A stretch of DNA of 64,000 nucleotides. It comes from an uncultured Prevotellaceae bacterium. GTDB lineage: Bacteria > Bacteroidota > Bacteroidia > Bacteroidales > Muribaculaceae. The stretch spans positions 1-64,000 of the forward strand of contig ONKF01000004.1 of the NCBI GenBank assembly GCA_900318335.1. The letters are read 5' to 3'. The notes beneath the pieces were generated by a model. That model did not search any database and was not told where the DNA came from. It saw only the letters and a program-made list of their open reading frames with translations. Numbering within the stretch: the first letter of the stretch is position 1; the number at the start of each line of letters is the position of its first letter. Below are positions 1 to 64,000 of this stretch, piece after piece. The position numbers and the translations under genes are program-made.

Positions 1-1378
1 GATCCGCGCATGGCTCGTGGACTTCGCCAAGAAACACAATCTGGAGTACAAAATCGACAAGACCGGTAACGTGGCCATCTTCAGGCCCGCCGCTCCTGGT
101 TACGAGAACTGCAAGGGCATCGTGCTGCAAGGTCACATGGATATGGTCGCCGAGAAAGGTCCCGGCTCGACCCACAACTTTGACACCGACCCCATCGAGA
201 CCATCATCGATGGCGAATGGGTACGCGCTAACAACACAACGCTGGGTGCCGACGACGGTATGGGCCTGGCTATCGCTCTGGCTGCCGTAATCGAGCCCTC
301 GCTGCAGTGCGGTCCTCTGGAGGCACTCGCCACCGTTGACGAGGAGACCGGTCTGACCGGTGCCAGCAACATCGAGGCCGACATGCTCGTGGGTGACTAT
401 CTGCTCAACCTCGACGAGGAGGAGGATGGCGTGATCACCATGGGTTGCGCCGGTGGTCTGGTGAGCATCTTCAAGTTTAACTACAAGCCCGAAGCCGCAC
501 CCAAGGATCTCACCTACTTTGAGATCAAGTTTGAGCATCTGCACGGTGGTCACAGCGGTGCCGACATCCACCTGGGCTTCGCCACCACGACCAAGCTGAG
601 CAGCCGTCTGCTGTGGAACATCGGTGACAATATGGACTATGTGCTGGCCAAGATCGACGCCGGTAACCTGCACAACGCTATCGCCCACGCTGCTACCCTC
701 GTTATTGGTATCAAGCCCGAGGACAAGGAGAAGCTGAGCGTCGTGCTCAACACCTTCATCGCCGAGGTGAAGAACGAGTACAAGCGCACCGAGCCCAAGA
801 TGGAAATCACCTGCAAGAGTGTTGACGCCCCCGAGACCATCATCGACACCGACACCGCCCGCCGCGTTGTCAATGCCGTTTACGTGGCTCCTCACGGCAT
901 CGACGCCATGAGCATGGAGATTCCCGGCCTCGTTGAGACCTCGACCAACCTCGCCAGCGTGAAGATGCGCGAGGGCAACCAGATTGTTGTGGAGATGTTC
1001 CACCGCTCGTCGGTAGAGAGCGGCAAGTATGACCTGACCCACAGGTGCGAGACCATCTTCCGCATGGCTGGTGCCGACGAAATCATCAGCGAGGGCGGTT
1101 ACCAGGGCTGGGAGCCCATCAGCGACAGCCATCTGCTGTCAGTAGCCAAGGACTCGTGGGAGAAGCTCTTCGGCGTTCGTCCCGAGGTTCGTGCTATCCA
1201 CGCTGGTCTGGAGTGCGGTCTGTTCCTGAAGGCCCGTCCCGACATGGAGATGATCTCCTTCGGTCCCACGCTGCGTGACGTGCACTCGCCCGCCGAGCGC
1301 TGCCACATCCCCGCCGTGGAGAAGGCTTGGAAGCAAGTTCAGAACATCCTCAAGGTCATTGCCGAGGAGAGCAAGTAA
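1..1378 (+). CDS. pepD: Aminoacyl-histidine dipeptidase (PepD, M20C), 5' end outside the window
   Basis: Cytosolic zinc aminopeptidase that cleaves Xaa-His and other dipeptides. The reading frame is open from base 2 (I-R-A-W-L-V-D-F), so the gene begins before the window; by family length (about 485 residues) roughly 25-30 N-terminal residues are missing. Visible M20 metal-site motifs are GHMDMV, the NTTLGADDG stretch carrying the bridging Asp, the DEETG segment with the catalytic Glu, and HGGHSGADI. The lid domain and the final metal-binding segment (DVHSPAERCHIPAVEK) are intact. The GTG at 17 is an internal codon, not the start. A small hairpin follows the stop. Confidence 0.93.
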   Translation, partial: IRAWLVDFAKKHNLEYKIDKTGNVAIFRPAAPGYENCKGIVLQGHMDMVAEKGPGSTHNFDTDPIETIIDGEWVRANNTTLGADDGMGLAIALAAVIEPSLQCGPLEALATVDEETGLTGASNIEADMLVGDYLLNLDEEEDGVITMGCAGGLVSIFKFNYKPEAAPKDLTYFEIKFEHLHGGHSGADIHLGFATTTKLSSRLLWNIGDNMDYVLAKIDAGNLHNAIAHAATLVIGIKPEDKEKLSVVLNTFIAEVKNEYKRTEPKMEITCKSVDAPETIIDTDTARRVVNAVYVAPHGIDAMSMEIPGLVETSTNLASVKMREGNQIVVEMFHRSSVESGKYDLTHRCETIFRMAGADEIISEGGYQGWEPISDSHLLSVAKDSWEKLFGVRPEVRAIHAGLECGLFLKARPDMEMISFGPTLRDVHSPAERCHIPAVEKAWKQVQNILKVIAEESK

Positions 1379-1383
1379 ATAAA

Positions 1384-1398
1384 GCGAGCGCTGCTCGC
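1384..1398 (+). terminator. Short GC hairpin after pepD
   Basis: A 6-bp stem GCGAGC/GCTCGC with a 3-base loop starts five bases after the pepD stop. No clean T-run follows (AGTTTAGAGTTT), so it may act as a weak terminator or just a 3'-end stabiliser. Confidence 0.35.
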
Positions 1399-1487
1399 AG
1401 TTTAGAGTTTAGTGGTTAAAGTTTAAAGTGGCAACCGCCATACTTTTTAACTGGCTCTAAACCCTAAACTCTAAACTCTAAACTTTA
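1399..1487. repeat. Heptamer (CTAAACT)n inverted-repeat element
   Basis: The right arm at 1457-1484 is four head-to-tail heptamers (CTAAACC then three CTAAACT). The left arm at 1399-1412 (AGTTTAGAGTTTAG) is the exact reverse complement of two units. The arms could pair into a long A/T-rich hairpin. It fills the pepD/DUF3127 gap, and nothing else is visible there apart from the short hairpin. Confidence 0.7.
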
Positions 1488-1500
1488 TTTAATATTAACA

Positions 1501-1926
1501 ATGGACATTAAAGGAAAGATTATCCAGAAGTTGGAACTTCAAAGTGGAGTTTCCAAAGCTGGCAACCAGTGGAAAAAGCAGGAATATGTGCTTGAGACCC
1601 TCGACAGCTACCCCAAGAAGGTGAAATTTGACTTCTTTGGCGACCGTGCTGATCAGTACCCCCTTGAGGTGGGTGACATCATCACGCTGAGCTATGACAT
1701 CGAGAGCCGCGAGTTCAATGGCCGCTGGTACACCGACATCCGCGGCTTCAAGGCCGTGAAGGAGGATCCCGCCATGGCTGGCGCTCCTGCTCCCTATCCT
1801 CCCGCACCTGGTGCTCCCGCCCCTGCGCCTGCTCCCGCCGACGGTGGCATGGCCGCACCCGCGCCCGCACCTCTTCCCGACAACACCTTTGACCAGGTTG
1901 GTGCCGGTGATGACCTGCCTTTCTAA
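1501..1926 (+). CDS. DUF3127 protein with an SSB-like acidic tail
   Basis: A 141-residue protein. Residues 1-85 match my memory of the Bacteroidetes DUF3127 domain (MDIKGKIIQKLELQSG start, W-K-K-Q-E-Y, and a KFDFFGDRA segment), which looks like a small beta-barrel of OB type. Residues 93-125 are a low-complexity Pro/Ala linker. The protein ends in G-D-D-L-P-F, the same layout as bacterial SSB (OB fold, flexible linker, D-D-x-P-F tip). I infer a nucleic-acid or repair role through tail-binding partners; this is not shown. A hairpin terminator follows. No TAnnTTTG box is seen just upstream. Confidence 0.8.
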   Translation: MDIKGKIIQKLELQSGVSKAGNQWKKQEYVLETLDSYPKKVKFDFFGDRADQYPLEVGDIITLSYDIESREFNGRWYTDIRGFKAVKEDPAMAGAPAPYPPAPGAPAPAPAPADGGMAAPAPAPLPDNTFDQVGAGDDLPF

Positions 1927-1965
1927 TCAAGAGACAAGCATTTCACATCGATAATTAAAAACGTG

Positions 1966-2000
1966 AGCCGCTGGAGTTGTGAGATTCCAGCGGCTTTTAT
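1966..2000 (+). terminator. Rho-independent terminator after the DUF3127 gene
   Basis: A perfect 10-bp stem AGCCGCTGGA/TCCAGCGGCT with a 10-base loop, followed by TTTAT. It lies about 40 bases after the stop and separates the gene from the convergent restriction-modification pair. Confidence 0.85.
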
Positions 2001-2043
2001 TGTAGTCTAAAGCTGTCGTGAAAAGACTCTAAACTAGAGATAG

Positions 2044-2901
2044 TCAAACTGCTAAATCTAATGGGAGGTCACTAATATCTTTCAACCGTTTCCCATCTAT
2101 GAGAATATTCAACATTTCTAAAGCGTCTTCAGCCTTTATGTCTCTAACAGCTTGCACAAGTTCATAGAGAGCGAAATGATAAACGCAGTCAATATCACCG
2201 GTACCCAATGCAAGAGATGCAATACGAGCAGGAACAGGTTCACCTGTCACAACTACGATATGAGGAAGATGACCTTTTCTATTCCTTATAAGACCTAATG
2301 CTTCTGTTCGGCTATTTTGAGCTCGATCGCTTCTCATCGTCCATTTAGCAGATATCGATGCATGAAGTATTGGCAGGCCTCCATTTATCTTCCTTATATC
2401 AGAAAGGCGACACATTGAATCATCAACCACACATTGTTGCTCGTTTATTACCTCATCAGGCTCTGTTTCACGATAAATCACAACATCTGGAGCCACCATA
2501 TAGTCATTACCCATACTTGCAGCTAAACGAGCATCGTCTTTGGTCAATCGATTAAGGTATTCAAGATGTTCATACTGGGCAAAACTACTTGTTTTAATGG
2601 AATTGCGATTACCTAATTTTTCAATATGCCATTTTCCCGGCCGAAGATTCTGCAGATGAGGAAATGTTTCTTCAATGAATTCCATATTCAACTGTTCAAA
2701 CTTGGCACCTGCTGTTTGTCCAACCACTTTCTCTTGGATACTAGCTAATAATTGACGAGCTATACCTTGTGCTATACCAATAGACAACTTTGAAGAACTA
2801 TCAGCATTGCTTGGCACACCTTTCTTGTCAATGGTTAAAACTGAATTGGCCAATAACCCTTCGTGGTATTTCTTTCTTGCCTCTGCTATTAATGTTTGCA
2901 T
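2044..2901 (-). CDS. NgoMIV-type restriction endonuclease (GCCGGC)
   Basis: A 285-residue type II endonuclease. It resembles NgoMIV (286 residues) along its length, and the last residues (GKRLKDISDLPLDLAV) are as I remember for NgoMIV. The catalytic set is in place with a one-residue offset: E69, D139, S184-x-K186 and E200 (NgoMIV E70, D140, S185, K187, E201). The base-contacting R-S-D-R stretch is at 190-193. NgoMIV is a tetrameric F-type enzyme cutting G^CCGGC, so that target is predicted. The start codon lies inside the methylase gene, giving a 74-base overlap. Base composition is clearly more A+T-rich than most of the window, which suggests transfer. Confidence 0.93.
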   Translation of the reverse strand: MQTLIAEARKKYHEGLLANSVLTIDKKGVPSNADSSSKLSIGIAQGIARQLLASIQEKVVGQTAGAKFEQLNMEFIEETFPHLQNLRPGKWHIEKLGNRNSIKTSSFAQYEHLEYLNRLTKDDARLAASMGNDYMVAPDVVIYRETEPDEVINEQQCVVDDSMCRLSDIRKINGGLPILHASISAKWTMRSDRAQNSRTEALGLIRNRKGHLPHIVVVTGEPVPARIASLALGTGDIDCVYHFALYELVQAVRDIKAEDALEMLNILIDGKRLKDISDLPLDLAV

Positions 2902-3832
2902 TGTCTAGTACTTGTTTTATTCTAATACCAATTTCTTTCGCCACAGGAGGCGGAAATGCATTACCAATCATTCGACATGCCGAGGTTTTTCTATCCCCGA
3001 AATGCCAGTCATCAGGAAAGCCTTGTAAACGAGCCATCATTCGAGGTGTAAGTCTAGGCATTCCTTCAAAGTCCGGCAGAGGTGCGTCATCAGCTATCCC
3101 TCTTCCATCTATACCCATCTCAGCCCAAGCTTTACGAGCTCTCGTCGGACCCAAATCAGGACCTCCGTGTTTTTTACTACCACCAACAAGTGTTGGAGCT
3201 ATTTTTGTCGCCTTTTGTCGCCAAAGTTCAGCACCACGCCAACCATTTGCTGCCATTAAATCATAAATAGCGTGGGCTACATCATTGTTTTCTATCAATC
3301 TTGGTTGAGGGAAGGTAAAAGTATCGCAAAGATCACTTCTCACACCTATTATAATTACACGCGGACGTAATTGAGGAACACCATAGTCAGACGCATTTAG
3401 CAAACCCACATGTACATTGTATTTTAATTGATTCAATCTAAATAAAATCAACTCTCTATAATCGTCAAATTGTTTACCAAGAAATCCACGAACATTCTCA
3501 ATCATAACAATCCGTGGTTCAATTTCTTTGACTAATCTCAACATTTGTGGGAATAAATCTCGTTCATCGTCTTCTCCAAGTTGTTTACCCGCAACACTAA
3601 ACGGAGGGCAAGGCACTCCACCCGCCAGCAAATCGACAACACCCTTATAAGGTAAGCCATCGAAGTCTCGTACATCCATGCATTTAACATTCCATTCTGG
3701 ACGATTGTATCTAAGGCAATTGCAGTAATCTTTTTCATACTCGACTAATGCAATATGGTTAAAGCCAGCCATTTCCAAGCCCAATGCCTGCCCACCTGCA
3801 CCTGCGCATATTTCTATGGAAGAATATGTCAT
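2828..3832 (-). CDS. DNA (cytosine-5) methyltransferase, partner of the NgoMIV-type nuclease
   Basis: A 334-residue C5-methyltransferase that should protect GCCGGC from the nuclease encoded downstream. Motif I is E-I-C-A-G-A-G-G (residues 7-14, AdoMet binding). Motif IV is G-G-V-P-C-P-P-F with catalytic C75. Motif VI is E112-N-V, motif VIII is QLRPR, and motif X is R-M-I-G-N-A-F-P-P-P-V. The target-recognition region lies between motifs VIII and IX. The gene has its own -7 box, and the nuclease is read from the same transcript. No controller (C) protein or Vsr gene is present. A+T-rich like its partner. Confidence 0.95.
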   Translation of the reverse strand: MTYSSIEICAGAGGQALGLEMAGFNHIALVEYEKDYCNCLRYNRPEWNVKCMDVRDFDGLPYKGVVDLLAGGVPCPPFSVAGKQLGEDDERDLFPQMLRLVKEIEPRIVMIENVRGFLGKQFDDYRELILFRLNQLKYNVHVGLLNASDYGVPQLRPRVIIIGVRSDLCDTFTFPQPRLIENNDVAHAIYDLMAANGWRGAELWRQKATKIAPTLVGGSKKHGGPDLGPTRARKAWAEMGIDGRGIADDAPLPDFEGMPRLTPRMMARLQGFPDDWHFGDRKTSACRMIGNAFPPPVAKEIGIRIKQVLDNANINSRGKKEIPRRVIGQFSFNH

Positions 3833-3850
3833 TGTTTTTAATTTTTGTCA

Positions 3851-3858
3851 CAAAGGTA
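3851..3858 (-). promoter_or_regulatory. -7 box of the restriction-modification operon
   Basis: Minus-strand TACCTTTG, an exact match to Bacteroidetes TAnnTTTG. It is 19 bases before the methylase ATG and predicts a very short leader. Confidence 0.75.
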
Positions 3859-3934
3859 CTGCTTTCTATCCAATTACATAAATGTAAACATACAAAAAGT
3901 ACAATCTTCTTATGCCGCAGTAATTAAGTTGACA

Positions 3935-4588
3935 TTACGGAGCGACGATGAGGCACTGGCCGTCATGGTACTGGAGCGAGAGCACACCCATGCTGTGGAG
4001 GGCCACGACGATGCGTGTGGCAGTCTCCTCGCTGATGTGGGCCAACTTCATATAGCCGTCCAGGGTGATGCCCCCGTGGTTGCGCAGGTAATCGAGCAAC
4101 ACCTGCTCACGGTCACTGTAACTGATGGTTTCGGAGGTGTGGTTTTCGGCAATCTCGGTTTCTTTGCTCATGATGCGCTCATGCAGGCGGCTGGCAAGCA
4201 CGTTCTCGTCGGCCACACGGTAATAGACGTGCCAGTTACCATTGTCATCGGGGGCCTCGACGGGCTTCTCCTCGGCCTCGGCAATGTCAGCCTTGACCAC
4301 CGATTTGCCATTGATATTAAATACCTTGAAGGTTACCTTCTGCTCGGGACGGCAATACATCTGGGCAGCCGTTTCAATCATGTAAATTTCCTCCTCGCTG
4401 CGCACCCCGGCGATATTGCCGTTGTCCTTCACACCGATGAGCAGATGGCCACCGCTGTTGTTGGCAAAGGCGGCAATCGATCGGGCAATCTTGCGGGCAT
4501 CGGTAATCTGGTACTTGAAGTCCTGATGCTCGTGCTCGCCCTCAAGGATAAGGTCTTGTATATAATGGTTTTTCTTGGGTCTCATCAT
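3935..4588 (-). CDS. AlbA_2/Schlafen-type putative DNA-binding protein
   Basis: A 217-residue protein. Residues 10-110 have the AlbA_2 pattern: an E-x-x-x-x-D-F-K start, A-A-F-A-N-N-S-G-G-H-L-L-I-G-V-K-D-N-G, and an x-G-x-x-x-E-E-E segment. This domain occurs in proteins annotated as transcriptional regulators or Schlafen-like nucleic-acid binders. Residues 155-215 look like a winged helix (DREQVLLDYLRNHGGI, then a recognition-helix-like stretch). It follows the SGNH hydrolase on the same strand but is separated by an inverted-repeat element. No promoter box was found. The target is unknown. Confidence 0.7.
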   Translation of the reverse strand: MMRPKKNHYIQDLILEGEHEHQDFKYQITDARKIARSIAAFANNSGGHLLIGVKDNGNIAGVRSEEEIYMIETAAQMYCRPEQKVTFKVFNINGKSVVKADIAEAEEKPVEAPDDNGNWHVYYRVADENVLASRLHERIMSKETEIAENHTSETISYSDREQVLLDYLRNHGGITLDGYMKLAHISEETATRIVVALHSMGVLSLQYHDGQCLIVAP

Positions 4589-4600
4589 TATTACATTAAA

Positions 4601-4667
4601 CTACTAATTACACGAATTAGGCGAATCTCAGATAAAAAAATGTTTCAATTCGCGTAATTCATAGTAG
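4601..4667. repeat. Inverted-repeat element, AATTACGCGAATT family (copy 1)
   Basis: The left arm at 4601-4618 (CTACTAATTACACGAATT) and right arm at 4647-4667 (AATTCGCGTAATT then CATAGTAG) are imperfect reverse complements around an A-rich centre. Related copies are at 35362-35424 and, degenerate, at 13213-13240. Confidence 0.65.
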
Positions 4668-4670
4668 AAG

Positions 4671-5852
4671 TTAACGGGGGTCGTTGACGCCAGGTTCCTG
4701 CGGGATGGGAGTGCCGTCGAGCACAGCGCGCAGGTAGGGTTCCAGCTTCTGGGCATACCACCAGAAGCCGATGTCGGTCAAGTGGATGCCGTCAACCGTT
4801 CCCTCGTTGTTGGGACCGTACAGGTCCTTGCAGGTGATATAATACAGGTTATTCGGGTTATCGGCTTTCAGTTTCAGGTAATTCTTGTGGTACTCGTTAT
4901 TCTTCTGCGGCAGATACTCGCTATAGAATGCGCTGTACTTGGCATAACTGTACATTTGGCCCTCAACCATGAAGATGGGAACCTCGGGGCGCAGCTGGCG
5001 CAGGATGTTGACAAAACCATAGGTGAGCGTGTCGCACATGTCCTTGGTGCAGTTGGGGATGGGGTCAAGGATATAGGCCGCCACATCGGGAATCGTGGCC
5101 ATCGCCCTTGCCATGCAAGAATCCATCTTACCCTCACCGCTGAAGCCCAGATTCACGCACTCCACATCCAGGTCGCGCTGGATGATGCTGGTCGCCACCA
5201 TGCCCGGACGACAGGCACAACCACCCTGGAGGATGCTCGTACCGTAGAAAACAAACTTCTTGCCCACCTGTGGCGAGTTGAGGACGGGTTGCTTGATGAC
5301 AGCAGTGCTGTCAACACCTATCTCAATCCAACGCACGCCGTCATACAGCGGCAGATAAAGCATATACTCGTGCATTTTGCCGTCGAGGCGGTCCACATAG
5401 ACCTTGCTCTGGATAGAATCCTGACGGGGCCGGATGTCATTGTCGATGCGCACGGGACGGTTGCAGTTCACAAACTGCCAGCTCCTGGTATCCTCGTCCC
5501 AGATATAGAGATCGGTGCCCTTGATGCCGGTATCGGCCATGTGCATCATGTGCATGTTGGTCAACAGGTTGTAACGCACGGCGATAGCAGTGGAATTGGT
5601 TGCAAAACGGAAGCCCTTGCCGCTGGTACAGTAGGCACGGTCCCACAACGTGGGACGCACGCTGTCCTTGAAATTGAGCGGGATGCGCGAAGCCAGAGTG
5701 CGGTCAAATGCCCAATTAATCATCCTGTAATGCATCGCGTCCACATAGCGCAACGTGTCCTTATTGGTAAAGTCCTGTGCATTGAGCACCACGGGCAACA
5801 ACACCATAGTCATCACCACCAACAATAACCTTTTCTTGAAATTCAGTTTCAT
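4671..5852 (-). CDS. Secreted SGNH/GDSL hydrolase with GxDLY N-domain
   Basis: An exported esterase- or lipase-like protein of 393 residues from the ATG at 5852. That start gives a signal peptide (MKLNFKKRLLLVVMTMVLL, cut near VLNA-Q); an ATG five codons upstream would only add M-I-S-G-N. The N-terminal beta domain carries G-T-D-L-Y, the GxDLY motif of SGNH N-domains. The catalytic domain has block I F-Y-G-T-S (nucleophile Ser, about residue 206), block II L-G-F-S-G-E-G, D-P-I-P-N with the oxyanion Asn, and block V D-G-I-H-L-T with the Asp/His pair. The substrate is not predictable; polysaccharide or cell-wall esters are typical for the class. Confidence 0.85.
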   Translation of the reverse strand: MKLNFKKRLLLVVMTMVLLPVVLNAQDFTNKDTLRYVDAMHYRMINWAFDRTLASRIPLNFKDSVRPTLWDRAYCTSGKGFRFATNSTAIAVRYNLLTNMHMMHMADTGIKGTDLYIWDEDTRSWQFVNCNRPVRIDNDIRPRQDSIQSKVYVDRLDGKMHEYMLYLPLYDGVRWIEIGVDSTAVIKQPVLNSPQVGKKFVFYGTSILQGGCACRPGMVATSIIQRDLDVECVNLGFSGEGKMDSCMARAMATIPDVAAYILDPIPNCTKDMCDTLTYGFVNILRQLRPEVPIFMVEGQMYSYAKYSAFYSEYLPQKNNEYHKNYLKLKADNPNNLYYITCKDLYGPNNEGTVDGIHLTDIGFWWYAQKLEPYLRAVLDGTPIPQEPGVNDPR

Positions 5853-5898
5853 ATTACCTGATATCATTAGAATTAGAGAAAATTTAACCTCCTCCGCC

Positions 5899-7044
5899 TT
5901 ATTCCGTACCTTTTAGATGGTCTTCAATCTCCTGAATGGTTGGAAGAGAAGATTTGTATTCAGCAGTTAACTGATCATATATTTGTATAGATGATACACC
6001 AATCGGACTCATCACGTTACGTAATGAATACTCAGCCACCACGTCATTCTTGTCTTTACAGATCAAAAGACCAATAGTGGGATTATCATCTTGTCCCCGA
6101 AGTTGTGAGTCAACCGCCGACACATAAAAATTGAGTTGACCAATGTGCTCAGGCTTGAATTTAACCGCCTTCAGCTCAACAACGACATAACAGTGCAAGC
6201 GTACATGATAGAACAACTGGTCGATATAATAATCATCCCCATTTACTTTGAGGTGAATCTGACGGCCATAATAGGTAAAGCCCTTACCCAGTTCCAATAA
6301 ATACTGAGAGATATGTGTATCCAAATGGGCTTCTATCTCGCGTTCTTCTAAATCCTGACGAATGCCCATAATGTCAATTACATAAGGGTCTTTGGTGACT
6401 TGCTGAGCGAGTTCACTCTGTGGCGCCGGAAGGGTATTAGCAAAATTACTAATCGCTTTCCCTTGCCGCTCAAAAAGGCAGCTGTCTATCTGCCAATCAA
6501 GAACGCTTCGGCTCCATCCATTCTCCACGGTCTGTTGGATATAGAATAACGCCTTCTCTATTTCCTTGCAACGCTGCATAATCAGAATGTGGTGACCCCA
6601 TGGGACAGTGAAGAAGAACCTCAGAATCTGGGCATCATCCCCAATTGCAGGAAGCAAAGCAGATGGTTCAATTACATTCATGGTGTTTTGCGAAACAGCT
6701 TGTTTCGTTTTCTCACCATTCAATTGCGAAACAAGCTGTTTCGTAATTGGCAATGCCTGGCTGTAGAAAATATACCAACGACACATCGACTGCAGATTTC
6801 TTACCGAAAAACCTTTCATCTCAGGAAATTCCTCGGTCAAATCTTTGCTCATCTGTTTGAGAAAGCCATCCCCCCATCGGGCATTTTTTTGTTTTTCAAC
6901 TACATCCGATGCAATATCCCAATATAATTGCAACAATTCGGTATTGACTTTGACAGATGATTTAATCTGGCATTGGCGAATACGGTGTTTTATTTCGCCT
7001 ATCCACAATCTGTAATCCGATGATATCATATTCAAGCCGTCCAT
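5899..7044 (-). CDS. DUF1016/YhcG-type PDDEXK nuclease
   Basis: About 381 residues. It has an N-terminal DUF1016 helical domain (LLQLYWDIASDVVEKQ, ending in a W-G-H-H motif) and a C-terminal PDDEXK nuclease core. In numbering from the TTG at 7050, the core residues are D277 (Y-Y-I-D-Q-L), E292 and K294 (V-V-E-L-K), the D...E-x-K pattern of the fold. The family is widespread, patchily distributed and of uncertain role (proposed DNA processing or mobile-element defence). The TTG at 7050 is an unlikely start; ATG at 7044 is used here and ATG at 7029 is possible. The gene is A+T-rich compared with its neighbours and holds two inverted palindromes in its linker. Confidence 0.85.
   Translation of the reverse strand: MDGLNMISSDYRLWIGEIKHRIRQCQIKSSVKVNTELLQLYWDIASDVVEKQKNARWGDGFLKQMSKDLTEEFPEMKGFSVRNLQSMCRWYIFYSQALPITKQLVSQLNGEKTKQAVSQNTMNVIEPSALLPAIGDDAQILRFFFTVPWGHHILIMQRCKEIEKALFYIQQTVENGWSRSVLDWQIDSCLFERQGKAISNFANTLPAPQSELAQQVTKDPYVIDIMGIRQDLEEREIEAHLDTHISQYLLELGKGFTYYGRQIHLKVNGDDYYIDQLFYHVRLHCYVVVELKAVKFKPEHIGQLNFYVSAVDSQLRGQDDNPTIGLLICKDKNDVVAEYSLRNVMSPIGVSSIQIYDQLTAEYKSSLPTIQEIEDHLKGTE
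6691..6743. repeat. Pair of mirror-centred palindromes inside the DUF1016 gene
   Basis: CGAAACAGCTTGTTTCG at 6691-6707 and CGAAACAAGCTGTTTCG at 6727-6743 are exact reverse complements, and each is itself a 7-bp-arm palindrome. They encode the repeated protein stretch TKQLVSQ...TKQAVSQ between the DUF1016 domain and the W-G-H-H motif. Confidence 0.8.
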
Positions 7045-7074
7045 AACCAAGAATACTTAGCTTCATCGAAGCAT

Positions 7075-7890
7075 TTACAACACGTTGAGGAGCTTGATGG
7101 CCTCGAGGCGCCCGTTGTTGATGAGTGTGGGATAATGGGCATCGCTATTGACGACCACCGGGGCATTGAAACGCTTGAGCATCCCGAAGTACTTGAGGTT
7201 GGGATAAAAGCGGTTGCGCTGCAACCAGGCCTTGGTGTTGACCTCGACAGTGAGGTGATGGTCCATAATATTCTCGAACAAATCGATGACCAACTTGTCA
7301 TACCACGGTTCCTCATCGATATTTGTACGATACATGCTGGCATTGAAACCTATCTTGTCCATGTGACCCACGATGTCAAATCCGCCCTCCTCGACCATTG
7401 CCATCATCTGGGAGAAAAACGTCTTGACCACATACTCGATATCACCGCCAAACTTCTCACCCATGCGTGCCTTGAACCCAGTGAACTTGCCGTCGATATC
7501 CACCATGTCTTCGGGATTATCGATGGCTGGAATAAAATGAACCGACCCGATGGTGTAATCCAGCGGCAGATTGCGGAAATATTCGTTTGCAGGGCCGTCA
7601 CCCACGCTCACATAGTCGATTTCCATCGAGGTATACAGGCGGATGCGGTCACCATAGGCATTGCGCAGGCGGGTGATTTCGTCAAAGTAGGCCTGCACAT
7701 CGTCACGGCTCATATTGACGGGACTCTCGACCGAGATGGGCGAATGGGGCGTGAAACCCAGATGGGTAAAGCCCTGGGCTATCGCCTCGACAACAAAGTC
7801 CTCCATGGACGCATGGCCGTCACAGAACTGCGTGTGGGTGTGCAGATTATATAAATCAGTCTCCTTGGTAATGCTGTAGAAGTCAAACAT
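7075..7890 (-). CDS. PHP-domain phosphatase, histidinol-phosphatase (HisK/HisJ) type
   Basis: A cytosolic metal-dependent phosphoesterase, 271 residues from the ATG at 7890. This start lies two bases after the mutL stop; the longer frame would use a TTG inside mutL. PHP motifs are N-L-H-T-H-T near residue 15, C-D-G-H-A-S, E-I-D-Y, G-S-V-H-F, G-H-M-D and S-D-A-H near the C terminus, which together supply the trinuclear metal ligands. Histidinol-phosphatase activity is the usual annotation, but no his genes are nearby, so the physiological substrate is open. Translation is probably coupled to mutL. Confidence 0.85.
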   Translation of the reverse strand: MFDFYSITKETDLYNLHTHTQFCDGHASMEDFVVEAIAQGFTHLGFTPHSPISVESPVNMSRDDVQAYFDEITRLRNAYGDRIRLYTSMEIDYVSVGDGPANEYFRNLPLDYTIGSVHFIPAIDNPEDMVDIDGKFTGFKARMGEKFGGDIEYVVKTFFSQMMAMVEEGGFDIVGHMDKIGFNASMYRTNIDEEPWYDKLVIDLFENIMDHHLTVEVNTKAWLQRNRFYPNLKYFGMLKRFNAPVVVNSDAHYPTLINNGRLEAIKLLNVL

Positions 7891-7892
7891 GA

Positions 7893-9752
7893 TCAAAACA
7901 ATTTAGTAATCTGGTCCATCGGAATGACGGTGATGATTGTCTTTCCGTCGGGAGTGTAATTAGGTTCAGGCAACCGGAGCAGATCGGCCACAAGGATGTC
8001 CATTTCCTCCTGCATGAGGGTGCGCCCAACAGGAATGGCTGCCGAACGGGCCACCGTCAATGCCAGGTGCTCCAAGATGCGCTTCTTGACAGGCATACCC
8101 CCGTGATCAACCGACTCGATAATCTGCTGAACCATCACCGAAGCATCCACTCCGTCCAACCCGGCAGGAATGGCATTGACCGACCAGTCATTGCCACTGA
8201 GGGGAGCTAAGGCAAACCCCATCTTCTCCATCTCGGGCAGGAGTTCCTTCAAGGCTTCGCTCTGGGCGGCGCTCAAGTGGAGCACCTCAGGGAAAAGTAT
8301 GGTCTGGGATGACATGACACCCGAATGGATGCGGCTGATGTAGCGGTCGAACAGAATACGCACATGGGCACGGTGCTGGTCAATGACCATCAGCCCGGAC
8401 TTGGCGGGCGAGAGGATGAAACGCCCCTTGAGCTGCAAGTAAACCGACTGCAGGTCGCCCAATGGCAAGACTGCTTCCTGTTCCTCGGCTTGCACCGGGG
8501 TAACTGCGCCCTCATCAGGCGCCTGAGACAGGCCCTCGCGTTTCTTCCGCTCAAAGTTGGCAAACAACTCGTCCCAGTTGCTCATCACACCGTTATCAGA
8601 CGGCGTGTGATGCCTCAACGGGGCGTTGCCCTGCCGTGACTGGGACTTGAAAGGATTATAAGTGGGATCCACCTCAATCTCGGGACGATGCACCTCGACG
8701 TGGCCGGAATAAGCCGGAATGGAGGGGGCATCCTGGGTGTCGAAGTCGATGGTCGGCACCTCGCTGAAACGCCCCAACGTCTCCTTTACGCCAGCAGCAA
8801 GAATCTGCCAGATGGGCATCTCGTCCTCAAACTTAATCTCAGTCTTGGTGGGATGGATATTCACATCGATGGACTGCGGGTCCACATTGAAGCGAAGGAA
8901 ATAATTGGGCTGCTCGCCTTCAGGAATCAGCTGCTCATAGGCCGTCATCACCGCCTTGTGGAAATAGGGGTGCCGCATGAAGCGCTCGTTGACAAACATG
9001 AACTGCAACGCATTGCGTTTGCGGGAATTTTCAGGTTTTCCCACATAACCCTCTATCTTGACCAGCGACGTGTCGATGCTCACCGGCAACAGCTGCTGAT
9101 CCAGGTTATTGCCCATGAGTGCCGCGATGCGCTGGCGGAATGTGCCTTTCATCAGCTTGTACATCACATTGCCATTGTGGATAAGAGTGAATTCCACATT
9201 ATAGTTAATCAACGCCAGTTTCTCAAACTCCTTGACGATATTGGCCAGTTCCACCTGATTGGACTTGAGGAACTTGCGCCGTGCCGGGACGTTAAAGAAA
9301 ATGTTCTTAATCATGAAATTGCTACCCACAGGGCACATATCAGGTTCCTGGCTCTCACACTGCGAAGCATTGATAATCAAGTGGGTACCCAACTGCTCGT
9401 CCTGGCGTCGTGTGCGCAATTCCACCTGCGAGATGGCGGCAATCGACGCCAAAGCCTCGCCACGGAAACCCATCGTGTGCAGCGAGAACAGGTCATCGGC
9501 TGTGCGTATCTTGCTCGTGCTGTGGCGCTCAAATGCCAATCGGGCGTCGGTCTCGCTCATCCCCACCCCATCATCGATAATCTGGATAAGGGTGCGGCCC
9601 GCATCCTTGAGAATGATCTGGATGTGGCTCGCATGGGCGTCGATGGCATTTTCCACCAGCTCCTTGATGACGTTGGCGGGTCGCTGGATGACCTCACCGG
9701 CGGCAATCTGGTTGGCGACCGAATCTGGCAGCAGTTTGATAACGTCACTCAT
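7893..9752 (-). CDS. mutL: DNA mismatch repair protein MutL lacking the endonuclease motifs
   Basis: A 619-residue MutL from the ATG at 9752, which overlaps the upstream gene by 8 bases; the five-codon longer frame is not needed. The GHKL ATPase domain is intact: E-N-A-I-D-A-H, D-D-G-V-G-M and G-F-R-G-E-A-L (95-101). The transducer domain and a variable linker (about 345-430) follow. In the dimerisation domain the nuclease motif DQHA(x)2E(x)4E reads D-Q-H-R-A-H-V-R-I-L-F-D (458-469), and the later CPHGRP-type motif reads Y-T-P-D-G-K-T. It probably does not nick DNA itself. Its role is to link MutS mismatch recognition to downstream repair. Confidence 0.96.
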   Translation of the reverse strand: MSDVIKLLPDSVANQIAAGEVIQRPANVIKELVENAIDAHASHIQIILKDAGRTLIQIIDDGVGMSETDARLAFERHSTSKIRTADDLFSLHTMGFRGEALASIAAISQVELRTRRQDEQLGTHLIINASQCESQEPDMCPVGSNFMIKNIFFNVPARRKFLKSNQVELANIVKEFEKLALINYNVEFTLIHNGNVMYKLMKGTFRQRIAALMGNNLDQQLLPVSIDTSLVKIEGYVGKPENSRKRNALQFMFVNERFMRHPYFHKAVMTAYEQLIPEGEQPNYFLRFNVDPQSIDVNIHPTKTEIKFEDEMPIWQILAAGVKETLGRFSEVPTIDFDTQDAPSIPAYSGHVEVHRPEIEVDPTYNPFKSQSRQGNAPLRHHTPSDNGVMSNWDELFANFERKKREGLSQAPDEGAVTPVQAEEQEAVLPLGDLQSVYLQLKGRFILSPAKSGLMVIDQHRAHVRILFDRYISRIHSGVMSSQTILFPEVLHLSAAQSEALKELLPEMEKMGFALAPLSGNDWSVNAIPAGLDGVDASVMVQQIIESVDHGGMPVKKRILEHLALTVARSAAIPVGRTLMQEEMDILVADLLRLPEPNYTPDGKTIITVIPMDQITKLF

Positions 9753-11610
9753 GGCTTGTCTCGTCACTTGTCGGGTTAGTACTGATATCGCTCACTGCGG
9801 TCACAGCCGCACCACTTCCCGAGCGGCGGCGGGTGCCACCCTCGATGGTCTTGACCAGTTGCTTGAGCTCGTCGTTCACGTCGTAGATGTCATCGGGACT
9901 CTTAGGCCTCAAGGCATCATACCACTTGAACTGCGGCAGATACATGTCGACCTTCTTGGCCAGGAACAAGGGTGTGACCTTGCCCGACACCTCGGGCCAC
10001 ATGACAATGCGGTCCACCTCCTGTTTGGCCTTGAGATTCAGCCTCAGGTAACTGGACTCGGCATTGACCATCTTATTATAGGTGGAATCATCTTCCTCGG
10101 GGAACATGATGACCTGCACATTGCCGTCCACGTCGAGCTGGCGCAGCTCCTTGTTCTCAAACCACGCCTTCATCTTCTTGCCACTCAGCTGGTCGTAATA
10201 GATTTCGCCCAAATGCTCGGCCATGAAACCTCCTGTGGGCAACGTGGCCCAGTCGGCAGCACTATCGTTGAGGTGGACATTAATCTCGTCGCCAAAAATC
10301 TGCCTCTCGAGGTTCCACACCACGGCATGGCGGTACATGTTGATGATAGTGTCGGCCTCGCTCAACTGCAGGGAGTCACAGATGCCCTGCACGTCGCTAC
10401 GGTAAAACCTCACCTGATTGAATGCCCGTAACACACGCACCGAGTCATCACCGACCGAATCGATGATAACATGATTGATGAGCGTGCACAGGGTGTCGGC
10501 GTGCAAGTAGATGGTGTCCTTCTGCGAGAACTCGCGGGCCCTGGCCCTACCGGTCACGTAGCTGTAGTGGGAATTATCGTCATGGTAACCATAATCGCCA
10601 TCCAAGATGACCTTGTTGCCCGGGTCGGTGATGACCACGTTGCCACGAGCCTCGCCATAGTTGCGCTTGCGGTTGTAATAGACCGTGTCGCCCAGCAGTG
10701 TCTTGCCATCCTTAGCGGTAATCAGCGCGCGCTCATAGAGTGTGGCATCGTCGGCACTGGTGTTGTACCAGCCGTTGGTCGTGTTGATGGTGTTGCTGTC
10801 GCTCACGATGAGAGTTTCGCTCGTGATGCGGGCAATGTGGGACTGGGTGTTGTAGTCGAGCAGGTCGGTGAACATCTCGTAACGGTCATTAATCAGGTGC
10901 ACATCACGAGAGAACTCAGCCTGCTTGGTATCCAGCTCATAGCGTCCGAACTGGGAACTCAGCTCGGTGTTGTTGCGGTTATCAACGATGGTGCCCCCAT
11001 CGAAGTAATAGCCCACATTGGAATTGATTTCGTAATCGAGCGCGTCGGTCAGCAGCGTGGTGCTGCGGTTCTCGAGACGCACGTTGCTGCGCAGCTCGGC
11101 CACACCCTGGTCACCGTAGTAGTGCAACACGTCACTATAGACCCACAGGGTGTCGCCCTGGGTCATGCGCACGTTGCCAAATGCGTCCAGCGAACTTGTC
11201 TCGGCATAGAAATAGGCGCTGTCACAGAACATGTACATATCGCCGCGGCGAAACCGCACATTGCCCTTCAAGACCTGGTAATCGGTGCTGATGGCCTCAT
11301 TGGCCTTCAGGATGTCGGCATTCTCGAGGAACACCTTGTTCGTCTGGTTGCGGTTGGCCTTGGGAATCTGGGGAGTGATGCGGCTCACCTTAGGCCCCTT
11401 GGAGCCCTTGCGTGCCGCCTGGGCAGGTTGAGGATTGGTGGGGCGTTTCATCTTTCCCACCGTCGATGTCTTATTGAACTTGACAGGACGTGAAGACCGC
11501 TGGGCCCACATCATGGGCGACATCAACAACGCCATCGCCAGGCATGCCACCAGGGCATGCCACCAGCGGCCGGTGGCTGCTGAGTGCCGCTTATCGCGTG
11601 AGTCAAGCAT
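9745..11610 (-). CDS. OstA-like protein, periplasmic LPS-transport (LptA/OstA family)
   Basis: About 621 residues, counted from the ATG at 11610; the longer frame begins at a GTG. A signal sequence (ALVACLAMALLMSPMMWAQ) is followed by a basic, Pro-rich linker and then a long run of short beta-strand repeats of OstA type (F-R-R-G-D-M-Y-M-F-C-D-S-A; V-R-M-T-Q-G-D-T-L-W; Y-S-D-V-L-H-Y-Y). These beta-jellyroll repeats are the fold that conducts lipopolysaccharide across the periplasm. Upstream are two PpiC-type chaperones, consistent with outer-membrane assembly. The stop overlaps the mutL start (ATGAGTGA), so the two are translationally coupled. Confidence 0.85.
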   Translation of the reverse strand: MLDSRDKRHSAATGRWWHALVACLAMALLMSPMMWAQRSSRPVKFNKTSTVGKMKRPTNPQPAQAARKGSKGPKVSRITPQIPKANRNQTNKVFLENADILKANEAISTDYQVLKGNVRFRRGDMYMFCDSAYFYAETSSLDAFGNVRMTQGDTLWVYSDVLHYYGDQGVAELRSNVRLENRSTTLLTDALDYEINSNVGYYFDGGTIVDNRNNTELSSQFGRYELDTKQAEFSRDVHLINDRYEMFTDLLDYNTQSHIARITSETLIVSDSNTINTTNGWYNTSADDATLYERALITAKDGKTLLGDTVYYNRKRNYGEARGNVVITDPGNKVILDGDYGYHDDNSHYSYVTGRARAREFSQKDTIYLHADTLCTLINHVIIDSVGDDSVRVLRAFNQVRFYRSDVQGICDSLQLSEADTIINMYRHAVVWNLERQIFGDEINVHLNDSAADWATLPTGGFMAEHLGEIYYDQLSGKKMKAWFENKELRQLDVDGNVQVIMFPEEDDSTYNKMVNAESSYLRLNLKAKQEVDRIVMWPEVSGKVTPLFLAKKVDMYLPQFKWYDALRPKSPDDIYDVNDELKQLVKTIEGGTRRRSGSGAAVTAVSDISTNPTSDETSHE

Positions 11611-11673
11611 AGGGCGATCCACTCTCTCTTAAATATTGAAAAAAAACTTAAGCCTGAGCCTAATACCTGAAAT

Positions 11674-13029
11674 TTACTTCCCGTTCTTGAGCCAGTCGTA
11701 CTTGAAGTCACAGTTGCGCCAGCCTTCCTCGATATAAACGTAAACGCTCTTCTGTTTCTTGATGACCCAGTCGCGCAGGATTTGCTCCTTGGTATTGGCC
11801 TCGCACATGTCCTTGATGATCATGTAGTCCTCGCCCAGGTCGGCCTTGTGGCCGTCGATGCGCTTAACGAGTTTGACAATGGCCACCTGCTCACGGCGTG
11901 TCTTGGGATTGACCATGACAAAAGGCTCGCTCACGTCACCGGGCTGCATGGAACTGATCTTCTTACCCACCTCGGTGGGAAGGTCGGCCATCTCAAAGCG
12001 GCTGCTGTGGTTCTTCTCGTTGAGCATGTTACCGTTGTTGTTACGGGAATCCTTGTCCTGGGAGATGAGCAGCGCCATTTCCTCGAAGGTGTGCTTGCCA
12101 CCTGCGATATCGGCTTTTACCGAGTCAAGGCGTGAGATGGCGTCGGTCAAGTCCTTGTCGCTCACCTTGGGGCGAAGCAGAATGTGGCGCGTATTGACGC
12201 GGTCGCCACGTTTCTCAATGAGCTGGATGATGTGGAAACCATCATCGGTTTCCACGATATTGGACACGCGCTTGCTGTCGTTCAGGTTAAATGCCGCGTT
12301 GGCATACTCGGGCAGCAGCACCGAGCGGCTCTGGAAACCCGTCTCACCGCCATAGACGGCTGTTGCCTGATCCTGGCTGTAGAGGATGGCAAGGGTCGAG
12401 AACTCGCGCTCACCACTGTTCACCTGGTTGGCATAGTCGCGCAGACGGGCTTTCACCTCGTCAATCTCCTGCTGAGGAATGACAGGATTGATGGTGATGA
12501 TCTGTGCTTCGACCTGCAGGGGGATATAGGGCAACGAGTCCTTGGACATGCTGTTGTAGAACTTGCGCACATCGGCGGGAGTGGCCTTGACGTTCTTGGT
12601 CAACTCGTTCTGCACCTGCTGGATGCTGTACTGGTCGGCATAAACCTCGTTGAGTTTCTCGCGCAATCGGGGCAAGGGCATGCGGAAGTACTCTTCCACC
12701 TTCTCCTTGGAACCCAGGTTGGCGATGAAGAAGTTGATGCGGCTCTCGACCTCGGCACTGATAGTTGATGACTGCACCTCGACGGTGTCGATGCGTGCCT
12801 GGTCCAGGAACAATTTATCCACGGCCATCTGCTCGGGAATGATACAATAGGGATTGCCACTGATGGATACACGCTCATAGAGCGCCTGCTGGTACTGCTC
12901 CTCGATGTCGCTCTTGAAGATGGGCTCGTCACCAACGACCCATGCAACTTCCTCTGCTACATTATTTTGAGCTATCGCTGCTAATGCGATCAAGGCTATT
13001 GCCAGTACGGAAAAGAATCTCAGTTTCAC
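11674..13029 (-). CDS. SurA-like periplasmic peptidylprolyl isomerase
   Basis: A chaperone and isomerase for outer-membrane protein folding, about 451 residues. After the signal peptide (KLRFFSVLAIALIALAAIAQ) comes a SurA-type N-domain (W-V-V-G-D-E-P-I-F-K-S-D-I) and two PpiC rotamase domains (about residues 170-270, and from N-T-R-H-I-L-L-R onwards). The frame has no N-terminal ATG: it begins with TTG at 13056, and nine codons later there is a GTG at 13029. A -7 box ends only five bases before the TTG, so transcription would start at about that codon. The GTG start is therefore preferred. It is followed at 64 bases by the OstA-like gene. Confidence 0.88.
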   Translation of the reverse strand: MKLRFFSVLAIALIALAAIAQNNVAEEVAWVVGDEPIFKSDIEEQYQQALYERVSISGNPYCIIPEQMAVDKLFLDQARIDTVEVQSSTISAEVESRINFFIANLGSKEKVEEYFRMPLPRLREKLNEVYADQYSIQQVQNELTKNVKATPADVRKFYNSMSKDSLPYIPLQVEAQIITINPVIPQQEIDEVKARLRDYANQVNSGEREFSTLAILYSQDQATAVYGGETGFQSRSVLLPEYANAAFNLNDSKRVSNIVETDDGFHIIQLIEKRGDRVNTRHILLRPKVSDKDLTDAISRLDSVKADIAGGKHTFEEMALLISQDKDSRNNNGNMLNEKNHSSRFEMADLPTEVGKKISSMQPGDVSEPFVMVNPKTRREQVAIVKLVKRIDGHKADLGEDYMIIKDMCEANTKEQILRDWVIKKQKSVYVYIEEGWRNCDFKYDWLKNGK

Positions 13030-13060
13030 TTGTATAGTCGTTTTAATTGTTTTCAAACTG

Positions 13061-13068
13061 CAAAATTA
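13061..13068 (-). promoter_or_regulatory. -7 box of the surA-like/ostA/mutL run
   Basis: Minus-strand TAATTTTG, a TAnnTTTG match. It implies a transcription start near 13054 and a leader of about 25 bases to the GTG at 13029. Confidence 0.65.
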
Positions 13069-13108
13069 CTGAAAGTCGGCCGCAGAACAAAGAGAATTAC
13101 CAAAATGT

Positions 13109-13304
13109 TTGTTAAAACCCATCGACAATCGGGCATCATCACTCGATGGGGACCTCACGCTAAGACGCCAAGCCGCTAAGTTCTTTATTTGGGCATCCAA
13201 TACCGTTTTTAAAACTACGGATTACGCGGATTTTGCGAAGATTTGGCAAATGTGCTTTGATGCGGTGGGGAAGGCTTTAGGATTAGCTGAAAGGGAGGGT
13301 ATAG
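13109..13304. repeat. Decayed intergenic repeat cassette
   Basis: A non-coding spacer. ACGCTAAGACGCCAAGCCGC at 13156-13175 is an internally repetitive CTAAG/CCAAG motif of a kind I recall from Bacteroidetes intergenic DNA. The stretch at 13213-13240 (ACTACGGATTACGCGG, then ATTTTGCGAAG) is a degenerate arm of the AATTACGCGAATT family. A 77-codon plus-strand frame runs through both repeats and is not accepted as a gene. Confidence 0.5.
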
Positions 13305-13337
13305 AAAAATCCCGGCTGCGAACAGTCGGGATTTTCT
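13305..13337 (-). terminator. Bidirectional terminator after the 639-residue PPIase gene
   Basis: The stem AATCCCGGCTG/CAGTCGGGATT (one mismatch) closes on a CGAA tetraloop, with A-runs and T-runs on the two sides. It lies about 20 bases past the minus-strand stop at 13358. Confidence 0.8.
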
Positions 13338-13357
13338 TATAAGGCGGACAAGTGAGA

Positions 13358-15277
13358 TTATTTCACTTGCTTGAGTACTTTCTTGTTGATCTTGGCGGGA
13401 TATTTGCGCGCAAGTTCATCTTTCCATTGCTGTTCGAGCACGTCCTGATAGTCGCTGGTGACAGCACCACGCACGTCGGCCATCTCCTCGGGCTGGTTAA
13501 TAACACCGCCCTCAAGAATCATGAACTCGGTAAAGCCTTTACGCTCAGGCTTGTCACCCACGTGGAATGCGAGGTAGTCGGCATAGGGGTTTTCGCCCTT
13601 CTTAACCACCATGCGCTCCATACGGATGTCGTTGCCATACTTGTTGTGCAGAGCATCGGTGAGGGTGTCGGCACCCATCGTGGCAAGGTCGGCCTTGATG
13701 AGGTTAAGGACGGTATCGTTCTTAGCGCTGAGGATGATACCCTTGAAGTGGGGCTCGCTCCAGTTATACCTGCTACGGTTCTGCTCGAAATACTGCTCCA
13801 GAGCCACGGAATCCTTACCGGCAGCCTTCCAGACGCGACGGTTGCTGATCTCGAACAGCAACATGCCGTCACGGTACTCGTTGAGCAGATTGCGGTAGTC
13901 GGGATTGTTCTTCACCAGCTCCCTGGCATGATAGTCCATAAGGGCGGCATCGGCAACAGCATCAATCCTGTTGAGGATATAATCCTTAGCAGCCGAGGGG
14001 AGAGGAATGACAGCCTTGGAGTTGATTTGAGACAGAAGCCTCATAACAGGAACAGACTCCTTTTCTCCATAGAAGAACATCGGCATCTTGTTACCCTTGA
14101 TGTTCTGGGCGACAAAGGTCGAGTCATACTTGCCGTTGGCTTCAAGAGTTTGGGTCAAGAATGATTCAAACTCAGGATTGATACGGAAGTTGTACTTGGC
14201 CTTCATGTCATCGAGGCGGCGCTGAGTGATGAGCTGAGCGCGGGAATCGCGGCTGATAGCGGTCTCGATGGTGTTACGCACCTCGGACAATGAGGGAATA
14301 CCATGACCCACCTTCTTGATGATGTGGTAACCGAAGCGGGTGGCAAACGGCTCACTGATGGCACCGTCGGCGAGGTCAAAGGCGATGTCCTCGAAGGGCT
14401 GAACCATGCGTCCGCGACCGAACCAACCCAGGTCACCGCCATTGCGGGCGGTACCGTCCTGCGACTCCTTCTTGGCCAGCTCCTCGAAGTTGGCACCGGC
14501 CTTGAGCAGGTTGTAGATCGAGTCGATCTGAGCCTTGCAGACGGCCTTTTGCTCTTCGGTGGCATCCTTGGGGAACAGCTTGAGGATGTGCTTGGCGTGA
14601 ACATCGTTGCGCATGCGGGTCTCGATGACACGAATCATGTGGACGCCATAGTTGGTGCGGATAGGCTTGGAAATCTCACCTACTGGGGTGGTATATACAG
14701 CGTTCTCGAATTCATAGGGGAACATATTGGCTGTAACAAAGCCATAATGGCCGTGGTTACGAACCTTTGAGGGGTCACTCGAGAGTTTATCGACCATTGC
14801 CCCCCAATCCTCGCCAGCCAGGATGCAGTTGCGGATGCTGTCCATGCGAGCCATATTGTTGGCGGTTTCAATGGGATTGGTGCCTAAAGGCAGCATGAAG
14901 TGGTCTATTTTGACTTCCTGCTTTGAGCGCTCGTAAGCCTCGTTGACAAATTGCCAGTGATAGGTGGTGTCCTCGGTCATGAAGGGCTCGGCAAGGTCTT
15001 TCTGGTAGCCCTCAAACTCCTTGATAAACAGGCTGGTGGTATCAATACCGGCAGCCTCGGCATCAGCGACCTTCTGCTTATAGAGTACAAAGCGGTCAAG
15101 GTACTGATCAAGAGTTTCCTTCTCAATTTGTTGCTGATTGTTCTTGTGATAAAGGTACTCAAACTCCGAGAGTTTGATGTCTTTGCCGTTAATAGTCATG
15201 AGGACAGGATCCCCCTTAGCAATAGCGAGGATCGCAGTTCCCAACAGCAATGAAGAAATCAAAAGTTTAGCTTTCAT
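13358..15277 (-). CDS. PpiC/SurA-type periplasmic peptidylprolyl isomerase, long form
   Basis: A 639-residue exported foldase. The signal peptide is MKAKLLISSLLLGTAILAIA. The N-domain (P-V-L-M-T-I-N-G-K-D-I-K-L-S-E-F) is followed by parvulin-like modules at about 120-230 (D-H-F-M-L-P-L-G) and 238-340 (H-A-K-H-I-L-K-L-F-P ... G-G-D-L-G-W-F-G-R-G-R-M-V). The C-terminal 300 residues are helical with weaker similarity. Its partner, the shorter SurA-like protein, lies downstream beyond a terminator, so the two are probably separate transcripts. No TAnnTTTG box is seen in its 170-base upstream gap. Confidence 0.87.
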   Translation of the reverse strand: MKAKLLISSLLLGTAILAIAKGDPVLMTINGKDIKLSEFEYLYHKNNQQQIEKETLDQYLDRFVLYKQKVADAEAAGIDTTSLFIKEFEGYQKDLAEPFMTEDTTYHWQFVNEAYERSKQEVKIDHFMLPLGTNPIETANNMARMDSIRNCILAGEDWGAMVDKLSSDPSKVRNHGHYGFVTANMFPYEFENAVYTTPVGEISKPIRTNYGVHMIRVIETRMRNDVHAKHILKLFPKDATEEQKAVCKAQIDSIYNLLKAGANFEELAKKESQDGTARNGGDLGWFGRGRMVQPFEDIAFDLADGAISEPFATRFGYHIIKKVGHGIPSLSEVRNTIETAISRDSRAQLITQRRLDDMKAKYNFRINPEFESFLTQTLEANGKYDSTFVAQNIKGNKMPMFFYGEKESVPVMRLLSQINSKAVIPLPSAAKDYILNRIDAVADAALMDYHARELVKNNPDYRNLLNEYRDGMLLFEISNRRVWKAAGKDSVALEQYFEQNRSRYNWSEPHFKGIILSAKNDTVLNLIKADLATMGADTLTDALHNKYGNDIRMERMVVKKGENPYADYLAFHVGDKPERKGFTEFMILEGGVINQPEEMADVRGAVTSDYQDVLEQQWKDELARKYPAKINKKVLKQVK

Positions 15278-15388
15278 CTTCTTAGGTTGGTTTGAATCTA
15301 TATTTTACGTTTTTTCATTCTTATTTACTAATGTATAACGCACACCCACGTGAAAAATTATATCTCAAACCATTTTTTTATTAACAAT

Positions 15389-15424
15389 CCGCCAAATGGT
15401 AGCCTTTTCGGGCCCACTTGGCGG
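15389..15424 (-). terminator. Hairpin after recQ
   Basis: The arms CCGCCAAATGG and CCACTTGGCGG (10 of 11 paired) lie 28 bases after the recQ stop. The minus-strand 3' flank is only moderately T-rich, so termination is likely but not certain. The rest of the gap 15278-15451 shows nothing clear. Confidence 0.45.
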
Positions 15425-15451
15425 AAGTTTTACTCATTAAAGACCTAAAGC

Positions 15452-17629
15452 CTAATTTCCCATCTCGCTCAGGAACTTGATGCGCACGAGGCGGATTTCC
15501 TCCTCGGTGTAATCGTCGCCCAGTTCCTGCATGGCGGTCTCGATGTCGTCGGTATCACTCTCCTTGAAATAGTCGAAGATATCCTCCTCGATATCCATGT
15601 CGATAGCCTCGTCGATATAATAGGAGACGTTGATCTTGGTACCGCTATAGACGATGGCTTCGAGCTCGTCGAGCAATTCATCAAACTCGAGGTCCTTGCT
15701 CTCGGCAAGTGCGTCAAGAGGCACCTTGCGGTCGATGGCGGTGATGATCTCGACTTTGAGCTTGCTCTTGTTGGCCACGGTGCGCACACGCATGTCCTCG
15801 GGGCGCTCAATCTCGTTCTCATCAACATACTTCTTGATGAGTTCGACAAACTCCTTGCCGTAGCGCTTAGCCTTGCCGGGGCCGACACCGGGAATGTTCT
15901 GCAACTCGTCGATGGTGATGGGATAGGTCGTCGCCATCGCATCGAGCGAGGGTTCCTGGAAGATGACATAGGTGGGCAGGCCGTGCTGCTTGGCAATCTT
16001 GCGGCGCAGGTCCTTGAGGATGCTGAACAGCTCGGCATCCACGGCACCGCTGCCGCCACCGCGCATCTCCTCATCGACCATCTCGGTGTACTCGTTATCC
16101 TCGACAATCCAGAATTTCTGGCGGCTCTTGAGGAACTTGCGGCCCTCGTCGGTCACCTTGATGACACCATAATTCTCGATATCCTTAGCCAGATAGTCGG
16201 CAAACACGCCTTGACGGATAACGGCAAGCAGGAATTTCTCGTCACGGTCGTCGGTACAACCGAACACCTCAAGCTCGTTGTGCTTGTAACCCTTGATCTC
16301 GTTGGTGGCGTCACCCATCATCACGTGGGCAATGTACTCGGGCTTGAAGCGCTCACGCAGGGTGATAATGGTCTCGATAGCGGCCCTGAGTTCCTCGCTG
16401 GCCTCTACCCTCTTCTTGGGCTTGATGCAGTTGTCGCAGTTGCCACAGTTGTCCTGCTCGTAACTCTCACCGAAGTAGTGCAGCAACGAGCGGCGACGGC
16501 ACACCGACGACTCGGCATAGTCGCGCGTCTCGAGCAGGAGCTGCTTGCCGATTTCCTGCTCGGCGATGGGTTTGCCCTGCATGAATTTCTCGAGTTTGTC
16601 GAGGTCCTTGCGGGAATAGAATGTGATACACTTACCCTCGCCGCCGTCACGGCCAGCACGCCCCGTCTCCTGATAATAGCCCTCAAGGCTCTTGGGGATG
16701 TCGTAGTGGATAACAAACCTCACATCGGGCTTGTCGATGCCCATACCGAATGCGATTGTCGCTACAATGACGTCAACATCCTCGCTCAAGAAGGCGTCCT
16801 GGTTGGCGCTGCGCACGGCGCTCTCCATACCAGCATGGTAGGGCAACGCCTTGATATCGTTGAGGCGCAATACCTCGGCCAGCTCCTCCACCTTCTTGCG
16901 GCTCAGGCAATAGATGATGCCCGACTTGCCCTCGTTGGCCTTGATGAACTTGATAATCTCGCGGTCCACGTCCTTGGTCTTGGGCCGCACCTCATAATAC
17001 AGGTTCGGACGGTTGAACGAGGACTTGAAGACGGCCGCTTCGGTCATACCCAGGTTCTTCTGAATATCATGCTGCACCTTGGGTGTGGCAGTAGCGGTCA
17101 AGGCGATGATGGGCCTCTCGCCGATGCGGTTGATGATGGGACGGATATTGCGGTACTCGGGTCGGAAATCATGTCCCCACTCTGAGATACAATGGGCCTC
17201 ATCGACGGCATAGAACGAGATGGGCACATCCTGCAGGAAGGCGACATTCTCGTCCTTGGTGAGGGACTCGGGCGCGACATAGAGCAGCTTGGTGCGTCCG
17301 CTGCGCACGTCATCCTTCACGATTTCGATGGCCTGCTTGGTCAACGAGGAGTTGATAAAGTGGGCGATACCATCTTCCTCGCTATAGCTGCGCATGGCAT
17401 CGACCTGGTTTTTCATCAGAGCAATTAGAGGTGAAATGACAATAGCTGTGCCCTCCATGAGCCGTGCCGGCAGCTGGTAACACAACGACTTGCCTCCTCC
17501 AGTGGGCATGAGCACAAATGTGTCATTCTCAGCAAGCAGATTCTCGATAATAGCTTCCTGGTTGCCCTTGAAGGTTTCAAAGCCGAAGTATTCTTTAAGT
17601 GCCGAAATCAACTTTTGGTTTTTCGCCAT
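15452..17629 (-). CDS. recQ: ATP-dependent DNA helicase RecQ (long form)
   Basis: A 725-residue 3'-5' helicase for recombination and fork repair. Residues 1-340 hold the two RecA-like lobes: Walker A G-G-G-K-S-L-C-Y-Q, the D-E-A-H box, and Q-E-T-G-R-A-G-R-D motif VI. The RQC zinc module follows (C-R-R-R-S-L-L-H-Y-F ... C-G-N-C-D-N-C), then a winged helix. An HRDC domain is visible near 530-600 (LRRKIAKQHGLPTYVIF ... IPGVGPGKAKRYG). The last 120 residues are an acidic extension. A second, shorter recQ begins at 62377. The promoter overlaps a palindrome. Confidence 0.96.
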   Translation of the reverse strand: MAKNQKLISALKEYFGFETFKGNQEAIIENLLAENDTFVLMPTGGGKSLCYQLPARLMEGTAIVISPLIALMKNQVDAMRSYSEEDGIAHFINSSLTKQAIEIVKDDVRSGRTKLLYVAPESLTKDENVAFLQDVPISFYAVDEAHCISEWGHDFRPEYRNIRPIINRIGERPIIALTATATPKVQHDIQKNLGMTEAAVFKSSFNRPNLYYEVRPKTKDVDREIIKFIKANEGKSGIIYCLSRKKVEELAEVLRLNDIKALPYHAGMESAVRSANQDAFLSEDVDVIVATIAFGMGIDKPDVRFVIHYDIPKSLEGYYQETGRAGRDGGEGKCITFYSRKDLDKLEKFMQGKPIAEQEIGKQLLLETRDYAESSVCRRRSLLHYFGESYEQDNCGNCDNCIKPKKRVEASEELRAAIETIITLRERFKPEYIAHVMMGDATNEIKGYKHNELEVFGCTDDRDEKFLLAVIRQGVFADYLAKDIENYGVIKVTDEGRKFLKSRQKFWIVEDNEYTEMVDEEMRGGGSGAVDAELFSILKDLRRKIAKQHGLPTYVIFQEPSLDAMATTYPITIDELQNIPGVGPGKAKRYGKEFVELIKKYVDENEIERPEDMRVRTVANKSKLKVEIITAIDRKVPLDALAESKDLEFDELLDELEAIVYSGTKINVSYYIDEAIDMDIEEDIFDYFKESDTDDIETAMQELGDDYTEEEIRLVRIKFLSEMGN

Positions 17630-17655
17630 AATTGTTAGGTTTAGGGTTCAATGAT

Positions 17656-17682
17656 TTCACAAATATAGAACTAATTTGTGAA
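17656..17682 (-). promoter_or_regulatory. recQ promoter with overlapping palindrome
   Basis: The minus-strand -7 box TATATTTG (17667-17660) lies inside a perfect 9-bp inverted repeat, TTCACAAAT (17656-17664) and ATTTGTGAA (17674-17682), spaced by 9 bases. The arrangement suggests an operator over the core promoter. The regulator is unknown. Confidence 0.55.
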
Positions 17683-17728
17683 CTGCACAATTATTTCGTA
17701 AAAATATTTTTGAAAAGCAACAGCATGA

Positions 17729-17748
17729 CAAAGTGGCAGACGCCACTC
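17729..17748 (-). terminator. Weak hairpin after clpX
   Basis: On the minus strand AGTGGC-GTCT-GCCACT is followed by TTG, a few bases after the clpX stop. The stem is short and there is no real T-run, so the call is tentative. Confidence 0.35.
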
Positions 17749-17753
17749 CAGTG

Positions 17754-19004
17754 TCAAGACGACATTTCGCTCAAGAGCTCAAAATTGGACTTGGCAAGCT
17801 GTTGTTGAGCAAATTCGCGGGTGAGCACATAGCGCTTTTTCCCCATCGATGGAGCCTGATACATGACATCAATCATGATGGTCTCGAACAGGCTGCGCAG
17901 TCCTCGTGCTCCCAATTTATACTCGATGGCCTTGTCCACAACAAATCCCAGCACGTCGTCCTCGATGACAAGCTCCACGCCATCCATCTCGAGCAGTTTT
18001 CGGTACTGGCGAACGATGGCATTCTTGGGTTCGGTGAGGATGCGCAGCAGCGCGTCGCGGTCCAGGGGTTCCAGATTGGTGAGGATGGGCAGTCGGCCGA
18101 TGATCTCGGGAATGAGACCATAGCTGCGCAGGTCTTGAGGAGCTACGTAGTGCAACAGTTTGTCCCTCTCGGTCTTGCTGATGTGGTTGCCACCGCCATA
18201 ACCCACGACGTGGGTATTGAGACGCTGGGCAATCTTGCGCTCGATGCCCTCAAAGGCGCCGCCGCAGATGAACAGGATATTCTTGGTATCGACGGCAATC
18301 ATCTTCTGCTCGGGATGCTTGCGGCCACCCTGGGGCGGCACATTGACCACCGAGCCCTCGAGCAGCTTGAGCAGGCCTTGTTGCACGCCCTCGCCGCTGA
18401 CGTCTCGCGTGATAGAGGGGTTGTCCCCCTTGCGCGCGATCTTGTCAATCTCGTCGATGAAGACGATGCCACGCTCGGCCTCGGCCACATTATAATCACA
18501 GGCAGCAAGCAGCCTGGTCAACAGGCTCTCGATGTCCTCGCCGACGTAACCGGCCTCGGTGAGCACAGTTGCGTCCACGATGGCAAAGGGGACCTTCAAC
18601 ATGCGGGCGATGGTTTTGGCCAGCAGGGTCTTGCCCGTGCCCGTGGGTCCCACGATGATGATGTTGCTCTTCTCAATCTCGATGTCATCGTCGCGCTTCT
18701 GGTTCAAGCGTTTATAGTGGTTATAGACGGCAACCGAGAGGTAGCGCTTGGCCGTATCCTGCCCGATAACGAACTGGTCAAGATAGGCCTTGATCTCATC
18801 GGGCTTGGGCAGTGAGTCCATACTCAAGTCGGTCAGTGCCGATGACGCCATCTTGTTGAGGTACTCACGTGAGAGCTCAACGGCACGTTCGGCGCAATCG
18901 TTGCAGATGCAGCCGTTCATGCCGGGCAACATCAGTTCGACCTCTCGGTCACTGCGGCCACAGAAACTGCAATATAGTGTGTTGGTTTCTTTCTTTTTTG
19001 CCAT
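17754..19004 (-). CDS. clpX: ClpX, ATPase subunit of the ClpXP protease
   Basis: A 416-residue AAA+ unfoldase that feeds tagged proteins to ClpP. The N-terminal zinc-binding domain has C12-x2-C15 and C34-x2-C37. Walker A is G-P-T-G-T-G-K-T, Walker B F-I-D-E-I-D-K-I. The pore-loop G-Y-V-G and the ClpP-docking I-G-R-type loop region (I-I-G-R-L-P) are present, as are sensor 2 residues near G-A-R-G-L-R. It starts 19 bases after clpP, so the order tig, clpP, clpX is the usual bacterial one, with clpP-clpX sharing a promoter. Confidence 0.98.
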
Positions 19005-19023
19005 TTCAGGGAATTACTCGGAT

Positions 19024-19710
19024 TTATTTAGAGTTGTCGGCATTCTCGCGCACCAGGACCTTGTCTATCATGCCATACTCCTTGGCCTCGGCAGCGGTCA
19101 TCCAGTAGTCGCGGTCACTGTCGGCATAGACCTTGTCGTAGGGCTGGCCCGAGTGGTCGCTGATGATGGTATAGAGCTCCTGCTTGAGCTTGAGAATCTC
19201 GCGCGAGGTGATTTCGATATCGGAGGCCTGACCGCTGATGCCGCCCATGGGCTGGTGAATCATCACGCGGCTGTGCTTCAAGGCAAAGCGCTTATCCTTC
19301 TGTCCTGCCACAAGCAGCACGGCAGCCATCGATGCGGCCATACCGGTACAGATGGTGGAAACGTCGCTCTGGATATACTGCATCGTGTCGTAGATGCCCA
19401 GACCGGCATATACCGAGCCACCAGGCGAATTGATGTACAGGGAAATATCCTTACCGGGGTCTGCGCTGTCCAGATAGAGCAGCTGGGCCTGGATGACATT
19501 GGCGGTATAATCCTCGACCTGGGTGCCCAGGAAGATGATGCGGTCCATCATCAGACGGGAGAACACGTCGAGCTGGGTGACATTGAGCTGTCTCTCCTCC
19601 ATGATGGTGGGGTTGATATAGTTGTTGGATACACTGGCAGCGAACTGGTCAAGTGCCAGACCGTTCATGCCCAGATGATGCACTGCAAATTTTCTGAAAT
19701 CGTTTTCCAT
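19024..19710 (-). CDS. clpP: ClpP, proteolytic subunit of ClpXP
   Basis: A serine protease of 228 residues, counted from the ATG at 19710 ([17 protein letters not shown]). The open frame runs 60 codons further upstream, but that part lies across the promoter and has no family similarity. The catalytic triad is visible as Ser in G-M-A-A-S-M-A-A, His in M-I-H-Q-P-M-G-G and Asp in D-S-D-R-D-Y-W-M. The N-terminal extension is longer than in E. coli ClpP after propeptide removal, which is common in Bacteroidetes. clpX follows at once. Confidence 0.97.
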
Positions 19711-19747
19711 ATTCAAAAGAGTCTTTACGTTAAAATTAATTTTTGTA

Positions 19748-19755
19748 CAAATATA
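19748..19755 (-). promoter_or_regulatory. -7 box of clpP-clpX
   Basis: Minus-strand TATATTTG, 38 bases before the clpP ATG. It supports the internal start at 19710, because it lies inside the longer frame. Confidence 0.75.
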
Positions 19756-19886
19756 ATATTTTTTTCTCAATCTTGTGCACGGATGAGCAACTTTTTTATT
19801 GACATGAGAATATTTCCTACCGCCATTGACACAAAAACTGCGCCAACTGACATGGACATGACACATTGGGGCTTGGCTGACACATA

Positions 19887-19921
19887 ACAAAGGGGCAGAG
19901 TCTCGACCCTGCCCCTTTATA
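19887..19921 (-). terminator. Terminator after tig
   Basis: The stem AAAGGGGCAG/CTGCCCCTTT with a 10-base loop is perfect and flanked by T/A runs, 37 bases past the tig stop. Confidence 0.88.
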
Positions 19922-19957
19922 TAAAAGGTTATAAATTCAAGCTATGAGAACATCTGA

Positions 19958-21328
19958 TTACTTATCCTCGTCCTCGTAAAGCTTGCGGAAGTCCTCAACG
20001 CTGATGCTCTTCTCGTTGACCTTGACGGCCTCCTTGACAGCGGCATAGAACTTGTTGTCGATAGCGTGCTCCTGGATGGCGTCGCGGGCGCGGTCATCCT
20101 GCATGAAGCGCTCGGCCTGCTGGCGGATGAGGTCATCGGGAGCATTGTAGATGCCGTACTGTGACAACTGCTGCTGTGCGAACACAAAGGCTGCATTGTC
20201 AATGTCCTCTTTCTCGACCTTGATGCCCAGCTCCTGTGCCAGGTGGTCCTTAACGAGTTGCCAGCGCAGCTGCTTGAACATATTCTGAGCCTCTTCGTCG
20301 GTCACCTCGTTATTGTTCTTCTCGTCCTGCTCGCGGCGCAGCTTGAGGAAGCGCTTCAGGAACTCCTCGGGCAACTGCAGGTCGCCAGCCTTCTCGGTGA
20401 GGATGCGCTGTGCGTCAACAGTGAAGCGGTAGTTGCTCTCGGGAACGTTGGCTTGCTTGATCATCTCACGCATGGCCTCGCGGAAGGCAGCCTCGTCCTT
20501 CACCTCGGTCTCGGTACCCAGAACGCCCTTGAAGAACTCCTCGTTCATCTCGGCATCCTTGTTGACCTTGATCTCCTCGATGGTGATGCGGAAGTCGCTC
20601 TTCACGTCGGCCTCGCTGCGGTCCAGATTGAGCATCGATGCCAGCTCGGCAATGTTGCCGCCATTGGCCTTGTGGGGGTTGAACACGAAGGTGTCACCCA
20701 CCTTGACGCCGACAAACTTGGCAGCCTCGTCGTCATCGGTCATGTAACGGGGCGAAATCAGGGTGCGCTCCACCTTGATGCCGTCCTGCTTGTCGTTGCC
20801 CTGCTCGTCGAGCTCGATCATCGAGCCGCGCAGCATCGACTCCTTGTCGCTCACCTCGCCGTCAACGAGGGTGCCCAGGCGCTTGCGGTCGTGGGCAATG
20901 GCGTCATCGACCATCTGGTCGGTCACCTCGATATTATAATAGGGCACATTGATGCGCTTGTTGAGCTTGAGCTCGATGGCGGGAGCCAGACCCACGTCAT
21001 ACTTGAAGGCCATCTCCTCGTCCTTCATGATGTCCACCTTGGTGTCCTCGTTGGGCAGGGGCTCAGCAAGCACCTGGAGCTTGTTCTCGCGGATGTAGTC
21101 ATAGACGGCACGACCCACCTTGCGGTCGATCACGTCGGCGGTTACACTGGGGCCGAAGAACTTCATCAACAGGTTCTTAGGGGCCTTACCGGGGCGGAAG
21201 CCCTTCAGCGGGTGACGCACGCCCATAGCAGCGACTTCCTTATTCACGTCGCTTGCAAAATCTTCTCTCTTGAGCTCAACGGTGATCATTCCGTTCACCG
21301 CATCAATTTGTTCAAAACTTACGTTCAT
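19958..21328 (-). CDS. tig: Trigger factor (ribosome-associated chaperone)
   Basis: A 456-residue chaperone that meets nascent chains at the ribosome exit. The N-terminal ribosome-binding domain carries G-F-R-P-G-K-A-P (the GFRxGKxP signature, residues 43-50). The middle FKBP-like domain is diverged, as is usual in Bacteroidetes, and the long helical C-terminal arms are present. It is upstream of clpP-clpX on the same strand but has its own promoter and terminator. Confidence 0.93.
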   Translation of the reverse strand: MNVSFEQIDAVNGMITVELKREDFASDVNKEVAAMGVRHPLKGFRPGKAPKNLLMKFFGPSVTADVIDRKVGRAVYDYIRENKLQVLAEPLPNEDTKVDIMKDEEMAFKYDVGLAPAIELKLNKRINVPYYNIEVTDQMVDDAIAHDRKRLGTLVDGEVSDKESMLRGSMIELDEQGNDKQDGIKVERTLISPRYMTDDDEAAKFVGVKVGDTFVFNPHKANGGNIAELASMLNLDRSEADVKSDFRITIEEIKVNKDAEMNEEFFKGVLGTETEVKDEAAFREAMREMIKQANVPESNYRFTVDAQRILTEKAGDLQLPEEFLKRFLKLRREQDEKNNNEVTDEEAQNMFKQLRWQLVKDHLAQELGIKVEKEDIDNAAFVFAQQQLSQYGIYNAPDDLIRQQAERFMQDDRARDAIQEHAIDNKFYAAVKEAVKVNEKSISVEDFRKLYEDEDK

Positions 21329-21378
21329 TACTTGGTTTGTATTGTATGTTAAATGATTTATTTCTCAAAAAGCGGGTG

Positions 21379-21386
21379 CAAAGGTA
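21379..21386 (-). promoter_or_regulatory. -7 box of tig
   Basis: Minus-strand TACCTTTG, 51 bases before the ATG. Confidence 0.75.
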
Positions 21387-21551
21387 CTACATTTCACCCG
21401 ATAAGCAAAATTTAGCCGCCACTTTTTTAATATAAGGTTAATATGGACGGGTATAAACACAATAAAACACAACGATGATCTGGTCACCAGACCATTGCGG
21501 TTTTTCTGTATCTATTGTATGGTTTCTTTATTATTCCCGCAGGGGAACCGG

Positions 21552-22142
21552 TTACAGGGTGAGAACAATGTTGTGCTCCTCGGCAAGGCGGCGCATGTTC
21601 AAGATGGCGTAGCGCATGCGGCCCAAAGCGGTATTGATGCTCACGCCGGTCGTGTCGGCGATCTCCTTGAAGCTCATGTTCTTGTAATAACGCATAACAA
21701 GCACCTCACGCTGACTCTCGGGCAGAGCCTTAACCAGGCGGCGCACGTCGTCATGAATCTGGGTAGTGATGATGCTGTCCTCGATTGTGCAGTCCGACAG
21801 TTCCTTACGGTTCAGGATGTTGGCGTCCTCGTCGTCGGTGGATTGCAGGTTCTCGGCCTTGGTCTGGCGGAAGTAGTCGATAATCAGGTTGTGTGCGATG
21901 CGTGTGATCCATGCTGGAAAATGGCCGTTCTCGACATAACGTCCCTGCTTGATAGTCATGATAGCCTTGACAAAAGTGTCCTGGAAGATATCGTCGGCAA
22001 GTTCCTCGTTTTTCACCGCATGATATATATATGTGAAAACACGGTCTTTGTGTCGCTCCAGCAGCGAATCAAAGGCCTCGTTGTTGCCATCGACATACAG
22101 CGAAATGAGTTGCTCATCGCTCTTGTCCTTGTAGATTTTCAT
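21552..22142 (-). CDS. ECF-type RNA polymerase sigma factor
   Basis: A 196-residue sigma-70 family factor. Region 2 spans about 15-85 (F-D-S-L-L-E-R-H, D-D-I-F-Q-D-T-F-V-K, W-I-T-R-I-A-H-N). Region 4 spans about 130-185 (L-P-E-S-Q-R-E-V-L, with the helix-turn-helix S-F-K-E-I-A-D-T-T-G-V-S-I-N-T-A-L-G-R). Regions 1.1 and 3 are absent. No anti-sigma gene is adjacent. The envelope genes upstream on the same strand are separated by 212 bases, and the sigma gene has its own -7 box. The regulon is unknown. Confidence 0.92.
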   Translation of the reverse strand: MKIYKDKSDEQLISLYVDGNNEAFDSLLERHKDRVFTYIYHAVKNEELADDIFQDTFVKAIMTIKQGRYVENGHFPAWITRIAHNLIIDYFRQTKAENLQSTDDEDANILNRKELSDCTIEDSIITTQIHDDVRRLVKALPESQREVLVMRYYKNMSFKEIADTTGVSINTALGRMRYAILNMRRLAEEHNIVLTL

Positions 22143-22258
22143 TACTATTTATTTTTGGTCAATAATGAGTAATGTTTGTCGATAGGCAGTCTATTTTAGT
22201 TATTTAATGTCATTAATAATATACTTTCTCACACATGAAATCCGAAGATTTCGAGCTG

Positions 22259-22266
22259 CAAATATA
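22259..22266 (-). promoter_or_regulatory. -7 box of the sigma-factor gene
   Basis: Minus-strand TATATTTG. It implies a leader of about 110 bases, longer than most in the window, so post-transcriptional control is possible. Confidence 0.65.
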
Positions 22267-22354
22267 GGCAAAAATAAAAAAACAACAACAGTTTTTAATA
22301 AAAAAGTGTTTTTTGGGGTTGTTTTTTGATGATTTCCGACTAATAGCAACCGGG

Positions 22355-22690
22355 TCAACGGCGGCGACGGTTGCCGCGCAGGTTCATCAGCCAGCGGGTG
22401 AGTTTGAAGCCCAACAGCACATAATCGGCCGTCTTCAGGTGGGAGACGGTGCCGGGGCTGAACATGAGGGCACGCACGCCATTGCTGGCGACATTGGACT
22501 TGAGTCCCTCGATATTGTACTGCATTGTCGCACGTCCCACCTCGCGGCGCACGAGGGCCTTGCCCCGAGCGCGCCTCAGCTCGTCGAGCGTCATGCCGCG
22601 CCAGTTGTCGGGAGCGTCGTTTGTCACAACGGGCAGTTGCTGCTGGTCGTTGCCAGGCGTCGTGTTTAAGGTCTCGTTACTCATTGTCAT
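22355..22690 (-). CDS. Small basic protein of unknown function in the YtxH/holin operon
   Basis: A 111-residue protein that I do not recognise. The first 28 residues are polar (Gln/Asn/Thr-rich), the middle is amphipathic (DELRRARGKALVRREVG), and the end is very basic (LRGNRRRR). There is no signal peptide or certain membrane span, although D-Y-V-L-L-G-F-K-L-T-R-W-L could associate with membrane. Its ATG overlaps the stop of the holin-X-like gene by 14 bases (or 8 if the second ATG is used), so the two are coupled. It is last in the small envelope operon. Confidence 0.6.
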   Translation of the reverse strand: MTMSNETLNTTPGNDQQQLPVVTNDAPDNWRGMTLDELRRARGKALVRREVGRATMQYNIEGLKSNVASNGVRALMFSPGTVSHLKTADYVLLGFKLTRWLMNLRGNRRRR

Positions 22691-23027
22691 CGGGTTTTAG
22701 GAACAACTTGCTGACAAACCGCGCCACGGGATCCACAATGAGCTGCTTCTTGAAGGCGAACACCACGAGCAGCAGCACCAACAGGATGGCAGCCGCGATG
22801 AGCTGCGCTCCCCAGGTGCATCCCAGAGCCACCGCCAGCACGTCGATAAGAGCCGAGAAGACATAGGCCAACGCGAATGTGCCTAAAATGATCACCACGG
22901 CCAAAAAGGCTATAGACGAGAGCAGCACAGCCATCTTCTCGACCGCAGTGAGCTTGGTATAGTCCCACTCCAGTGAGAAGTACTTGCGCGCCTCGTTAAA
23001 TAATTTCTTATAATCTATCTCATTCAT
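22677..23027 (-). CDS. Holin-X/DUF1469-like small inner-membrane protein
   Basis: A 116-residue protein from the ATG at 23027; a start at 23048 would add only M-T-M-F-C-D-G. Two long hydrophobic helices (about residues 39-65 and 77-98) are joined by a short turn, with a soluble helical N-terminus and a charged tail. This is the layout of the phage-holin family named Holin-X, which in non-phage settings is a common housekeeping membrane protein. There are no phage genes here. The two YtxH genes upstream suggest an envelope-stress role. Confidence 0.7.
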   Translation of the reverse strand: MNEIDYKKLFNEARKYFSLEWDYTKLTAVEKMAVLLSSIAFLAVVIILGTFALAYVFSALIDVLAVALGCTWGAQLIAAAILLVLLLVVFAFKKQLIVDPVARFVSKLFLKPDDNE

Positions 23028-23105
23028 GCCATCACAAAACATGGTCATGTCAGGCAGTGTGTCAGTCTTGTGTCACACTGCCTGCCATGAATGCGTGTTA
23101 TTTTG

Positions 23106-23303
23106 TCAGTCCTCGATCTGGGCGCTGATCTGCTTCACCAGCTGCTCCACCTCGTCGTCGCTGAAGTCGATGCCGTTCTTCTTGAGCATCTCCTTGATGC
23201 GGCTACGCAGGTCCGAGCCCTTCTCGGGGGCAAACAGGATGGCAGCCGAAGCACCTACCAGTGCGCCACCCAGAAATGCGTATAATAAGCTTAATCCTTT
23301 CAT
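23106..23303 (-). CDS. YtxH-domain protein (second copy)
   Basis: A 65-residue protein with an N-terminal glycine-rich membrane helix (L-G-G-A-L-V-G-A-S-A-A-I-L), the YtxH signature F-A-P-E-K-G-S-D-L-R-S-R-I, and an acidic amphipathic helix. It lies 27 bases downstream of a second YtxH gene. Such proteins are small membrane-anchored stress proteins of unclear mechanism. Confidence 0.8.
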   Translation of the reverse strand: MKGLSLLYAFLGGALVGASAAILFAPEKGSDLRSRIKEMLKKNGIDFSDDEVEQLVKQISAQIED

Positions 23304-23330
23304 CTTGCGATTCAGTTTTTAATGTGGTTA

Positions 23331-23537
23331 TTAATCTAATTTATCCTTAATCTCCTCGGCGATGTCATCCACGAGGTTGTCCAGCTTGGAGCCTTTGAGC
23401 TTCACGCCTTGTTCACGCAGGGCATCGGCGATGCGCTTACGGGTATCATCACCTTTCTCGGGGGCAAAAAGCAAACCCACTGCCGCGCCGGCGATTGCGC
23501 CGCCCACGACTGCCATAACAATGTTAATCGGTTTCAT
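23331..23537 (-). CDS. YtxH-domain protein (first copy)
   Basis: A 68-residue protein with a membrane helix rich in Gly/Ala (V-V-G-G-A-I-A-G-A-A-V-G-L-L), the F-A-P-E-K-G-D-D-T-R-K-R-I motif, and a charged helical C-terminus. It is the first gene of a likely four-gene operon (two ytxH, holin-X-like, unknown). The two YtxH proteins are paralogues from a tandem duplication. Confidence 0.82.
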   Translation of the reverse strand: MKPINIVMAVVGGAIAGAAVGLLFAPEKGDDTRKRIADALREQGVKLKGSKLDNLVDDIAEEIKDKLD

Positions 23538-23635
23538 ATCTTCTAATAGCTAATTAAATAATTAATAATGTCTTAGTAATGCTAACACTTGCAATTACCG
23601 TGCCACATCCCTTCAGGCAGGCATTTGCAATCCCC

Positions 23636-23643
23636 CAAAATTA
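23636..23643 (-). promoter_or_regulatory. -7 box of the YtxH operon
   Basis: Minus-strand TAATTTTG, about 100 bases before the first YtxH ATG, so the leader is about 90 bases. It is divergent from the uvrA promoter 55 bases away. Confidence 0.6.
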
Positions 23644-23697
23644 CTCAATCTTTTTGATTTGGACAAACAAAATAGTGTTTTTTAGTGAATAATTTAG

Positions 23698-23705
23698 TAA
23701 TTTTG
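23698..23705 (+). promoter_or_regulatory. -7 box of uvrA
   Basis: TAATTTTG, 18 bases before the ATG at 23724. The longer uvrA frame would start upstream of this box, which supports the shorter protein. Confidence 0.72.
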
Positions 23706-23723
23706 CGCCCCAAATATATCGAC

Positions 23724-26528
23724 ATGGCTTCTCGAGGCGACATTATCATCAAGGGTGCCCGCGTCAACAACCTCAAGGATGTTGACGTGGCGATTCCACG
23801 CGGCAAGTTTGTCGTGGTGACCGGTTTGTCAGGTTCAGGCAAGTCGTCGCTGGCGTTTGACACCCTGTATGCCGAGGGGCAGCGCCGCTATGTCGAGAGC
23901 CTGTCATCCTATGCGCGCCAGTTCATGGGCCGCATGACCAAACCCGACTGCGACTTCATCCGCGGCCTGCCACCCGCCATTGCGGTGGAACAGCGCACTG
24001 TGACGCGCAACTCGCGCAGCACGGTGGGCACGAGCACCGAGATCTATGACTACCTGCGCCTGCTGTTTGCCCGTGTGGGCAAGACCTACTCGCCCATCTC
24101 GGGAGAGATCGTCAAGAAGCATACGGCCAACGACGTCATCGATGCCATCAACTGCTATCCTGACGGCACTCGCCTGGCACTCCTCACCGAACTTATTGTC
24201 CCCGAGGGCCGCGACCCTCGCACCCAGCTCGACATCCTCATCAAGGGCGGCTACTCCAGGCTCATGACCAGGGACGGCAAGTTTGTCGATATCTCCCAGG
24301 TGATTGAGAGCGATGGCGACCTCAATCCCGCCGACTACCGGCTGCTCATCGACCGCATGGCCGTGACCCACAACCATGATGACGAGATGCGCCTGCTGGA
24401 CTCACTGCAGACGGCTTTCTACGAGGGTCAGGACGAGTGTATCGTCGTGGTGTGGCAACAAGACGGAACGATGGTTGAGCACCGCTTCTCCAAACGGTTT
24501 GAACTGGACGGGATGACCTTTGATGAGCCCAGCGACCTGATGTTCAACTTCAACAACCCGCTGGGAGCCTGCCCCACGTGTGAAGGTTTTGGCAGCGTGA
24601 TTGGTGTCGATGAGAACCTGGTGATTCCCGACAGGAGCCGCTCGGTCTATGACGATGCGGTGATGTGTTGGCGCGGCCAAGTGATGAGCGAATGGAAACG
24701 TGAGTTTATCCACGTGGCGGCACAACACGATTTCCCCATCCACAAACCCTATCACGAGCTCAGCCAGCAAGAACTCGACCTGCTGTGGCACGGCACCGAA
24801 GACGGCAAGTGGAGCGGCATCGACGGCTTCTTTGAGTGGGTAAAGAGCAAGTCCTACGCGATACAGTTCCGTGTCTTGCAGGCACGCTACCGCGGCAAGA
24901 CCGTATGCCCCACGTGCCACGGTACCCGCCTCAAGCCCCAGGCAGGATATGTCAAGGTGGGCGGTTTGGCCATCAGCGACATGGTGCGCATGCCCGTCAA
25001 GGACCTGGCACAGTGGTTTGCCCAACTTCAGCTCGACGAGACCGAAGCCCAGATTGCCAAGCGCCTGCTGACCGAAATCAACACGCGTCTTGATTACCTG
25101 TGTGACGTGGGCGTGGGTTACCTGACGCTCGACCGCCTGTCGGCTACCCTGTCGGGCGGCGAGAGCCAGCGCATCAACTTGGCGACCGCGTTAGGCAGTT
25201 CACTTGTCGGCTCGGTCTATATCCTTGACGAGCCCTCCATCGGTCTGCACCCTCGCGACACCCACCGTCTCATACACGTCCTGAAAATGCTGCAACAACT
25301 GGGTAACACCGTCGTTGTTGTCGAGCATGACGAGGACATCATCCGCACTGCCGACTACCTCATCGACGTGGGCCCCGAGGCGGGACGCAACGGCGGGCGA
25401 ATCACCTATCAAGGACCTGTGGACCAACTCAGTAGCGCCACCGAGAGCTATACGGCCAAGTACCTTACTGGAGCACTTACCATACCCGTTCCCAAGCAGC
25501 GCCGCAAGTGGAACCAGTATATTGAGGTAAAGGGAGCAACCCAAAACAACCTGAAGAACATCAACGTCAAGTTCCCATTGGGCGTGATGACCGTTGTGAC
25601 GGGCGTGAGCGGTTCAGGAAAATCAACCCTTGTGGGCAAGATCCTCTACCCTGCCCTGGCCCGCCAGTATGACCAGACAGCCGACGCTCCAGGCAGCCAC
25701 AACGGCATCGGCGGCGACCTGAGCCGCCTGCAGGCTGTGGAATTCATCGATCAGGGACCTATCGGCAAGAGCACGCGCAGCAACCCCGCCACCTATCTGA
25801 AAGCCTTTGACGAGATACGCCAACTGTTTGCCCAGCAACAGCTGTCCAAGCAGATGGGCTATAACGCCAGCTTCTTCTCGTTCAACTCGCCGGGTGGCCG
25901 TTGCGAGGAGTGCAAGGGCGAGGGTACCATCACCATCGAGATGCAGTTCATGGCCGACATCACCCTGACATGTGAAGCCTGTCACGGCAAGCGCTTCGGA
26001 CGCAATGCGCTCGACGTGACCTACCGCGACCGCACCATCAGCGACATTCTTGACATGACGGTGAATCAGGCCATCGAGTTCTTCAACGAGAGCAATACCT
26101 TCAATGAGCACAAGATCGTGCGGCGCCTCAAGCCGTTGCAGGACGTGGGACTGGGATACATCAAGTTAGGCCAGTCATCTTCCACCCTATCGGGCGGTGA
26201 GAACCAGCGTGTGAAACTGGCCTATTATCTGAGCGGCGAGCGCCAGGGGAATACCCTGTTCATCTTTGACGAGCCGACCACGGGCCTTCACTTCCATGAC
26301 ATCAACACGCTGATGAAATCATTTGACCAGCTCATCGGCAACGGCCACACGGTGGTCATCATCGAGCATAACCTCGATGTGATCAAGTGTGCCGACCACA
26401 TCATCGATTTGGGACCCGAGGGCGGCGAGCACGGCGGCAACATCGTCGTTACGGGCACGCCCGAAGAAGTGGCCCAGTGCAAGGAAAGCCACACCGGACG
26501 CTTCCTTGCCGAGAAGTTGAAAACCTAA
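23724..26528 (+). CDS. uvrA: UvrABC excision repair subunit A
   Basis: A 934-residue damage sensor of nucleotide-excision repair, started at the ATG at 23724. There are two ABC ATPase modules: Walker [10 protein letters not shown] and G-V-S-G-S-G-K-S-T, with ABC signatures L-S-G-G-E-S-Q-R and L-S-G-G-E-N-Q-R. Zinc-finger cysteines are present ([22 protein letters not shown] ... C-E-A-C-H-G-K). Full length with no truncation. An AlkD-like gene follows by 27 bases, so a small DNA-repair operon is likely. Confidence 0.97.
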
Positions 26529-26555
26529 ACCCGACATAACAACCGCAAGATTAAA

Positions 26556-27143
26556 ATGATGGATACATCTCAAAACGCCACCAACGATCCGATCCGCAAC
26601 CTGCGCAAGGAGTTTTTCGCCTTCCGCAACGGCATCATAGCAGACAAGCTGAGAGCCGCCGGCGATCCCCATGCCATGATTATGGGATGCCTGCTTGCCG
26701 ACATCGTCGCCATCACCAGCCGTGCCCGAGAGGCCATCGGCGACGACAACAAGCTGGCAGCTATTGCCCAGGAGTTGTGGAAAGACACCAATTCCCGTGA
26801 ATGTCGCCTGGCCGCCCCACTGCTTTTTCCTCCCGAACTGATGTCTCAGGGACTCGCTCTGAACTGGTGCCAGAGCATCGAGACAATCGAGGTTGCCGAC
26901 AACCTGTGCCACAAGTTATTGCGACACATTCCAGGAAGCAGTGAAATCATGAATCAGCTCATCGCCCAGACGGAGCCCATGGCCAAATACACCGGCTACC
27001 GCCTGATGCAGGGTTTGCTCGTCATGGGCAAGCTGCAACCCACACCCGCGATAATCTCCACCGTCGAGGCTGATGCCGCTTGTGCCCAATCGCCCCTGAG
27101 CAGACTGCTCGACGATGTGCTGGAATCGTTGAAAGAAGAATAA
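26556..27143 (+). CDS. AlkD-like HEAT-repeat protein, possible DNA alkylation repair
   Basis: A 195-residue all-helical protein. The segment A-Q-E-L-W-K-D-T-N-S-R-E-C-R-L-A-A-P-L-L and the later D-N-L-C-H-K-L-L resemble the alkylpurine DNA glycosylase AlkD superfamily, which is built from HEAT-like repeats. It is shorter than AlkD (about 230 residues), and I cannot place the catalytic Asp with certainty. Its position directly after uvrA supports a DNA-repair role by context. It converges with the next gene, with only 16 bases between stops. Confidence 0.55.
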   Translation: MMDTSQNATNDPIRNLRKEFFAFRNGIIADKLRAAGDPHAMIMGCLLADIVAITSRAREAIGDDNKLAAIAQELWKDTNSRECRLAAPLLFPPELMSQGLALNWCQSIETIEVADNLCHKLLRHIPGSSEIMNQLIAQTEPMAKYTGYRLMQGLLVMGKLQPTPAIISTVEADAACAQSPLSRLLDDVLESLKEE

Positions 27144-27159
27144 TTACAAGTGACGGAAC

Positions 27160-28374
27160 TTAGCGCTCCTCATGCTGGAAACTCGTGACAAGAGTCCAGG
27201 TGTAATGCATGTAGGCCAACAGATAGACCAGAGCCAGCAGGATATGGCCCTCGCCCCTGTCGCCAAACAAGTAGATTCCATAGTAATAGAGGCTGATCAA
27301 GGTCGTGACCACAGCATACTTGATGAAGCGACGGTCCATACAGCCGACCAGCAGGAGCAGGATGTCCAACAGATAGGCATATCTGTCGTGCATGCTGGGA
27401 AGGAACAGCAGCATCGACCACATGAACCACGCAGCCGCGGCAAAATAGCCCTCACGGGACATGACATACCGCTTGTGGCCCAAGCAATACCACAGGCCCA
27501 CTGCCATCATGGCAATCGTGAACAGGATGGCAAACCACCTCAATCCCCAGTAATGATTGCCCACAAGCATCCACACGCTGGGGAAACTCATGTACATCTC
27601 CTGGTAGTGTCCCACCTGGCCCGTGTAAATCATAATCGGTGCCAGCAGATCGCGGCCAAAAGCAAACGCGACAATTCCCGACAGCCACATCACTGCGACC
27701 GACAACAACACCCACAACAGGCTGAACCGGCGGCTCAACATGTAATACACCCCGACGATAGGCAGAATGAACACCGCCTGCAGCTTGCAGCCGAACGCCA
27801 AACCCAGCAGCACGAACGCCCACGCGAAGGAGCCCCGGCGCAACAGATAAAGCGTCCCCAGGCAGCAACTGGCATACATCGCGTCACACTGTCCCCAATA
27901 AGAGGAATTGAGAATCACTGTGGGCAGGAGCCATACCGCTGCAGCGACCAGGCAAGAGCGGAAACGCACCTGTGAGGCCTGCTGCTCGCGGTCGCCCGCG
28001 GTGGCACCAGCCAAGCGGTCCATGCAAACATCCCGATAAATCAGCCCAGCGAACACCGCAAGAGCCACATCAAACACCATCGAGAGCAGCTTGTACTGCA
28101 CTATTGCCTGCATCGGCAGATAGGTCATCAACGAGATGAGCGTCTGATAGAGCAGTCCATAATCGCCCACCTGGGCCGATAGGGCAGGCAGACCTCCAGC
28201 CGCCCTGATCTTCTCAAACCAGGGTATCAGGCAGACGGTCATGTCCTCGGAAGCGTAATAACGTCCAGCCCACCTGATGGCCAAGCCGATCAGCCCCACA
28301 AAGGCCAACAACAGCACGTTGCGGTGCCTGTCAATAAAGTCGATGAACTTATTCTCGAGTGATGTCGTTTTCAT
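27160..28374 (-). CDS. Integral-membrane GT-C glycosyltransferase (mannosyltransferase-like)
   Basis: About 404 residues from the ATG at 28374; the frame extends 25 codons upstream across the promoter and is not used. About ten membrane helices. Motifs match polyprenyl-phosphate-sugar-dependent GT-C enzymes: an early acidic loop (A-S-E-D-M-T-V-C-L-I-P-W), S-S-Y-W-G-Q-C-D-A-M-Y, G-C-K-L-Q-A-V-F-I-L-P and H-D-R-Y-A-Y. The donor is likely a lipid-linked hexose and the acceptor unknown. It stands alone, not in a polysaccharide cluster. Confidence 0.78.
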   Translation of the reverse strand: MKTTSLENKFIDFIDRHRNVLLLAFVGLIGLAIRWAGRYYASEDMTVCLIPWFEKIRAAGGLPALSAQVGDYGLLYQTLISLMTYLPMQAIVQYKLLSMVFDVALAVFAGLIYRDVCMDRLAGATAGDREQQASQVRFRSCLVAAAVWLLPTVILNSSYWGQCDAMYASCCLGTLYLLRRGSFAWAFVLLGLAFGCKLQAVFILPIVGVYYMLSRRFSLLWVLLSVAVMWLSGIVAFAFGRDLLAPIMIYTGQVGHYQEMYMSFPSVWMLVGNHYWGLRWFAILFTIAMMAVGLWYCLGHKRYVMSREGYFAAAAWFMWSMLLFLPSMHDRYAYLLDILLLLVGCMDRRFIKYAVVTTLISLYYYGIYLFGDRGEGHILLALVYLLAYMHYTWTLVTSFQHEER

Positions 28375-28418
28375 TGATGCGATAATTGATTGCAAGACAC
28401 AGGAAATGACCCGATGCG

Positions 28419-28426
28419 CAAAAATA
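28419..28426 (-). promoter_or_regulatory. -7 box of the GT-C gene
   Basis: Minus-strand TATTTTTG, 45 bases before the ATG at 28374. It lies inside the extended frame, which supports the shorter start. Confidence 0.65.
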
Positions 28427-28494
28427 GTACAAATATTCCTTGCAGCCAAGGCATGGCCGCTTTTTTATCATCCAATGGACGGGGCTAACGGCAT

Positions 28495-29628
28495 TCATTC
28501 ATCCCACAAGAGATCGCGCATCACACTATCGCTGAGCATAATGCCATCACCCGTCAAGACATACCGGTCCCCTGCCCTACGCAGGTGGCCGGCATCGATG
28601 TGAGGCTGCGCCTCGCGCATGAAATGGCGCAATGCCTCATCCCCGAAATCCTCACGCAGACGGGCCGCGTCAACGCCACTCGACGTCCTCAATCCCAACA
28701 TCACGCGCTCATCATACCGTTCACCTGTGGTCAACTCCTCGACCTCACAAGCCGCCTCGCCCGACATCACCTTGTCCACATAGCCGCGCAGGTCACACGG
28801 ATTGCTGCGGCGCACCCTGCCGTCATAGCTATGGGCAGCGGCACCAAGGCCCAGATAAGGGGTGTCGTTCCAATAGGACGAATTGTGACGGGAATAATAC
28901 CCCGGCAGGGCAAAATTAGAAATCTCGTAATGGTCAAATCCCGCCTGCCGTAAGTGGTCAACAAGGATACGATACATCATGAGGCATTGCTCCTCGGGAA
29001 CCTCGATAACCTCACCGCGTTCACGTTGATGCCACAGCTTAGTCCCTTCCTCATAGGTCAGCCCATAGGCCGAAATGTGCTGGGGCTTCAATGCGACAGC
29101 CTGTTCTACCGACCGGGTCCACGAGTCCACCGTCTGCCCAGGCAGCCCATAGATGAGGTCTATGCTGATGTTGTTTATGCCATTCTCCCTTAAACTGTTG
29201 ATAGCGGCAGTGACCTGGGCCGCATTGTGACGACGGCCTATCAGCTCGAGGATGTGATCCTCGAATGACTGAACGCCCATACTCACACGGTTCACGCCCA
29301 GGGCCTTGACCGTCGCGCACCACTCGGGGGTCACATCGTCGGGGTTGGCCTCGACGGTAAATTCCCCTACGTGGCCCAAATCGATCACTTCGTTCAAACC
29401 GTTGACCAGCCTTGCCAGCAATGACAGGGGCAGTTGTGACGGCGTGCCGCCACCCAGATAGAGTGTTGTGACCGCCTCGTCGCGCAATTCATGGCATCGC
29501 AACCGCGCCTCGGCAATTACAGCCTCGACATAACGGGCGCCCCACTCGGCCAACCGCAAGGTCGAGAAAAAATCGCAGTAACTGCAACGGCTTGCGCAGA
29601 ATGGTATGTGAATATAGATGCCAGCCAT
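28495..29628 (-). CDS. hemW: HemW-type radical SAM protein
   Basis: A 377-residue radical S-adenosylmethionine protein related to coproporphyrinogen dehydrogenase HemN; HemW proteins are thought to be haem chaperones. Start M-A-G-I-Y-I-H-I-P-F-C at 29628, with the cluster motif C-A-S-R-C-S-Y-C (C-x3-C-x2-C). Other visible motifs are G-G-G-T-P-S-Q-L, S-M-G-V-Q-S-F and D-L-I-Y-G-L-P-G-Q-T. The HemW C-terminal domain is present (S-S-Y-W-N-D-T-P-Y-L-G-L-G-A-A-A-H). The 16-codon longer frame would cross the promoter. Confidence 0.92.
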   Translation of the reverse strand: MAGIYIHIPFCASRCSYCDFFSTLRLAEWGARYVEAVIAEARLRCHELRDEAVTTLYLGGGTPSQLPLSLLARLVNGLNEVIDLGHVGEFTVEANPDDVTPEWCATVKALGVNRVSMGVQSFEDHILELIGRRHNAAQVTAAINSLRENGINNISIDLIYGLPGQTVDSWTRSVEQAVALKPQHISAYGLTYEEGTKLWHQRERGEVIEVPEEQCLMMYRILVDHLRQAGFDHYEISNFALPGYYSRHNSSYWNDTPYLGLGAAAHSYDGRVRRSNPCDLRGYVDKVMSGEAACEVEELTTGERYDERVMLGLRTSSGVDAARLREDFGDEALRHFMREAQPHIDAGHLRRAGDRYVLTGDGIMLSDSVMRDLLWDE

Positions 29629-29650
29629 GGTTAACAAGTGAAAAACAATG

Positions 29651-29658
29651 CAAAGATA
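29651..29658 (-). promoter_or_regulatory. -7 box of hemW
   Basis: Minus-strand TATCTTTG, 23 bases before the ATG at 29628. Confidence 0.72.
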
Positions 29659-29753
29659 ACTCATTTTTAGCACCAAAGCGGCATCTACAAGTGAATAAAC
29701 CTGTCGTCAGAATGATTTTTTTGGTCCTGTTGATAAATTTCTTTTTAATAATG

Positions 29754-29784
29754 TTGTCATTAACACCAAAAATTAGTAATTTTG
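29754..29784 (+). promoter_or_regulatory. Promoter of the EF-G2 gene
   Basis: TTG at 29754-29756 and TAATTTTG at 29777-29784 with 20 bases between, a good match to the Bacteroidetes -33/-7 layout. The leader is about 58 bases. In Bacteroides thetaiotaomicron the equivalent gene is, as I recall, activated by the Crp-like regulator Cur under carbon limitation; I cannot identify a Cur site here. Confidence 0.78.
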
Positions 29785-29848
29785 CAGGCTGTTTAGCGAA
29801 TCAAAACATCAATTTACTATATAACAACCATTTAACAACAAATCACTA

Positions 29849-32008
29849 ATGAAGGTTTACAAAACAAACGAGATCAAGAACATCTCTCTCGTCGGTGGCA
29901 AGGGCGCTGGTAAGACCACTCTCACCGAGTCTATTCTCCTTGAGGGCGGCACCATCAGCCGCAGGGGTACCGTCGATGGCGGCAACACCGTGAGCGACAA
30001 CACCCCCGTTGAGAAGGAGTACGGTTACTCTGTATCTTCTACCGTTTTCTACGCTGAGAAGAACGGCAAGAAGCTCAACTTCTTTGACTGCCCGGGTAGT
30101 GATGACTTTGTGGGCAACGCAGTCACCGCACTGAGCGTGACCGACACTGCAGCTCTGGTCGTTGACGGCCGTAATGGCGTTGACGTAGGTACCCAAAACA
30201 ACTTCCGTACCGTTGAGCGCATTGGCAAGCCCCTGATGTTCGTCATCAACCGTCTTGAGGACGAGAAGTGCGACTTTGACAACGTATATAACCAGCTGCG
30301 TGAGACCTACGGCAACAAGGTCGTAGCTCTGCAGTTCCCCGTTAACGCCGGCCCCGGTTTCAACAGCGTGGTTGACGTTCTGTCCATGAAGCAGTACACC
30401 TGGCCCAAGGACGGTGGCAAGGCTACCGCCGGCGACATTGACGGCGCACACGCCGACAAGGCCGAGGAGTACCGCATGGCACTGCTCGAGATGGCAGCCG
30501 AGAACGACGAGGAGCTCATGATGAAGTTCCTTGACGAGATGACGCTGACCGACGAGGAGACCATCAAGGGTATCCGCCTGGGTATGGTTGACCGTAGCAT
30601 CTTCCCCGTGGTCCTCGTGAGCGCTGAGAAGAACATCGGTACCGACCGCATGCTTGAGGTCATGAGCACCATCGTTCCTGACGTGACCGAGATGCCTGCT
30701 CCCAAGAACACCAACGGTGATGAGGTTCCTGCCGACGAGAATGGCCCCGTGAGCATCTACTTCTTCAAGACCTCTGTAGAGAGCCACATCGGTGAGGTTT
30801 CCTACTTCAAGGTAATGAGCGGTATCCTCAAGGCTGGTGCCGACCTTACCAACATGAACCGCGGCAGCAAGGAGCGTCTGGCTCAGATCAACGTCGTTTG
30901 TGGTCAGAACAAGACCGCTATCGATGAGATCCACGCTGGTGACATCGGTGCAGCCGTGAAGCTTAAGGACGTTCGCTGCGGCAACACCCTCAACGAGAAG
31001 GGCTGCGAGTACATCTTTGACTTCATCGAGTATCCCGCTCCCAAGTATCAGCGCGCCATCAAGGCCGTTAACGAGAGCGAGACCGAGAAGCTGGGTGCCG
31101 TCCTCAACCGCATGCACGAGGAGGATCCCACGCTGCTTATCGAGCAGAGCAAGGAGTTGCGCCAGACCATCGTTTCAGGTCAGGGTGAGTTCCACCTGCG
31201 CACCCTCAAGTGGAATATCGAGAACAACGATAAGATCCAGATCGAGTACCAGGAGCCCCGCATCCCCTACCGCGAGACCATTACCAAGGCCGCTCGTGCC
31301 GACTATCGTCACAAGAAGCAGTCTGGTGGTTCAGGTCAGTTTGGTGAGGTACACCTCATCGTCGAGCCTTACCGCGAGGGTATGCCCGAACCCGACACCT
31401 ACAAGTTCGGCAACCAGGAGTACAAGATGAACATCAAGGACAAGCAGGAGATTCCCATGGAATGGGGCGGTATGCTGGTAATCTACAACTGTATCGTTGG
31501 TGGTGCCATCGATGCACGCTTCATCCCCGCTATCGTTAAGGGTATCATGGACCGCATGGAGCAGGGTCCCTTGACCGGTAGCTACGCCCGCGACGTCCGC
31601 GTCTGCATCTACGATGGTAAGATGCACCCGGTAGACAGTAACGAAATCTCGTTCCGTCTGGCTGCACGTAACGCCTTCTCGACCGCATTCCGCGATGCTA
31701 ATCCCAAGGTTCTGGAGCCCGTCTATGACGTTGAGATTCTGTTGCCCGCTGATTGCATGGGTGGTGTACAGAGCGACCTGCAGGGCCGCCGCGGCATCAT
31801 GATGGATATGTCGAGCGCCAATGGCATGGAGCGCGTTAAGGCACGCATCCCCCTGAAGGAGATGTCGAGCTACAGCACCGCCCTGAGCTCTATCTCGGGT
31901 GGCCGCGCTTCCTTCAACATGAAGTTCTCGAGCTATGAGCTCGTACCCGCCGACGTGCAGGCTCAGCTGCTCAAAGAGTACGAGGAGAGCAAGCAGGACG
32001 AGGATTAA
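29849..32008 (+). CDS. fusA2: EF-G paralogue EF-G2 with altered GTPase motifs
   Basis: A 719-residue translation elongation factor paralogue with all EF-G domains. The P-loop is kept (G-G-K-G-A-G-K-T-T, 16-24), but the other G motifs are changed. Switch I R-G-I-T-I is replaced by Y-G-Y-S-V. The G3 motif D-x-P-G-H-x-D-F reads D80-C-P-G-S84-D-D-F, so the catalytic His is Ser. The G4 motif N-K-x-D reads N134-R-L-E137. This fits the Bacteroides EF-G2 described as translocating without GTP hydrolysis and needed for gut colonisation. Codon use is strongly biased, as in a highly expressed gene. A strong promoter and terminator frame it as a single-gene transcript. Confidence 0.93.
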   Translation: MKVYKTNEIKNISLVGGKGAGKTTLTESILLEGGTISRRGTVDGGNTVSDNTPVEKEYGYSVSSTVFYAEKNGKKLNFFDCPGSDDFVGNAVTALSVTDTAALVVDGRNGVDVGTQNNFRTVERIGKPLMFVINRLEDEKCDFDNVYNQLRETYGNKVVALQFPVNAGPGFNSVVDVLSMKQYTWPKDGGKATAGDIDGAHADKAEEYRMALLEMAAENDEELMMKFLDEMTLTDEETIKGIRLGMVDRSIFPVVLVSAEKNIGTDRMLEVMSTIVPDVTEMPAPKNTNGDEVPADENGPVSIYFFKTSVESHIGEVSYFKVMSGILKAGADLTNMNRGSKERLAQINVVCGQNKTAIDEIHAGDIGAAVKLKDVRCGNTLNEKGCEYIFDFIEYPAPKYQRAIKAVNESETEKLGAVLNRMHEEDPTLLIEQSKELRQTIVSGQGEFHLRTLKWNIENNDKIQIEYQEPRIPYRETITKAARADYRHKKQSGGSGQFGEVHLIVEPYREGMPEPDTYKFGNQEYKMNIKDKQEIPMEWGGMLVIYNCIVGGAIDARFIPAIVKGIMDRMEQGPLTGSYARDVRVCIYDGKMHPVDSNEISFRLAARNAFSTAFRDANPKVLEPVYDVEILLPADCMGGVQSDLQGRRGIMMDMSSANGMERVKARIPLKEMSSYSTALSSISGGRASFNMKFSSYELVPADVQAQLLKEYEESKQDED

Positions 32009-32038
32009 TCCCCACCTGTACTCCACATTATATATAAT

Positions 32039-32070
32039 GATGGGCGTCCCGCCGGGATGCCCATCGTTTT
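32039..32070 (+). terminator. Terminator after the EF-G2 gene
   Basis: The stem GATGGGCGTCCC/GGGATGCCCATC, with a 2-bp internal mismatch and a 3-base loop, is followed by GTTTTG. Confidence 0.88.
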
Positions 32071-32143
32071 GTTGTATAGTGACTCAAAAGTGGAGGTTTT
32101 AACATTTTGAGTTAATTTTTTCAGCAAAAAGTGAAAGAAAATT

Positions 32144-32173
32144 TTGGTTTTTCACAATAAAGTGTTAATTTTG
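32144..32173 (+). promoter_or_regulatory. Promoter of rprX-rprY
   Basis: TTG at 32144-32146 and TAATTTTG at 32166-32173, 19 bases apart. The start codon is 48 bases on. Confidence 0.75.
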
Positions 32174-32220
32174 CCGTTGATTGTTAAAATCGACATTTAG
32201 AATTAGACGGAGGAACTCTC

Positions 32221-33720
32221 ATGAAGAGATCAACGATATGGATATTGACGGTTGTAATGGCGATAGCCCTGCTGGGACTACTCGCCATGCAGATTGTCTA
32301 TATGGAAAAGATGGTGGACATGCGCAACAGCCAGTTCAACGAGACTGTGAAGCGCAGCCTCTATAGCGTGTCCACGATGCTGGAGCAGAACGAGACCAAA
32401 TACTTCCTTGATCAGGACCTGGCCGAGGCCGAGCAGATGTACTCGGGCATCAGCCAGAACAGTTTCGGATTCAGTGACAGGCATGAGGCCACAATCGACA
32501 CGACCTTGAATACCGAGGATCCCGCCAACCTGCGTCCTGCCAACCGCAGCACGTTGAAGGACCTGAACGACAGCTACCAGCGCAAGCAGGAAATCCTCAG
32601 GGGGCAATTCCTGTACCAGAAGAGTCTGCTCTATGAGGTCATCCTCACCATCTTGAACCACTCGAGCGACAGGCCAATCCAGGAACGTGCCGACAGCGCC
32701 ACAGTGTCCAGCTACCTGCGCTCGGAATTGGAATTCAACGGCCTGACCTTGCCCTTTGAATTTGCCATCATCAACAAGACGAGCGGCGTGGTTTATAAGA
32801 CCAGCGGCTACTCGCCCATGAGCCAAGAGGACGTTTACAGCCTCATGCTCTTCCCTAATGACCCGAAGAGCAAACAGAACACGCTCAACGTCACCTTCCC
32901 CAACAAGAGTGACTACATATTCTCGTCGGTGAAGTTCCTCGTTCCCTCGCTGGCATTCACTTTCCTGCTGCTGGGCGTGTTCCTGTACACGATCTCGGTC
33001 GCCTTCAAGCAGAAGAAACTGAGCGAGATCAAGAATGACTTCATCAACAACATGACGCACGAGTTCAAGACGCCTATTTCGTCCATCTCGATTGCGGCCC
33101 AGATGCTCAACGACGACAGTGTGCGCAAGAGTCCCGAAATGCTCAAGCACGTGTCGGGCGTCATCAACGATGAGACCAAGCGCCTGCGCTTCCAGGTCGA
33201 GAAAGTGCTGCAGCTGTCGCTGTTCGACCGCAAGAACGCCACCATGCGCCTCGAGGAGGAGGATGCCAACGCCAACATCTACAGCGTCATCAACACCTTC
33301 AAACTCAAAGTCGAGAAATACGGTGGCCACATCACAGCCAACCTGGATGCCGAGGATCCTATCATAAAGGTGGACAAGATGCACTTCACCAACGTCATCT
33401 TCAACCTGCTCGACAACGCCGTGAAGTATCGCCGCGAGGATGTGGCTCCCGAACTTGTGGTGACCACCGTCAACCCCGACGAGGAACACATCCAGATCAC
33501 CGTGCAGGACAACGGCATCGGCATGAAGCGTGAGGACCTGAAGAAAATCTTTGAGAAATTCTACCGTGTGTCCACAGGCAACAGGCATGATGTGAAAGGC
33601 TTTGGCCTGGGACTTGCATATGTCCACAAGATGATAGACCTCTTTGGCGGATCGATCACCGCCGAGAGTGAATTCAACAAAGGATCGATATTTATTATCA
33701 CATTACCACTATATAAATAA
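32221..33720 (+). CDS. rprX: RprX-type sensor histidine kinase
   Basis: A 499-residue inner-membrane sensor. Membrane helices at about 7-27 and 238-260 bracket a 210-residue periplasmic sensor domain. The HisKA phosphoacceptor is H280 in M-T-H-E-F-K-T-P. The HATPase domain has the N box N-L-L-D-N-A-V-K-Y, G1 D-N-G-I-G-M and G2 G-F-G-L-G-L-A. It is followed after eight bases by its response regulator. The pair resembles Bacteroides fragilis RprX-RprY in order, size and sequence as I recall them. The signal is not known. Confidence 0.87.
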   Translation: MKRSTIWILTVVMAIALLGLLAMQIVYMEKMVDMRNSQFNETVKRSLYSVSTMLEQNETKYFLDQDLAEAEQMYSGISQNSFGFSDRHEATIDTTLNTEDPANLRPANRSTLKDLNDSYQRKQEILRGQFLYQKSLLYEVILTILNHSSDRPIQERADSATVSSYLRSELEFNGLTLPFEFAIINKTSGVVYKTSGYSPMSQEDVYSLMLFPNDPKSKQNTLNVTFPNKSDYIFSSVKFLVPSLAFTFLLLGVFLYTISVAFKQKKLSEIKNDFINNMTHEFKTPISSISIAAQMLNDDSVRKSPEMLKHVSGVINDETKRLRFQVEKVLQLSLFDRKNATMRLEEEDANANIYSVINTFKLKVEKYGGHITANLDAEDPIIKVDKMHFTNVIFNLLDNAVKYRREDVAPELVVTTVNPDEEHIQITVQDNGIGMKREDLKKIFEKFYRVSTGNRHDVKGFGLGLAYVHKMIDLFGGSITAESEFNKGSIFIITLPLYK

Positions 33721-33728
33721 GAACAATT

Positions 33729-34433
33729 ATGGAAGACAAACTGAGAATTCTGTTATGCGAAGATGACGAGAACCTGGGTACCCTCACCCGCGAGTACCTG
33801 GAGGACAAAGGCTATAAGGCCGAACTGTTTGCCGATGGAGAAGCCGGTTACAAGGCATTCCTCAAGGGCAAATACGACATCTGCCTGCTTGACGTGATGA
33901 TGCCCAAGAAGGACGGTTATCAGCTCGCACAGGAGATCCGCGCCGTCAACAGCGACGTGCCCATCATTTTCCTGACTGCCAAGGCCTTGAAGGAGGACAT
34001 TCTCGAAGGCTTCAAAATCGGTGCTGACGATTACATCACCAAGCCCTTCTCGATGGAGGAGCTCGTGCTGCGCATCGAGGCTATCCTGCGCCGCGTTAAG
34101 GGTAAGAAGGGCAAGGAAGTGACCGTTTACAAGATCGGTAAGTTCACCTTCGACACTCAGCGTCAAGTTCTGTTCAATGACGAGCGCAGCGACAACCTGA
34201 CCACCAAGGAGAGCGAACTGTTGAGCCTGTTGTGCGCCCACATGAACGAGATTCTCGAGCGCAACTACGCCCTCAAGACCATCTGGATTGACGACAACTA
34301 CTTCAACGCACGCTCGATGGACGTTTACATCACCAAGCTGCGCAAGAAACTCAAGGAGGATCCCAGCATCGAGATCATCAACATCCACGGCAAGGGTTAC
34401 AAGCTCATCGCTCCCGAGACCGAGGCCAAGTAA
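33729..34433 (+). CDS. rprY: RprY-type OmpR-family response regulator
   Basis: A 234-residue regulator. The receiver domain is at 5-120 with the acidic pair E11-D12, phosphoacceptor D55 in L-L-D-V-M-M-P, the T/K residues in F-L-T-A-K, and K in Y-I-T-K-P-F. The OmpR winged helix is at 135-230 (T-T-K-E-S-E-L-L, S-M-D-V-Y-I-T-K-L-R-K-K-L, G-K-G-Y-K-L). It is translated with rprX from one transcript and ends in a terminator. Codon use is strongly biased, suggesting good expression. Confidence 0.9.
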   Translation: MEDKLRILLCEDDENLGTLTREYLEDKGYKAELFADGEAGYKAFLKGKYDICLLDVMMPKKDGYQLAQEIRAVNSDVPIIFLTAKALKEDILEGFKIGADDYITKPFSMEELVLRIEAILRRVKGKKGKEVTVYKIGKFTFDTQRQVLFNDERSDNLTTKESELLSLLCAHMNEILERNYALKTIWIDDNYFNARSMDVYITKLRKKLKEDPSIEIINIHGKGYKLIAPETEAK

Positions 34434-34464
34434 TCTCCTCAATCAGGACAACTCCTATCCTATC

Positions 34465-34508
34465 ACGACCTCGCCAAGCCCTCATCAACGGCTTGACGAG
34501 GTCGGTTG
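34465..34508 (+). terminator. Terminator after rprY
   Basis: CGACCTCGCCAAGCC pairs with GGCTTGACGAGGTCG with one mismatch and is followed by GTTG. Confidence 0.75.
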
Positions 34509-34565
34509 TTCTCTCCAGCCGCACGTTAAATATGCGTAAATTTTAGGCCTCATCTGGCCCATCAC

Positions 34566-34596
34566 TTGCAACATTATCGATTCGTGAGTAACTTTG
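34566..34596 (+). promoter_or_regulatory. Promoter of plsC
   Basis: TTG at 34566-34568 and TAACTTTG at 34589-34596, 20 bases apart. The ATG is 32 bases after the box. Confidence 0.75.
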
Positions 34597-34627
34597 CGAA
34601 TCCAATAAAAACTGTGATTGATTGTAA

Positions 34628-35350
34628 ATGATTTACCTATACCGCATCTATCAATGGTGCATCGTGTCACCTATCATGTTGATTGCGAGCATTCTGACCG
34701 CTATCATCACCATTATCGGTTGCCTATTCAACCAGGATTACTGGGGCTATTTCCCCGCCAAGTGGTGGGCCCGAATGTGGTGCTGGCTGCATCTGGTGAG
34801 AGTGCGCGTGGTCGGGCGTGAACTCATCGACCACAATACGAGCTATGTGTTTGTCGCCAACCACCAGGGGGCATACGACATTTTCTCGATCTACGGTTTC
34901 CTGGGACACAATTTCAAGTGGATGATGCGCAAGGGCCTGACCAATATCCCCATCATCGGCACTGCATGCCGCATGGCTGGCCACATCATGGTCGATACCC
35001 ACTCGGCCAAGGGCCTGCGTGACACGATGGCAGCGGCCATGAGGAAATTGCACGGCGGTATGTCGATTGTCGTGTTCCCAGAGGGTCGCCGCACCGACAC
35101 CGGCAAGATGGGTCCCTTCAAGAACGGCGCCTTCAAGCTTGCGCTTGAGTTCGGCCTGCCCGTGGTGCCCATCACCATCGACGGCAGCTATAAAGTGATG
35201 CCGCGTAGCACCTTTAACGTCACTCCCGGCACCATCACCCTGACTTTCCACGAACCCATCCAGCACGCAGGCGGCAACGACATCGTCCAGGTGAGCCACC
35301 AGTGCCGCACCATCATCCAGCAGGACCTCCCTGCCGATCAACGCGACTAA
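34628..35350 (+). CDS. plsC: 1-acyl-sn-glycerol-3-phosphate acyltransferase
   Basis: A 240-residue membrane acyltransferase making phosphatidic acid from lysophosphatidic acid. The N-terminal hydrophobic segment is at about 10-40. The catalytic motif is N-H-Q-G-A-Y-D (the H-x4-D box) and the substrate-binding motif F-P-E-G-R-R-T; V-P-I-T-I-D-G is motif IV. Monocistronic with its own promoter. The gene converges on the CpsB-like gene across an inverted-repeat element. Confidence 0.9.
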   Translation: MIYLYRIYQWCIVSPIMLIASILTAIITIIGCLFNQDYWGYFPAKWWARMWCWLHLVRVRVVGRELIDHNTSYVFVANHQGAYDIFSIYGFLGHNFKWMMRKGLTNIPIIGTACRMAGHIMVDTHSAKGLRDTMAAAMRKLHGGMSIVVFPEGRRTDTGKMGPFKNGAFKLALEFGLPVVPITIDGSYKVMPRSTFNVTPGTITLTFHEPIQHAGGNDIVQVSHQCRTIIQQDLPADQRD

Positions 35351-35361
35351 CCGCATCCCAA

Positions 35362-35424
35362 TAAACGAATTACGCGAATTAAGCTATTGATTACTAATCA
35401 GCTTAATTCGCGTAATTTGTAGTT
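35362..35424. repeat. Long perfect inverted repeat, AATTACGCGAATT family (copy 2)
   Basis: AATTACGCGAATTAAGCT (35368-35385) and its exact complement AGCTTAATTCGCGTAATT (35400-35417) flank a 14-base spacer; pairing extends three more bases each side. It lies between two convergent genes that otherwise lack a terminator, so it may serve both as a terminator. The core is shared with copy 1 at 4601-4667. Confidence 0.8.
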
Positions 35425-35451
35425 TTCAGGAAAACCCGCGTCAGGGTGCCA

Positions 35452-36192
35452 CTATATCATAAAGTCATTTTTGACCGTGGGCTCAAGTTCCTGACTGAGC
35501 CGTTTCCACTCCTTGGAATTAATGTAATCCATGATGATGTGGGCGTGCTTGGCGTTGTGCATGTCACTGCCCAGATAGTCGATCATGCCATTCTTGGCAA
35601 ACCAGAGGGCACTGTCACGCGCTTCCTCGCCAAAGTATCCCGTAAACGACAAGATGTTCACCTGGAAGCGGGCACCGGCATTGTGCAACTGCTCATAACG
35701 CTTGCGGCGGCGGGAATAGTAGGTGTAACGCTCGGGATGGGCCAGGATGGTCCTGTAGCCCTTGACCTGCATGTCAAACAGCAGCTCATCCAGGTTCATC
35801 AGTTCTTGCTGAAAGGAGTTCTCGAGCAGGATGTGGTTGCCCGGCATGGGAATCAGATGATCGGCGGCATATTCCTTGTCAAAGTATTCATCCATGCGGT
35901 ACTCGGCGCTCAAGTGCAAGTCGATGTCAAGGCCGGCATCGGTCACAGCGTCCTTGAGCTTGAGGAAAGCGTCCATCAGGCTCTCGCGGGTGTTCTCAAA
36001 TGTCACAGCTGTCACATGGGATGTAAGGATGACATGTTGAATGCCCATCTGCAACTCGGCCTGCAGCATCTCGAGAGACTGCTCGATAGACTGTGACCCA
36101 TGATCCACTCCTGGCAGGATATGGCAGTGAACATCAGTATTATAGAAGAGCTTTACCTGCTCTTTTTTTCTCTTGAAGAGTTTACCAAACAT
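35452..36192 (-). CDS. CpsB/CapC-like PHP-type tyrosine phosphatase
   Basis: A 246-residue manganese-dependent phosphatase of the CpsB family, which dephosphorylates tyrosine autokinases that control capsule export. Motifs are D-V-H-C-H-I-L-P-G-V-D-H-G-S (20-33), A-E-Y-R-M-D, L-A-H-P-E-R-Y and G-S-D-M-H-N. The usual V-D-D-G is V-D-H-G here, changing one metal-site Asp to His. No kinase (Wzc) or capsule cluster is next to it; a polyprenyl-phosphate sugar transferase lies 25 kb away. Confidence 0.82.
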   Translation of the reverse strand: MFGKLFKRKKEQVKLFYNTDVHCHILPGVDHGSQSIEQSLEMLQAELQMGIQHVILTSHVTAVTFENTRESLMDAFLKLKDAVTDAGLDIDLHLSAEYRMDEYFDKEYAADHLIPMPGNHILLENSFQQELMNLDELLFDMQVKGYRTILAHPERYTYYSRRRKRYEQLHNAGARFQVNILSFTGYFGEEARDSALWFAKNGMIDYLGSDMHNAKHAHIIMDYINSKEWKRLSQELEPTVKNDFMI

Positions 36193-36233
36193 ATACTTAA
36201 GTGCTCTTACAATTCATTAATTGAAACGACCTG

Positions 36234-36241
36234 CAAATATA
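36234..36241 (-). promoter_or_regulatory. -7 box of the CpsB-like gene
   Basis: Minus-strand TATATTTG, 42 bases before the ATG, in the region shared with the divergent trk promoter. Confidence 0.7.
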
Positions 36242-36382
36242 CCATTTTTTTTTGTAACACAATACTCCAACCCTATTTTAGTTATTAACAATTCAGCGTT
36301 CTGTGACATTCACCCTACAAAAACCAGTTTAATAGCTAGTTAATAATACATAATCACAGGGAAAAAAAATTATCTGGACTAT

Positions 36383-36411
36383 TTGTGAGTAGAAAAATAT
36401 CTATACCTTTG
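36383..36411 (+). promoter_or_regulatory. Promoter of trkA-trkH
   Basis: TTG at 36383-36385 and TACCTTTG at 36404-36411, spacing 18 bases. The ATG at 36473 follows a leader of about 55 bases. Confidence 0.75.
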
Positions 36412-36472
36412 CCGCGAGGGTGTGTCAAACAACCCTCGTGCAATATGAATGACCCTAACCAAAATTGAAGCT

Positions 36473-37819
36473 ATGAAAGTCATTATAGTAGGCGCAGGAG
36501 CCATTGGCGCTCACCTTGCAGACCTGTTCTCCAAGATCAAGCAGGACATCGTCATCATTGATGACGATGAGACAAAACTGGAACGGATCCAGGCCGTCTG
36601 CGACCTCATGACCATCCACTCTTCATCCAATACCCCCATCAAGTCGCTCAAGGATGCCGGCGTCAAGCATGCCGACCTGTTTATCGCCGTAACCCGCGAC
36701 GAGAACCTGAACCTGAGCCTGTGTGTGCTCGCCAAGTCGATGGGCGCCAGGCAAACGGTAGCCAAGGTCGAGAACGTCGAGTTCACCGACCCGTTGATTG
36801 TCGAGTCATTCAAGGCAGCCGGTATCTCGTCCATCATTTATCCCGACAACCTTGCGGCGACCGACATCATTCATGGCCTGCAGTTGACCTGGGCACGCCA
36901 GCAATGGGAGGTGCACAACGGGGCACTGACGTTGCTGGGCATCAAGGTGAGACAGGGGTGCGAGATTCTCAATCAGCCCTTCAAAGACATATTCAAACCC
37001 GACTCCCCCTATCACGTTGTCGCCATCAAGCGCGGCACCACGACCATTATCCCCTCGGGCGACGACATGCTCATCGACGGTGACTATGTGTATTTCATGA
37101 CCACAAGGAAGTTTGTTCCCAGCATGAAGCAGATCATGGGCAAAAGCCATTATCCTGACGTGAAAAATGTCATTATCGTGGGAGGTGGCAGGACAGCTGT
37201 CAGGGTGGCCAACATGCTGCCCGACGGAATGAATGCCAAGATATTTGAAAGCGATGCCCACCGCTGCGAAGAGCTCATCGACCTGGTGGACACCAGCCGG
37301 GTAATGGTCATCAATGCCGATGGGCGCTCGGTGGCCAACCTGCTTGAGGAGAACATCAAGGGGGCGCAAGCGTTTGTCGCATTAACCGGAAATGCCGAGG
37401 CCAATATCCTGGCCTGCCTAACAGCTAAGGAATTGGGAGTGCGCAAGACCATTGCCATGATCGAGAACATGGACTATGTGGGCATTGCCGGCAACGTGGA
37501 TATCGGCACCATCATCAACAAGCAGGCGTTGACAGCCAGCCACATCTACCAGTTGCTGCTCCATGGCGACGTGCGCAATATACGCAACCTGATGACCGTC
37601 AATGCCGATGTGGCCGAGTTCACAGCACGCCCCGGCTCCCGCATCACCCGCAAGAAAGTGCGAGACCTGGACTTTCCACGGGAGGCCGAGTTGGGCGGAT
37701 TGGTGAGAGACGGCATTGGCATGCTTGTCAACGGCAACACCCTTATCCAATCGGGCGACATCGTGGTAGTGTTCTGCCACGGTACCGACATCAGGAGAAT
37801 CGAGAAATACTTCATTTGA
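36473..37819 (+). CDS. trkA: TrkA, NAD-binding regulatory subunit of Trk potassium uptake
   Basis: A 448-residue cytosolic gating protein from the ATG at 36473; the frame extends eight codons further, but the Rossmann start M-K-V-I-I-V-G-A-G-A-I-G fixes the N-terminus. There are two RCK units, each with an NAD-binding fold (G-A-G-A-I-G near residue 9 and G-G-G-R-T-A near 236) and a TrkA-C domain. trkH follows after six bases. Confidence 0.95.
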   Translation: MKVIIVGAGAIGAHLADLFSKIKQDIVIIDDDETKLERIQAVCDLMTIHSSSNTPIKSLKDAGVKHADLFIAVTRDENLNLSLCVLAKSMGARQTVAKVENVEFTDPLIVESFKAAGISSIIYPDNLAATDIIHGLQLTWARQQWEVHNGALTLLGIKVRQGCEILNQPFKDIFKPDSPYHVVAIKRGTTTIIPSGDDMLIDGDYVYFMTTRKFVPSMKQIMGKSHYPDVKNVIIVGGGRTAVRVANMLPDGMNAKIFESDAHRCEELIDLVDTSRVMVINADGRSVANLLEENIKGAQAFVALTGNAEANILACLTAKELGVRKTIAMIENMDYVGIAGNVDIGTIINKQALTASHIYQLLLHGDVRNIRNLMTVNADVAEFTARPGSRITRKKVRDLDFPREAELGGLVRDGIGMLVNGNTLIQSGDIVVVFCHGTDIRRIEKYFI

Positions 37820-37825
37820 GAAGAG

Positions 37826-39283
37826 ATGTTCAACTGGCGACTGATATTCAAGATATTAGGTACCCTGTTATGGGTGGAGTCCTCATTCATGGCATTAGGA
37901 CTCATCCTGGCCTTGTGCCACCAGGAGAGCGACATCATAGCGTTTGCCCTCACTATAGGTATCACATTTATGGCGGGTACTGCCCTGAAGCTGATAGGAC
38001 GCAGCGCGACAAGCACATTAAGCCGTCGCGACGCCTATCTGCTGGTCACTATCGTGTGGATAGCTTTCACGTCATTCGGCATGTTGCCTTTTCTCATCGG
38101 GGGCTATATCCACAGCGTGACCGACGCTTTCTTTGAGACGATGTCGGGCCTGACGACCACTGGCGCCACCATCCTCGACAAGGTTGAGGGCTTGCCACAT
38201 GGCCTGCTCTTCTGGCGGTCGTTAACCCAATGGATAGGCGGATTGGGAATTGTATTCTTTACGATAGCGATCATTCCATCGTTTGTGGGCGGTTCAATCA
38301 ACATTTTTTCAGCCGAGGCCACCGGGCCCGTCAAGAGCAAACTTCATCCCCGGCTCAGCACAAGCGCCAAAGCCCTGCTGGGTGTCTATCTGCTCCTGAC
38401 GACAGGATGCGCCATCTGCTTCTTCTTATTCGGCATGGGGCCATTTGATGCCGTCAACTATGCGATGACCATCACTGCCACGGGAGGCTTTGCCACCCAT
38501 GACGCCAGCACGGGATACTTCAACAACCCTGCCATCGACTACACCGCGATTGTGTTCATGTTCCTGTCGGGTGTGAGCTTTGCCCTGCTGTATACGGCAA
38601 TGTTCAAGGGCAAGGTCAAGCGGCTGTTCAAGAATGCCGAATTCCGCTTCTATGCCGCATTGACGGTTTCGGCGACGGTGTTCATCGTCTATTTTCTCCT
38701 ACGGTACAACCACTACACCGTGAGCGACGCCATCCGTTATGCCCTGTTCCAAGTGGTGTCATTCATCACCACGACAGGCATGTTTAACGAGGATGCCGCC
38801 CAGTGGCACCACATCACATGGGTGATTCTGAGCCTGTGCATGTTCTTTGGCGGATGTTCAGGCAGTACAGCAGGAGGTTTCAAGTGCGCCCGTGGGGTCA
38901 TCGCACTGAAGATTCTGCGCAACGAGATCCGGCACATGCTGCACCCCAAGGCATTACTGCCCGTCAAGGTCAATGATTCCACCGTGCACAGTTCAGGGCA
39001 GATCACGCTCATGGCATTCTTTATCGCTTACATCACGCTTTGCTTCACGGCCTACTTCATCATGATTCTCGCTGGCGTGGATAGCACCAATTCCATCACT
39101 ATCGCCCTGAGTTGCGGTAGCAATGTGGGTCCCACGCTGGGCCTTGAAATCGGGCCGACGATGTCATGGAGCATTCTGCCCGCTGGGGTCAAGTGGATTC
39201 TGTCGGCACTGATGCTCATGGGGCGTCTGGAAATCTTCACGGTACTGGTCATTTTCACCCCCTCGTTTTGGAAAAACCACTGA
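37826..39283 (+). CDS. trkH: TrkH, membrane subunit of Trk potassium uptake
   Basis: A 485-residue potassium channel subunit with four M1-P-M2 repeats. Selectivity-filter-like loops are seen as T-T-T-G-A-T, T-A-T-G-G-F-A-T, T-T-T-G-M-F and S-C-G-S-N-V-G-P-T. The W-I-G-G-L-G-I-V-F-F and G-G-C-S-G-S-T-A-G-G-F-K motifs are typical of TrkH. It works with TrkA to take up potassium at low turgor or low potassium. Confidence 0.95.
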   Translation: MFNWRLIFKILGTLLWVESSFMALGLILALCHQESDIIAFALTIGITFMAGTALKLIGRSATSTLSRRDAYLLVTIVWIAFTSFGMLPFLIGGYIHSVTDAFFETMSGLTTTGATILDKVEGLPHGLLFWRSLTQWIGGLGIVFFTIAIIPSFVGGSINIFSAEATGPVKSKLHPRLSTSAKALLGVYLLLTTGCAICFFLFGMGPFDAVNYAMTITATGGFATHDASTGYFNNPAIDYTAIVFMFLSGVSFALLYTAMFKGKVKRLFKNAEFRFYAALTVSATVFIVYFLLRYNHYTVSDAIRYALFQVVSFITTTGMFNEDAAQWHHITWVILSLCMFFGGCSGSTAGGFKCARGVIALKILRNEIRHMLHPKALLPVKVNDSTVHSSGQITLMAFFIAYITLCFTAYFIMILAGVDSTNSITIALSCGSNVGPTLGLEIGPTMSWSILPAGVKWILSALMLMGRLEIFTVLVIFTPSFWKNH

Positions 39284-39331
39284 TAATCAAAAAAAGAGCA
39301 GAAAAATTTTTCTCGTTCCAAAAAATCGTTG

Positions 39332-39339
39332 TACCTTTG
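39332..39339 (+). promoter_or_regulatory. -7 box of rpmE2
   Basis: TACCTTTG, 80 bases before the ATG. The leader of about 70 bases is long for this genome and includes a GGCG/CGCC stem. Confidence 0.72.
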
Positions 39340-39418
39340 CACGCCATTACAAAAATTGAGGCGTTTTACCACCGCCACAACATTGTAAGTTTAACGTTTT
39401 AAAGATATATCTAAAAAA

Positions 39419-39673
39419 ATGAAGAAAGATATCCATCCCAGCAACTATCGCGAGGTTGCTTTCAAGGACATGTCTAATGAGGAGGTTTTCATCACTCGTA
39501 GCACTGTTAACACCAAGGAGACCATCGACATCGACGGTAAGACCTATCCTCTGGTAAAGCTCGAGATCACCAACACTTCTCACCCCTTCTTCACCGGTAA
39601 GCAGAAGCTCGTCGACACCGCAGGTCGCGTGGACAAGTTCATGCAGCGCTACGGCAACCGCAAGAAGAAATAA
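39419..39673 (+). CDS. rpmE2: 50S ribosomal protein L31, type B
   Basis: An 84-residue ribosomal protein. M-K-K-D-I-H-P-x-Y-R-x-V-x-F at the start and H-P-F-F-T-G at about 60 identify L31. There are no cysteines, so this is the zinc-independent type B form. No zinc-type (C+) copy is in the window. Codon use is highly biased. It has its own promoter and a strong terminator. Confidence 0.96.
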
Positions 39674-39730
39674 GACAACGACAACATGGCATGACCGCCG
39701 TGAGCGCTCGCGGCAGTTACTACAAGACAC

Positions 39731-39770
39731 AGCGACGCGCCTTCAACATCGAAGGCGCGCCGCTTGTTTT
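39731..39770 (+). terminator. Terminator after rpmE2
   Basis: GCGACGCGCCTTC pairs with GAAGGCGCGCCGC (one mismatch) around AACATC, followed by TTGTTTT. The remaining gap to 39875 shows nothing. Confidence 0.88.
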
Positions 39771-39875
39771 AAATTGATCATTTTCATATAGGAACCGATG
39801 AGACCAGCAATGTCTCCTTTCTCCCCCATTCGATAGCAAACTTAACCTGTTGCCATTGACAACGCGGCAACCAAC

Positions 39876-40481
39876 TCATTGGGGAGCATCAATCACATCG
39901 TCATCAACTTGTTGAGGCTGAACATCTGCAGGCAAAGTAACATTTCGGCGGGCATGGCGCTCGGCAAGGTATTCCTGCAGGCTGGTGAAGTTAAACAGCA
40001 ACAAGCAGATGCCCGTGAGCAGCACAACGGTTGCGACACTGGCACGCAGCGCAGGTAATACAAGCGACAAAATGCCGCACAGGATAACCAGCAGGGGGCA
40101 CAAGTGATACCATCCCTTGATTTTCAGACTCTTGCGCGACAGCAACAGGTAGATGACATGGAAAAGTCCCAACACGAGCAACAGCATCCCGAGGAGCAGT
40201 TGCAAAATGCCGTCAAACAGATGCGCCTTGATGATCATTACCAATCCGAAGCACAGCCCACCCACAGCTGGAAGCACTCCCAGGTAGTCGGCACTGGTGC
40301 GGGCATCAGCATGACGGACGGCCACCGTAATCAGGTAAGCAAGTGAAGGCAGCAGGAACATCGCGCCTAATACCCGTGCGCCCCAAATCAAAATATCAGG
40401 AACACCATGAAAGAGTATCAGGATGATGCCGGCAAGCAGTAAAATCACATTAGTCAGTAGGTTCACACTAACCTTTTTCAT
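39876..40481 (-). CDS. DUF308-like six-helix membrane protein
   Basis: A 201-residue inner-membrane protein with about six hydrophobic helices in a pseudo-repeat (for example V-I-L-L-L-A-G-I-I-L-I-L-F and L-L-L-G-M-L-L-L-V-L-G-L) and a polar tail (EYLAERHARRNVTLP). The helix-hairpin repeat resembles the DUF308/HdeD family, whose members are linked to acid or envelope stress in some bacteria. I do not assign a function. It is divergent from the lipid kinase gene. Confidence 0.6.
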   Translation of the reverse strand: MKKVSVNLLTNVILLLAGIILILFHGVPDILIWGARVLGAMFLLPSLAYLITVAVRHADARTSADYLGVLPAVGGLCFGLVMIIKAHLFDGILQLLLGMLLLVLGLFHVIYLLLSRKSLKIKGWYHLCPLLVILCGILSLVLPALRASVATVVLLTGICLLLFNFTSLQEYLAERHARRNVTLPADVQPQQVDDDVIDAPQ

Positions 40482-40523
40482 TGATTTATATAAATAAATT
40501 GAAGATTGTTAATAAATTTTCCA

Positions 40524-40531
40524 CAAAAATA
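40524..40531 (-). promoter_or_regulatory. -7 box of the DUF308-like gene
   Basis: Minus-strand TATTTTTG, 43 bases before the ATG at 40481. Confidence 0.6.
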
Positions 40532-40575
40532 TTCCAAAATCACCTATTATCAAAAAAAATCACACAAAAATGTAT

Positions 40576-40583
40576 TATCTTTG
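40576..40583 (+). promoter_or_regulatory. -7 box of the lipid kinase gene
   Basis: TATCTTTG. It lies only seven bases before the first in-frame ATG (40590), so transcription should start at about that codon. This favours the ATG at 40614. Confidence 0.7.
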
Positions 40584-40613
40584 CAGTGAATGGAAGACAG
40601 GCGAAAGCATATC

Positions 40614-41495
40614 ATGGCTATCATCAATCCTGTGTCGGGCATCGGCAGCAAGGAGAAGATACCGCGCCTCATCGATACCGTCGTGGACCACGACCGCTAC
40701 GACGTGAGCACTATCATGACCGAATATCCTGGCCATGCCCGCGAACTGGCGGCTCAAGCCGTTACCGACGGCTTTGACATCGTGGTGGCCATCGGCGGCG
40801 ACGGCACCGTCAACGAGGTGGGCAGTGCCCTGGTGGGCACCTCCACAGCGCTTGCCATCGTGCCCAGCGGCTCAGGAAACGGGCTTGCCCGTCACTTGAG
40901 GATATCGATGAATGCGAGTCGTGCTCTGCAGTTGCTCAACGAAGGCGTGATAGGCCAGTTTGACTACTGCAGGGTAAATGACAAGCCTTTCTTCTGCACC
41001 TGCGGCATGGGCTTTGACGCCACAGTGAGCTATAAGTTTTCCAACGAGGGCACCCGCGGCTTCATCACCTACATCAAGACCGCACTGGCCGAGTACATCA
41101 AGTACAAGCCACAGCATTACAAGATCGACATCGACGGCCAGCAGATGGAGGAGCATGCCTTTGTCATCGCATGTTGCAACGCGGCGCAGTATGGCAACAA
41201 TGCCTATATAGCCCCCCGCGCCACCATGCAGGACGGCCTGATTGACGTGACCGTGATGCACCCGTTCCATATCGCCGAGAGTCCACTGATCGGAGCCCGA
41301 TTGTTCTTGCGACAATTAGGTCACGACCACCACGTGAGCATCTACCGTGGCAAGCATGTGATTATCAACCGTGACCATGACGAAATCATCCACGTGGACG
41401 GTGACCCGATGATGATGCCAGCCCGGGTGGTCATCGAGAACGTGAGCAAGGGCATTCGCATCCTGGTGCCACGCTCGCTGCCTGATGATGTGTGA
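40614..41495 (+). CDS. Diacylglycerol kinase-family lipid kinase (YegS/BmrU type)
   Basis: A 293-residue lipid kinase from the ATG at 40614 (M-A-I-I-N-P-V-S-G-I-G-S), which matches the usual family N-terminus. The nucleotide-binding motif is G-G-D-G-T-V-N-E-V and the second P-S-G-S-G-N-G-L-A-R. The C-terminal half is a beta-sandwich domain. Likely substrates are diacylglycerol, or sphingoid lipids, which Bacteroidetes make. It is followed by the glycogen cluster after an 86-base gap that holds no clear promoter, so read-through is possible. Confidence 0.85.
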   Translation: MAIINPVSGIGSKEKIPRLIDTVVDHDRYDVSTIMTEYPGHARELAAQAVTDGFDIVVAIGGDGTVNEVGSALVGTSTALAIVPSGSGNGLARHLRISMNASRALQLLNEGVIGQFDYCRVNDKPFFCTCGMGFDATVSYKFSNEGTRGFITYIKTALAEYIKYKPQHYKIDIDGQQMEEHAFVIACCNAAQYGNNAYIAPRATMQDGLIDVTVMHPFHIAESPLIGARLFLRQLGHDHHVSIYRGKHVIINRDHDEIIHVDGDPMMMPARVVIENVSKGIRILVPRSLPDDV

Positions 41496-41581
41496 GACCT
41501 TAAACAATCAACCATTTCTCTAACCGAACTTTAGAACAATTAAATAAATCATTAACCAAAATATAAAGAAACAGTGTAACA

Positions 41582-43540
41582 ATGAGTTATCTAAAATTTG
41601 ATAAAAACCTGATGATCAACCTTGAGCAATCCTTGCCCAAGGAGATGTTGCGCACCAACCAGTCGGGGGCCTATCACTGCACCACCATTGTTGGCTGCAA
41701 CACGCGCAAGCAGCATGGCCTGCTCGTGATTCCCGTCCCCGAGCTCGACGACAATAACCACGTGCTGTTGTCTTCGCTCGACGAGACCGTTATCCAGCAC
41801 GGCGCGCCATTCAACTTGGGCCTGCACCGCTACAAGGGTGACACCTTCAGCCCCAACGGTCACAAGTACATCCGTGAGTATGACTGTGAGCGTGTGCCCA
41901 CCACGACCTATCGTGTGGGAGGCGTGATTCTCAAGAAGGAGAAAATCTTCATCACCCACGAGAACCGCATCCTCATCCGCTACACGCTGGTGGACGCCCA
42001 CTCGGCAACAACCCTGCAGTTCAGGCCATTCCTGGCTTTCCGCAACGCCAACGACCTGTGTGTCGAGAATGCTGTAGCCAGCCGTGATTATCAGGAAGTT
42101 TCCAACGGTATTGCCACGTGCATGTACAACGGTTATCCCTCACTGTACATGCAGTTGAACCACAAGCCCCGCTTCGTGTTTGACCCACACTGGTACAAGA
42201 ACATAGAGTATATCAAGGACCAGGAGCGCGGCATCCCCTATAGCGAGGACCTGTATGTGCCCGGCTACTTCGAGGTTGAAATCAAGAAGGGCGAACCTCT
42301 CATCTTCTCGGCCGGTGTCGAGGAAGTGAACACCAGAACCCTGACCAAGATGTATGAGGATGAAATCAAGCCCCGCACCCCCCGCACGAGTTTCTACAAC
42401 TGCATGAAGAACAGCGCCAAGCAGTTCTATATCACCAACAAGGAGGGCCATTACCTGCTTGCCGGCTATCCCTGGTTCAAAATTCGTGCCCGCGACGAGT
42501 TCATCGCTCTGCCGGGATGCACGCTGTCGGTACACCACCGCCAGGACTTCGAACTCATCATGGATACCGCCCAGCGCGCCCTCTATGACTGGATGCGCGA
42601 TGGCACACTCGACAAGCACCTGGACGGACTTGAATTGCCCGATATCCCCCTGTGGGCCATCTGGGCCGTGCAGCGTTATGCCCACGACCTGAATGCCGAG
42701 GCTGCACGCGAACGCTACGGCAAACTGGTCAAGGACCTCATCAATTTTATCGCCGATGGACGCCATCCTAACCTCAAGTTGGACACCAACGGCCTGGTCA
42801 CCACCGACGGTACCAAGCGTCCTGTCTCATGGATGAACAGCACCCATGCCGACGGCACTCCGCTCATCCCCAGGACGGGATATCTGGTGGAATTCAATGC
42901 ACTGTGGTACAATGCACTGAGGTTTGCTGTTGAGGAACTGTTCGGTGAAATCGAGGAAGAGAAGGACTTTGTGGAACGCTGCAACAAAATAGCCGCCAAG
43001 TGCAAGCCTGCCTTTATCGAGACCTTCATGACCGACTACGGTTACCTGTATGACTACGTGAACGGCAGTTACACCGACCTGAGCGTGCGACCCAACATGA
43101 TCATTGCCGCCGCTACCGATTACAGCCCCCTGGACCGCCGCCAGCGCAAACGTGTGCTCGACATTACCACCCGCGAGCTGCTGACGCCTAAGGGCCTGCG
43201 CACCCTGAGTCCCAACAGCTACGGTTACATACCCTGGTACCTGGGCACCCCCGAGGAGCGCCAGACGGCTTACTATGCCGGCAGTGCCCGTCCCTGGCTG
43301 ATGGACTTCTACAGCAAGGCCTACATCCGCGTGTTCGGCTTGAACAGCATCTCGTTTATCGAGAGGATGATGATCGGCTTTGAGGATGAGATGAAGGAGG
43401 GCTGCATCGGCTCGCTGAGCGAGTTGTATGACGGCAACCCGCCCTTTATCGGCCGCGGCGCTGTAAGCTTCGCCCCCAACGTGGGCGGCATCCTGCGCGT
43501 GCTCCGCACGTTCAAGAACCTTCACATCATTGACGAATAA
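41582..43540 (+). CDS. Glycogen debranching enzyme (amylo-1,6-glucosidase type)
   Basis: A 652-residue cytosolic protein. Residues 1-260 are the bacterial N-terminal debranching-enzyme domain (G-A-Y-H-C-T-T-I-V-G-C-N-T-R-K-Q-H-G-L-L). Residues 280-650 are the (alpha/alpha)6 catalytic domain (R-A-R-D-E-F-I-A-L-P-G, then V-E-F-N-A-L-W-Y-N-A-L-R and G-S-A-R-P-W). Two conserved spots differ from the usual pattern: W-G-R-D-T reads R-A-R-D-E, and W-M-D reads W-M-N (residue 419). It hydrolyses alpha-1,6 branches if active. First gene of a three-gene cluster with a GT4 synthase and a GH57 protein. Confidence 0.88.
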   Translation: MSYLKFDKNLMINLEQSLPKEMLRTNQSGAYHCTTIVGCNTRKQHGLLVIPVPELDDNNHVLLSSLDETVIQHGAPFNLGLHRYKGDTFSPNGHKYIREYDCERVPTTTYRVGGVILKKEKIFITHENRILIRYTLVDAHSATTLQFRPFLAFRNANDLCVENAVASRDYQEVSNGIATCMYNGYPSLYMQLNHKPRFVFDPHWYKNIEYIKDQERGIPYSEDLYVPGYFEVEIKKGEPLIFSAGVEEVNTRTLTKMYEDEIKPRTPRTSFYNCMKNSAKQFYITNKEGHYLLAGYPWFKIRARDEFIALPGCTLSVHHRQDFELIMDTAQRALYDWMRDGTLDKHLDGLELPDIPLWAIWAVQRYAHDLNAEAARERYGKLVKDLINFIADGRHPNLKLDTNGLVTTDGTKRPVSWMNSTHADGTPLIPRTGYLVEFNALWYNALRFAVEELFGEIEEEKDFVERCNKIAAKCKPAFIETFMTDYGYLYDYVNGSYTDLSVRPNMIIAAATDYSPLDRRQRKRVLDITTRELLTPKGLRTLSPNSYGYIPWYLGTPEERQTAYYAGSARPWLMDFYSKAYIRVFGLNSISFIERMMIGFEDEMKEGCIGSLSELYDGNPPFIGRGAVSFAPNVGGILRVLRTFKNLHIIDE

Positions 43541-43564
43541 CCTAAAAGAGGAGGAAAAAGAGAT

Positions 43565-44827
43565 ATGAAAGCATTAATGTTTGGCTGGGAATTTCCGCCT
43601 CACATCCTGGGAGGACTGGGAACAGCAAGTTACGGCTTGACCAAGGGCATGTGGCAAAACGGTGACATGGACATCACCTTTGTCATCCCCAAGCCCTGGG
43701 GCGATGAACCCAAGGAGTTTGCCAACATCATCGGCGCCAACAGCACGCCGGTGGCATGGCGCGACGTGAACTGGGACTACGTGCAGAGCCGCATCGGCAG
43801 CGTGATGGATCCGCAGCTGTACTTCAACCTGCGAGACCACATCTACGGTGACTTCAATTACATGAGTACCAACGACCTGGGATGCATCGAGTTCTCGGGC
43901 CGCTATCCCGAGAACCTGCTCGAGGAAATCAACAATTATAGTATTGTGGCAGGAGTCATCGCCCGCACGATTGACTGTGACGTCATCCATAGCCACGACT
44001 GGCTCACCTACCCTGCCGGCATTCATGCCAAGCAGGTGACAGGCAAGCCTCTTGTCATCCACGTGCACGCAACCGACTTTGACCGCTCGCGCGGTAACGT
44101 CAACCCCACCGTGTTCAGCATCGAGAAGGATGGCATGAACAATGCCGACCACATCATCACCGTGAGCAACCTGACACGGCGCACGGTCATTGAGAAATAC
44201 GGCATCAGCCCCGACAAGGTGACCACCGTTCACAACGCTGTGGAGCCGTTGAGCGAGGAACTGCTCAATCTTGAAGCGCCCCCGGGCAAGACGAGCAAGG
44301 TCATCACCTTCCTGGGACGCATCACCATGCAGAAGGGACCCGAATATTTTGTCGAAGCCGCCGCACAGGTGTTGCACAAGGTCAACAACGCGCAGTTTGT
44401 CATGGCTGGCAGCGGCGACATGATGGACAAGATGATACGACTCGCCGCCAAGCGCGACATTGCCGACCGCTTCCACTTCACCGGCTTCCTCAAGGGCAAG
44501 CAGGTGTATGAGATGCTGGCGGCCAGCGACGTGTACATCATGCCATCGGTGAGCGAGCCTTTCGGCATCTCGCCCCTTGAGGCGATGCAGATGGGCGTGC
44601 CGTCAATCATCAGCAAGCAGAGCGGTTGTGCCGAGATTCTGGACAACGTCATCAAGATTGACTATTGGGACACCAATGCCATGGCCGATGCCATCTACAG
44701 CATCATCAAGTATCCGGCCATGTACAACGAGTTGCGTGAACAAGGCCTCGCCGAGGTGAACCAGATTACCTGGGACAAGGCGGGCGCCAAGGTCATCAAG
44801 ATCTATCGCGACCTCATCAACCGCTAA
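43565..44827 (+). CDS. GT4-family glycosyltransferase, probable glycogen synthase
   Basis: A 420-residue GT-B fold enzyme. The N-terminal synthase-like motif is F-G-W-E-F-P-P-H-I-L-G-G-L-G-T-A-S, and the H-S-H-D-W-L-T motif is typical of glycogen and sucrose synthases. The donor-site motif is S-E-P-F-G-I-S-P-L-E-A-M-Q-M-G. It starts 24 bases after the debranching-enzyme gene and 48 bases before the GH57 gene, so it probably makes the intracellular alpha-glucan handled by both. The sugar donor (UDP- or ADP-glucose) cannot be told from sequence. Confidence 0.85.
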   Translation: MKALMFGWEFPPHILGGLGTASYGLTKGMWQNGDMDITFVIPKPWGDEPKEFANIIGANSTPVAWRDVNWDYVQSRIGSVMDPQLYFNLRDHIYGDFNYMSTNDLGCIEFSGRYPENLLEEINNYSIVAGVIARTIDCDVIHSHDWLTYPAGIHAKQVTGKPLVIHVHATDFDRSRGNVNPTVFSIEKDGMNNADHIITVSNLTRRTVIEKYGISPDKVTTVHNAVEPLSEELLNLEAPPGKTSKVITFLGRITMQKGPEYFVEAAAQVLHKVNNAQFVMAGSGDMMDKMIRLAAKRDIADRFHFTGFLKGKQVYEMLAASDVYIMPSVSEPFGISPLEAMQMGVPSIISKQSGCAEILDNVIKIDYWDTNAMADAIYSIIKYPAMYNELREQGLAEVNQITWDKAGAKVIKIYRDLINR

Positions 44828-44875
44828 AGAGAAAAAACCAACTTTTTATACGAAATCAAATAAACGACAATAGAT

Positions 44876-46345
44876 ATGAAAGCGATTTGTTTTTATTTCC
44901 AGATTCATCAGCCGTTCCGTTTGAAGCACTACCGCTTCTTTGACATCGGTAACGACCACTATTATTATGATGACTTTGCCGATGACGACATCATCTCGCG
45001 TATCGCCCAGCGGTCCTACCTGCCCGCCAACCAGATGCTGCTCGACATGATCAAGGAGAACGGCAAGAAGTTCAAGGTGGCTTTCTCCATCAGTGGCACC
45101 GCCTTGGAGCAGTTGGAACAGTATGTGCCCGAGTTCATCGACTCGATGAAGGAACTGGCCCAGACGGGTTGTGTCGAGTTCCTGAGCGAGACCTATGCCC
45201 ACAGCCTGTCATCACTCTATGACCCCGATGAGTTTGTCGCCCAAGTCAAGGCCCACGACGCGAAGATTTACCAACTCTTCGGCCAGAAGCCCAAGGTGTT
45301 CCGCAACACCGAGCTGATCTATGACGACGACATCGCATCGATGGTTTATGCCATGGGCTTCAAGGCCGCCATCACTGCCGATGCCAAGCACGTCCTGGGT
45401 TGGCGTTCGCCCAACTTCCTCTACAGCTCGGCTTCTGCTCCCAAGCTCAAGCTGCTGTTGAAGAACGGTAAACTGAGCGATGACATCTCGTTCCGCTTCA
45501 GCAATCCCGAGTGGGCATCCTATCCCCTCACCGCCGACAAGTACATCAACTGGATCAACGAGTTGCCTCAAGAGGAACAGTTGGTCAACCTGTTCATGAA
45601 CTATGACGCACTGGGCGAGCTGCAGCCCCGCGAGAGCGGCATCTTTGATTTCATCAAGGCCCTGCCCCGTTTTGCAGCCGAAAACGATATCCAGTTCTGG
45701 ACCCCGAGCGAGGTCGTTTCCAAGTTCAAACCCGTAGCCGAACTGGCTGTTCCCTATCCCATGTCATGGACCGACGAAGCCCGCGACACCAGTGCATGGC
45801 TGGGTAACACCCTGCAGCAGGAAGCTGTCAAGAAGTTGTACAGCATCGGTGAGCGCGTGCGCCTGTGTACCGACCGCCGCATCAAGCAGGACTGGAACTA
45901 CCTGCAGGCCAGTGACCACTTCTTCTACATGTCCACCAAGCATAACGACGACGGTTCAGTGCATAGCCACTACAGCCCCTATGACTCGCCCTACACCGCG
46001 TTCACCAACTACATGAACGTGCTGAGCGACTTCATGACACGTGTCGAGGAGCAGTATCCTACCAGCATCGACAACGAGGAGCTGAACTCGCTGCTGTTGA
46101 CCATCCGCAACCAGGAGCAGGAGATTGAGAAACTGCACCGCGAGGTTGAGATGATGCGCAACAACATCGTCCAGGACACCACCGGAGACTTCCCCATCGA
46201 CGAGGAACCCAAGCCCGCCGAGGAGAAGAAGCCCGAACCCGAGCCCAAGAAAGCACCGGCCAAAAAGCCTGCTGCCAAGAAGGCACCAGCCAAGAAGCCA
46301 GCGGCTAAAAAGGCTCCAGCAAAGAAGGCTACGGACAAGAAATAA
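44876..46345 (+). CDS. GH57 alpha-amylase-like protein with Lys/Ala/Pro tail
   Basis: A 489-residue protein. The GH57 (beta/alpha)7 domain is at 1-390 with I-H-Q-P, H-in-T-Y-A-H-S, and nucleophile E146 in F-R-N-T-E-L-I. The acid/base motif usually M-D-Y-E-T-F-G-E-H reads M-N242-Y-D-A-L-G-E-L, so the expected catalytic Asp is Asn. A short coiled coil lies at about 404-425. The last 45 residues are an acidic/Pro linker and a histone-H1-like run of K-K-A-P-A-K-K-P-A-A repeats coded by 36-base DNA repeats. It may be a weak enzyme or a binding/scaffold protein of the glycogen cluster. Confidence 0.87.
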   Translation: MKAICFYFQIHQPFRLKHYRFFDIGNDHYYYDDFADDDIISRIAQRSYLPANQMLLDMIKENGKKFKVAFSISGTALEQLEQYVPEFIDSMKELAQTGCVEFLSETYAHSLSSLYDPDEFVAQVKAHDAKIYQLFGQKPKVFRNTELIYDDDIASMVYAMGFKAAITADAKHVLGWRSPNFLYSSASAPKLKLLLKNGKLSDDISFRFSNPEWASYPLTADKYINWINELPQEEQLVNLFMNYDALGELQPRESGIFDFIKALPRFAAENDIQFWTPSEVVSKFKPVAELAVPYPMSWTDEARDTSAWLGNTLQQEAVKKLYSIGERVRLCTDRRIKQDWNYLQASDHFFYMSTKHNDDGSVHSHYSPYDSPYTAFTNYMNVLSDFMTRVEEQYPTSIDNEELNSLLLTIRNQEQEIEKLHREVEMMRNNIVQDTTGDFPIDEEPKPAEEKKPEPEPKKAPAKKPAAKKAPAKKPAAKKAPAKKATDKK

Positions 46346-46357
46346 TCCTTAAAATAA

Positions 46358-46397
46358 TGAGGGTGAGCAAATACAAGTTTGTTCACCCTCAGTTTTT
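46358..46397 (+). terminator. Terminator after the glycogen cluster
   Basis: TGAGGGTGAGCAAA pairs with TTTGTTCACCCTCA (one mismatch) around a 6-base loop, followed by GTTTTTA. Confidence 0.88.
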
Positions 46398-46496
46398 ATA
46401 CGACAGGGATGACTCGGAAATAAGCGAACCTTACGCTCCTTTCCCGCATTGGGTCACGCTGTGAAGGCATTAATGGCGATTGTTGTGTCCAAGCAG

Positions 46497-46773
46497 GTCG
46501 AAGGCCTGCACAAGGCCAGCGGCCTTGAATTGCTCAAACCCCAGGGTGCACAGGCCGGAGGTCTGTGTAGCCTGGGGACCGTCAAGACAATAATAATGGG
46601 CCTGAAAGGGGCCACTAACCGCGACATTTCCTTATCCTGGAGTGTGTGGCCCCCTTCGAGGCCCTTTCCCATTGGACGCTCTTTCCCCATGCCGCACAGA
46701 CCTATCGGCCTGTACGCCATGGGGTTACCTCAATTCAAGGCCGCTGGCCTTGTCAAGGTCTTCGACCTTTTTT
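46497..46773. ncRNA. Mirrored array of hairpins, candidate structured RNA or mobile palindromic element
   Basis: Two arms of about 80 bases, inverted to each other, are set 110 bases apart. Each arm has three hairpins. Left: CAGGTC-GAA-GGCCTG, CAAGGCC-AGC-GGCCTTG (46511-46527), and CCCCAGG...CCTGGGG enclosing ACAGGCC/GGTCTGT (46540-46577). Right, in mirrored order: CCCCATG...CATGGGG enclosing ACAGACC/GGCCTGT (46685-46724), CAAGGCC-GCT-GGCCTTG and AAGGTC-TTC-GACCTT. The central stretches 46598-46614 and 46647-46664 also pair. The last hairpin runs into T6 at 46768-46773. Paired changes between arms (AGG/CCT versus ATG/CAT) keep the stems. Strand and function are unknown. Confidence 0.6.
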
Positions 46774-47005
46774 GCCTGATGAAAAGAACACGGGACTCAC
46801 CTTTTTGCAAAAATCATGACGTTAAATCGCTGAATATCAGACAAAATATATTTTAGCAAAATGCTAGTGCGGAAAACAGGAAAAGCAAGCCTAACGCTTG
46901 GCTTGGACGATATAAGCCAAGGCGTGTTTCATCCTCTGTCGTCGTGCTCGAGCCATACGAAACAAAAAAAGTATTTTTTTGTTTTGTTCTGCGCTCGACT
47001 TTCAC
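46774..47005. other. Gene-free stretch before the 5'-nucleotidase promoter
   Basis: No gene is accepted here. One hairpin is visible: CTTGGCTT (46897-46904) with AAGCCAAG (46914-46921), loop 9 bases. From 46965 on the DNA is A/T-rich and leads into the promoter. Confidence 0.5.
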
Positions 47006-47013
47006 TAATTTTG
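47006..47013 (+). promoter_or_regulatory. -7 box of the 5'-nucleotidase gene
   Basis: TAATTTTG, 41 bases before the ATG. The box is embedded in GCGCTCGACTTTCAC, a sequence context I recall from other Bacteroidales intergenic regions, possibly a mobile promoter repeat. Confidence 0.72.
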
Positions 47014-47053
47014 TCGGTTAAAAGTAAACGAAAAATAAACAAGAGATAAGATT

Positions 47054-48571
47054 ATGGCAAAGATTCGCAACTTCCTGCTCGTGTGCATGTGCGCGCTCAT
47101 GGTGGTTCCCGCCCTGCGTGCCGAGCACCTGATGATTATCGCTGTAAATGACACCCATAGCCAGATTGACCCCGCCAGTGACGGCAAGGGTGGCGTGGCT
47201 CGACGCAGGGCCATCTATGACCAGCTGCGCGCCACCAACCCCAACACCGTGCTCATCCATGCGGGTGATGCCGTGCAGGGCACACTGTTTTTCTCGCTCT
47301 ACCGCGGCGAGGTGGAATATGCGCTGATGGACACGCTGGGATATGACGCGATCATCCTAGGCAACCATGAGTTTGACAACGGCATGGAAGAGCTTGCCGC
47401 TCATTACCGTAACGTCGATGCAGTGAAGATGAGTGCCAACTACGATTTTAGTGCCACTCCACTCGATGGCCTGTTCCAACCCTACTGGATCAAGGCTGTG
47501 GGCGACAAGCGTGTGGCTTTCTTCGGCATCAATGTCAACCCCACGGGCCTGATTGCCGACATGAACTGCCAGAATCTGGGTTACCGCTCTGCTCCCGATG
47601 TTGCCGACGCTACCGCCCGTTACCTCAAGGAGGTACAGGGTGTGGACTATGCTATCATGGTGTCGCACATCGGCTACAGCAGCTATGAGCCTACCGAACC
47701 CAACGACACGCTCATCATTGGCCACAGCCATTACATCGATATGGTCATCAGCTCCCACTCCCACACTACCATCAAGCCCGGCAGCGGTGCCGACCGCATC
47801 GCCAACGCCGACGGCAAGCTGATACCCATCGGCCAGAACGGCAAGAGCGGCAAGCTGGTCGCCACCTACGACCTCGACCTCGAGACTGGCAACATCGTGT
47901 ATAACCAGATTCCTGTCGATGCAGCTTGGGACGAGGCAGCCAGCCGCTACACCGCCATGAACGAGTGGCTCGACCTCTACCGCCATGGCGTGGACAGCAT
48001 CATGAACAACCCCGTCGCCACCAGTGCCCGCTTCATGAAGAACTCAAGCGACGCCATGCAGAACTGGGTGAGCGATGCCGCATTAGAAATCCTCAAGGAT
48101 TTGTCGGGCATCAAGAACATCGACTGTGCCATCATGAACAAGGGCGGCATCCGCACCGATATGCCCAAGGGCACCGTGACCGAAGGCGTTATCGGCTCGA
48201 TGTTCCCATTTGACAACCGCTTTGTGGTACTGGAAATGCCGGGCAATGAACTCATCGAGAGCATTAAGCTCATGTGTGGCCGCGGCGGTGATGCTGTGAG
48301 CAAGGAACTGCGCGCCACCTATAACGACAAGGGCGAGATGACCAAGGCCACCATCAAGGGCAAAAAGATCGACCCCAAGAAGACTTATATCGTCGCCACT
48401 ATCGACTATCTGGCCAACGGTGGTGACTACATGACGCCCATGACCAAGTGCAATCGCCTGTTTGTCGATACCCAGAAGTATGGCAACCACATCCTCGATT
48501 ATGTGAAGAAACTCGAAGCTGCAGGCAAATTGATCAATGCCAAGGACGAGGTGAGAATCAGCAAGAAATAA
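47054..48571 (+). CDS. Exported 5'-nucleotidase / metallophosphatase (UshA-like)
   Basis: A 505-residue periplasmic nucleotidase with signal peptide (KIRNFLLVCMCALMVVPALRA). The N-terminal calcineurin-like domain has N-D-T-H-S-Q, H-A-G-D-A-V-Q-G, G-N-H-E-F-D, V-S-H-I-G-Y and S-S-H-S-H-T, the two-metal ligands. The C-terminal nucleotide-binding domain (from about 330) has N-K-G-G-I-R-T, M-P-G-N-E-L and A-N-G-G-D-Y. It likely scavenges nucleosides and phosphate from nucleotides. The NagZ/serine-hydrolase fusion follows after 31 bases, so the two are probably co-transcribed. Confidence 0.9.
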   Translation: MAKIRNFLLVCMCALMVVPALRAEHLMIIAVNDTHSQIDPASDGKGGVARRRAIYDQLRATNPNTVLIHAGDAVQGTLFFSLYRGEVEYALMDTLGYDAIILGNHEFDNGMEELAAHYRNVDAVKMSANYDFSATPLDGLFQPYWIKAVGDKRVAFFGINVNPTGLIADMNCQNLGYRSAPDVADATARYLKEVQGVDYAIMVSHIGYSSYEPTEPNDTLIIGHSHYIDMVISSHSHTTIKPGSGADRIANADGKLIPIGQNGKSGKLVATYDLDLETGNIVYNQIPVDAAWDEAASRYTAMNEWLDLYRHGVDSIMNNPVATSARFMKNSSDAMQNWVSDAALEILKDLSGIKNIDCAIMNKGGIRTDMPKGTVTEGVIGSMFPFDNRFVVLEMPGNELIESIKLMCGRGGDAVSKELRATYNDKGEMTKATIKGKKIDPKKTYIVATIDYLANGGDYMTPMTKCNRLFVDTQKYGNHILDYVKKLEAAGKLINAKDEVRISKK

Positions 48572-48602
48572 GCTATAGGTTTTTAAGAGGACATCAAGAA
48601 AA

Positions 48603-51600
48603 ATGACCAAATTCAATCGTATTCTGCTTGTAATCGCGGCAATAGCGCTCACAATGGGCGCATGGGCGCGCGGCAACGCCAAGCTGCCTAACATGTTTAA
48701 CGATGTGGACCAGGTGGCGATGAGCCACTGGGTGGACAGCGTGTACAACACCATGTCGCCCGAAGCACGCATCGGCCAACTCATTGTCGCCGCAGTTACC
48801 CCCCGCAGCAACGACGTCACGCGTGAACTGGTGCGCCGTCTTGTGTCCCAAAATCTGATTGGCGGACTCATCTACGAGAACAGCACCATCGCCGAACAGG
48901 TCGAGGTAACCAACCTGGCCCAATCGCTGGCTGCAGTCCCGTTGATGATCACTATCGACGGCGAGTGGGGACTGGGCATGAGACTCAAGGAAGTGCCCAA
49001 CTTCCAGCGCAACCTCATCCTGGGCGCGGTGGACGACGACATGCTACTCTATGAGTACGGACGTGAGGTCGCACGCCAGTGCCGCCGCATGGGCATCCAG
49101 GTGAACTTCGCTCCTGTTCTCGATGTGAACGATAACCCGTTAAATCCCGTCATCGGTGACCGCTCCTTCGGCGAGAGCCCTGAGCTGGTGGCAAGGCATG
49201 CCATCGCCTTTGGCCGCGGTCTGGAGGATGGCGGCGTGATGGCTGTGGGCAAGCATTTCCCCGGTCACGGCTCATCAAGCGAGGATTCCCACAAGACCCT
49301 ACCTGTCATCAACAAGTCATTGCAGGAAATCAACACGTGCGAACTGGTTCCTTTCCGCAAGTTCATCGATGCCGGACTGAGCGGTATCCTCACCGCCCAT
49401 CTGCTCGTGCCCGCTATCGATGGCGGCAAGGCTCCTACGAGCCTGTCACACGGTTGTGTGGCTACCCTGCTGCGCGACGAGATGAATTTTGACGGTCTCA
49501 TTTTTACCGACGCCCTCAACATGAAAGGCGCCACCCAGATGCTGAACGGCTCGCCCTGTGTCAACGCCCTGCTGGCTGGCAACGACGTGCTGCTCATGCC
49601 CGAGAACGTCGGTGACGAGATTGCTGCTATCAAGGCCGCCGTCGCCAATGGCAAAATCAGCCAAAGCATCATCGACGAGCGCTGCAAGAAAATACTGCGC
49701 TACAAGTACGCCATGGGGCTCACCAGCCGCCAACACGTGAACACGTCCAATCTGGTGAATGACGTCAATTCCCCGTATTCCGAGGTACTCAAGCGCCAAC
49801 TCACCGCCGGCAGCATCACCGTCATCAAGAATAACGATAACATCCTGCCCATCCACAACCTGCAGAGCCGACACATCGCCGTGGCCACCATCGGTAACGA
49901 GAAGGGCACGACCTGTAAATTCACGCGCCGCTGTGCTGACTATGCCGAGGTCAAGCGCTTTGACCTCGCTCAGGCCGGATCGGCCCACGAACTCGCCGAG
50001 CAGCTGCATGACGGCCACTTCAACACCATCATTGTCGAGGTGGGCGAGGACAACGAAGCCAACCGTGCCGCCCTCGAGACTGTGGCCAAGAAGTGCAAGA
50101 ACGTCATTGTAGTGATTACGTGCAAGCCCTATGACATCAAGAACTACGGCAATGCCATCACCCACAAGCACGTCAAGGCCGTGGTACTGACTTACCAGAA
50201 CTCCACACTTGCCGAGGACTATGCCGCTCAGACCATCTTTGGCGGCAACGCGGCCAACGGCAACCTGCCCGTATCGCTCAGTTTCAAGGGCAAGAAGACC
50301 CGCTTTGACGCGGGCCATGGCATCCACTACCCGGCCAACCGCCTGGGCTATACCATTCCTGCCGAAGTGGGTATGGACAACAGCCTGACAGCCAAAATCG
50401 ATTCGGTCTGCCGTCTGGGTGTCCAGCAGCACGCTTTTCCTGGCTGCCAAGTGATCGTGGCTCGCCATGGCAAGGTCGTATACAAGGGTTCGTTTGGTGC
50501 CATTGACTACGGCAGTTCCCACAAGGTGGATGATAACACCCTCTTTGGCCTCGCGTCGGTTTCCAAGGCCACCGGTACCATCAGCGGTGTGATGAAAGCA
50601 TTTGACGACGGCAAGTTCCGCCTCGACGATAAAGCGAGCCAGTATATTCCCGGGCTGCGCGACGGCGACAAGGAGGATATCACCTTCCGCGACCTGCTCT
50701 ACCACGAGACCGGTATGCCCGCCTCGCTCGACATGTGGAAGATGATGATGGATCCTAACACCTACAGCGGAGTGCTCATTGCTGGTGCCGAGGATGCCAC
50801 CCACCCCATCAAGGTCATGAACGGTGCCTGGGGACATAAGGACGCCAAGTTGCGCACCGACATCCTCTCGACCCACAAGACCGACAAGTTCAACATTGCC
50901 ATCGCCGACGGCATCTGGGGCGGCAGGGTAACCTACGATTCCATCATGAACCGCATGTACCACGCCAAACTGGGCAAGAAGAAATACCTGTACAGTTGCT
51001 GCAACTTCTCACTGCTGGCCGATGCCGTGCAGCGCATGACCCACTCGCCACTGAATTACTATGTGAACAATTATATCTTCGCCCCCCTGGGTGCCTATCA
51101 CACGATGTACCGCCCGTTGAGCAAGTTCCCGCGCGACGAGATCGCCTATACCGAGGTGGACACCTACCTGCGCCGCCAGCACATCCACGGCTATGTCCAC
51201 GATGAGCTCGCTGCCTTCTCGGGCGGCGTGCAGGGAAATGCCGGACTGTTCAGCAACGCAAATGACCTGGCCAAGCTGTTGCAGATGTGGCTCAATGGCG
51301 GCACCTATGGCGGTGTGCGCCTGTTGAAGGCATCGACCGTCGAGACCTTCACGACCCAGAAGAGTCCCAACAGCCACCGCGGTCTGGGCTTCGACAAACC
51401 TGTCGTGGGTAACCCCGACGCCAGCAACACCTGTGCCGAAGCAACGCCCGAGACCTATGGCCACACGGGCTTCACTGGCACTTGCTTCTGGGTTGACCCC
51501 AAGAATGATATGTTCTATATCTTCCTGAGCAACCGTGTGAGTCCCACGAGGAATAACCCGAACTTTGGCCGCATCAGTGCCCGTAGCCACATCCAGTCGC

Positions 51601-51626
51601 TCATCTATCGCTCACTGCGCGAGTGA
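48603..51626 (+). CDS. GH3 beta-N-acetylglucosaminidase fused to a serine hydrolase
   Basis: A 1007-residue exported fusion protein. The signal peptide (RILLVIAAIALTMGAWA) is followed by a GH3/NagZ domain at about 40-380, with K-H-F-P-G-H-G (217-223), D-S-H (228-230) and nucleophile D303 in I-F-T-D-A-L-N-M-K-G. A GH3 C-terminal domain follows to about 580. The beta-lactamase-like domain at 595-1000 has the S652-V-S-K655 catalytic pair; its second motif reads Y-S-C rather than Y-S-N. The domain pairing suggests peptidoglycan remodelling in the periplasm. This fusion is common in Bacteroidetes. Confidence 0.92.
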   Translation: MTKFNRILLVIAAIALTMGAWARGNAKLPNMFNDVDQVAMSHWVDSVYNTMSPEARIGQLIVAAVTPRSNDVTRELVRRLVSQNLIGGLIYENSTIAEQVEVTNLAQSLAAVPLMITIDGEWGLGMRLKEVPNFQRNLILGAVDDDMLLYEYGREVARQCRRMGIQVNFAPVLDVNDNPLNPVIGDRSFGESPELVARHAIAFGRGLEDGGVMAVGKHFPGHGSSSEDSHKTLPVINKSLQEINTCELVPFRKFIDAGLSGILTAHLLVPAIDGGKAPTSLSHGCVATLLRDEMNFDGLIFTDALNMKGATQMLNGSPCVNALLAGNDVLLMPENVGDEIAAIKAAVANGKISQSIIDERCKKILRYKYAMGLTSRQHVNTSNLVNDVNSPYSEVLKRQLTAGSITVIKNNDNILPIHNLQSRHIAVATIGNEKGTTCKFTRRCADYAEVKRFDLAQAGSAHELAEQLHDGHFNTIIVEVGEDNEANRAALETVAKKCKNVIVVITCKPYDIKNYGNAITHKHVKAVVLTYQNSTLAEDYAAQTIFGGNAANGNLPVSLSFKGKKTRFDAGHGIHYPANRLGYTIPAEVGMDNSLTAKIDSVCRLGVQQHAFPGCQVIVARHGKVVYKGSFGAIDYGSSHKVDDNTLFGLASVSKATGTISGVMKAFDDGKFRLDDKASQYIPGLRDGDKEDITFRDLLYHETGMPASLDMWKMMMDPNTYSGVLIAGAEDATHPIKVMNGAWGHKDAKLRTDILSTHKTDKFNIAIADGIWGGRVTYDSIMNRMYHAKLGKKKYLYSCCNFSLLADAVQRMTHSPLNYYVNNYIFAPLGAYHTMYRPLSKFPRDEIAYTEVDTYLRRQHIHGYVHDELAAFSGGVQGNAGLFSNANDLAKLLQMWLNGGTYGGVRLLKASTVETFTTQKSPNSHRGLGFDKPVVGNPDASNTCAEATPETYGHTGFTGTCFWVDPKNDMFYIFLSNRVSPTRNNPNFGRISARSHIQSLIYRSLRE

Positions 51627-51730
51627 TACAAATTATATAAGGAGAACGTGCACCCTCAGCAGTATTCTTGCCGGAGTAGCGTGAATTCCATCTCAAGCAA
51701 TAGTAACCATAACCAATAGTCATATAGCGT

Positions 51731-52735
51731 ATGAAGAAATTATCAGTTTTATTCACCGCCTTGTTGCTGCTGGCTTCGTGCAGCAAGGGCTATAAGGTAA
51801 CCGTTACGCTGCCCGACGACAGCAATAACGGCGAAACCGCTTTCCTGACCAACTATGACACGGGCGACACCATCGCCACGGCCACAGTCGAGAACAACAT
51901 GTGCACCTTTGAGGGCGATGCCGGTAACGGCTTCTTTGCACGCCTCTATGTGGGTGGCAGCCCCTATGGCTTTATCGTGGAACCTGGCGAGGTGAACCTT
52001 AACATTGCCGAGGGAAATGCAGTAAGCCCCCTCAACGACAAAATTGCCGCCTGGAGCAAAGAGATGCAGAAGATTGCCGACGACTCTACCCTCACCGAGG
52101 CCGAGAATGACGCCCGATATGCCGAAGAACTGTTGAAGCTCTATCAGAGTAACAAAGATAACGCCATCGGTCCTTGGGCGTTCTGCAATTACATGATGTA
52201 CAAAGACTTGAGCGAGGCCGAGATCGATAATCTGCTCAAGGAGGCACCCGCCGAGTATGCCAAGCTGAAACGCGTGGACAAGGCCAAGAAGGCCGCACGC
52301 CAACTCACCGTCACCGCCGAGGGCCAGAAGTTCACCGACTTTGAGGTCATGGCCGAGGACGGTGCCAAGCAGAAGCTGTCGGACCACGTCGGCAAGGGCA
52401 AAGTCACTGTCGTTGACTTTTGGGCCAGCTGGTGTCCTCCCTGCCGTGCCGAGATTCCCAAGTTGCAGGCATTAAAGGAAAAGTACGGCGACAAGTTTGA
52501 CGTGCTGGGTGTAGCCGTATGGGACACTCCCGACGACACCCACAAAGCCATCGAGGAGCTTAACATCACCTGGCCTGTCATCGTCGGCAACCATAAGCTG
52601 ACCGAGCCCACCGACCTCTACGGCATCAAGAGCATTCCCCATGTCATCATCTTCGGCCCCGACGGCACCATCCTGTCCCGTGGCCTGACCGGTGACGACC
52701 TGGCCAACAAACTTGCCGAGGTGCTGAAACTCTAA
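51731..52735 (+). CDS. TlpA-like thioredoxin-family lipoprotein
   Basis: A 334-residue lipoprotein with lipobox L-L-A-S-C (Cys17). Residues 20-190 form a DUF4369-like beta domain and a helical linker. Residues 195-334 are a TlpA/AhpC-type thioredoxin fold with active site W-C-P-P-C and the cis-Pro loop S-I-P-H-V. It probably reduces or isomerises disulfides in periplasmic proteins. The 104-base gap upstream (51627-51730) shows no clear promoter. Confidence 0.9.
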   Translation: MKKLSVLFTALLLLASCSKGYKVTVTLPDDSNNGETAFLTNYDTGDTIATATVENNMCTFEGDAGNGFFARLYVGGSPYGFIVEPGEVNLNIAEGNAVSPLNDKIAAWSKEMQKIADDSTLTEAENDARYAEELLKLYQSNKDNAIGPWAFCNYMMYKDLSEAEIDNLLKEAPAEYAKLKRVDKAKKAARQLTVTAEGQKFTDFEVMAEDGAKQKLSDHVGKGKVTVVDFWASWCPPCRAEIPKLQALKEKYGDKFDVLGVAVWDTPDDTHKAIEELNITWPVIVGNHKLTEPTDLYGIKSIPHVIIFGPDGTILSRGLTGDDLANKLAEVLKL

Positions 52736-52789
52736 TCATCTATACCTGACGCAAGAGGCAGCTCGTTCACAAGGTAACAATTACAACAC

Positions 52790-52828
52790 AAGCGGTTGAG
52801 TTCATCTGAAGGCTCAACCGCTTGGTTT
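52790..52828 (+). terminator. Terminator after the TlpA-like gene
   Basis: A perfect 11-bp stem AAGCGGTTGAG/CTCAACCGCTT with a 12-base loop, followed by GGTTTA. It may also serve the convergent fic gene. Confidence 0.82.
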
Positions 52829-52862
52829 ATAATTGTAATCCGTTTTTTATATAAACAAGGTT

Positions 52863-54161
52863 TTAAGAGCCTTTATTGCTTGCAACAATATATGAGCAGT
52901 ATTTACTAAGCAGATTGGACAATGGTAAATCGCCTTTCTGATATCTGTCTGCATCAAGTTTCAGAACTCTTTCGCAAATTGGTTTCTTTCCTTTGAACAT
53001 TGCTTTGAGATAGGGAATGCCATTCTCCTCAGTGATGCTTATATCGGTAAAGAATTGCGTGAGATCCTCTGCATCATAGACAATGGAGTAACTAGGACGC
53101 TTTGCTCCCGGAATGTCCTCTCTCAGGATGTTCTTGGACACGAGGTCCTGTATGTCACGTATGGCCGTATCCTTCGAGCACTTTGCCAACGATGCCCATG
53201 TCTTTGACGTTATCTTTGCCTCATAGCCATCAAGAAAGAGGTTAAGCATTTGGGTCTGACGCTCAGTCATCGGAACAGACGATGCCTTCTGCCAGAAGAA
53301 ACTCTTGTTCAAAACCGTAGTTACAATAGCTTCAGCTTCATCAAGTGCATCAACCAGTTTCTGCATATACCACACTAACCACTCCGTAATGTCACCATCG
53401 CCATGCTGCATTCGTTCCAGAATGTCATAATAGTGATTTTTATCCTTGTTAATCTGTGATGAGACATTGTAGAAACGGAATCCACTATTCTCTCCACGGG
53501 CCAGCAACATGTCTGAAAGAATGCGAGCCAACCGTCCATTGCCATCTTCGAAGGGATGAATGCTCACAAACCAGAAATGAGCGATAGCTGAACGAATGAC
53601 GCTGCTCACAGGTTCCTCACCATCAAACCAGGTCAGAAACTTCTGCATTTCCTCTTCTACACGCTCTGGAGACGGTGCAATATAGTGGATTCTCTCGCGG
53701 CCGAACATTCCGCTGACAATATGCTCCTCATTTGTCCGGTATTGACCGATTTCAATCTGAGTGCCTTCGCTATAGCCTGATGGAAAGAAAGCGGCTTGCC
53801 AAGCACATAGTTTCTCTTTACTGAGAGGCATGTCATAGTGTTGAACCGCTTCAAGCATTACACCAACAACTGAATCGACATAATGCGAAGGGGCTGTATA
53901 CTTCACGTTCTCAATCCCAAGTTTTCTGGCTATGGAAGAGCGAACCTGATCCACGTTCAGTCGTATGCCTTCTATCTCCGAAGAATACACAACATCATAA
54001 GTCAGATTCTCGGCCATAGCACGCAGTTTGCTGTCAAAGCCCAGCGAACTCAGCCTGCCATAGAGCAGCCCCTGCTTACGGAATACTTTTTCCAGAAGGA
54101 GTGCCACTTGAGAAGTGTTCCAACGGAAGTTTGTCCAATTGTCTCTTTCGTGAATATACAT
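52863..54161 (-). CDS. Fic-domain protein with DUF4172 N-terminus (class II autoinhibited)
   Basis: A 432-residue protein from the ATG at 54161 (M-Y-I-H-E-R-D-N-W-T-N-F-R-W); the open frame runs 66 codons upstream across the promoter. The DUF4172 start is followed by an inhibitory helix S60-S-E-I-E64-G (S/T-x3-E-G), and then the Fic motif H202-P-F-E-D-G-N-G-R210. The C-terminus looks like a winged helix. Fic enzymes usually AMPylate target proteins; the intact motif predicts activity held back by the inhibitory Glu. A+T-rich composition suggests transfer. No partner toxin or antitoxin gene is adjacent. Confidence 0.92.
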   Translation of the reverse strand: MYIHERDNWTNFRWNTSQVALLLEKVFRKQGLLYGRLSSLGFDSKLRAMAENLTYDVVYSSEIEGIRLNVDQVRSSIARKLGIENVKYTAPSHYVDSVVGVMLEAVQHYDMPLSKEKLCAWQAAFFPSGYSEGTQIEIGQYRTNEEHIVSGMFGRERIHYIAPSPERVEEEMQKFLTWFDGEEPVSSVIRSAIAHFWFVSIHPFEDGNGRLARILSDMLLARGENSGFRFYNVSSQINKDKNHYYDILERMQHGDGDITEWLVWYMQKLVDALDEAEAIVTTVLNKSFFWQKASSVPMTERQTQMLNLFLDGYEAKITSKTWASLAKCSKDTAIRDIQDLVSKNILREDIPGAKRPSYSIVYDAEDLTQFFTDISITEENGIPYLKAMFKGKKPICERVLKLDADRYQKGDLPLSNLLSKYCSYIVASNKGS

Positions 54162-54200
54162 AGCGCCTCGTACTTTATGCAATAAAAAATCACTTTTAAC

Positions 54201-54224
54201 GTCGCAAATTCTGCGACAAAGATA
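54201..54224 (-). promoter_or_regulatory. fic promoter with overlapping operator (site 1)
   Basis: The minus-strand -7 box TATCTTTG (54224-54217) abuts the near-perfect palindrome GTCGCAAATTCTGCGAC (54201-54217), which covers the expected transcription start. Confidence 0.72.
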
Positions 54225-54263
54225 GTGGGATATTGCCGAATCACCAAATAGATTCGCAAAAAT

Positions 54264-54280
54264 AACGCAAAATATGCGAC
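54264..54280. promoter_or_regulatory. Second operator-like site upstream of fic
   Basis: AACGCAAAATATGCGAC is a second copy of the palindrome (G-C-A-n5-T-G-C core with a full right half) about 60 bases upstream of site 1. The two bracket the core promoter. Confidence 0.55.
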
Positions 54281-54323
54281 GTTTTATATTCAAAATCGTC
54301 GAAGTCCTTCTTTTAAACATTAG

Positions 54324-54355
54324 AAAAGGACCTGTCAGCTTGGACAGGTCCTTTT
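54324..54355 (-). terminator. Terminator after ppdK
   Basis: A perfect 13-bp stem AAAAGGACCTGTC/GACAGGTCCTTTT with a 6-base loop, 25 bases past the ppdK stop. Confidence 0.9.
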
Positions 54356-54379
54356 GCAAATTATGTCTTCTGAGTTAAA

Positions 54380-57094
54380 TTACTCCTCGACGGCAGCCTG
54401 GGCGGCAGCAAGACGTGCGATGGGCACGCGATAGGGAGAGCAGGAAACGTAGTTCATACCCAACCTCGCGCAGAACTTAACGCTGCTGGGCTCACCACCG
54501 TGCTCACCGCAAATACCCAGGTTGAGCTCGGGCTTGGTGGCACGACCCTTGCGGCAAGCCATCTCAACGAGCTGGCCAACGCCTTCCTGATCGAGAACCT
54601 CAAACGGGTCAACCTTCAAGATGCCCAAGTTCTTGTAGATGGCGAGGAACTTGCCAGCGTCATCACGAGAGTAACCGAAGGTCATCTGGGTCAAGTCGTT
54701 GGTACCGAACGAGAAGAAGTCAACCACCTGTGCAATCTGATCGGCAACGAGGGCGGCACGCGGAATCTCAATCATGGTACCTACCTTGTAGGCAACGGTC
54801 TCACCGCGCTCGGCAAATACCTGCTGAGCAACGCGGTTGATGATGTCGGCCTGCATCTGAATCTCGGGCTTAACACCGATCAGGGGAACCATGATCTTGG
54901 GATGAACGTCAACGCCCTTAGCCTTCACGTTGAGAGCGGCCTCGATAATGGCGCGAGCCTGCATCTCGGTGATCTCGGGATAGGTGTTGCCCAGACGGCA
55001 GCCACGGTGACCCAGCATGGGGTTGAACTCCTCAAGACCGTCGCACACGAGCTTCACCTCGTCGAGGGTGCGACCCGTCTCTTCGGCGAGCTCACGCATG
55101 GTCTCGAGCTGATGGGGAACGAACTCGTGCAAGGGGGGATCGAGCAAGCGGATGGTCACTTCATAGCCATCCATAGCCTCGAAGATACCCTCGAAGTCAC
55201 CACGCTGCAGCGGGAGCAGCTTGGCCAGAGCGACACGACGTGAACTCTCATCGGGAGCGATGATCATCTCGCGCATAGCCTTGATGCGGTCACCCTCGAA
55301 GAACATGTGCTCGGTACGGCACAGGCCGATACCGTGGGCACCCAGCTTGCGGGCAACGCTGGCGTCGCGAGGCGAGTCGGCGTTGGTGTAAACGTCCATC
55401 TTGCTGTACTTCTCAGCCAGGTTCATCACGGCTGCGAAGTCACCGCTCAGGTCGGCGTCAACAGTAGCTACGAGGCCATCATAAACCTCACCGGTGCTAC
55501 CGTTAATCGAAATCCAGTCACCCTCGTTGTAGGTCTTGCCACCCATCTCGACGGTGCGGGCCTTGTAATCAACCTTAATCTCTCCAGCACCCGATACACA
55601 GCACTTACCCATACCACGTGCAACAACAGCAGCGTGAGAGGTCATACCGCCACGGGCAGTGAGGATACCCTGAGCCACGCTCATACCACGCAGGTCCTCG
55701 GGAGAGGTCTCCAGGCGTACCATGATGACTTTCTTCTTGCGTGATGCCCATTCCTCGGCGTCGTCGGCAAAGAACACGATCTGGCCGGTTGCGGCACCGG
55801 GGCTGGCGGGCAGACCCTTAGCCATGACCTTAGCATTCTTTACAGCAGCCTTGTCAAACACGGGGTGCAGCAGCTCGTCGAGCTTGCCGGGCTCCATGCG
55901 CTTGATGACGGTCTTCTCGTCGATAGCGCCCTCACGCAGCAGATCCATGGCGATCTTCACCATAGCGGCGCCGGTGCGCTTACCGTTACGGGTCTGGAGC
56001 AACCAGAGCTTACCATCTTGGATGGTGAACTCCATATCCTGCATGTCGTGGTAGTGCTCCTCGAGCTTCTGCTGGATGTCAACGAGTTGCTTAGCGCACT
56101 CGGGCATCGACTCCTCAAGTGAGGGATACTTGGAAGCACGCTCTTCCTCGCTGATGCCCTGCAACTTGGCCCAACGACGGCTACCCTCGGTCATGATCTG
56201 TTGCGGGGTGCGAACACCAGCCACAACGTCTTCACCCTGAGCATTGATCAGATACTCACCATTGAACAGGTTCTCACCAGTGCCGGCGTCACGCGAGAAG
56301 CACACGCCCGTAGCGCTGTTGTTGCCCATGTTACCATAGACCATGGCCTGTACATTGACTGCAGTACCATACTCCTCGGGAATCTGGTTCATGCGGCGAT
56401 ACAGGATGGCGCGGTCGTTGTTCCAGCTGTCAAACACAGCATAGATGGCACCCCAGAGCTGGTCATAAGCATCGGTGGGGAAGTCCTTACCGGTGTTCTC
56501 CTTAACGGCGGCCTTGAAGCGCTTAACCAATTCCTTGAGGTCATCGACATCAAGCTCGGTGTCAAACTTCACGCCCTTCTTCTCCTTCAATTCCTCGATA
56601 ATTGCCTCAAAGGGATCGATGTCGGTCTTGTTGGTAGGCTTCATGCCCAGCACCACGTCACCGTACATCTGCACAAAGCGGCGGTAGCTGTCCCAAGCGA
56701 AGCGGGGGTTACCCGACTTCTTGGCGAGGGTCTCGGCTACCTCGTCATTGATACCCAGGTTGAGGACGGTATCCATCATACCAGGCATCGAAACGGGAGC
56801 GCCCGAACGAACAGATACCAGCTGGGGATTGCTGGGATCATTGAACTTGTTACCGGTCAGTTTCTCGATGTGGGCTACAGATTTCATCACATCGTCCTTG
56901 ATCATCTCAACGACAGCTTCGCGACCCTTCTGGTTATAGAGGGTGCAAATCTCGGTAGTAATAGTGAAACCCGGGGGAACAGGAACACCAATCAAGTTCA
57001 TCTCGGCAAGGTTAGCGCCCTTGCCACCCAGTAAATCCTTCATGTCGGCACGACCTTCTGCCTGGCCGTTACCAAAAGTGTAAATCGCTTTCAT
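54380..57094 (-). CDS. ppdK: Pyruvate, phosphate dikinase
   Basis: A 904-residue enzyme interconverting pyruvate + ATP + Pi and PEP + AMP + PPi. The N-terminal ATP-grasp domain has G-G-K-G-A-N-L-A-E-M and S-G-A-P-V-S-M-P-G-M-M-D-T. The swivelling phosphohistidine domain has G-G-M-T-S-H-A-A-V-V-A-R-G-M-G, with the catalytic His. The C-terminal TIM barrel has M-L-G-H-R-G-C-R-L-G, F-G-T-N-D-L-T-Q-M and G-I-C-G-E-H-G-G. Length is typical. Codon use is highly biased, as in a strongly expressed central-metabolism gene. Single-gene transcript. Confidence 0.97.
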   Translation of the reverse strand: MKAIYTFGNGQAEGRADMKDLLGGKGANLAEMNLIGVPVPPGFTITTEICTLYNQKGREAVVEMIKDDVMKSVAHIEKLTGNKFNDPSNPQLVSVRSGAPVSMPGMMDTVLNLGINDEVAETLAKKSGNPRFAWDSYRRFVQMYGDVVLGMKPTNKTDIDPFEAIIEELKEKKGVKFDTELDVDDLKELVKRFKAAVKENTGKDFPTDAYDQLWGAIYAVFDSWNNDRAILYRRMNQIPEEYGTAVNVQAMVYGNMGNNSATGVCFSRDAGTGENLFNGEYLINAQGEDVVAGVRTPQQIMTEGSRRWAKLQGISEEERASKYPSLEESMPECAKQLVDIQQKLEEHYHDMQDMEFTIQDGKLWLLQTRNGKRTGAAMVKIAMDLLREGAIDEKTVIKRMEPGKLDELLHPVFDKAAVKNAKVMAKGLPASPGAATGQIVFFADDAEEWASRKKKVIMVRLETSPEDLRGMSVAQGILTARGGMTSHAAVVARGMGKCCVSGAGEIKVDYKARTVEMGGKTYNEGDWISINGSTGEVYDGLVATVDADLSGDFAAVMNLAEKYSKMDVYTNADSPRDASVARKLGAHGIGLCRTEHMFFEGDRIKAMREMIIAPDESSRRVALAKLLPLQRGDFEGIFEAMDGYEVTIRLLDPPLHEFVPHQLETMRELAEETGRTLDEVKLVCDGLEEFNPMLGHRGCRLGNTYPEITEMQARAIIEAALNVKAKGVDVHPKIMVPLIGVKPEIQMQADIINRVAQQVFAERGETVAYKVGTMIEIPRAALVADQIAQVVDFFSFGTNDLTQMTFGYSRDDAGKFLAIYKNLGILKVDPFEVLDQEGVGQLVEMACRKGRATKPELNLGICGEHGGEPSSVKFCARLGMNYVSCSPYRVPIARLAAAQAAVEE

Positions 57095-57151
57095 TTACTA
57101 AACTATAATTGAATATATTTGAAATATTTATGAATTTCCGGTTTTGCGGTG

Positions 57152-57159
57152 CAAAGATA
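57152..57159 (-). promoter_or_regulatory. -7 box of ppdK
   Basis: Minus-strand TATCTTTG, 58 bases before the ATG. Confidence 0.75.
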
Positions 57160-57492
57160 CTCATTTTACTGCAAACTTTAGCAAAAACGACCCTAAAAAA
57201 CACATTAATTTATATTAATGCTCGTGTTTTTTCTAACTTGTTGCATTTTGCAAGAAAAACACCCATTATTCGTAACAATTATTTGACCGCGGCACCTTCA
57301 GAACGATGCCATGACCACATAATTCCACATTTCATAGGGGCCACCAGCACGTTACACATTATTACTCAGGATTACTCAGGCACCGCTGATCAGGGCAAAC
57401 CACCTTGCCCATTGAGCAAACCCTGACAGTGAACCAGGCAGTGTCAAAGTGGTTTTTTCTTGTGAAAAGCAGTGTGGAAATGAAAAAAGCAT
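57160..57492. other. Intergenic region between ppdK and a small unknown gene
   Basis: No gene is accepted. An exact tandem decamer (ATTACTCAGG twice) lies at 57361-57380, and a small hairpin GGGCAA/TTGCCC at 57393-57410. The in-frame extension of the next gene through this region is not supported because it lies upstream of the -7 box. Confidence 0.5.
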
Positions 57493-57500
57493 TATCTTTG
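57493..57500 (+). promoter_or_regulatory. -7 box of the small unknown gene
   Basis: TATCTTTG, 40 bases before the ATG at 57540. Confidence 0.7.
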
Positions 57501-57539
57501 CCGACTGTAAACGAACTACATTGCTACTTATATAATTAT

Positions 57540-57914
57540 ATGGACAATCATATTAAGAAGATACTTGACGATGACACCAACGGGCTGTTGACCTATGAGT
57601 ACATCGCCAATAATATGGGCAGCATCGACACGGACATGCCCGCTCTGGTGGACAACATGATATTGAAGGACCGCACCGGCCAGTTTGTCGTGAGCACGGC
57701 CCGCTACCTGAATGCCATTGACCGCGAGAAGTATGCTTCAAGCATCGACCTGCTGGTCAAGGCCGCTATCACCAAGGACCGCGACCACGTCTATCTGTCT
57801 TATCTCGCCGCCTCGCTGTGGGGTGACGATTTCAAGGAACACGCCGCCGAGCTGAGCGAAACCGACGACAACTTCCGCCGCATCTACAAGCGCCTCTATC
57901 CCGTGGGAATCTGA
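57540..57914 (+). CDS. Small acidic protein of unknown function
   Basis: A 124-residue soluble, mostly helical protein starting M-D-N-H-I-K-K-I-L-D-D. I do not recognise a family. Features: E-Y-I-A-N-N-M-G-S-I-D-T-D-M-P-A-L near the start, reminiscent of a helix-turn-helix but without clear support, then repeated amphipathic helices (Y-A-S-S-I-D-L-L-V-K-A-A-I-T-K-D-R). There is no signal peptide or membrane span. The longer frame from 57405 is rejected because it crosses the promoter. The cyclophilin gene lies 90 bases downstream. Confidence 0.7.
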   Translation: MDNHIKKILDDDTNGLLTYEYIANNMGSIDTDMPALVDNMILKDRTGQFVVSTARYLNAIDREKYASSIDLLVKAAITKDRDHVYLSYLAASLWGDDFKEHAAELSETDDNFRRIYKRLYPVGI

Positions 57915-58004
57915 TATTCTGCCGCGTTTGACATTGAGTTTATCCAGAAAAAGATGTGACGCAAGCTTATTTGCGCCCCTATATCCAACACAACCGATAG
58001 AACG

Positions 58005-58721
58005 ATGACAAAGCATTTATTTTTATCTATCATGATGGTGGCGTTGACCATGATGTCGTGCCCGGCTATCAACGCCGGGGGCTGTGCCAACGAACCCAAC
58101 AAAGAAGAATCAACAGACAACAACAAGATGACTAAAGTGAAACTGGAGACCTCGATGGGCGACATCGTGGTCCAACTTTTCAACGAGACGCCGTTGCACC
58201 GCGACAACTTCATCAAGCTGGTGAACGAGGGTTTCTATGATGGTTTGCTCTTCCATCGCGTGATCAAAGACTTCATGATTCAGGGCGGTGACCCCAAATC
58301 CAAGAACGCAGGCCCTAACGACATGCTGGGCGACGGCGACCCCGGCTACACCATCCCCGCCGAGTTTGTCTGTCCCAAGTATTTCCACAAGCGCGGTGTC
58401 CTCGCAGCTGCACGTGAGGGCGACCAGACCAACCCCGAACGCCGCAGCAGCGGTAGCCAGTTCTACATCGTTACGGGAAGGCTCTTTGCCAGCGACCAGC
58501 TGAGAATGCTTGCACAGCGCATGGGCGTCAAGATGACCGACGAACAGATCGATGCCTATACCAGCGTGGGCGGTGCGCCCCATCTGGATGGCCAGTATAC
58601 CGTGTTTGGCGAAGTCATTGAGGGCATGGACGTTGTGGACAAAATCCAGGAAACCAAGGTGAATTATGCCGACCGACCCGTCAACGATATCAAGATCATC
58701 AAGGCTACGGTCCTGAAATAG
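58005..58721 (+). CDS. Exported cyclophilin-type peptidylprolyl isomerase
   Basis: A 238-residue isomerase. The N-terminal hydrophobic segment is probably a signal peptide, with L-T-M-M-S-C possibly a lipobox. The cyclophilin domain starts near residue 43 (V-K-L-E-T-S-M-G-D-I-V-V-Q-L-F) with catalytic and binding residues in F-H-R-V-I-K-D-F-M-I-Q-G-G-D-P, G-S-Q-F-Y-I-V and V-F-G-E-V-I-E-G-M-D-V-V. An insertion (R-L-F-A-S-D-Q-L-R-M-L-A-Q-R-M-G) is present, as in several Bacteroidetes cyclophilins. It is the third periplasmic PPIase in the window and of a different fold from the two PpiC proteins. Confidence 0.92.
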   Translation: MTKHLFLSIMMVALTMMSCPAINAGGCANEPNKEESTDNNKMTKVKLETSMGDIVVQLFNETPLHRDNFIKLVNEGFYDGLLFHRVIKDFMIQGGDPKSKNAGPNDMLGDGDPGYTIPAEFVCPKYFHKRGVLAAAREGDQTNPERRSSGSQFYIVTGRLFASDQLRMLAQRMGVKMTDEQIDAYTSVGGAPHLDGQYTVFGEVIEGMDVVDKIQETKVNYADRPVNDIKIIKATVLK

Positions 58722-58748
58722 GCAATAGCTTTTTGAGACAATAATATG

Positions 58749-58789
58749 GACTTGCAAGCTCAACGGGGCTTGTAAGTCTTCTTTTTTTC
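58749..58789 (+). terminator. Terminator after the cyclophilin gene
   Basis: GACTTGCAAGC pairs with GCTTGTAAGTC (one mismatch) and is followed by a long T-run. Confidence 0.88.
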
Positions 58790-58830
58790 AAAAAAAGAGG
58801 CCAAAAATTAAAAAAATCGGGGAAATGGCT

Positions 58831-58859
58831 TTGTGATTGCGAAAAAATACCTAAATTTG
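58831..58859 (+). promoter_or_regulatory. Promoter of the DUF349 gene
   Basis: TTG at 58831-58833 and TAAATTTG at 58852-58859, 18 bases apart. The ATG is 55 bases on. Confidence 0.7.
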
Positions 58860-58914
58860 GAGTTTGAATATAAACATCAAGCCCCATGGGGTGCTTGAAT
58901 AAAATTTAGAAAAT

Positions 58915-60813
58915 ATGATGGAACCGCGTGAACAATCTGAATCGATGAACAATCTCGAGAAAGATCAGAACCTGAGCACTGAGCCCCAGAACGAGGCTCA
59001 GGAAGTTGTGAATGAAGAAGTTAAAGTTGAGGAACCCGTAGCCGAGGAGACACCCGCCCCCGCCGAGGAAAAGCCCGTTGAGGAGGCGCCCGCTGAGGAG
59101 CCTAAGGGCAGCAAACTCGACCTTGCCGGCAAGAGCAAGAGCGAGCTCGTGGACATGATGCGCCAGGTGGCAGCCCGTCCCATCGAGGAGGTGAAGGACG
59201 AGGTGCAAGCCATCAAGGCCGCCTTCTTTGCCCTGCGCCGCGAGGAGATGGCCCAGGAGAAAGAAGCCTTCCTTGCCAACGGCAACGAGGAAAGCGACTT
59301 CACCCCCAAGGAAGACGCCGACGAGAACAACCTCAAGGAACTGCTCAATGTGCTCAAGGAACGTCGCACCGAGTTTAACGCGGCCCAAGAAGCCAACCGA
59401 GAGGCCAACCTCGAGAAGAAGCGCCAGATCATTAAGCTCATCAACGAGATCGCCAACGATCCCGACAACATCAACCGCCAGTTCAACCGCGTGAAGCAAC
59501 TGCAGCAGGACTTCAAGGACGCCGGTGAGGTGCCCCCCAGTGCCGACACAGAGGTGTGGAAGGAGTTCCAGCGCGCCACCGAGCGTTTCTACGATGTGCT
59601 CAAGATGAACAAGGAGCTGCGCGACTACGACTTCAAGAAGAACCTGGAGCTGAAACAGCAGCTGTGTGAGGATGCCGAGGCCCTGGACGAGGAGCCCGAC
59701 GTGGTAGCCGCCTTCAGGAAGTTGCAAGAGATGCACAACGAGTGGCGCGAGATAGGTCCCGTCGCCAAGGAGTTGCGCGAGGAGCTGTGGGCACGTTTCA
59801 AGGCCGCCTCAAGCGCCATCAACAAGAAATACCAGACCTTCTTTGAGGACCGCAAGAGCAAGGAGAAGGAGAATGCCGACGCCAAGACCGAGTTGTGTGA
59901 GAAGATTGAGGCCATCAAGACCGATGACCTCAAAACTTATGCCCAGTGGGACGAAGTGACCAAGCAGATCATCGCCTTGCAAGAGGACTGGAAGAAGTTA
60001 GGTTACGCTTCCCGCAAAGCCAACGCAGCCCTGTTTGCCCGCTTCCGCAAGTCATGTGACGACTTCTTCGGCAAGAAAGCCGAGTTCTTCAAGTCGATGA
60101 AGGAAGAGCTGAGCGCCAACCTGGCCAAGAAGATTGAACTGTGTGAACGTGCCGAGGCCCTGATGGATTCCACCGAGTGGAAGGAAGCCACCGACAAGTT
60201 CGTCGAGATGCAGAAGGAGTGGAAGACTATCGGTCCCGTAGTGAAGAAATACAGCGACAACGTGTGGAAACGCTTCATTGCGGCATGTGACCACTTCTTT
60301 GAGCAGAAGAAGAAACAGAACGTCAACGTGCACGCCGTCGAGCACGACAACCTCAAGGCCAAGAAGGAAATCATCGCTACCCTCAAGGCCACAATCGAGG
60401 AGGCTGGCGAAGAGGCTGCACAGACCGTACGCGACCTGATGGAACGCTGGCAGTCGATTGGTCATGTTCCCTTCAAGGAGAAGGATAAAATTTATGCCCA
60501 GTACCGCGAGTTGATCGACAAGGCATTCGAGACCCTCAACATGCGTGGCCCGCGCTTTGGCGGCGAGGGTGGCGCTCCCCGTGGCAACCGCCAGGGTGGC
60601 GGCGACCGTGGCCTGAGCGAGCGCGACCGCTTGGTGCGCACCTACGAGCAGCGCATGAGCGAGTTGAAGACCTTTGAGAACAACATGGGCTTCCTGACCG
60701 CCAACACCAAGAGCGGCAACACGCTGGTCCAGGAGATGGAGCGTCGCATTGCCCGCCTCAAGGAAGAGATTGCCGAGCTCGAGCAGAAAATCAAAGATCT
60801 GGACAACGCATAA
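58915..60813 (+). CDS. DUF349 repeat protein
   Basis: A 632-residue acidic helical protein. The N-terminal 65 residues are disordered (Glu/Pro/Ala-rich). Five DUF349-type repeats follow, each ending in a W/F-x-x-x-G turn: D-F-K-D-A-G, E-W-R-E-I-G, D-W-K-K-L-G, E-W-K-T-I-G and R-W-Q-S-I-G. A Gly/Arg-rich loop (residues about 545-568) and a C-terminal coiled coil (EMERRIARLKEEIAELEQ) complete it. The function of DUF349 proteins is not established. The RGG-like loop hints at RNA contact, by inference only. Strong codon bias suggests abundance. Confidence 0.88.
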   Translation: MMEPREQSESMNNLEKDQNLSTEPQNEAQEVVNEEVKVEEPVAEETPAPAEEKPVEEAPAEEPKGSKLDLAGKSKSELVDMMRQVAARPIEEVKDEVQAIKAAFFALRREEMAQEKEAFLANGNEESDFTPKEDADENNLKELLNVLKERRTEFNAAQEANREANLEKKRQIIKLINEIANDPDNINRQFNRVKQLQQDFKDAGEVPPSADTEVWKEFQRATERFYDVLKMNKELRDYDFKKNLELKQQLCEDAEALDEEPDVVAAFRKLQEMHNEWREIGPVAKELREELWARFKAASSAINKKYQTFFEDRKSKEKENADAKTELCEKIEAIKTDDLKTYAQWDEVTKQIIALQEDWKKLGYASRKANAALFARFRKSCDDFFGKKAEFFKSMKEELSANLAKKIELCERAEALMDSTEWKEATDKFVEMQKEWKTIGPVVKKYSDNVWKRFIAACDHFFEQKKKQNVNVHAVEHDNLKAKKEIIATLKATIEEAGEEAAQTVRDLMERWQSIGHVPFKEKDKIYAQYRELIDKAFETLNMRGPRFGGEGGAPRGNRQGGGDRGLSERDRLVRTYEQRMSELKTFENNMGFLTANTKSGNTLVQEMERRIARLKEEIAELEQKIKDLDNA

Positions 60814-60862
60814 TAGCGTATAGTGAGTGCATCCACTTCACATTGAACCATCACTCTAATCC

Positions 60863-60894
60863 ACGCAGGGGGAGCGCCATCGCTCCCACTGCAT
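60863..60894. terminator. GC-rich hairpin between the DUF349 and sugar-transferase genes
   Basis: GCAGGGGGAGCG and CGCTCCCACTGC form a near-perfect stem with a 4-base CCAT loop. No T-run follows on the plus strand. It could be a terminator or attenuator ahead of the next gene. Confidence 0.45.
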
Positions 60895-60934
60895 GGATGA
60901 TGCAGTACCATTAACCCGCCATCAACACCACGAC

Positions 60935-62332
60935 ATGAAGAGCAAAGGCCGATATGGACAATTCATCAGGCTGGTATTCAGTATCATCGATATGCTGATT
61001 GCCAACTTGGCCTTTTTCCTGTCCATGATCCTCTACAAAGACTCGATTCCAGGAGGCCAGGAACTGTATTCCCGCCCCATCTGGCTCGTGCTCAATGTGG
61101 CAATGATGGTATGTGTCTACTTCTACAGCAACATCCATGAGCGGCGCGCATTCTATGCCGAGCGCGTTGTTGGCGAGGCGTTGAAGCTGGTGCTCACCCA
61201 TGCCGGTATCTTCATCACGCTCACGACGTTCCTTGGCGCTCACGGTGCGCAATGGCAACGCTTGCTGCTGTTCTATGTGCTCTTTTTCGTCGTCTTGTCC
61301 ACATGGTGGGTGCTTTCCCGCCAGGTGCTCAAGATCTACCGTAACCAGGGTTTTAACTTCAAGCGCGTCATCATCATCGGCGGCGGCACAGTGGGTGTGC
61401 GGCTCATCAACGAGATGCTTGCCGACCAGGGCTACGGTTACCACATCGTGGGTTTCTTTGACAACAACCCCAAGGCCCGCTCGGCCTCGGCTGCCTATCA
61501 GGGCACACTCGATGATGTGGAGCAATTTGTAAAAACCCATCAGGTGGACGAGATGTTCTGTGCCGTTCCCGACATCGAGGACAACCAGAACGTGTCGCGC
61601 ATGATACGTATTGCCGACAATAATGCCGTCGATTTCTATTACGTACCCCAGTTTGGCAGGACGGTGACCCGCCAGTTCGAGCTCAGTTCAGTGGGCGATG
61701 TTCCCATCCTCGCCGTTCACCCCTACCCCTTAAAGAATCCCATCAACCGCTTGTTCAAGCGCGCCTTTGACCTGCTGGTATCAACGGTGGCACTGGTCTT
61801 GTCGCCGCTGGTCATCATTCCTGTGGCTATCGGTATCAAGCTGTCGTCACCAGGTCCCATATTTTTTGTCCAGAAGCGTACCGGCTATCGCGGACAAGCC
61901 TTTAACTGCTACAAGTTCCGCACCATGCGCATCAATGCCGACAGCGACACGCTACAGGCCACCAAGGGCGACCCCCGTGTAACCAAGTTCGGCAATTTCC
62001 TGCGCCGTACGAGCATCGACGAGCTGCCCCAATTCTATAATGTGTGGCTCGGAGAGATGAGCGTCGTGGGTCCCCGCCCCCACATGGTGGCTCAGACCGA
62101 GATGTATAGCGAACTCATCGACAAGTACATGCTGCGTCACACCATCAAGCCGGGCATTACCGGCTGGGCACAGGTGCGCGGTTACCGCGGCCAGACCGAG
62201 GAACTGTGGCAGATGGAGAAGCGCGTCGAGTATGACGTGTGGTATGCCGAAAACTGGACTTTCTTCCTTGACCTCAAGATCATCTTCCGCACGGTGTGGA
62301 ATGCCATCAAGGGAGAGGATAATGCTTATTAG
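60935..62332 (+). CDS. Undecaprenyl-phosphate sugar phosphotransferase (WcaJ-like)
   Basis: A 465-residue membrane enzyme from the ATG at 60935 (M-K-S-K-G-R-Y-G-Q-F); an upstream ATG at 60893 overlaps the GC hairpin and is less likely. Four N-terminal membrane helices, a Rossmann-like domain (I-I-G-G-G-T-V-G-V-R-L), a fifth helix and the C-terminal catalytic domain (K-R-A-F-D-L, K-F-R-T-M-R, L-R-R-T-S-I-D-E-L-P-Q, V-G-P-R-P, P-G-I-T-G-W-A-Q-V). It transfers a sugar-1-phosphate, often glucose, to undecaprenyl phosphate to start a surface polysaccharide. No glycosyltransferase cluster follows. Confidence 0.9.
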   Translation: MKSKGRYGQFIRLVFSIIDMLIANLAFFLSMILYKDSIPGGQELYSRPIWLVLNVAMMVCVYFYSNIHERRAFYAERVVGEALKLVLTHAGIFITLTTFLGAHGAQWQRLLLFYVLFFVVLSTWWVLSRQVLKIYRNQGFNFKRVIIIGGGTVGVRLINEMLADQGYGYHIVGFFDNNPKARSASAAYQGTLDDVEQFVKTHQVDEMFCAVPDIEDNQNVSRMIRIADNNAVDFYYVPQFGRTVTRQFELSSVGDVPILAVHPYPLKNPINRLFKRAFDLLVSTVALVLSPLVIIPVAIGIKLSSPGPIFFVQKRTGYRGQAFNCYKFRTMRINADSDTLQATKGDPRVTKFGNFLRRTSIDELPQFYNVWLGEMSVVGPRPHMVAQTEMYSELIDKYMLRHTIKPGITGWAQVRGYRGQTEELWQMEKRVEYDVWYAENWTFFLDLKIIFRTVWNAIKGEDNAY

Positions 62333-62376
62333 GCGTTAGATTTTAGGCTTTTAGGCTTTAGTTTTTTTCCAGCGAG

Positions 62377-64000
62377 ATGACACGCGAAGAAACAGCACTG
62401 ATGTTGTTGAGGAGCTGCTATGGATATGACAGTTTCCGCGGGCAACAGTGGGACATCATCAATCATACGCTTGATGGTGGCGACAGCATCGTGCTCATGC
62501 CTACAGGAGGTGGCAAGTCGCTGTGCTACCAGATTCCCGGCTTGATGAGTGAGGATGGATTTGCTATCGTCATTTCCCCGCTGCTGGCGCTGATGAATGA
62601 CCAGATTGACGCCCTCCAGCAAAACGGTGTGCCTGCTCTGGCCCTGAATAGCGAGAAAAGCGACAGCGAGAACCGCCAGACCGTAGAACTGCTCATGCTG
62701 GGCAAGGTCAAGCTGTTGTACATTTCCCCCGAGAAACTGCTCAGCGAGATTGACCGCTGGTCCACTTCAATCACCGATAGAATCTGCCTGTTCGCTGTCG
62801 ATGAGGCACATTGCATCTCGCAATGGGGCCATGACTTCCGTCCCGAGTACACCCAGTTGGGCACGCTCAAGGAGCACTTCCCCCATGTCCCCATCATGGC
62901 GCTCACCGCCACAGCCGACCGCATCACGCGCGACGATATTGCCCGCCAGCTCCACATTCCCCAAGCACGCCTGTTCATCAGTTCATTTGACCGCCCCAAC
63001 ATCTCACTCAATGTGGTGCAAGGTTCCACGGGCAAACAGAAGTTCCGCCAAATCGTGCAGTTCATCAACCTGCACCGTAATGAGAGTGGAATCATCTACT
63101 GCCTGCGCCGCAAGGACACCGAGAGCATGGCCGCCAAACTCACCGCTGCAGGTATCCAGGCCAAGCCATTCCATGCGGGCATGAGTGTGAAAGAGAAACA
63201 GCAGATACAGCGTGACTTCATCAACGACGACGTGAAGGTGGTGTGTGCGACCATCGCCTTCGGCATGGGCATTGACAAGAGCAACGTGCGATACGTCATC
63301 CACAGCAACATGCCCCGCAACATCGAGGGTTATTATCAGGAAATCGGGCGTGCCGGACGCGACGGGCTACCAGCCGAGGCGCTGATGTTCTACTCCTATG
63401 GCGACGTGATTACCCTGCAGCAGTTTGCCCAGCAATCGGGCCAGGTCCAGGTCAACATGGACAAATTGCGCCGCATGCAGCAGTTTGCCGAGAGTGGTGT
63501 CTGCCGCCGTCGCATCCTGCTCAGCTACTTCAACGAGCGCTTTGACCACGACTGCCACAACTGCGACGTGTGTGACAATCCGCCCGAGCGCTTCGACGGT
63601 ACCACATTAGCCCAAATGGCATTGAGCGCCATCAAGCGCACCGATGAGCAGGCGGGCATGTACACCGTGACCGATATCCTGCGCGGCTGGCGCAAGGCCG
63701 AAGTTGTCGAGAAGGGCTATGACCAGCTGAAGACCTTCGGCGTGGGTCGTGACCTCTCGGTCACCGAGTGGAACGCCTATCTGCTGCAAATGTTGCAGAT
63801 GGGCCTGTTTGAAGTTGCCTATGACGAGAACAACCACCTGAAAATCACCGAATACGGTAACGAGGTGCTGTATGGCAGACGCCAGATTGAGCTGAACCGC
63901 TTTGAGCGCCGCGGCTTTAACGTCAAGAAACAGCCCGCACCCTCACCGCAACCAGTTATCATCGAGGAAGAAAAGCCTGCCAAGCAGATGGACAAGGCGC
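62377..64000 (+). CDS. recQ: RecQ-family helicase (second copy), 3' end outside the window
   Basis: The first 541 codons of a RecQ helicase starting M-T-R-E-E-T-A-L-M-L-L-R-S. The frame is open to the window end. Motifs are F-R-G-Q-Q-W (motif 0), P-T-G-G-G-K-S-L-C-Y-Q, D-E-A-H-C-I-S-Q-W-G-H-D, E-I-G-R-A-G-R-D-G, and the zinc cluster C-R-R-R-I-L-L-S-Y-F ... C-H-N-C-D-V-C. The winged-helix RQC domain is complete. A Pro/Glu linker after it (A-P-S-P-Q-P-V-I-I-E-E-E) suggests an HRDC domain could follow outside. It is clearly diverged from the 725-residue RecQ at 15452. It lies 44 bases after the sugar-transferase gene. Confidence 0.95.
   Translation, partial: MTREETALMLLRSCYGYDSFRGQQWDIINHTLDGGDSIVLMPTGGGKSLCYQIPGLMSEDGFAIVISPLLALMNDQIDALQQNGVPALALNSEKSDSENRQTVELLMLGKVKLLYISPEKLLSEIDRWSTSITDRICLFAVDEAHCISQWGHDFRPEYTQLGTLKEHFPHVPIMALTATADRITRDDIARQLHIPQARLFISSFDRPNISLNVVQGSTGKQKFRQIVQFINLHRNESGIIYCLRRKDTESMAAKLTAAGIQAKPFHAGMSVKEKQQIQRDFINDDVKVVCATIAFGMGIDKSNVRYVIHSNMPRNIEGYYQEIGRAGRDGLPAEALMFYSYGDVITLQQFAQQSGQVQVNMDKLRRMQQFAESGVCRRRILLSYFNERFDHDCHNCDVCDNPPERFDGTTLAQMALSAIKRTDEQAGMYTVTDILRGWRKAEVVEKGYDQLKTFGVGRDLSVTEWNAYLLQMLQMGLFEVAYDENNHLKITEYGNEVLYGRRQIELNRFERRGFNVKKQPAPSPQPVIIEEEKPAKQMDKA

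Follow-up and report, generated by a model that had tools for sequence, protein, structure and literature searches.

The window analysed here, the whole 64,000-nucleotide stretch of contig ONKF01000004.1 from an uncultured Prevotellaceae bacterium, contains in a gap between two genes a long series of hairpins repeated in mirrored order, and the question arises what kind of object this series is. An earlier note, made from the letters alone, offered two readings, a non-coding RNA with alternative folds or a BIME/MITE-like mobile element. According to the data obtained, the array forms the central part of a larger mobile element occupying positions 46436-46880 of the window (445 bp). It is highly probable that this unit is a non-autonomous miniature element (MITE) of IS1634 type, the cargo of which is a pair of end arms from a Y1/HUH (IS200/TnpA_REP-like) element lacking the transposase gene.

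Layout and folding of the hairpin array

All eight hairpins were placed exactly and in the mirrored order 1-2-3-4-4'-3'-2'-1' described before, at positions 46493-46769, followed by T residues up to 46773 (Table 1). Independent detection of inverted repeats paired 46495-46557 with 46706-46768 (84%) and 46559-46578 with 46684-46703 (85%). The two arms are thus present, each being about 120 bases long once hairpin 4 is counted and not ~80 bases as first estimated, and exact placement confirmed the difference between them in hairpin 3 (AGG/CCT versus ATG/CAT). Predicted folding energy of the region 46480-46780 is -182.6 kcal/mol on the + strand (z -17.0 versus shuffles) and -190.3 kcal/mol on the - strand (z -13.6). 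Since both strands fold alike, as is natural for an inverted repeat, energy alone cannot separate RNA from DNA. The last hairpin with its T run is also present, but its likeness to a transcript end is weak evidence, because 46755-46769 is one of four terminator-like sites found in 901 bases, with 1.5 +/- 1.2 such sites in shuffled sequences. An Rfam scan of the window gave no match at gathering score. A coding explanation of the array was considered and rejected: the open reading frames 46449-46856 (+) and 46454-46720 (-) gave no Pfam family at E 0.001.

Table 1. Features of the element and its borders in window coordinates
Positions	Strand	Feature	Basis
46422-46435	.	possible decayed left target-site duplication AAGCGAACCTTACG	11/14 match to 46883-46896, abuts left end
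46436-46459	+	left terminal inverted repeat, degenerate copy of CCTGTTTTCCGCATTGGGACACGC	end comparison
46460-46492	+	MITE linker between left end and arm	common to relatives in alignment
46493-46509	+	hairpin 1 (HP1), loop GAA	exact hairpin placement
46511-46527	+	hairpin 2 (HP2)	exact hairpin placement
46539-46577	+	hairpin 3 (HP3), long stem with one G-G mismatch, loop GGA	placement and arm alignment
46598-46613	+	hairpin 4 (HP4)	exact hairpin placement
46614-46647	.	spacer; site of the Y1 transposase gene in gene-bearing relatives	comparison of loci
46648-46664	-	hairpin 4' (HP4', mirror)	exact hairpin placement
46685-46724	-	hairpin 3' (HP3', mirror)	exact hairpin placement
46736-46752	-	hairpin 2' (HP2', mirror)	exact hairpin placement
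46755-46769	-	hairpin 1' (HP1', mirror); on + followed by T run to 46773	placement and terminator scan
46774-46864	-	stretch homologous to start-codon end of complete IS1634, upstream of transposase ATG	alignment with IS137, IS138, IS142
46865-46880	-	right terminal inverted repeat TAGTGCGGAAAACAGG	end motif and end-pair test
46883-46896	.	possible decayed right target-site duplication AAGCAAGCCTAACG	starts 2 bases past right end

Copies and distribution

Homologues were sought among Bacteroidales relatives, as the earlier note had advised, and were found in 19 of 61 genomes, all belonging to the same genus (37 genomes of which were searched, the own genome included); none of the 24 genomes from other families matched. 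The own genome (G000, 3.15 Mb in 70 contigs) gave 34 matching rows with the 301-base query, many of which are the two arms, or the two strands, of a single copy. The copies on contigs C67 and C55 are near-complete, and those on C32, C36, C65, C30 and C68 are partial or related. Aligned copies agree from approximately 46436 to 46880; the span 46497-46773 reported originally therefore stands as an array and not as the limits of the unit, which extends well beyond it.

Several copies showed rearrangements of their own. On C36 (L169, 17615-17834), in a 220-bp copy, only the outermost of the eight hairpins are left, which a deletion between hairpins 2 and 2' would produce. Arm hairpins are also part of two tandem arrays, with 4.1 copies of 218 bp in L297 (221-1107) and 4.3 copies of 101 bp in L034 (4705-5138). 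Near-identical cores at C32:46661-46960 and 50225-50524 of the own genome stand 3.56 kb apart in common flanks, probably owing to local duplication.

The outer part is of IS1634 type

The outer ends of the element match both ends of complete IS1634 elements. About 24 bp on the left, including the terminal inverted repeat 46436-46459, correspond to the stop-codon end (L137, L138, L142), and about 105 bp on the right correspond to the opposite end up to the ATG codon. The end motif CCTGTTTTCNGCA occurs at six sites in the own genome, all of them at copies of the element, with no site for the reversed control; within the genus it is present in 57 of 101 genomes, and the reversed control matches in 16. 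Many of these sites lie at most ~150 bases from a contig start, as expected for a multicopy repeat that breaks assemblies, and 15 of the 29 end-motif loci read were judged by eye to be element ends, others being chance matches or unclear. A 494-aa frame adjoining one such end, which runs off the fetched locus, was assigned to IS1634 by NCBIfam NF033559 (348 bits, cutoff 100). Ten IS1634-like loci were then read, and four had both CCTGTTTTC ends, one of them (L141) lying at a contig edge and outside the duplication test. The three complete elements measured are 1660, 1660 and 1718 bp long, with duplications of 63, 30 and 31 bp. Matches to the IS1634 transposase query were found in 27 of the 101 genus genomes and nowhere in the own assembly (92.9% complete).

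Target-site duplications were assessed in 20 fetched loci, 15 of which had both ends and 5 no end pair; one locus, L153, contains a run of N. Direct repeats of 19-98 bp, situated 0-4 bp from the ends, were registered in 11 of these 15 non-autonomous copies, and long abutting repeats in all three complete IS1634 elements tested. The control of 306 mispaired flanks had a median score of 16, a 95% point of 21 and a maximum of 85. Its highest scores were 85, 70, 42 and 28, the first two coming from the pair L156/L162, which looks like one shared insertion; as the next controls are 42 and 28, the two weakest of the eleven copies (L159, score 28, and L161, score 42) are not beyond every control. Four of the 15 copies, the window copy among them, had no duplication above the cut. 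The repeat at the window copy (11/14 bp) is weak and falls below the cut of the unanchored test, with one of the 306 mispaired pairs scoring as high and a shuffle p of 0.005. Passages of PMC2266710 on the family describe long variable duplications of 8-514 bp for IS1634 and IS1549 and 5-6 bp otherwise, and state that no mechanistic model for the long ones had been proposed as of 2008. In this genus duplications of 19-98 bp can be read at complete elements and at miniatures alike, which offers a natural data set for the mechanism of duplication.

Multiple copies, terminal inverted repeats and long target duplications in most of the copies bear out the mobile-element reading. Transposition of the whole 445-bp unit would have been performed in trans by an IS1634 DDE transposase. 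The window copy itself looks old, with its degenerate left end, worn duplication and no IS1634 transposase in the assembly; we take the missing partner, which may be lost or unassembled, as a sign of age and not as an objection to the name of an IS1634-type MITE. Among other loci with IS1634-type ends, L114 (G076:C4:6390-6491) is a 102-bp element with little beyond the two ends, and in L127 (1501-1795) such an end is followed by a 69-aa open reading frame that contains cysteine pairs and matches no Pfam family, a possible passenger gene.

Insertion site

The element is preceded by a GH57-like gene and a terminator-like hairpin at 46358-46391 and followed by a nucleotidase-like gene, both gene names being taken from reading of the open reading frames. 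Among the 11 relatives read for comparison, the fetched stretch around the orthologous upstream gene contained arms in none, and in all three that had both flanking genes placed (L172-L174) the element is missing from the same gap. Its position between two genes, the terminator-like match inside it and the terminator-like hairpins that adjoin the window copy and L053 (by eye) would agree with a service to the host, the arms being kept as a 3'-end stabiliser or terminator. Such a role is nevertheless quite improbable, as the upstream gene already has its own terminator-like hairpin, which is retained in the element-free L172, and three relatives with the same gene pair do without the element. 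The GH57-like frame ends in a lysine-alanine-proline repeat tail (46220-46345), and the match of relatives stops within this tail.

Inner arms bracket Y1 transposase genes

On contigs C65 and C32 of the own genome the same arms stand on both sides of a gene with Pfam domain Y1_Tnp (E 3.7e-20 and 9.6e-22). The statement that no family matches is superseded, the outer part being of IS1634 type and the inner part corresponding to the arms of Y1/HUH transposase genes. For the closest clade 17 full-length matches with at least 79% identity were obtained, two of them without a locus; in 14 of the 15 loci read arms lie on both sides of the Y1 frame, and in L082 on the left only. By sequence, no arm match was found in L047 and in 12 of the loci L091-L106; it is short in L096 and L098 and present on both sides in L091 and L095. 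More distant Y1 clades have different sequences, which by eye again form mirrored hairpin series. This was estimated by comparing the upstream flank with the reverse-complemented downstream flank, the cut (32) being the 95% point of the more stringent of two controls. Of 77 loci 64 were tabulated (13 short or partial ones were dropped), and the test was run on the 62 that had flanks of 130 bases or more on both sides. Mirrored flanks above the cut were registered in 60 of these 62 loci (41-89% identity), L189 and L249 remaining below, and 35 exceeded the maximum of the mispaired control (78).

As a trait of this Y1 group throughout the phylum mirrored arms were rejected. In other genera the 95% control of 37 (control maximum 61) was exceeded at just 7 of the 29 loci (L279, L262, L277, L284, L263, L282 and L286), so that support for the mirrored form with four hairpins does not extend beyond the vicinity of this genus. 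Outside the genus, several Y1 genes of Bacteroidota (among L261-L289) are flanked by palindromes beginning with AATAGCC or similar, as seen by eye, hinting that REP-like repeats may be more widespread in the Y1 group.

The signature Y---Q--HH is invariant in 16 of 16 aligned Y1 proteins and in 10 of 10 displayed separately, and all 16 aligned proteins have NH[IV]H as their HUH motif. In the relevant passages of PMC6006769, TnpA_Y1 subclass 1.2 is characterised by Y---Q--HH and DH[IV]H, with REP listed as 'no' and typical terminal structures generally lacking; having NH[IV]H instead of DH[IV]H, the proteins studied here are called subclass-1.2-like and not members. NCBIfam model REP_Tyr_transpos (NF047646) gave 36.4 and 34.9 bits, below its cutoff of 80, and the IS200/IS605 model (NF033573, cutoff 55) gave 61.8 bits for the L033 frame and 54.2 for that of L034. 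Relatives of the Y1 protein by sequence in PDB include the transposase of ISHp608 (2a6m). Related Y1 loci come from assemblies of uncultured Bacteroidales, Bacteroidetes, Muribaculaceae, Prevotellaceae and Porphyromonadaceae, several of them from ruminant gut. The most novel points are that this Y1 lineage has mirrored arms though the nearest published group is listed, in the same passages, without flanking structures, and that arms of this kind occur within carriers of IS1634 and IS4 type. The arms are a candidate substrate for that group, and divergent, architecturally alike versions of them exist. One can assume that the Y1 transposase would recognise the hairpins in single-stranded DNA, one arm per strand, and that they would be retained for this reason.

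Paired substitutions, wobbles and loops

Paired changes that keep the stem, noticed originally in hairpin 3, were counted over the set of arms, for which 226 matches, 170 of them near full length, gave 65 distinct sequences (the remaining 56 matches were excluded). In related sequences from which the structure itself was drawn, pairing holds in 97.6% of pair cells, and 17 of the 29 pairs are changed on both sides (134 cells). Shuffled arms had on average 90.1% paired cells and 7.9 double-changed pairs, none of 500 shuffles reaching the observed values, and controls with a slid structure gave at most 51.9% and 5, respectively. Stem-keeping paired changes are supported by the full set of 65 arms.

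Within this set 23 elements have both arms. Here 1305 of 1334 cells (97.8%) have the local pair, and 1187 of 1334 (89.0%) that of the cross-arm duplex; the two arms can indeed pair with each other, as was claimed, but this duplex is less well kept. Of the 141 pair positions at which the arms are unlike, 115 retain the local pair in both; where both sides differ (71 positions), it is retained in both arms at 64. Paired changes, therefore, preserve the local hairpins more than the long duplex.

Wobble pairs, with the arms read from the outside inwards, are G-T in 168 cases and A-C in 21 (70 and 21 without two dominant columns). As 98 of these 168 wobbles fall in the two G-T columns, common descent may explain some of the strand bias. 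In the left arm the wobbles favour the + strand, in the right arm the - strand, and no single RNA could favour both. Loops in the 65 arms are GNA in HP1 (55/65) and GNA or GNNA in HP3 (60/65), with GNA in HP2 found only in 5 of 65; GNA and GNNA loops are described in a passage of PMC4686876 as extraordinarily stable DNA mini-hairpins. Taken together, the wobble bias and the loops, which favour a different strand in each arm, would speak against a single RNA and for hairpins formed in single-stranded DNA.

These data bear directly on the idea of a structured non-coding RNA that exists either as local hairpins or as one 270-base duplex. Very low folding energies, strong paired changes and the terminator-like hairpin with its T run on the + strand are what such an RNA would have. 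We consider it hardly credible, since the copies are transposon units with terminal inverted repeats and mostly with duplications, the same arms are found on either side of a protein gene, Rfam gave no match at gathering score, both strands fold about equally, wobbles are tolerated on one strand in the left arm and on the other in the right, and the duplex is less kept than the hairpins. A general caution follows: strong covariation is no proof of structured RNA, as hairpins that mobile elements form in single-stranded DNA could produce the same pattern.

Arms in other carriers

Y1-type arms sit inside carriers of both IS1634 and IS4 type, and the combination found in the window is therefore not unique. 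Arms of another clade (clade C) are contained in the IS1634-type element L123 and likewise in L116, which is seen from one end (both by eye). In genome G035 the same core is enclosed in different ends (ATTACTGTCCGG.../...CCAGACACCAAT), and in another genome (L306) a frame beside an end of this type scored 177 bits (cutoff 115) as a transposase of the IS4 family. When the ATTACTGTCCGG-type end pattern is relaxed, it is present in 59 of the 101 genomes of the genus, some of which contain it very many times. Duplications of ~10 bp, AT-rich, are readable by eye and without control in L291 and L292 of G035. Near-identical copies of the core in ATTACTGTCCGG ends (L290-L293, on contigs C7, C1 twice and C25) suggest recent movement.

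Such diversity of carriers could also mean that the core is an active, separately mobile, Y1-dependent REPIN-like unit entering and leaving IS ends, for which the IS1634 shell was a chance landing site. Copies on C32, C65, C30 and C68 of the own genome, whole or partial, that stand apart from the IS1634-type end motif, the IS4-type ends in G035 and the clade C arms in L123 and L116 all agree with it. At the same time no filled and empty site pair for the core alone was noticed among the loci read, and the near-identical cores of L290-L292 have common outer ends and so moved as whole units, which makes independent mobility of the core rather unlikely. We favour a miniature element of IS1634 type that carries Y1 arms as cargo. 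In a broader and still tentative scheme, which we hold to be somewhat short of an even chance, a Y1/HUH lineage of gut Bacteroidales has ends built of mirrored four-hairpin arms, giving a single-stranded DNA recognition array on each strand, and these ends have been picked up repeatedly by unrelated DDE carriers (IS1634, IS4), with formation of two-tier elements movable by either transposase. If true, this would add an end architecture absent from the relevant passages of the TnpA_Y1 survey (PMC6006769) and a standing partnership of two transposition chemistries. Neither the composite nor the arms were found described in titles and abstract openings of the open literature among the matches listed.

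Comparison with known systems

With the IS1634 family and its miniatures the element in the window has in common the terminal inverted repeats and sub-terminal DNA of complete elements, as well as long and variable target duplications; it differs in having no transposase, in place of which there are about 280 bp of Y1-type hairpin arms. As in RAYT/TnpA_REP systems with their REP, REPIN or BIME sequences, inverted palindromes flank a Y1 gene and copies devoid of the gene are dispersed. Here, however, four hairpins compose each arm and are mirrored around the gene, scores with REP_Tyr_transpos are below cutoff, and no GTAG-type foot is present at the eight hairpins of the window, GTAG being located inside the HP3 stem. 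Subclass 1.2 of TnpA_Y1, as outlined in passages of PMC6006769, shares Y---Q--HH, a length of ~150 aa and occurrence in Bacteroidetes, whereas the proteins considered here have NH[IV]H and mirrored flanks above the cut in 60 of 62 loci. With IS200/IS605 the Y1_Tnp domain is common, but the small subterminal hairpins given for subclass 1.1 in the same source contrast with the long mirrored hairpin arrays of the elements described here.
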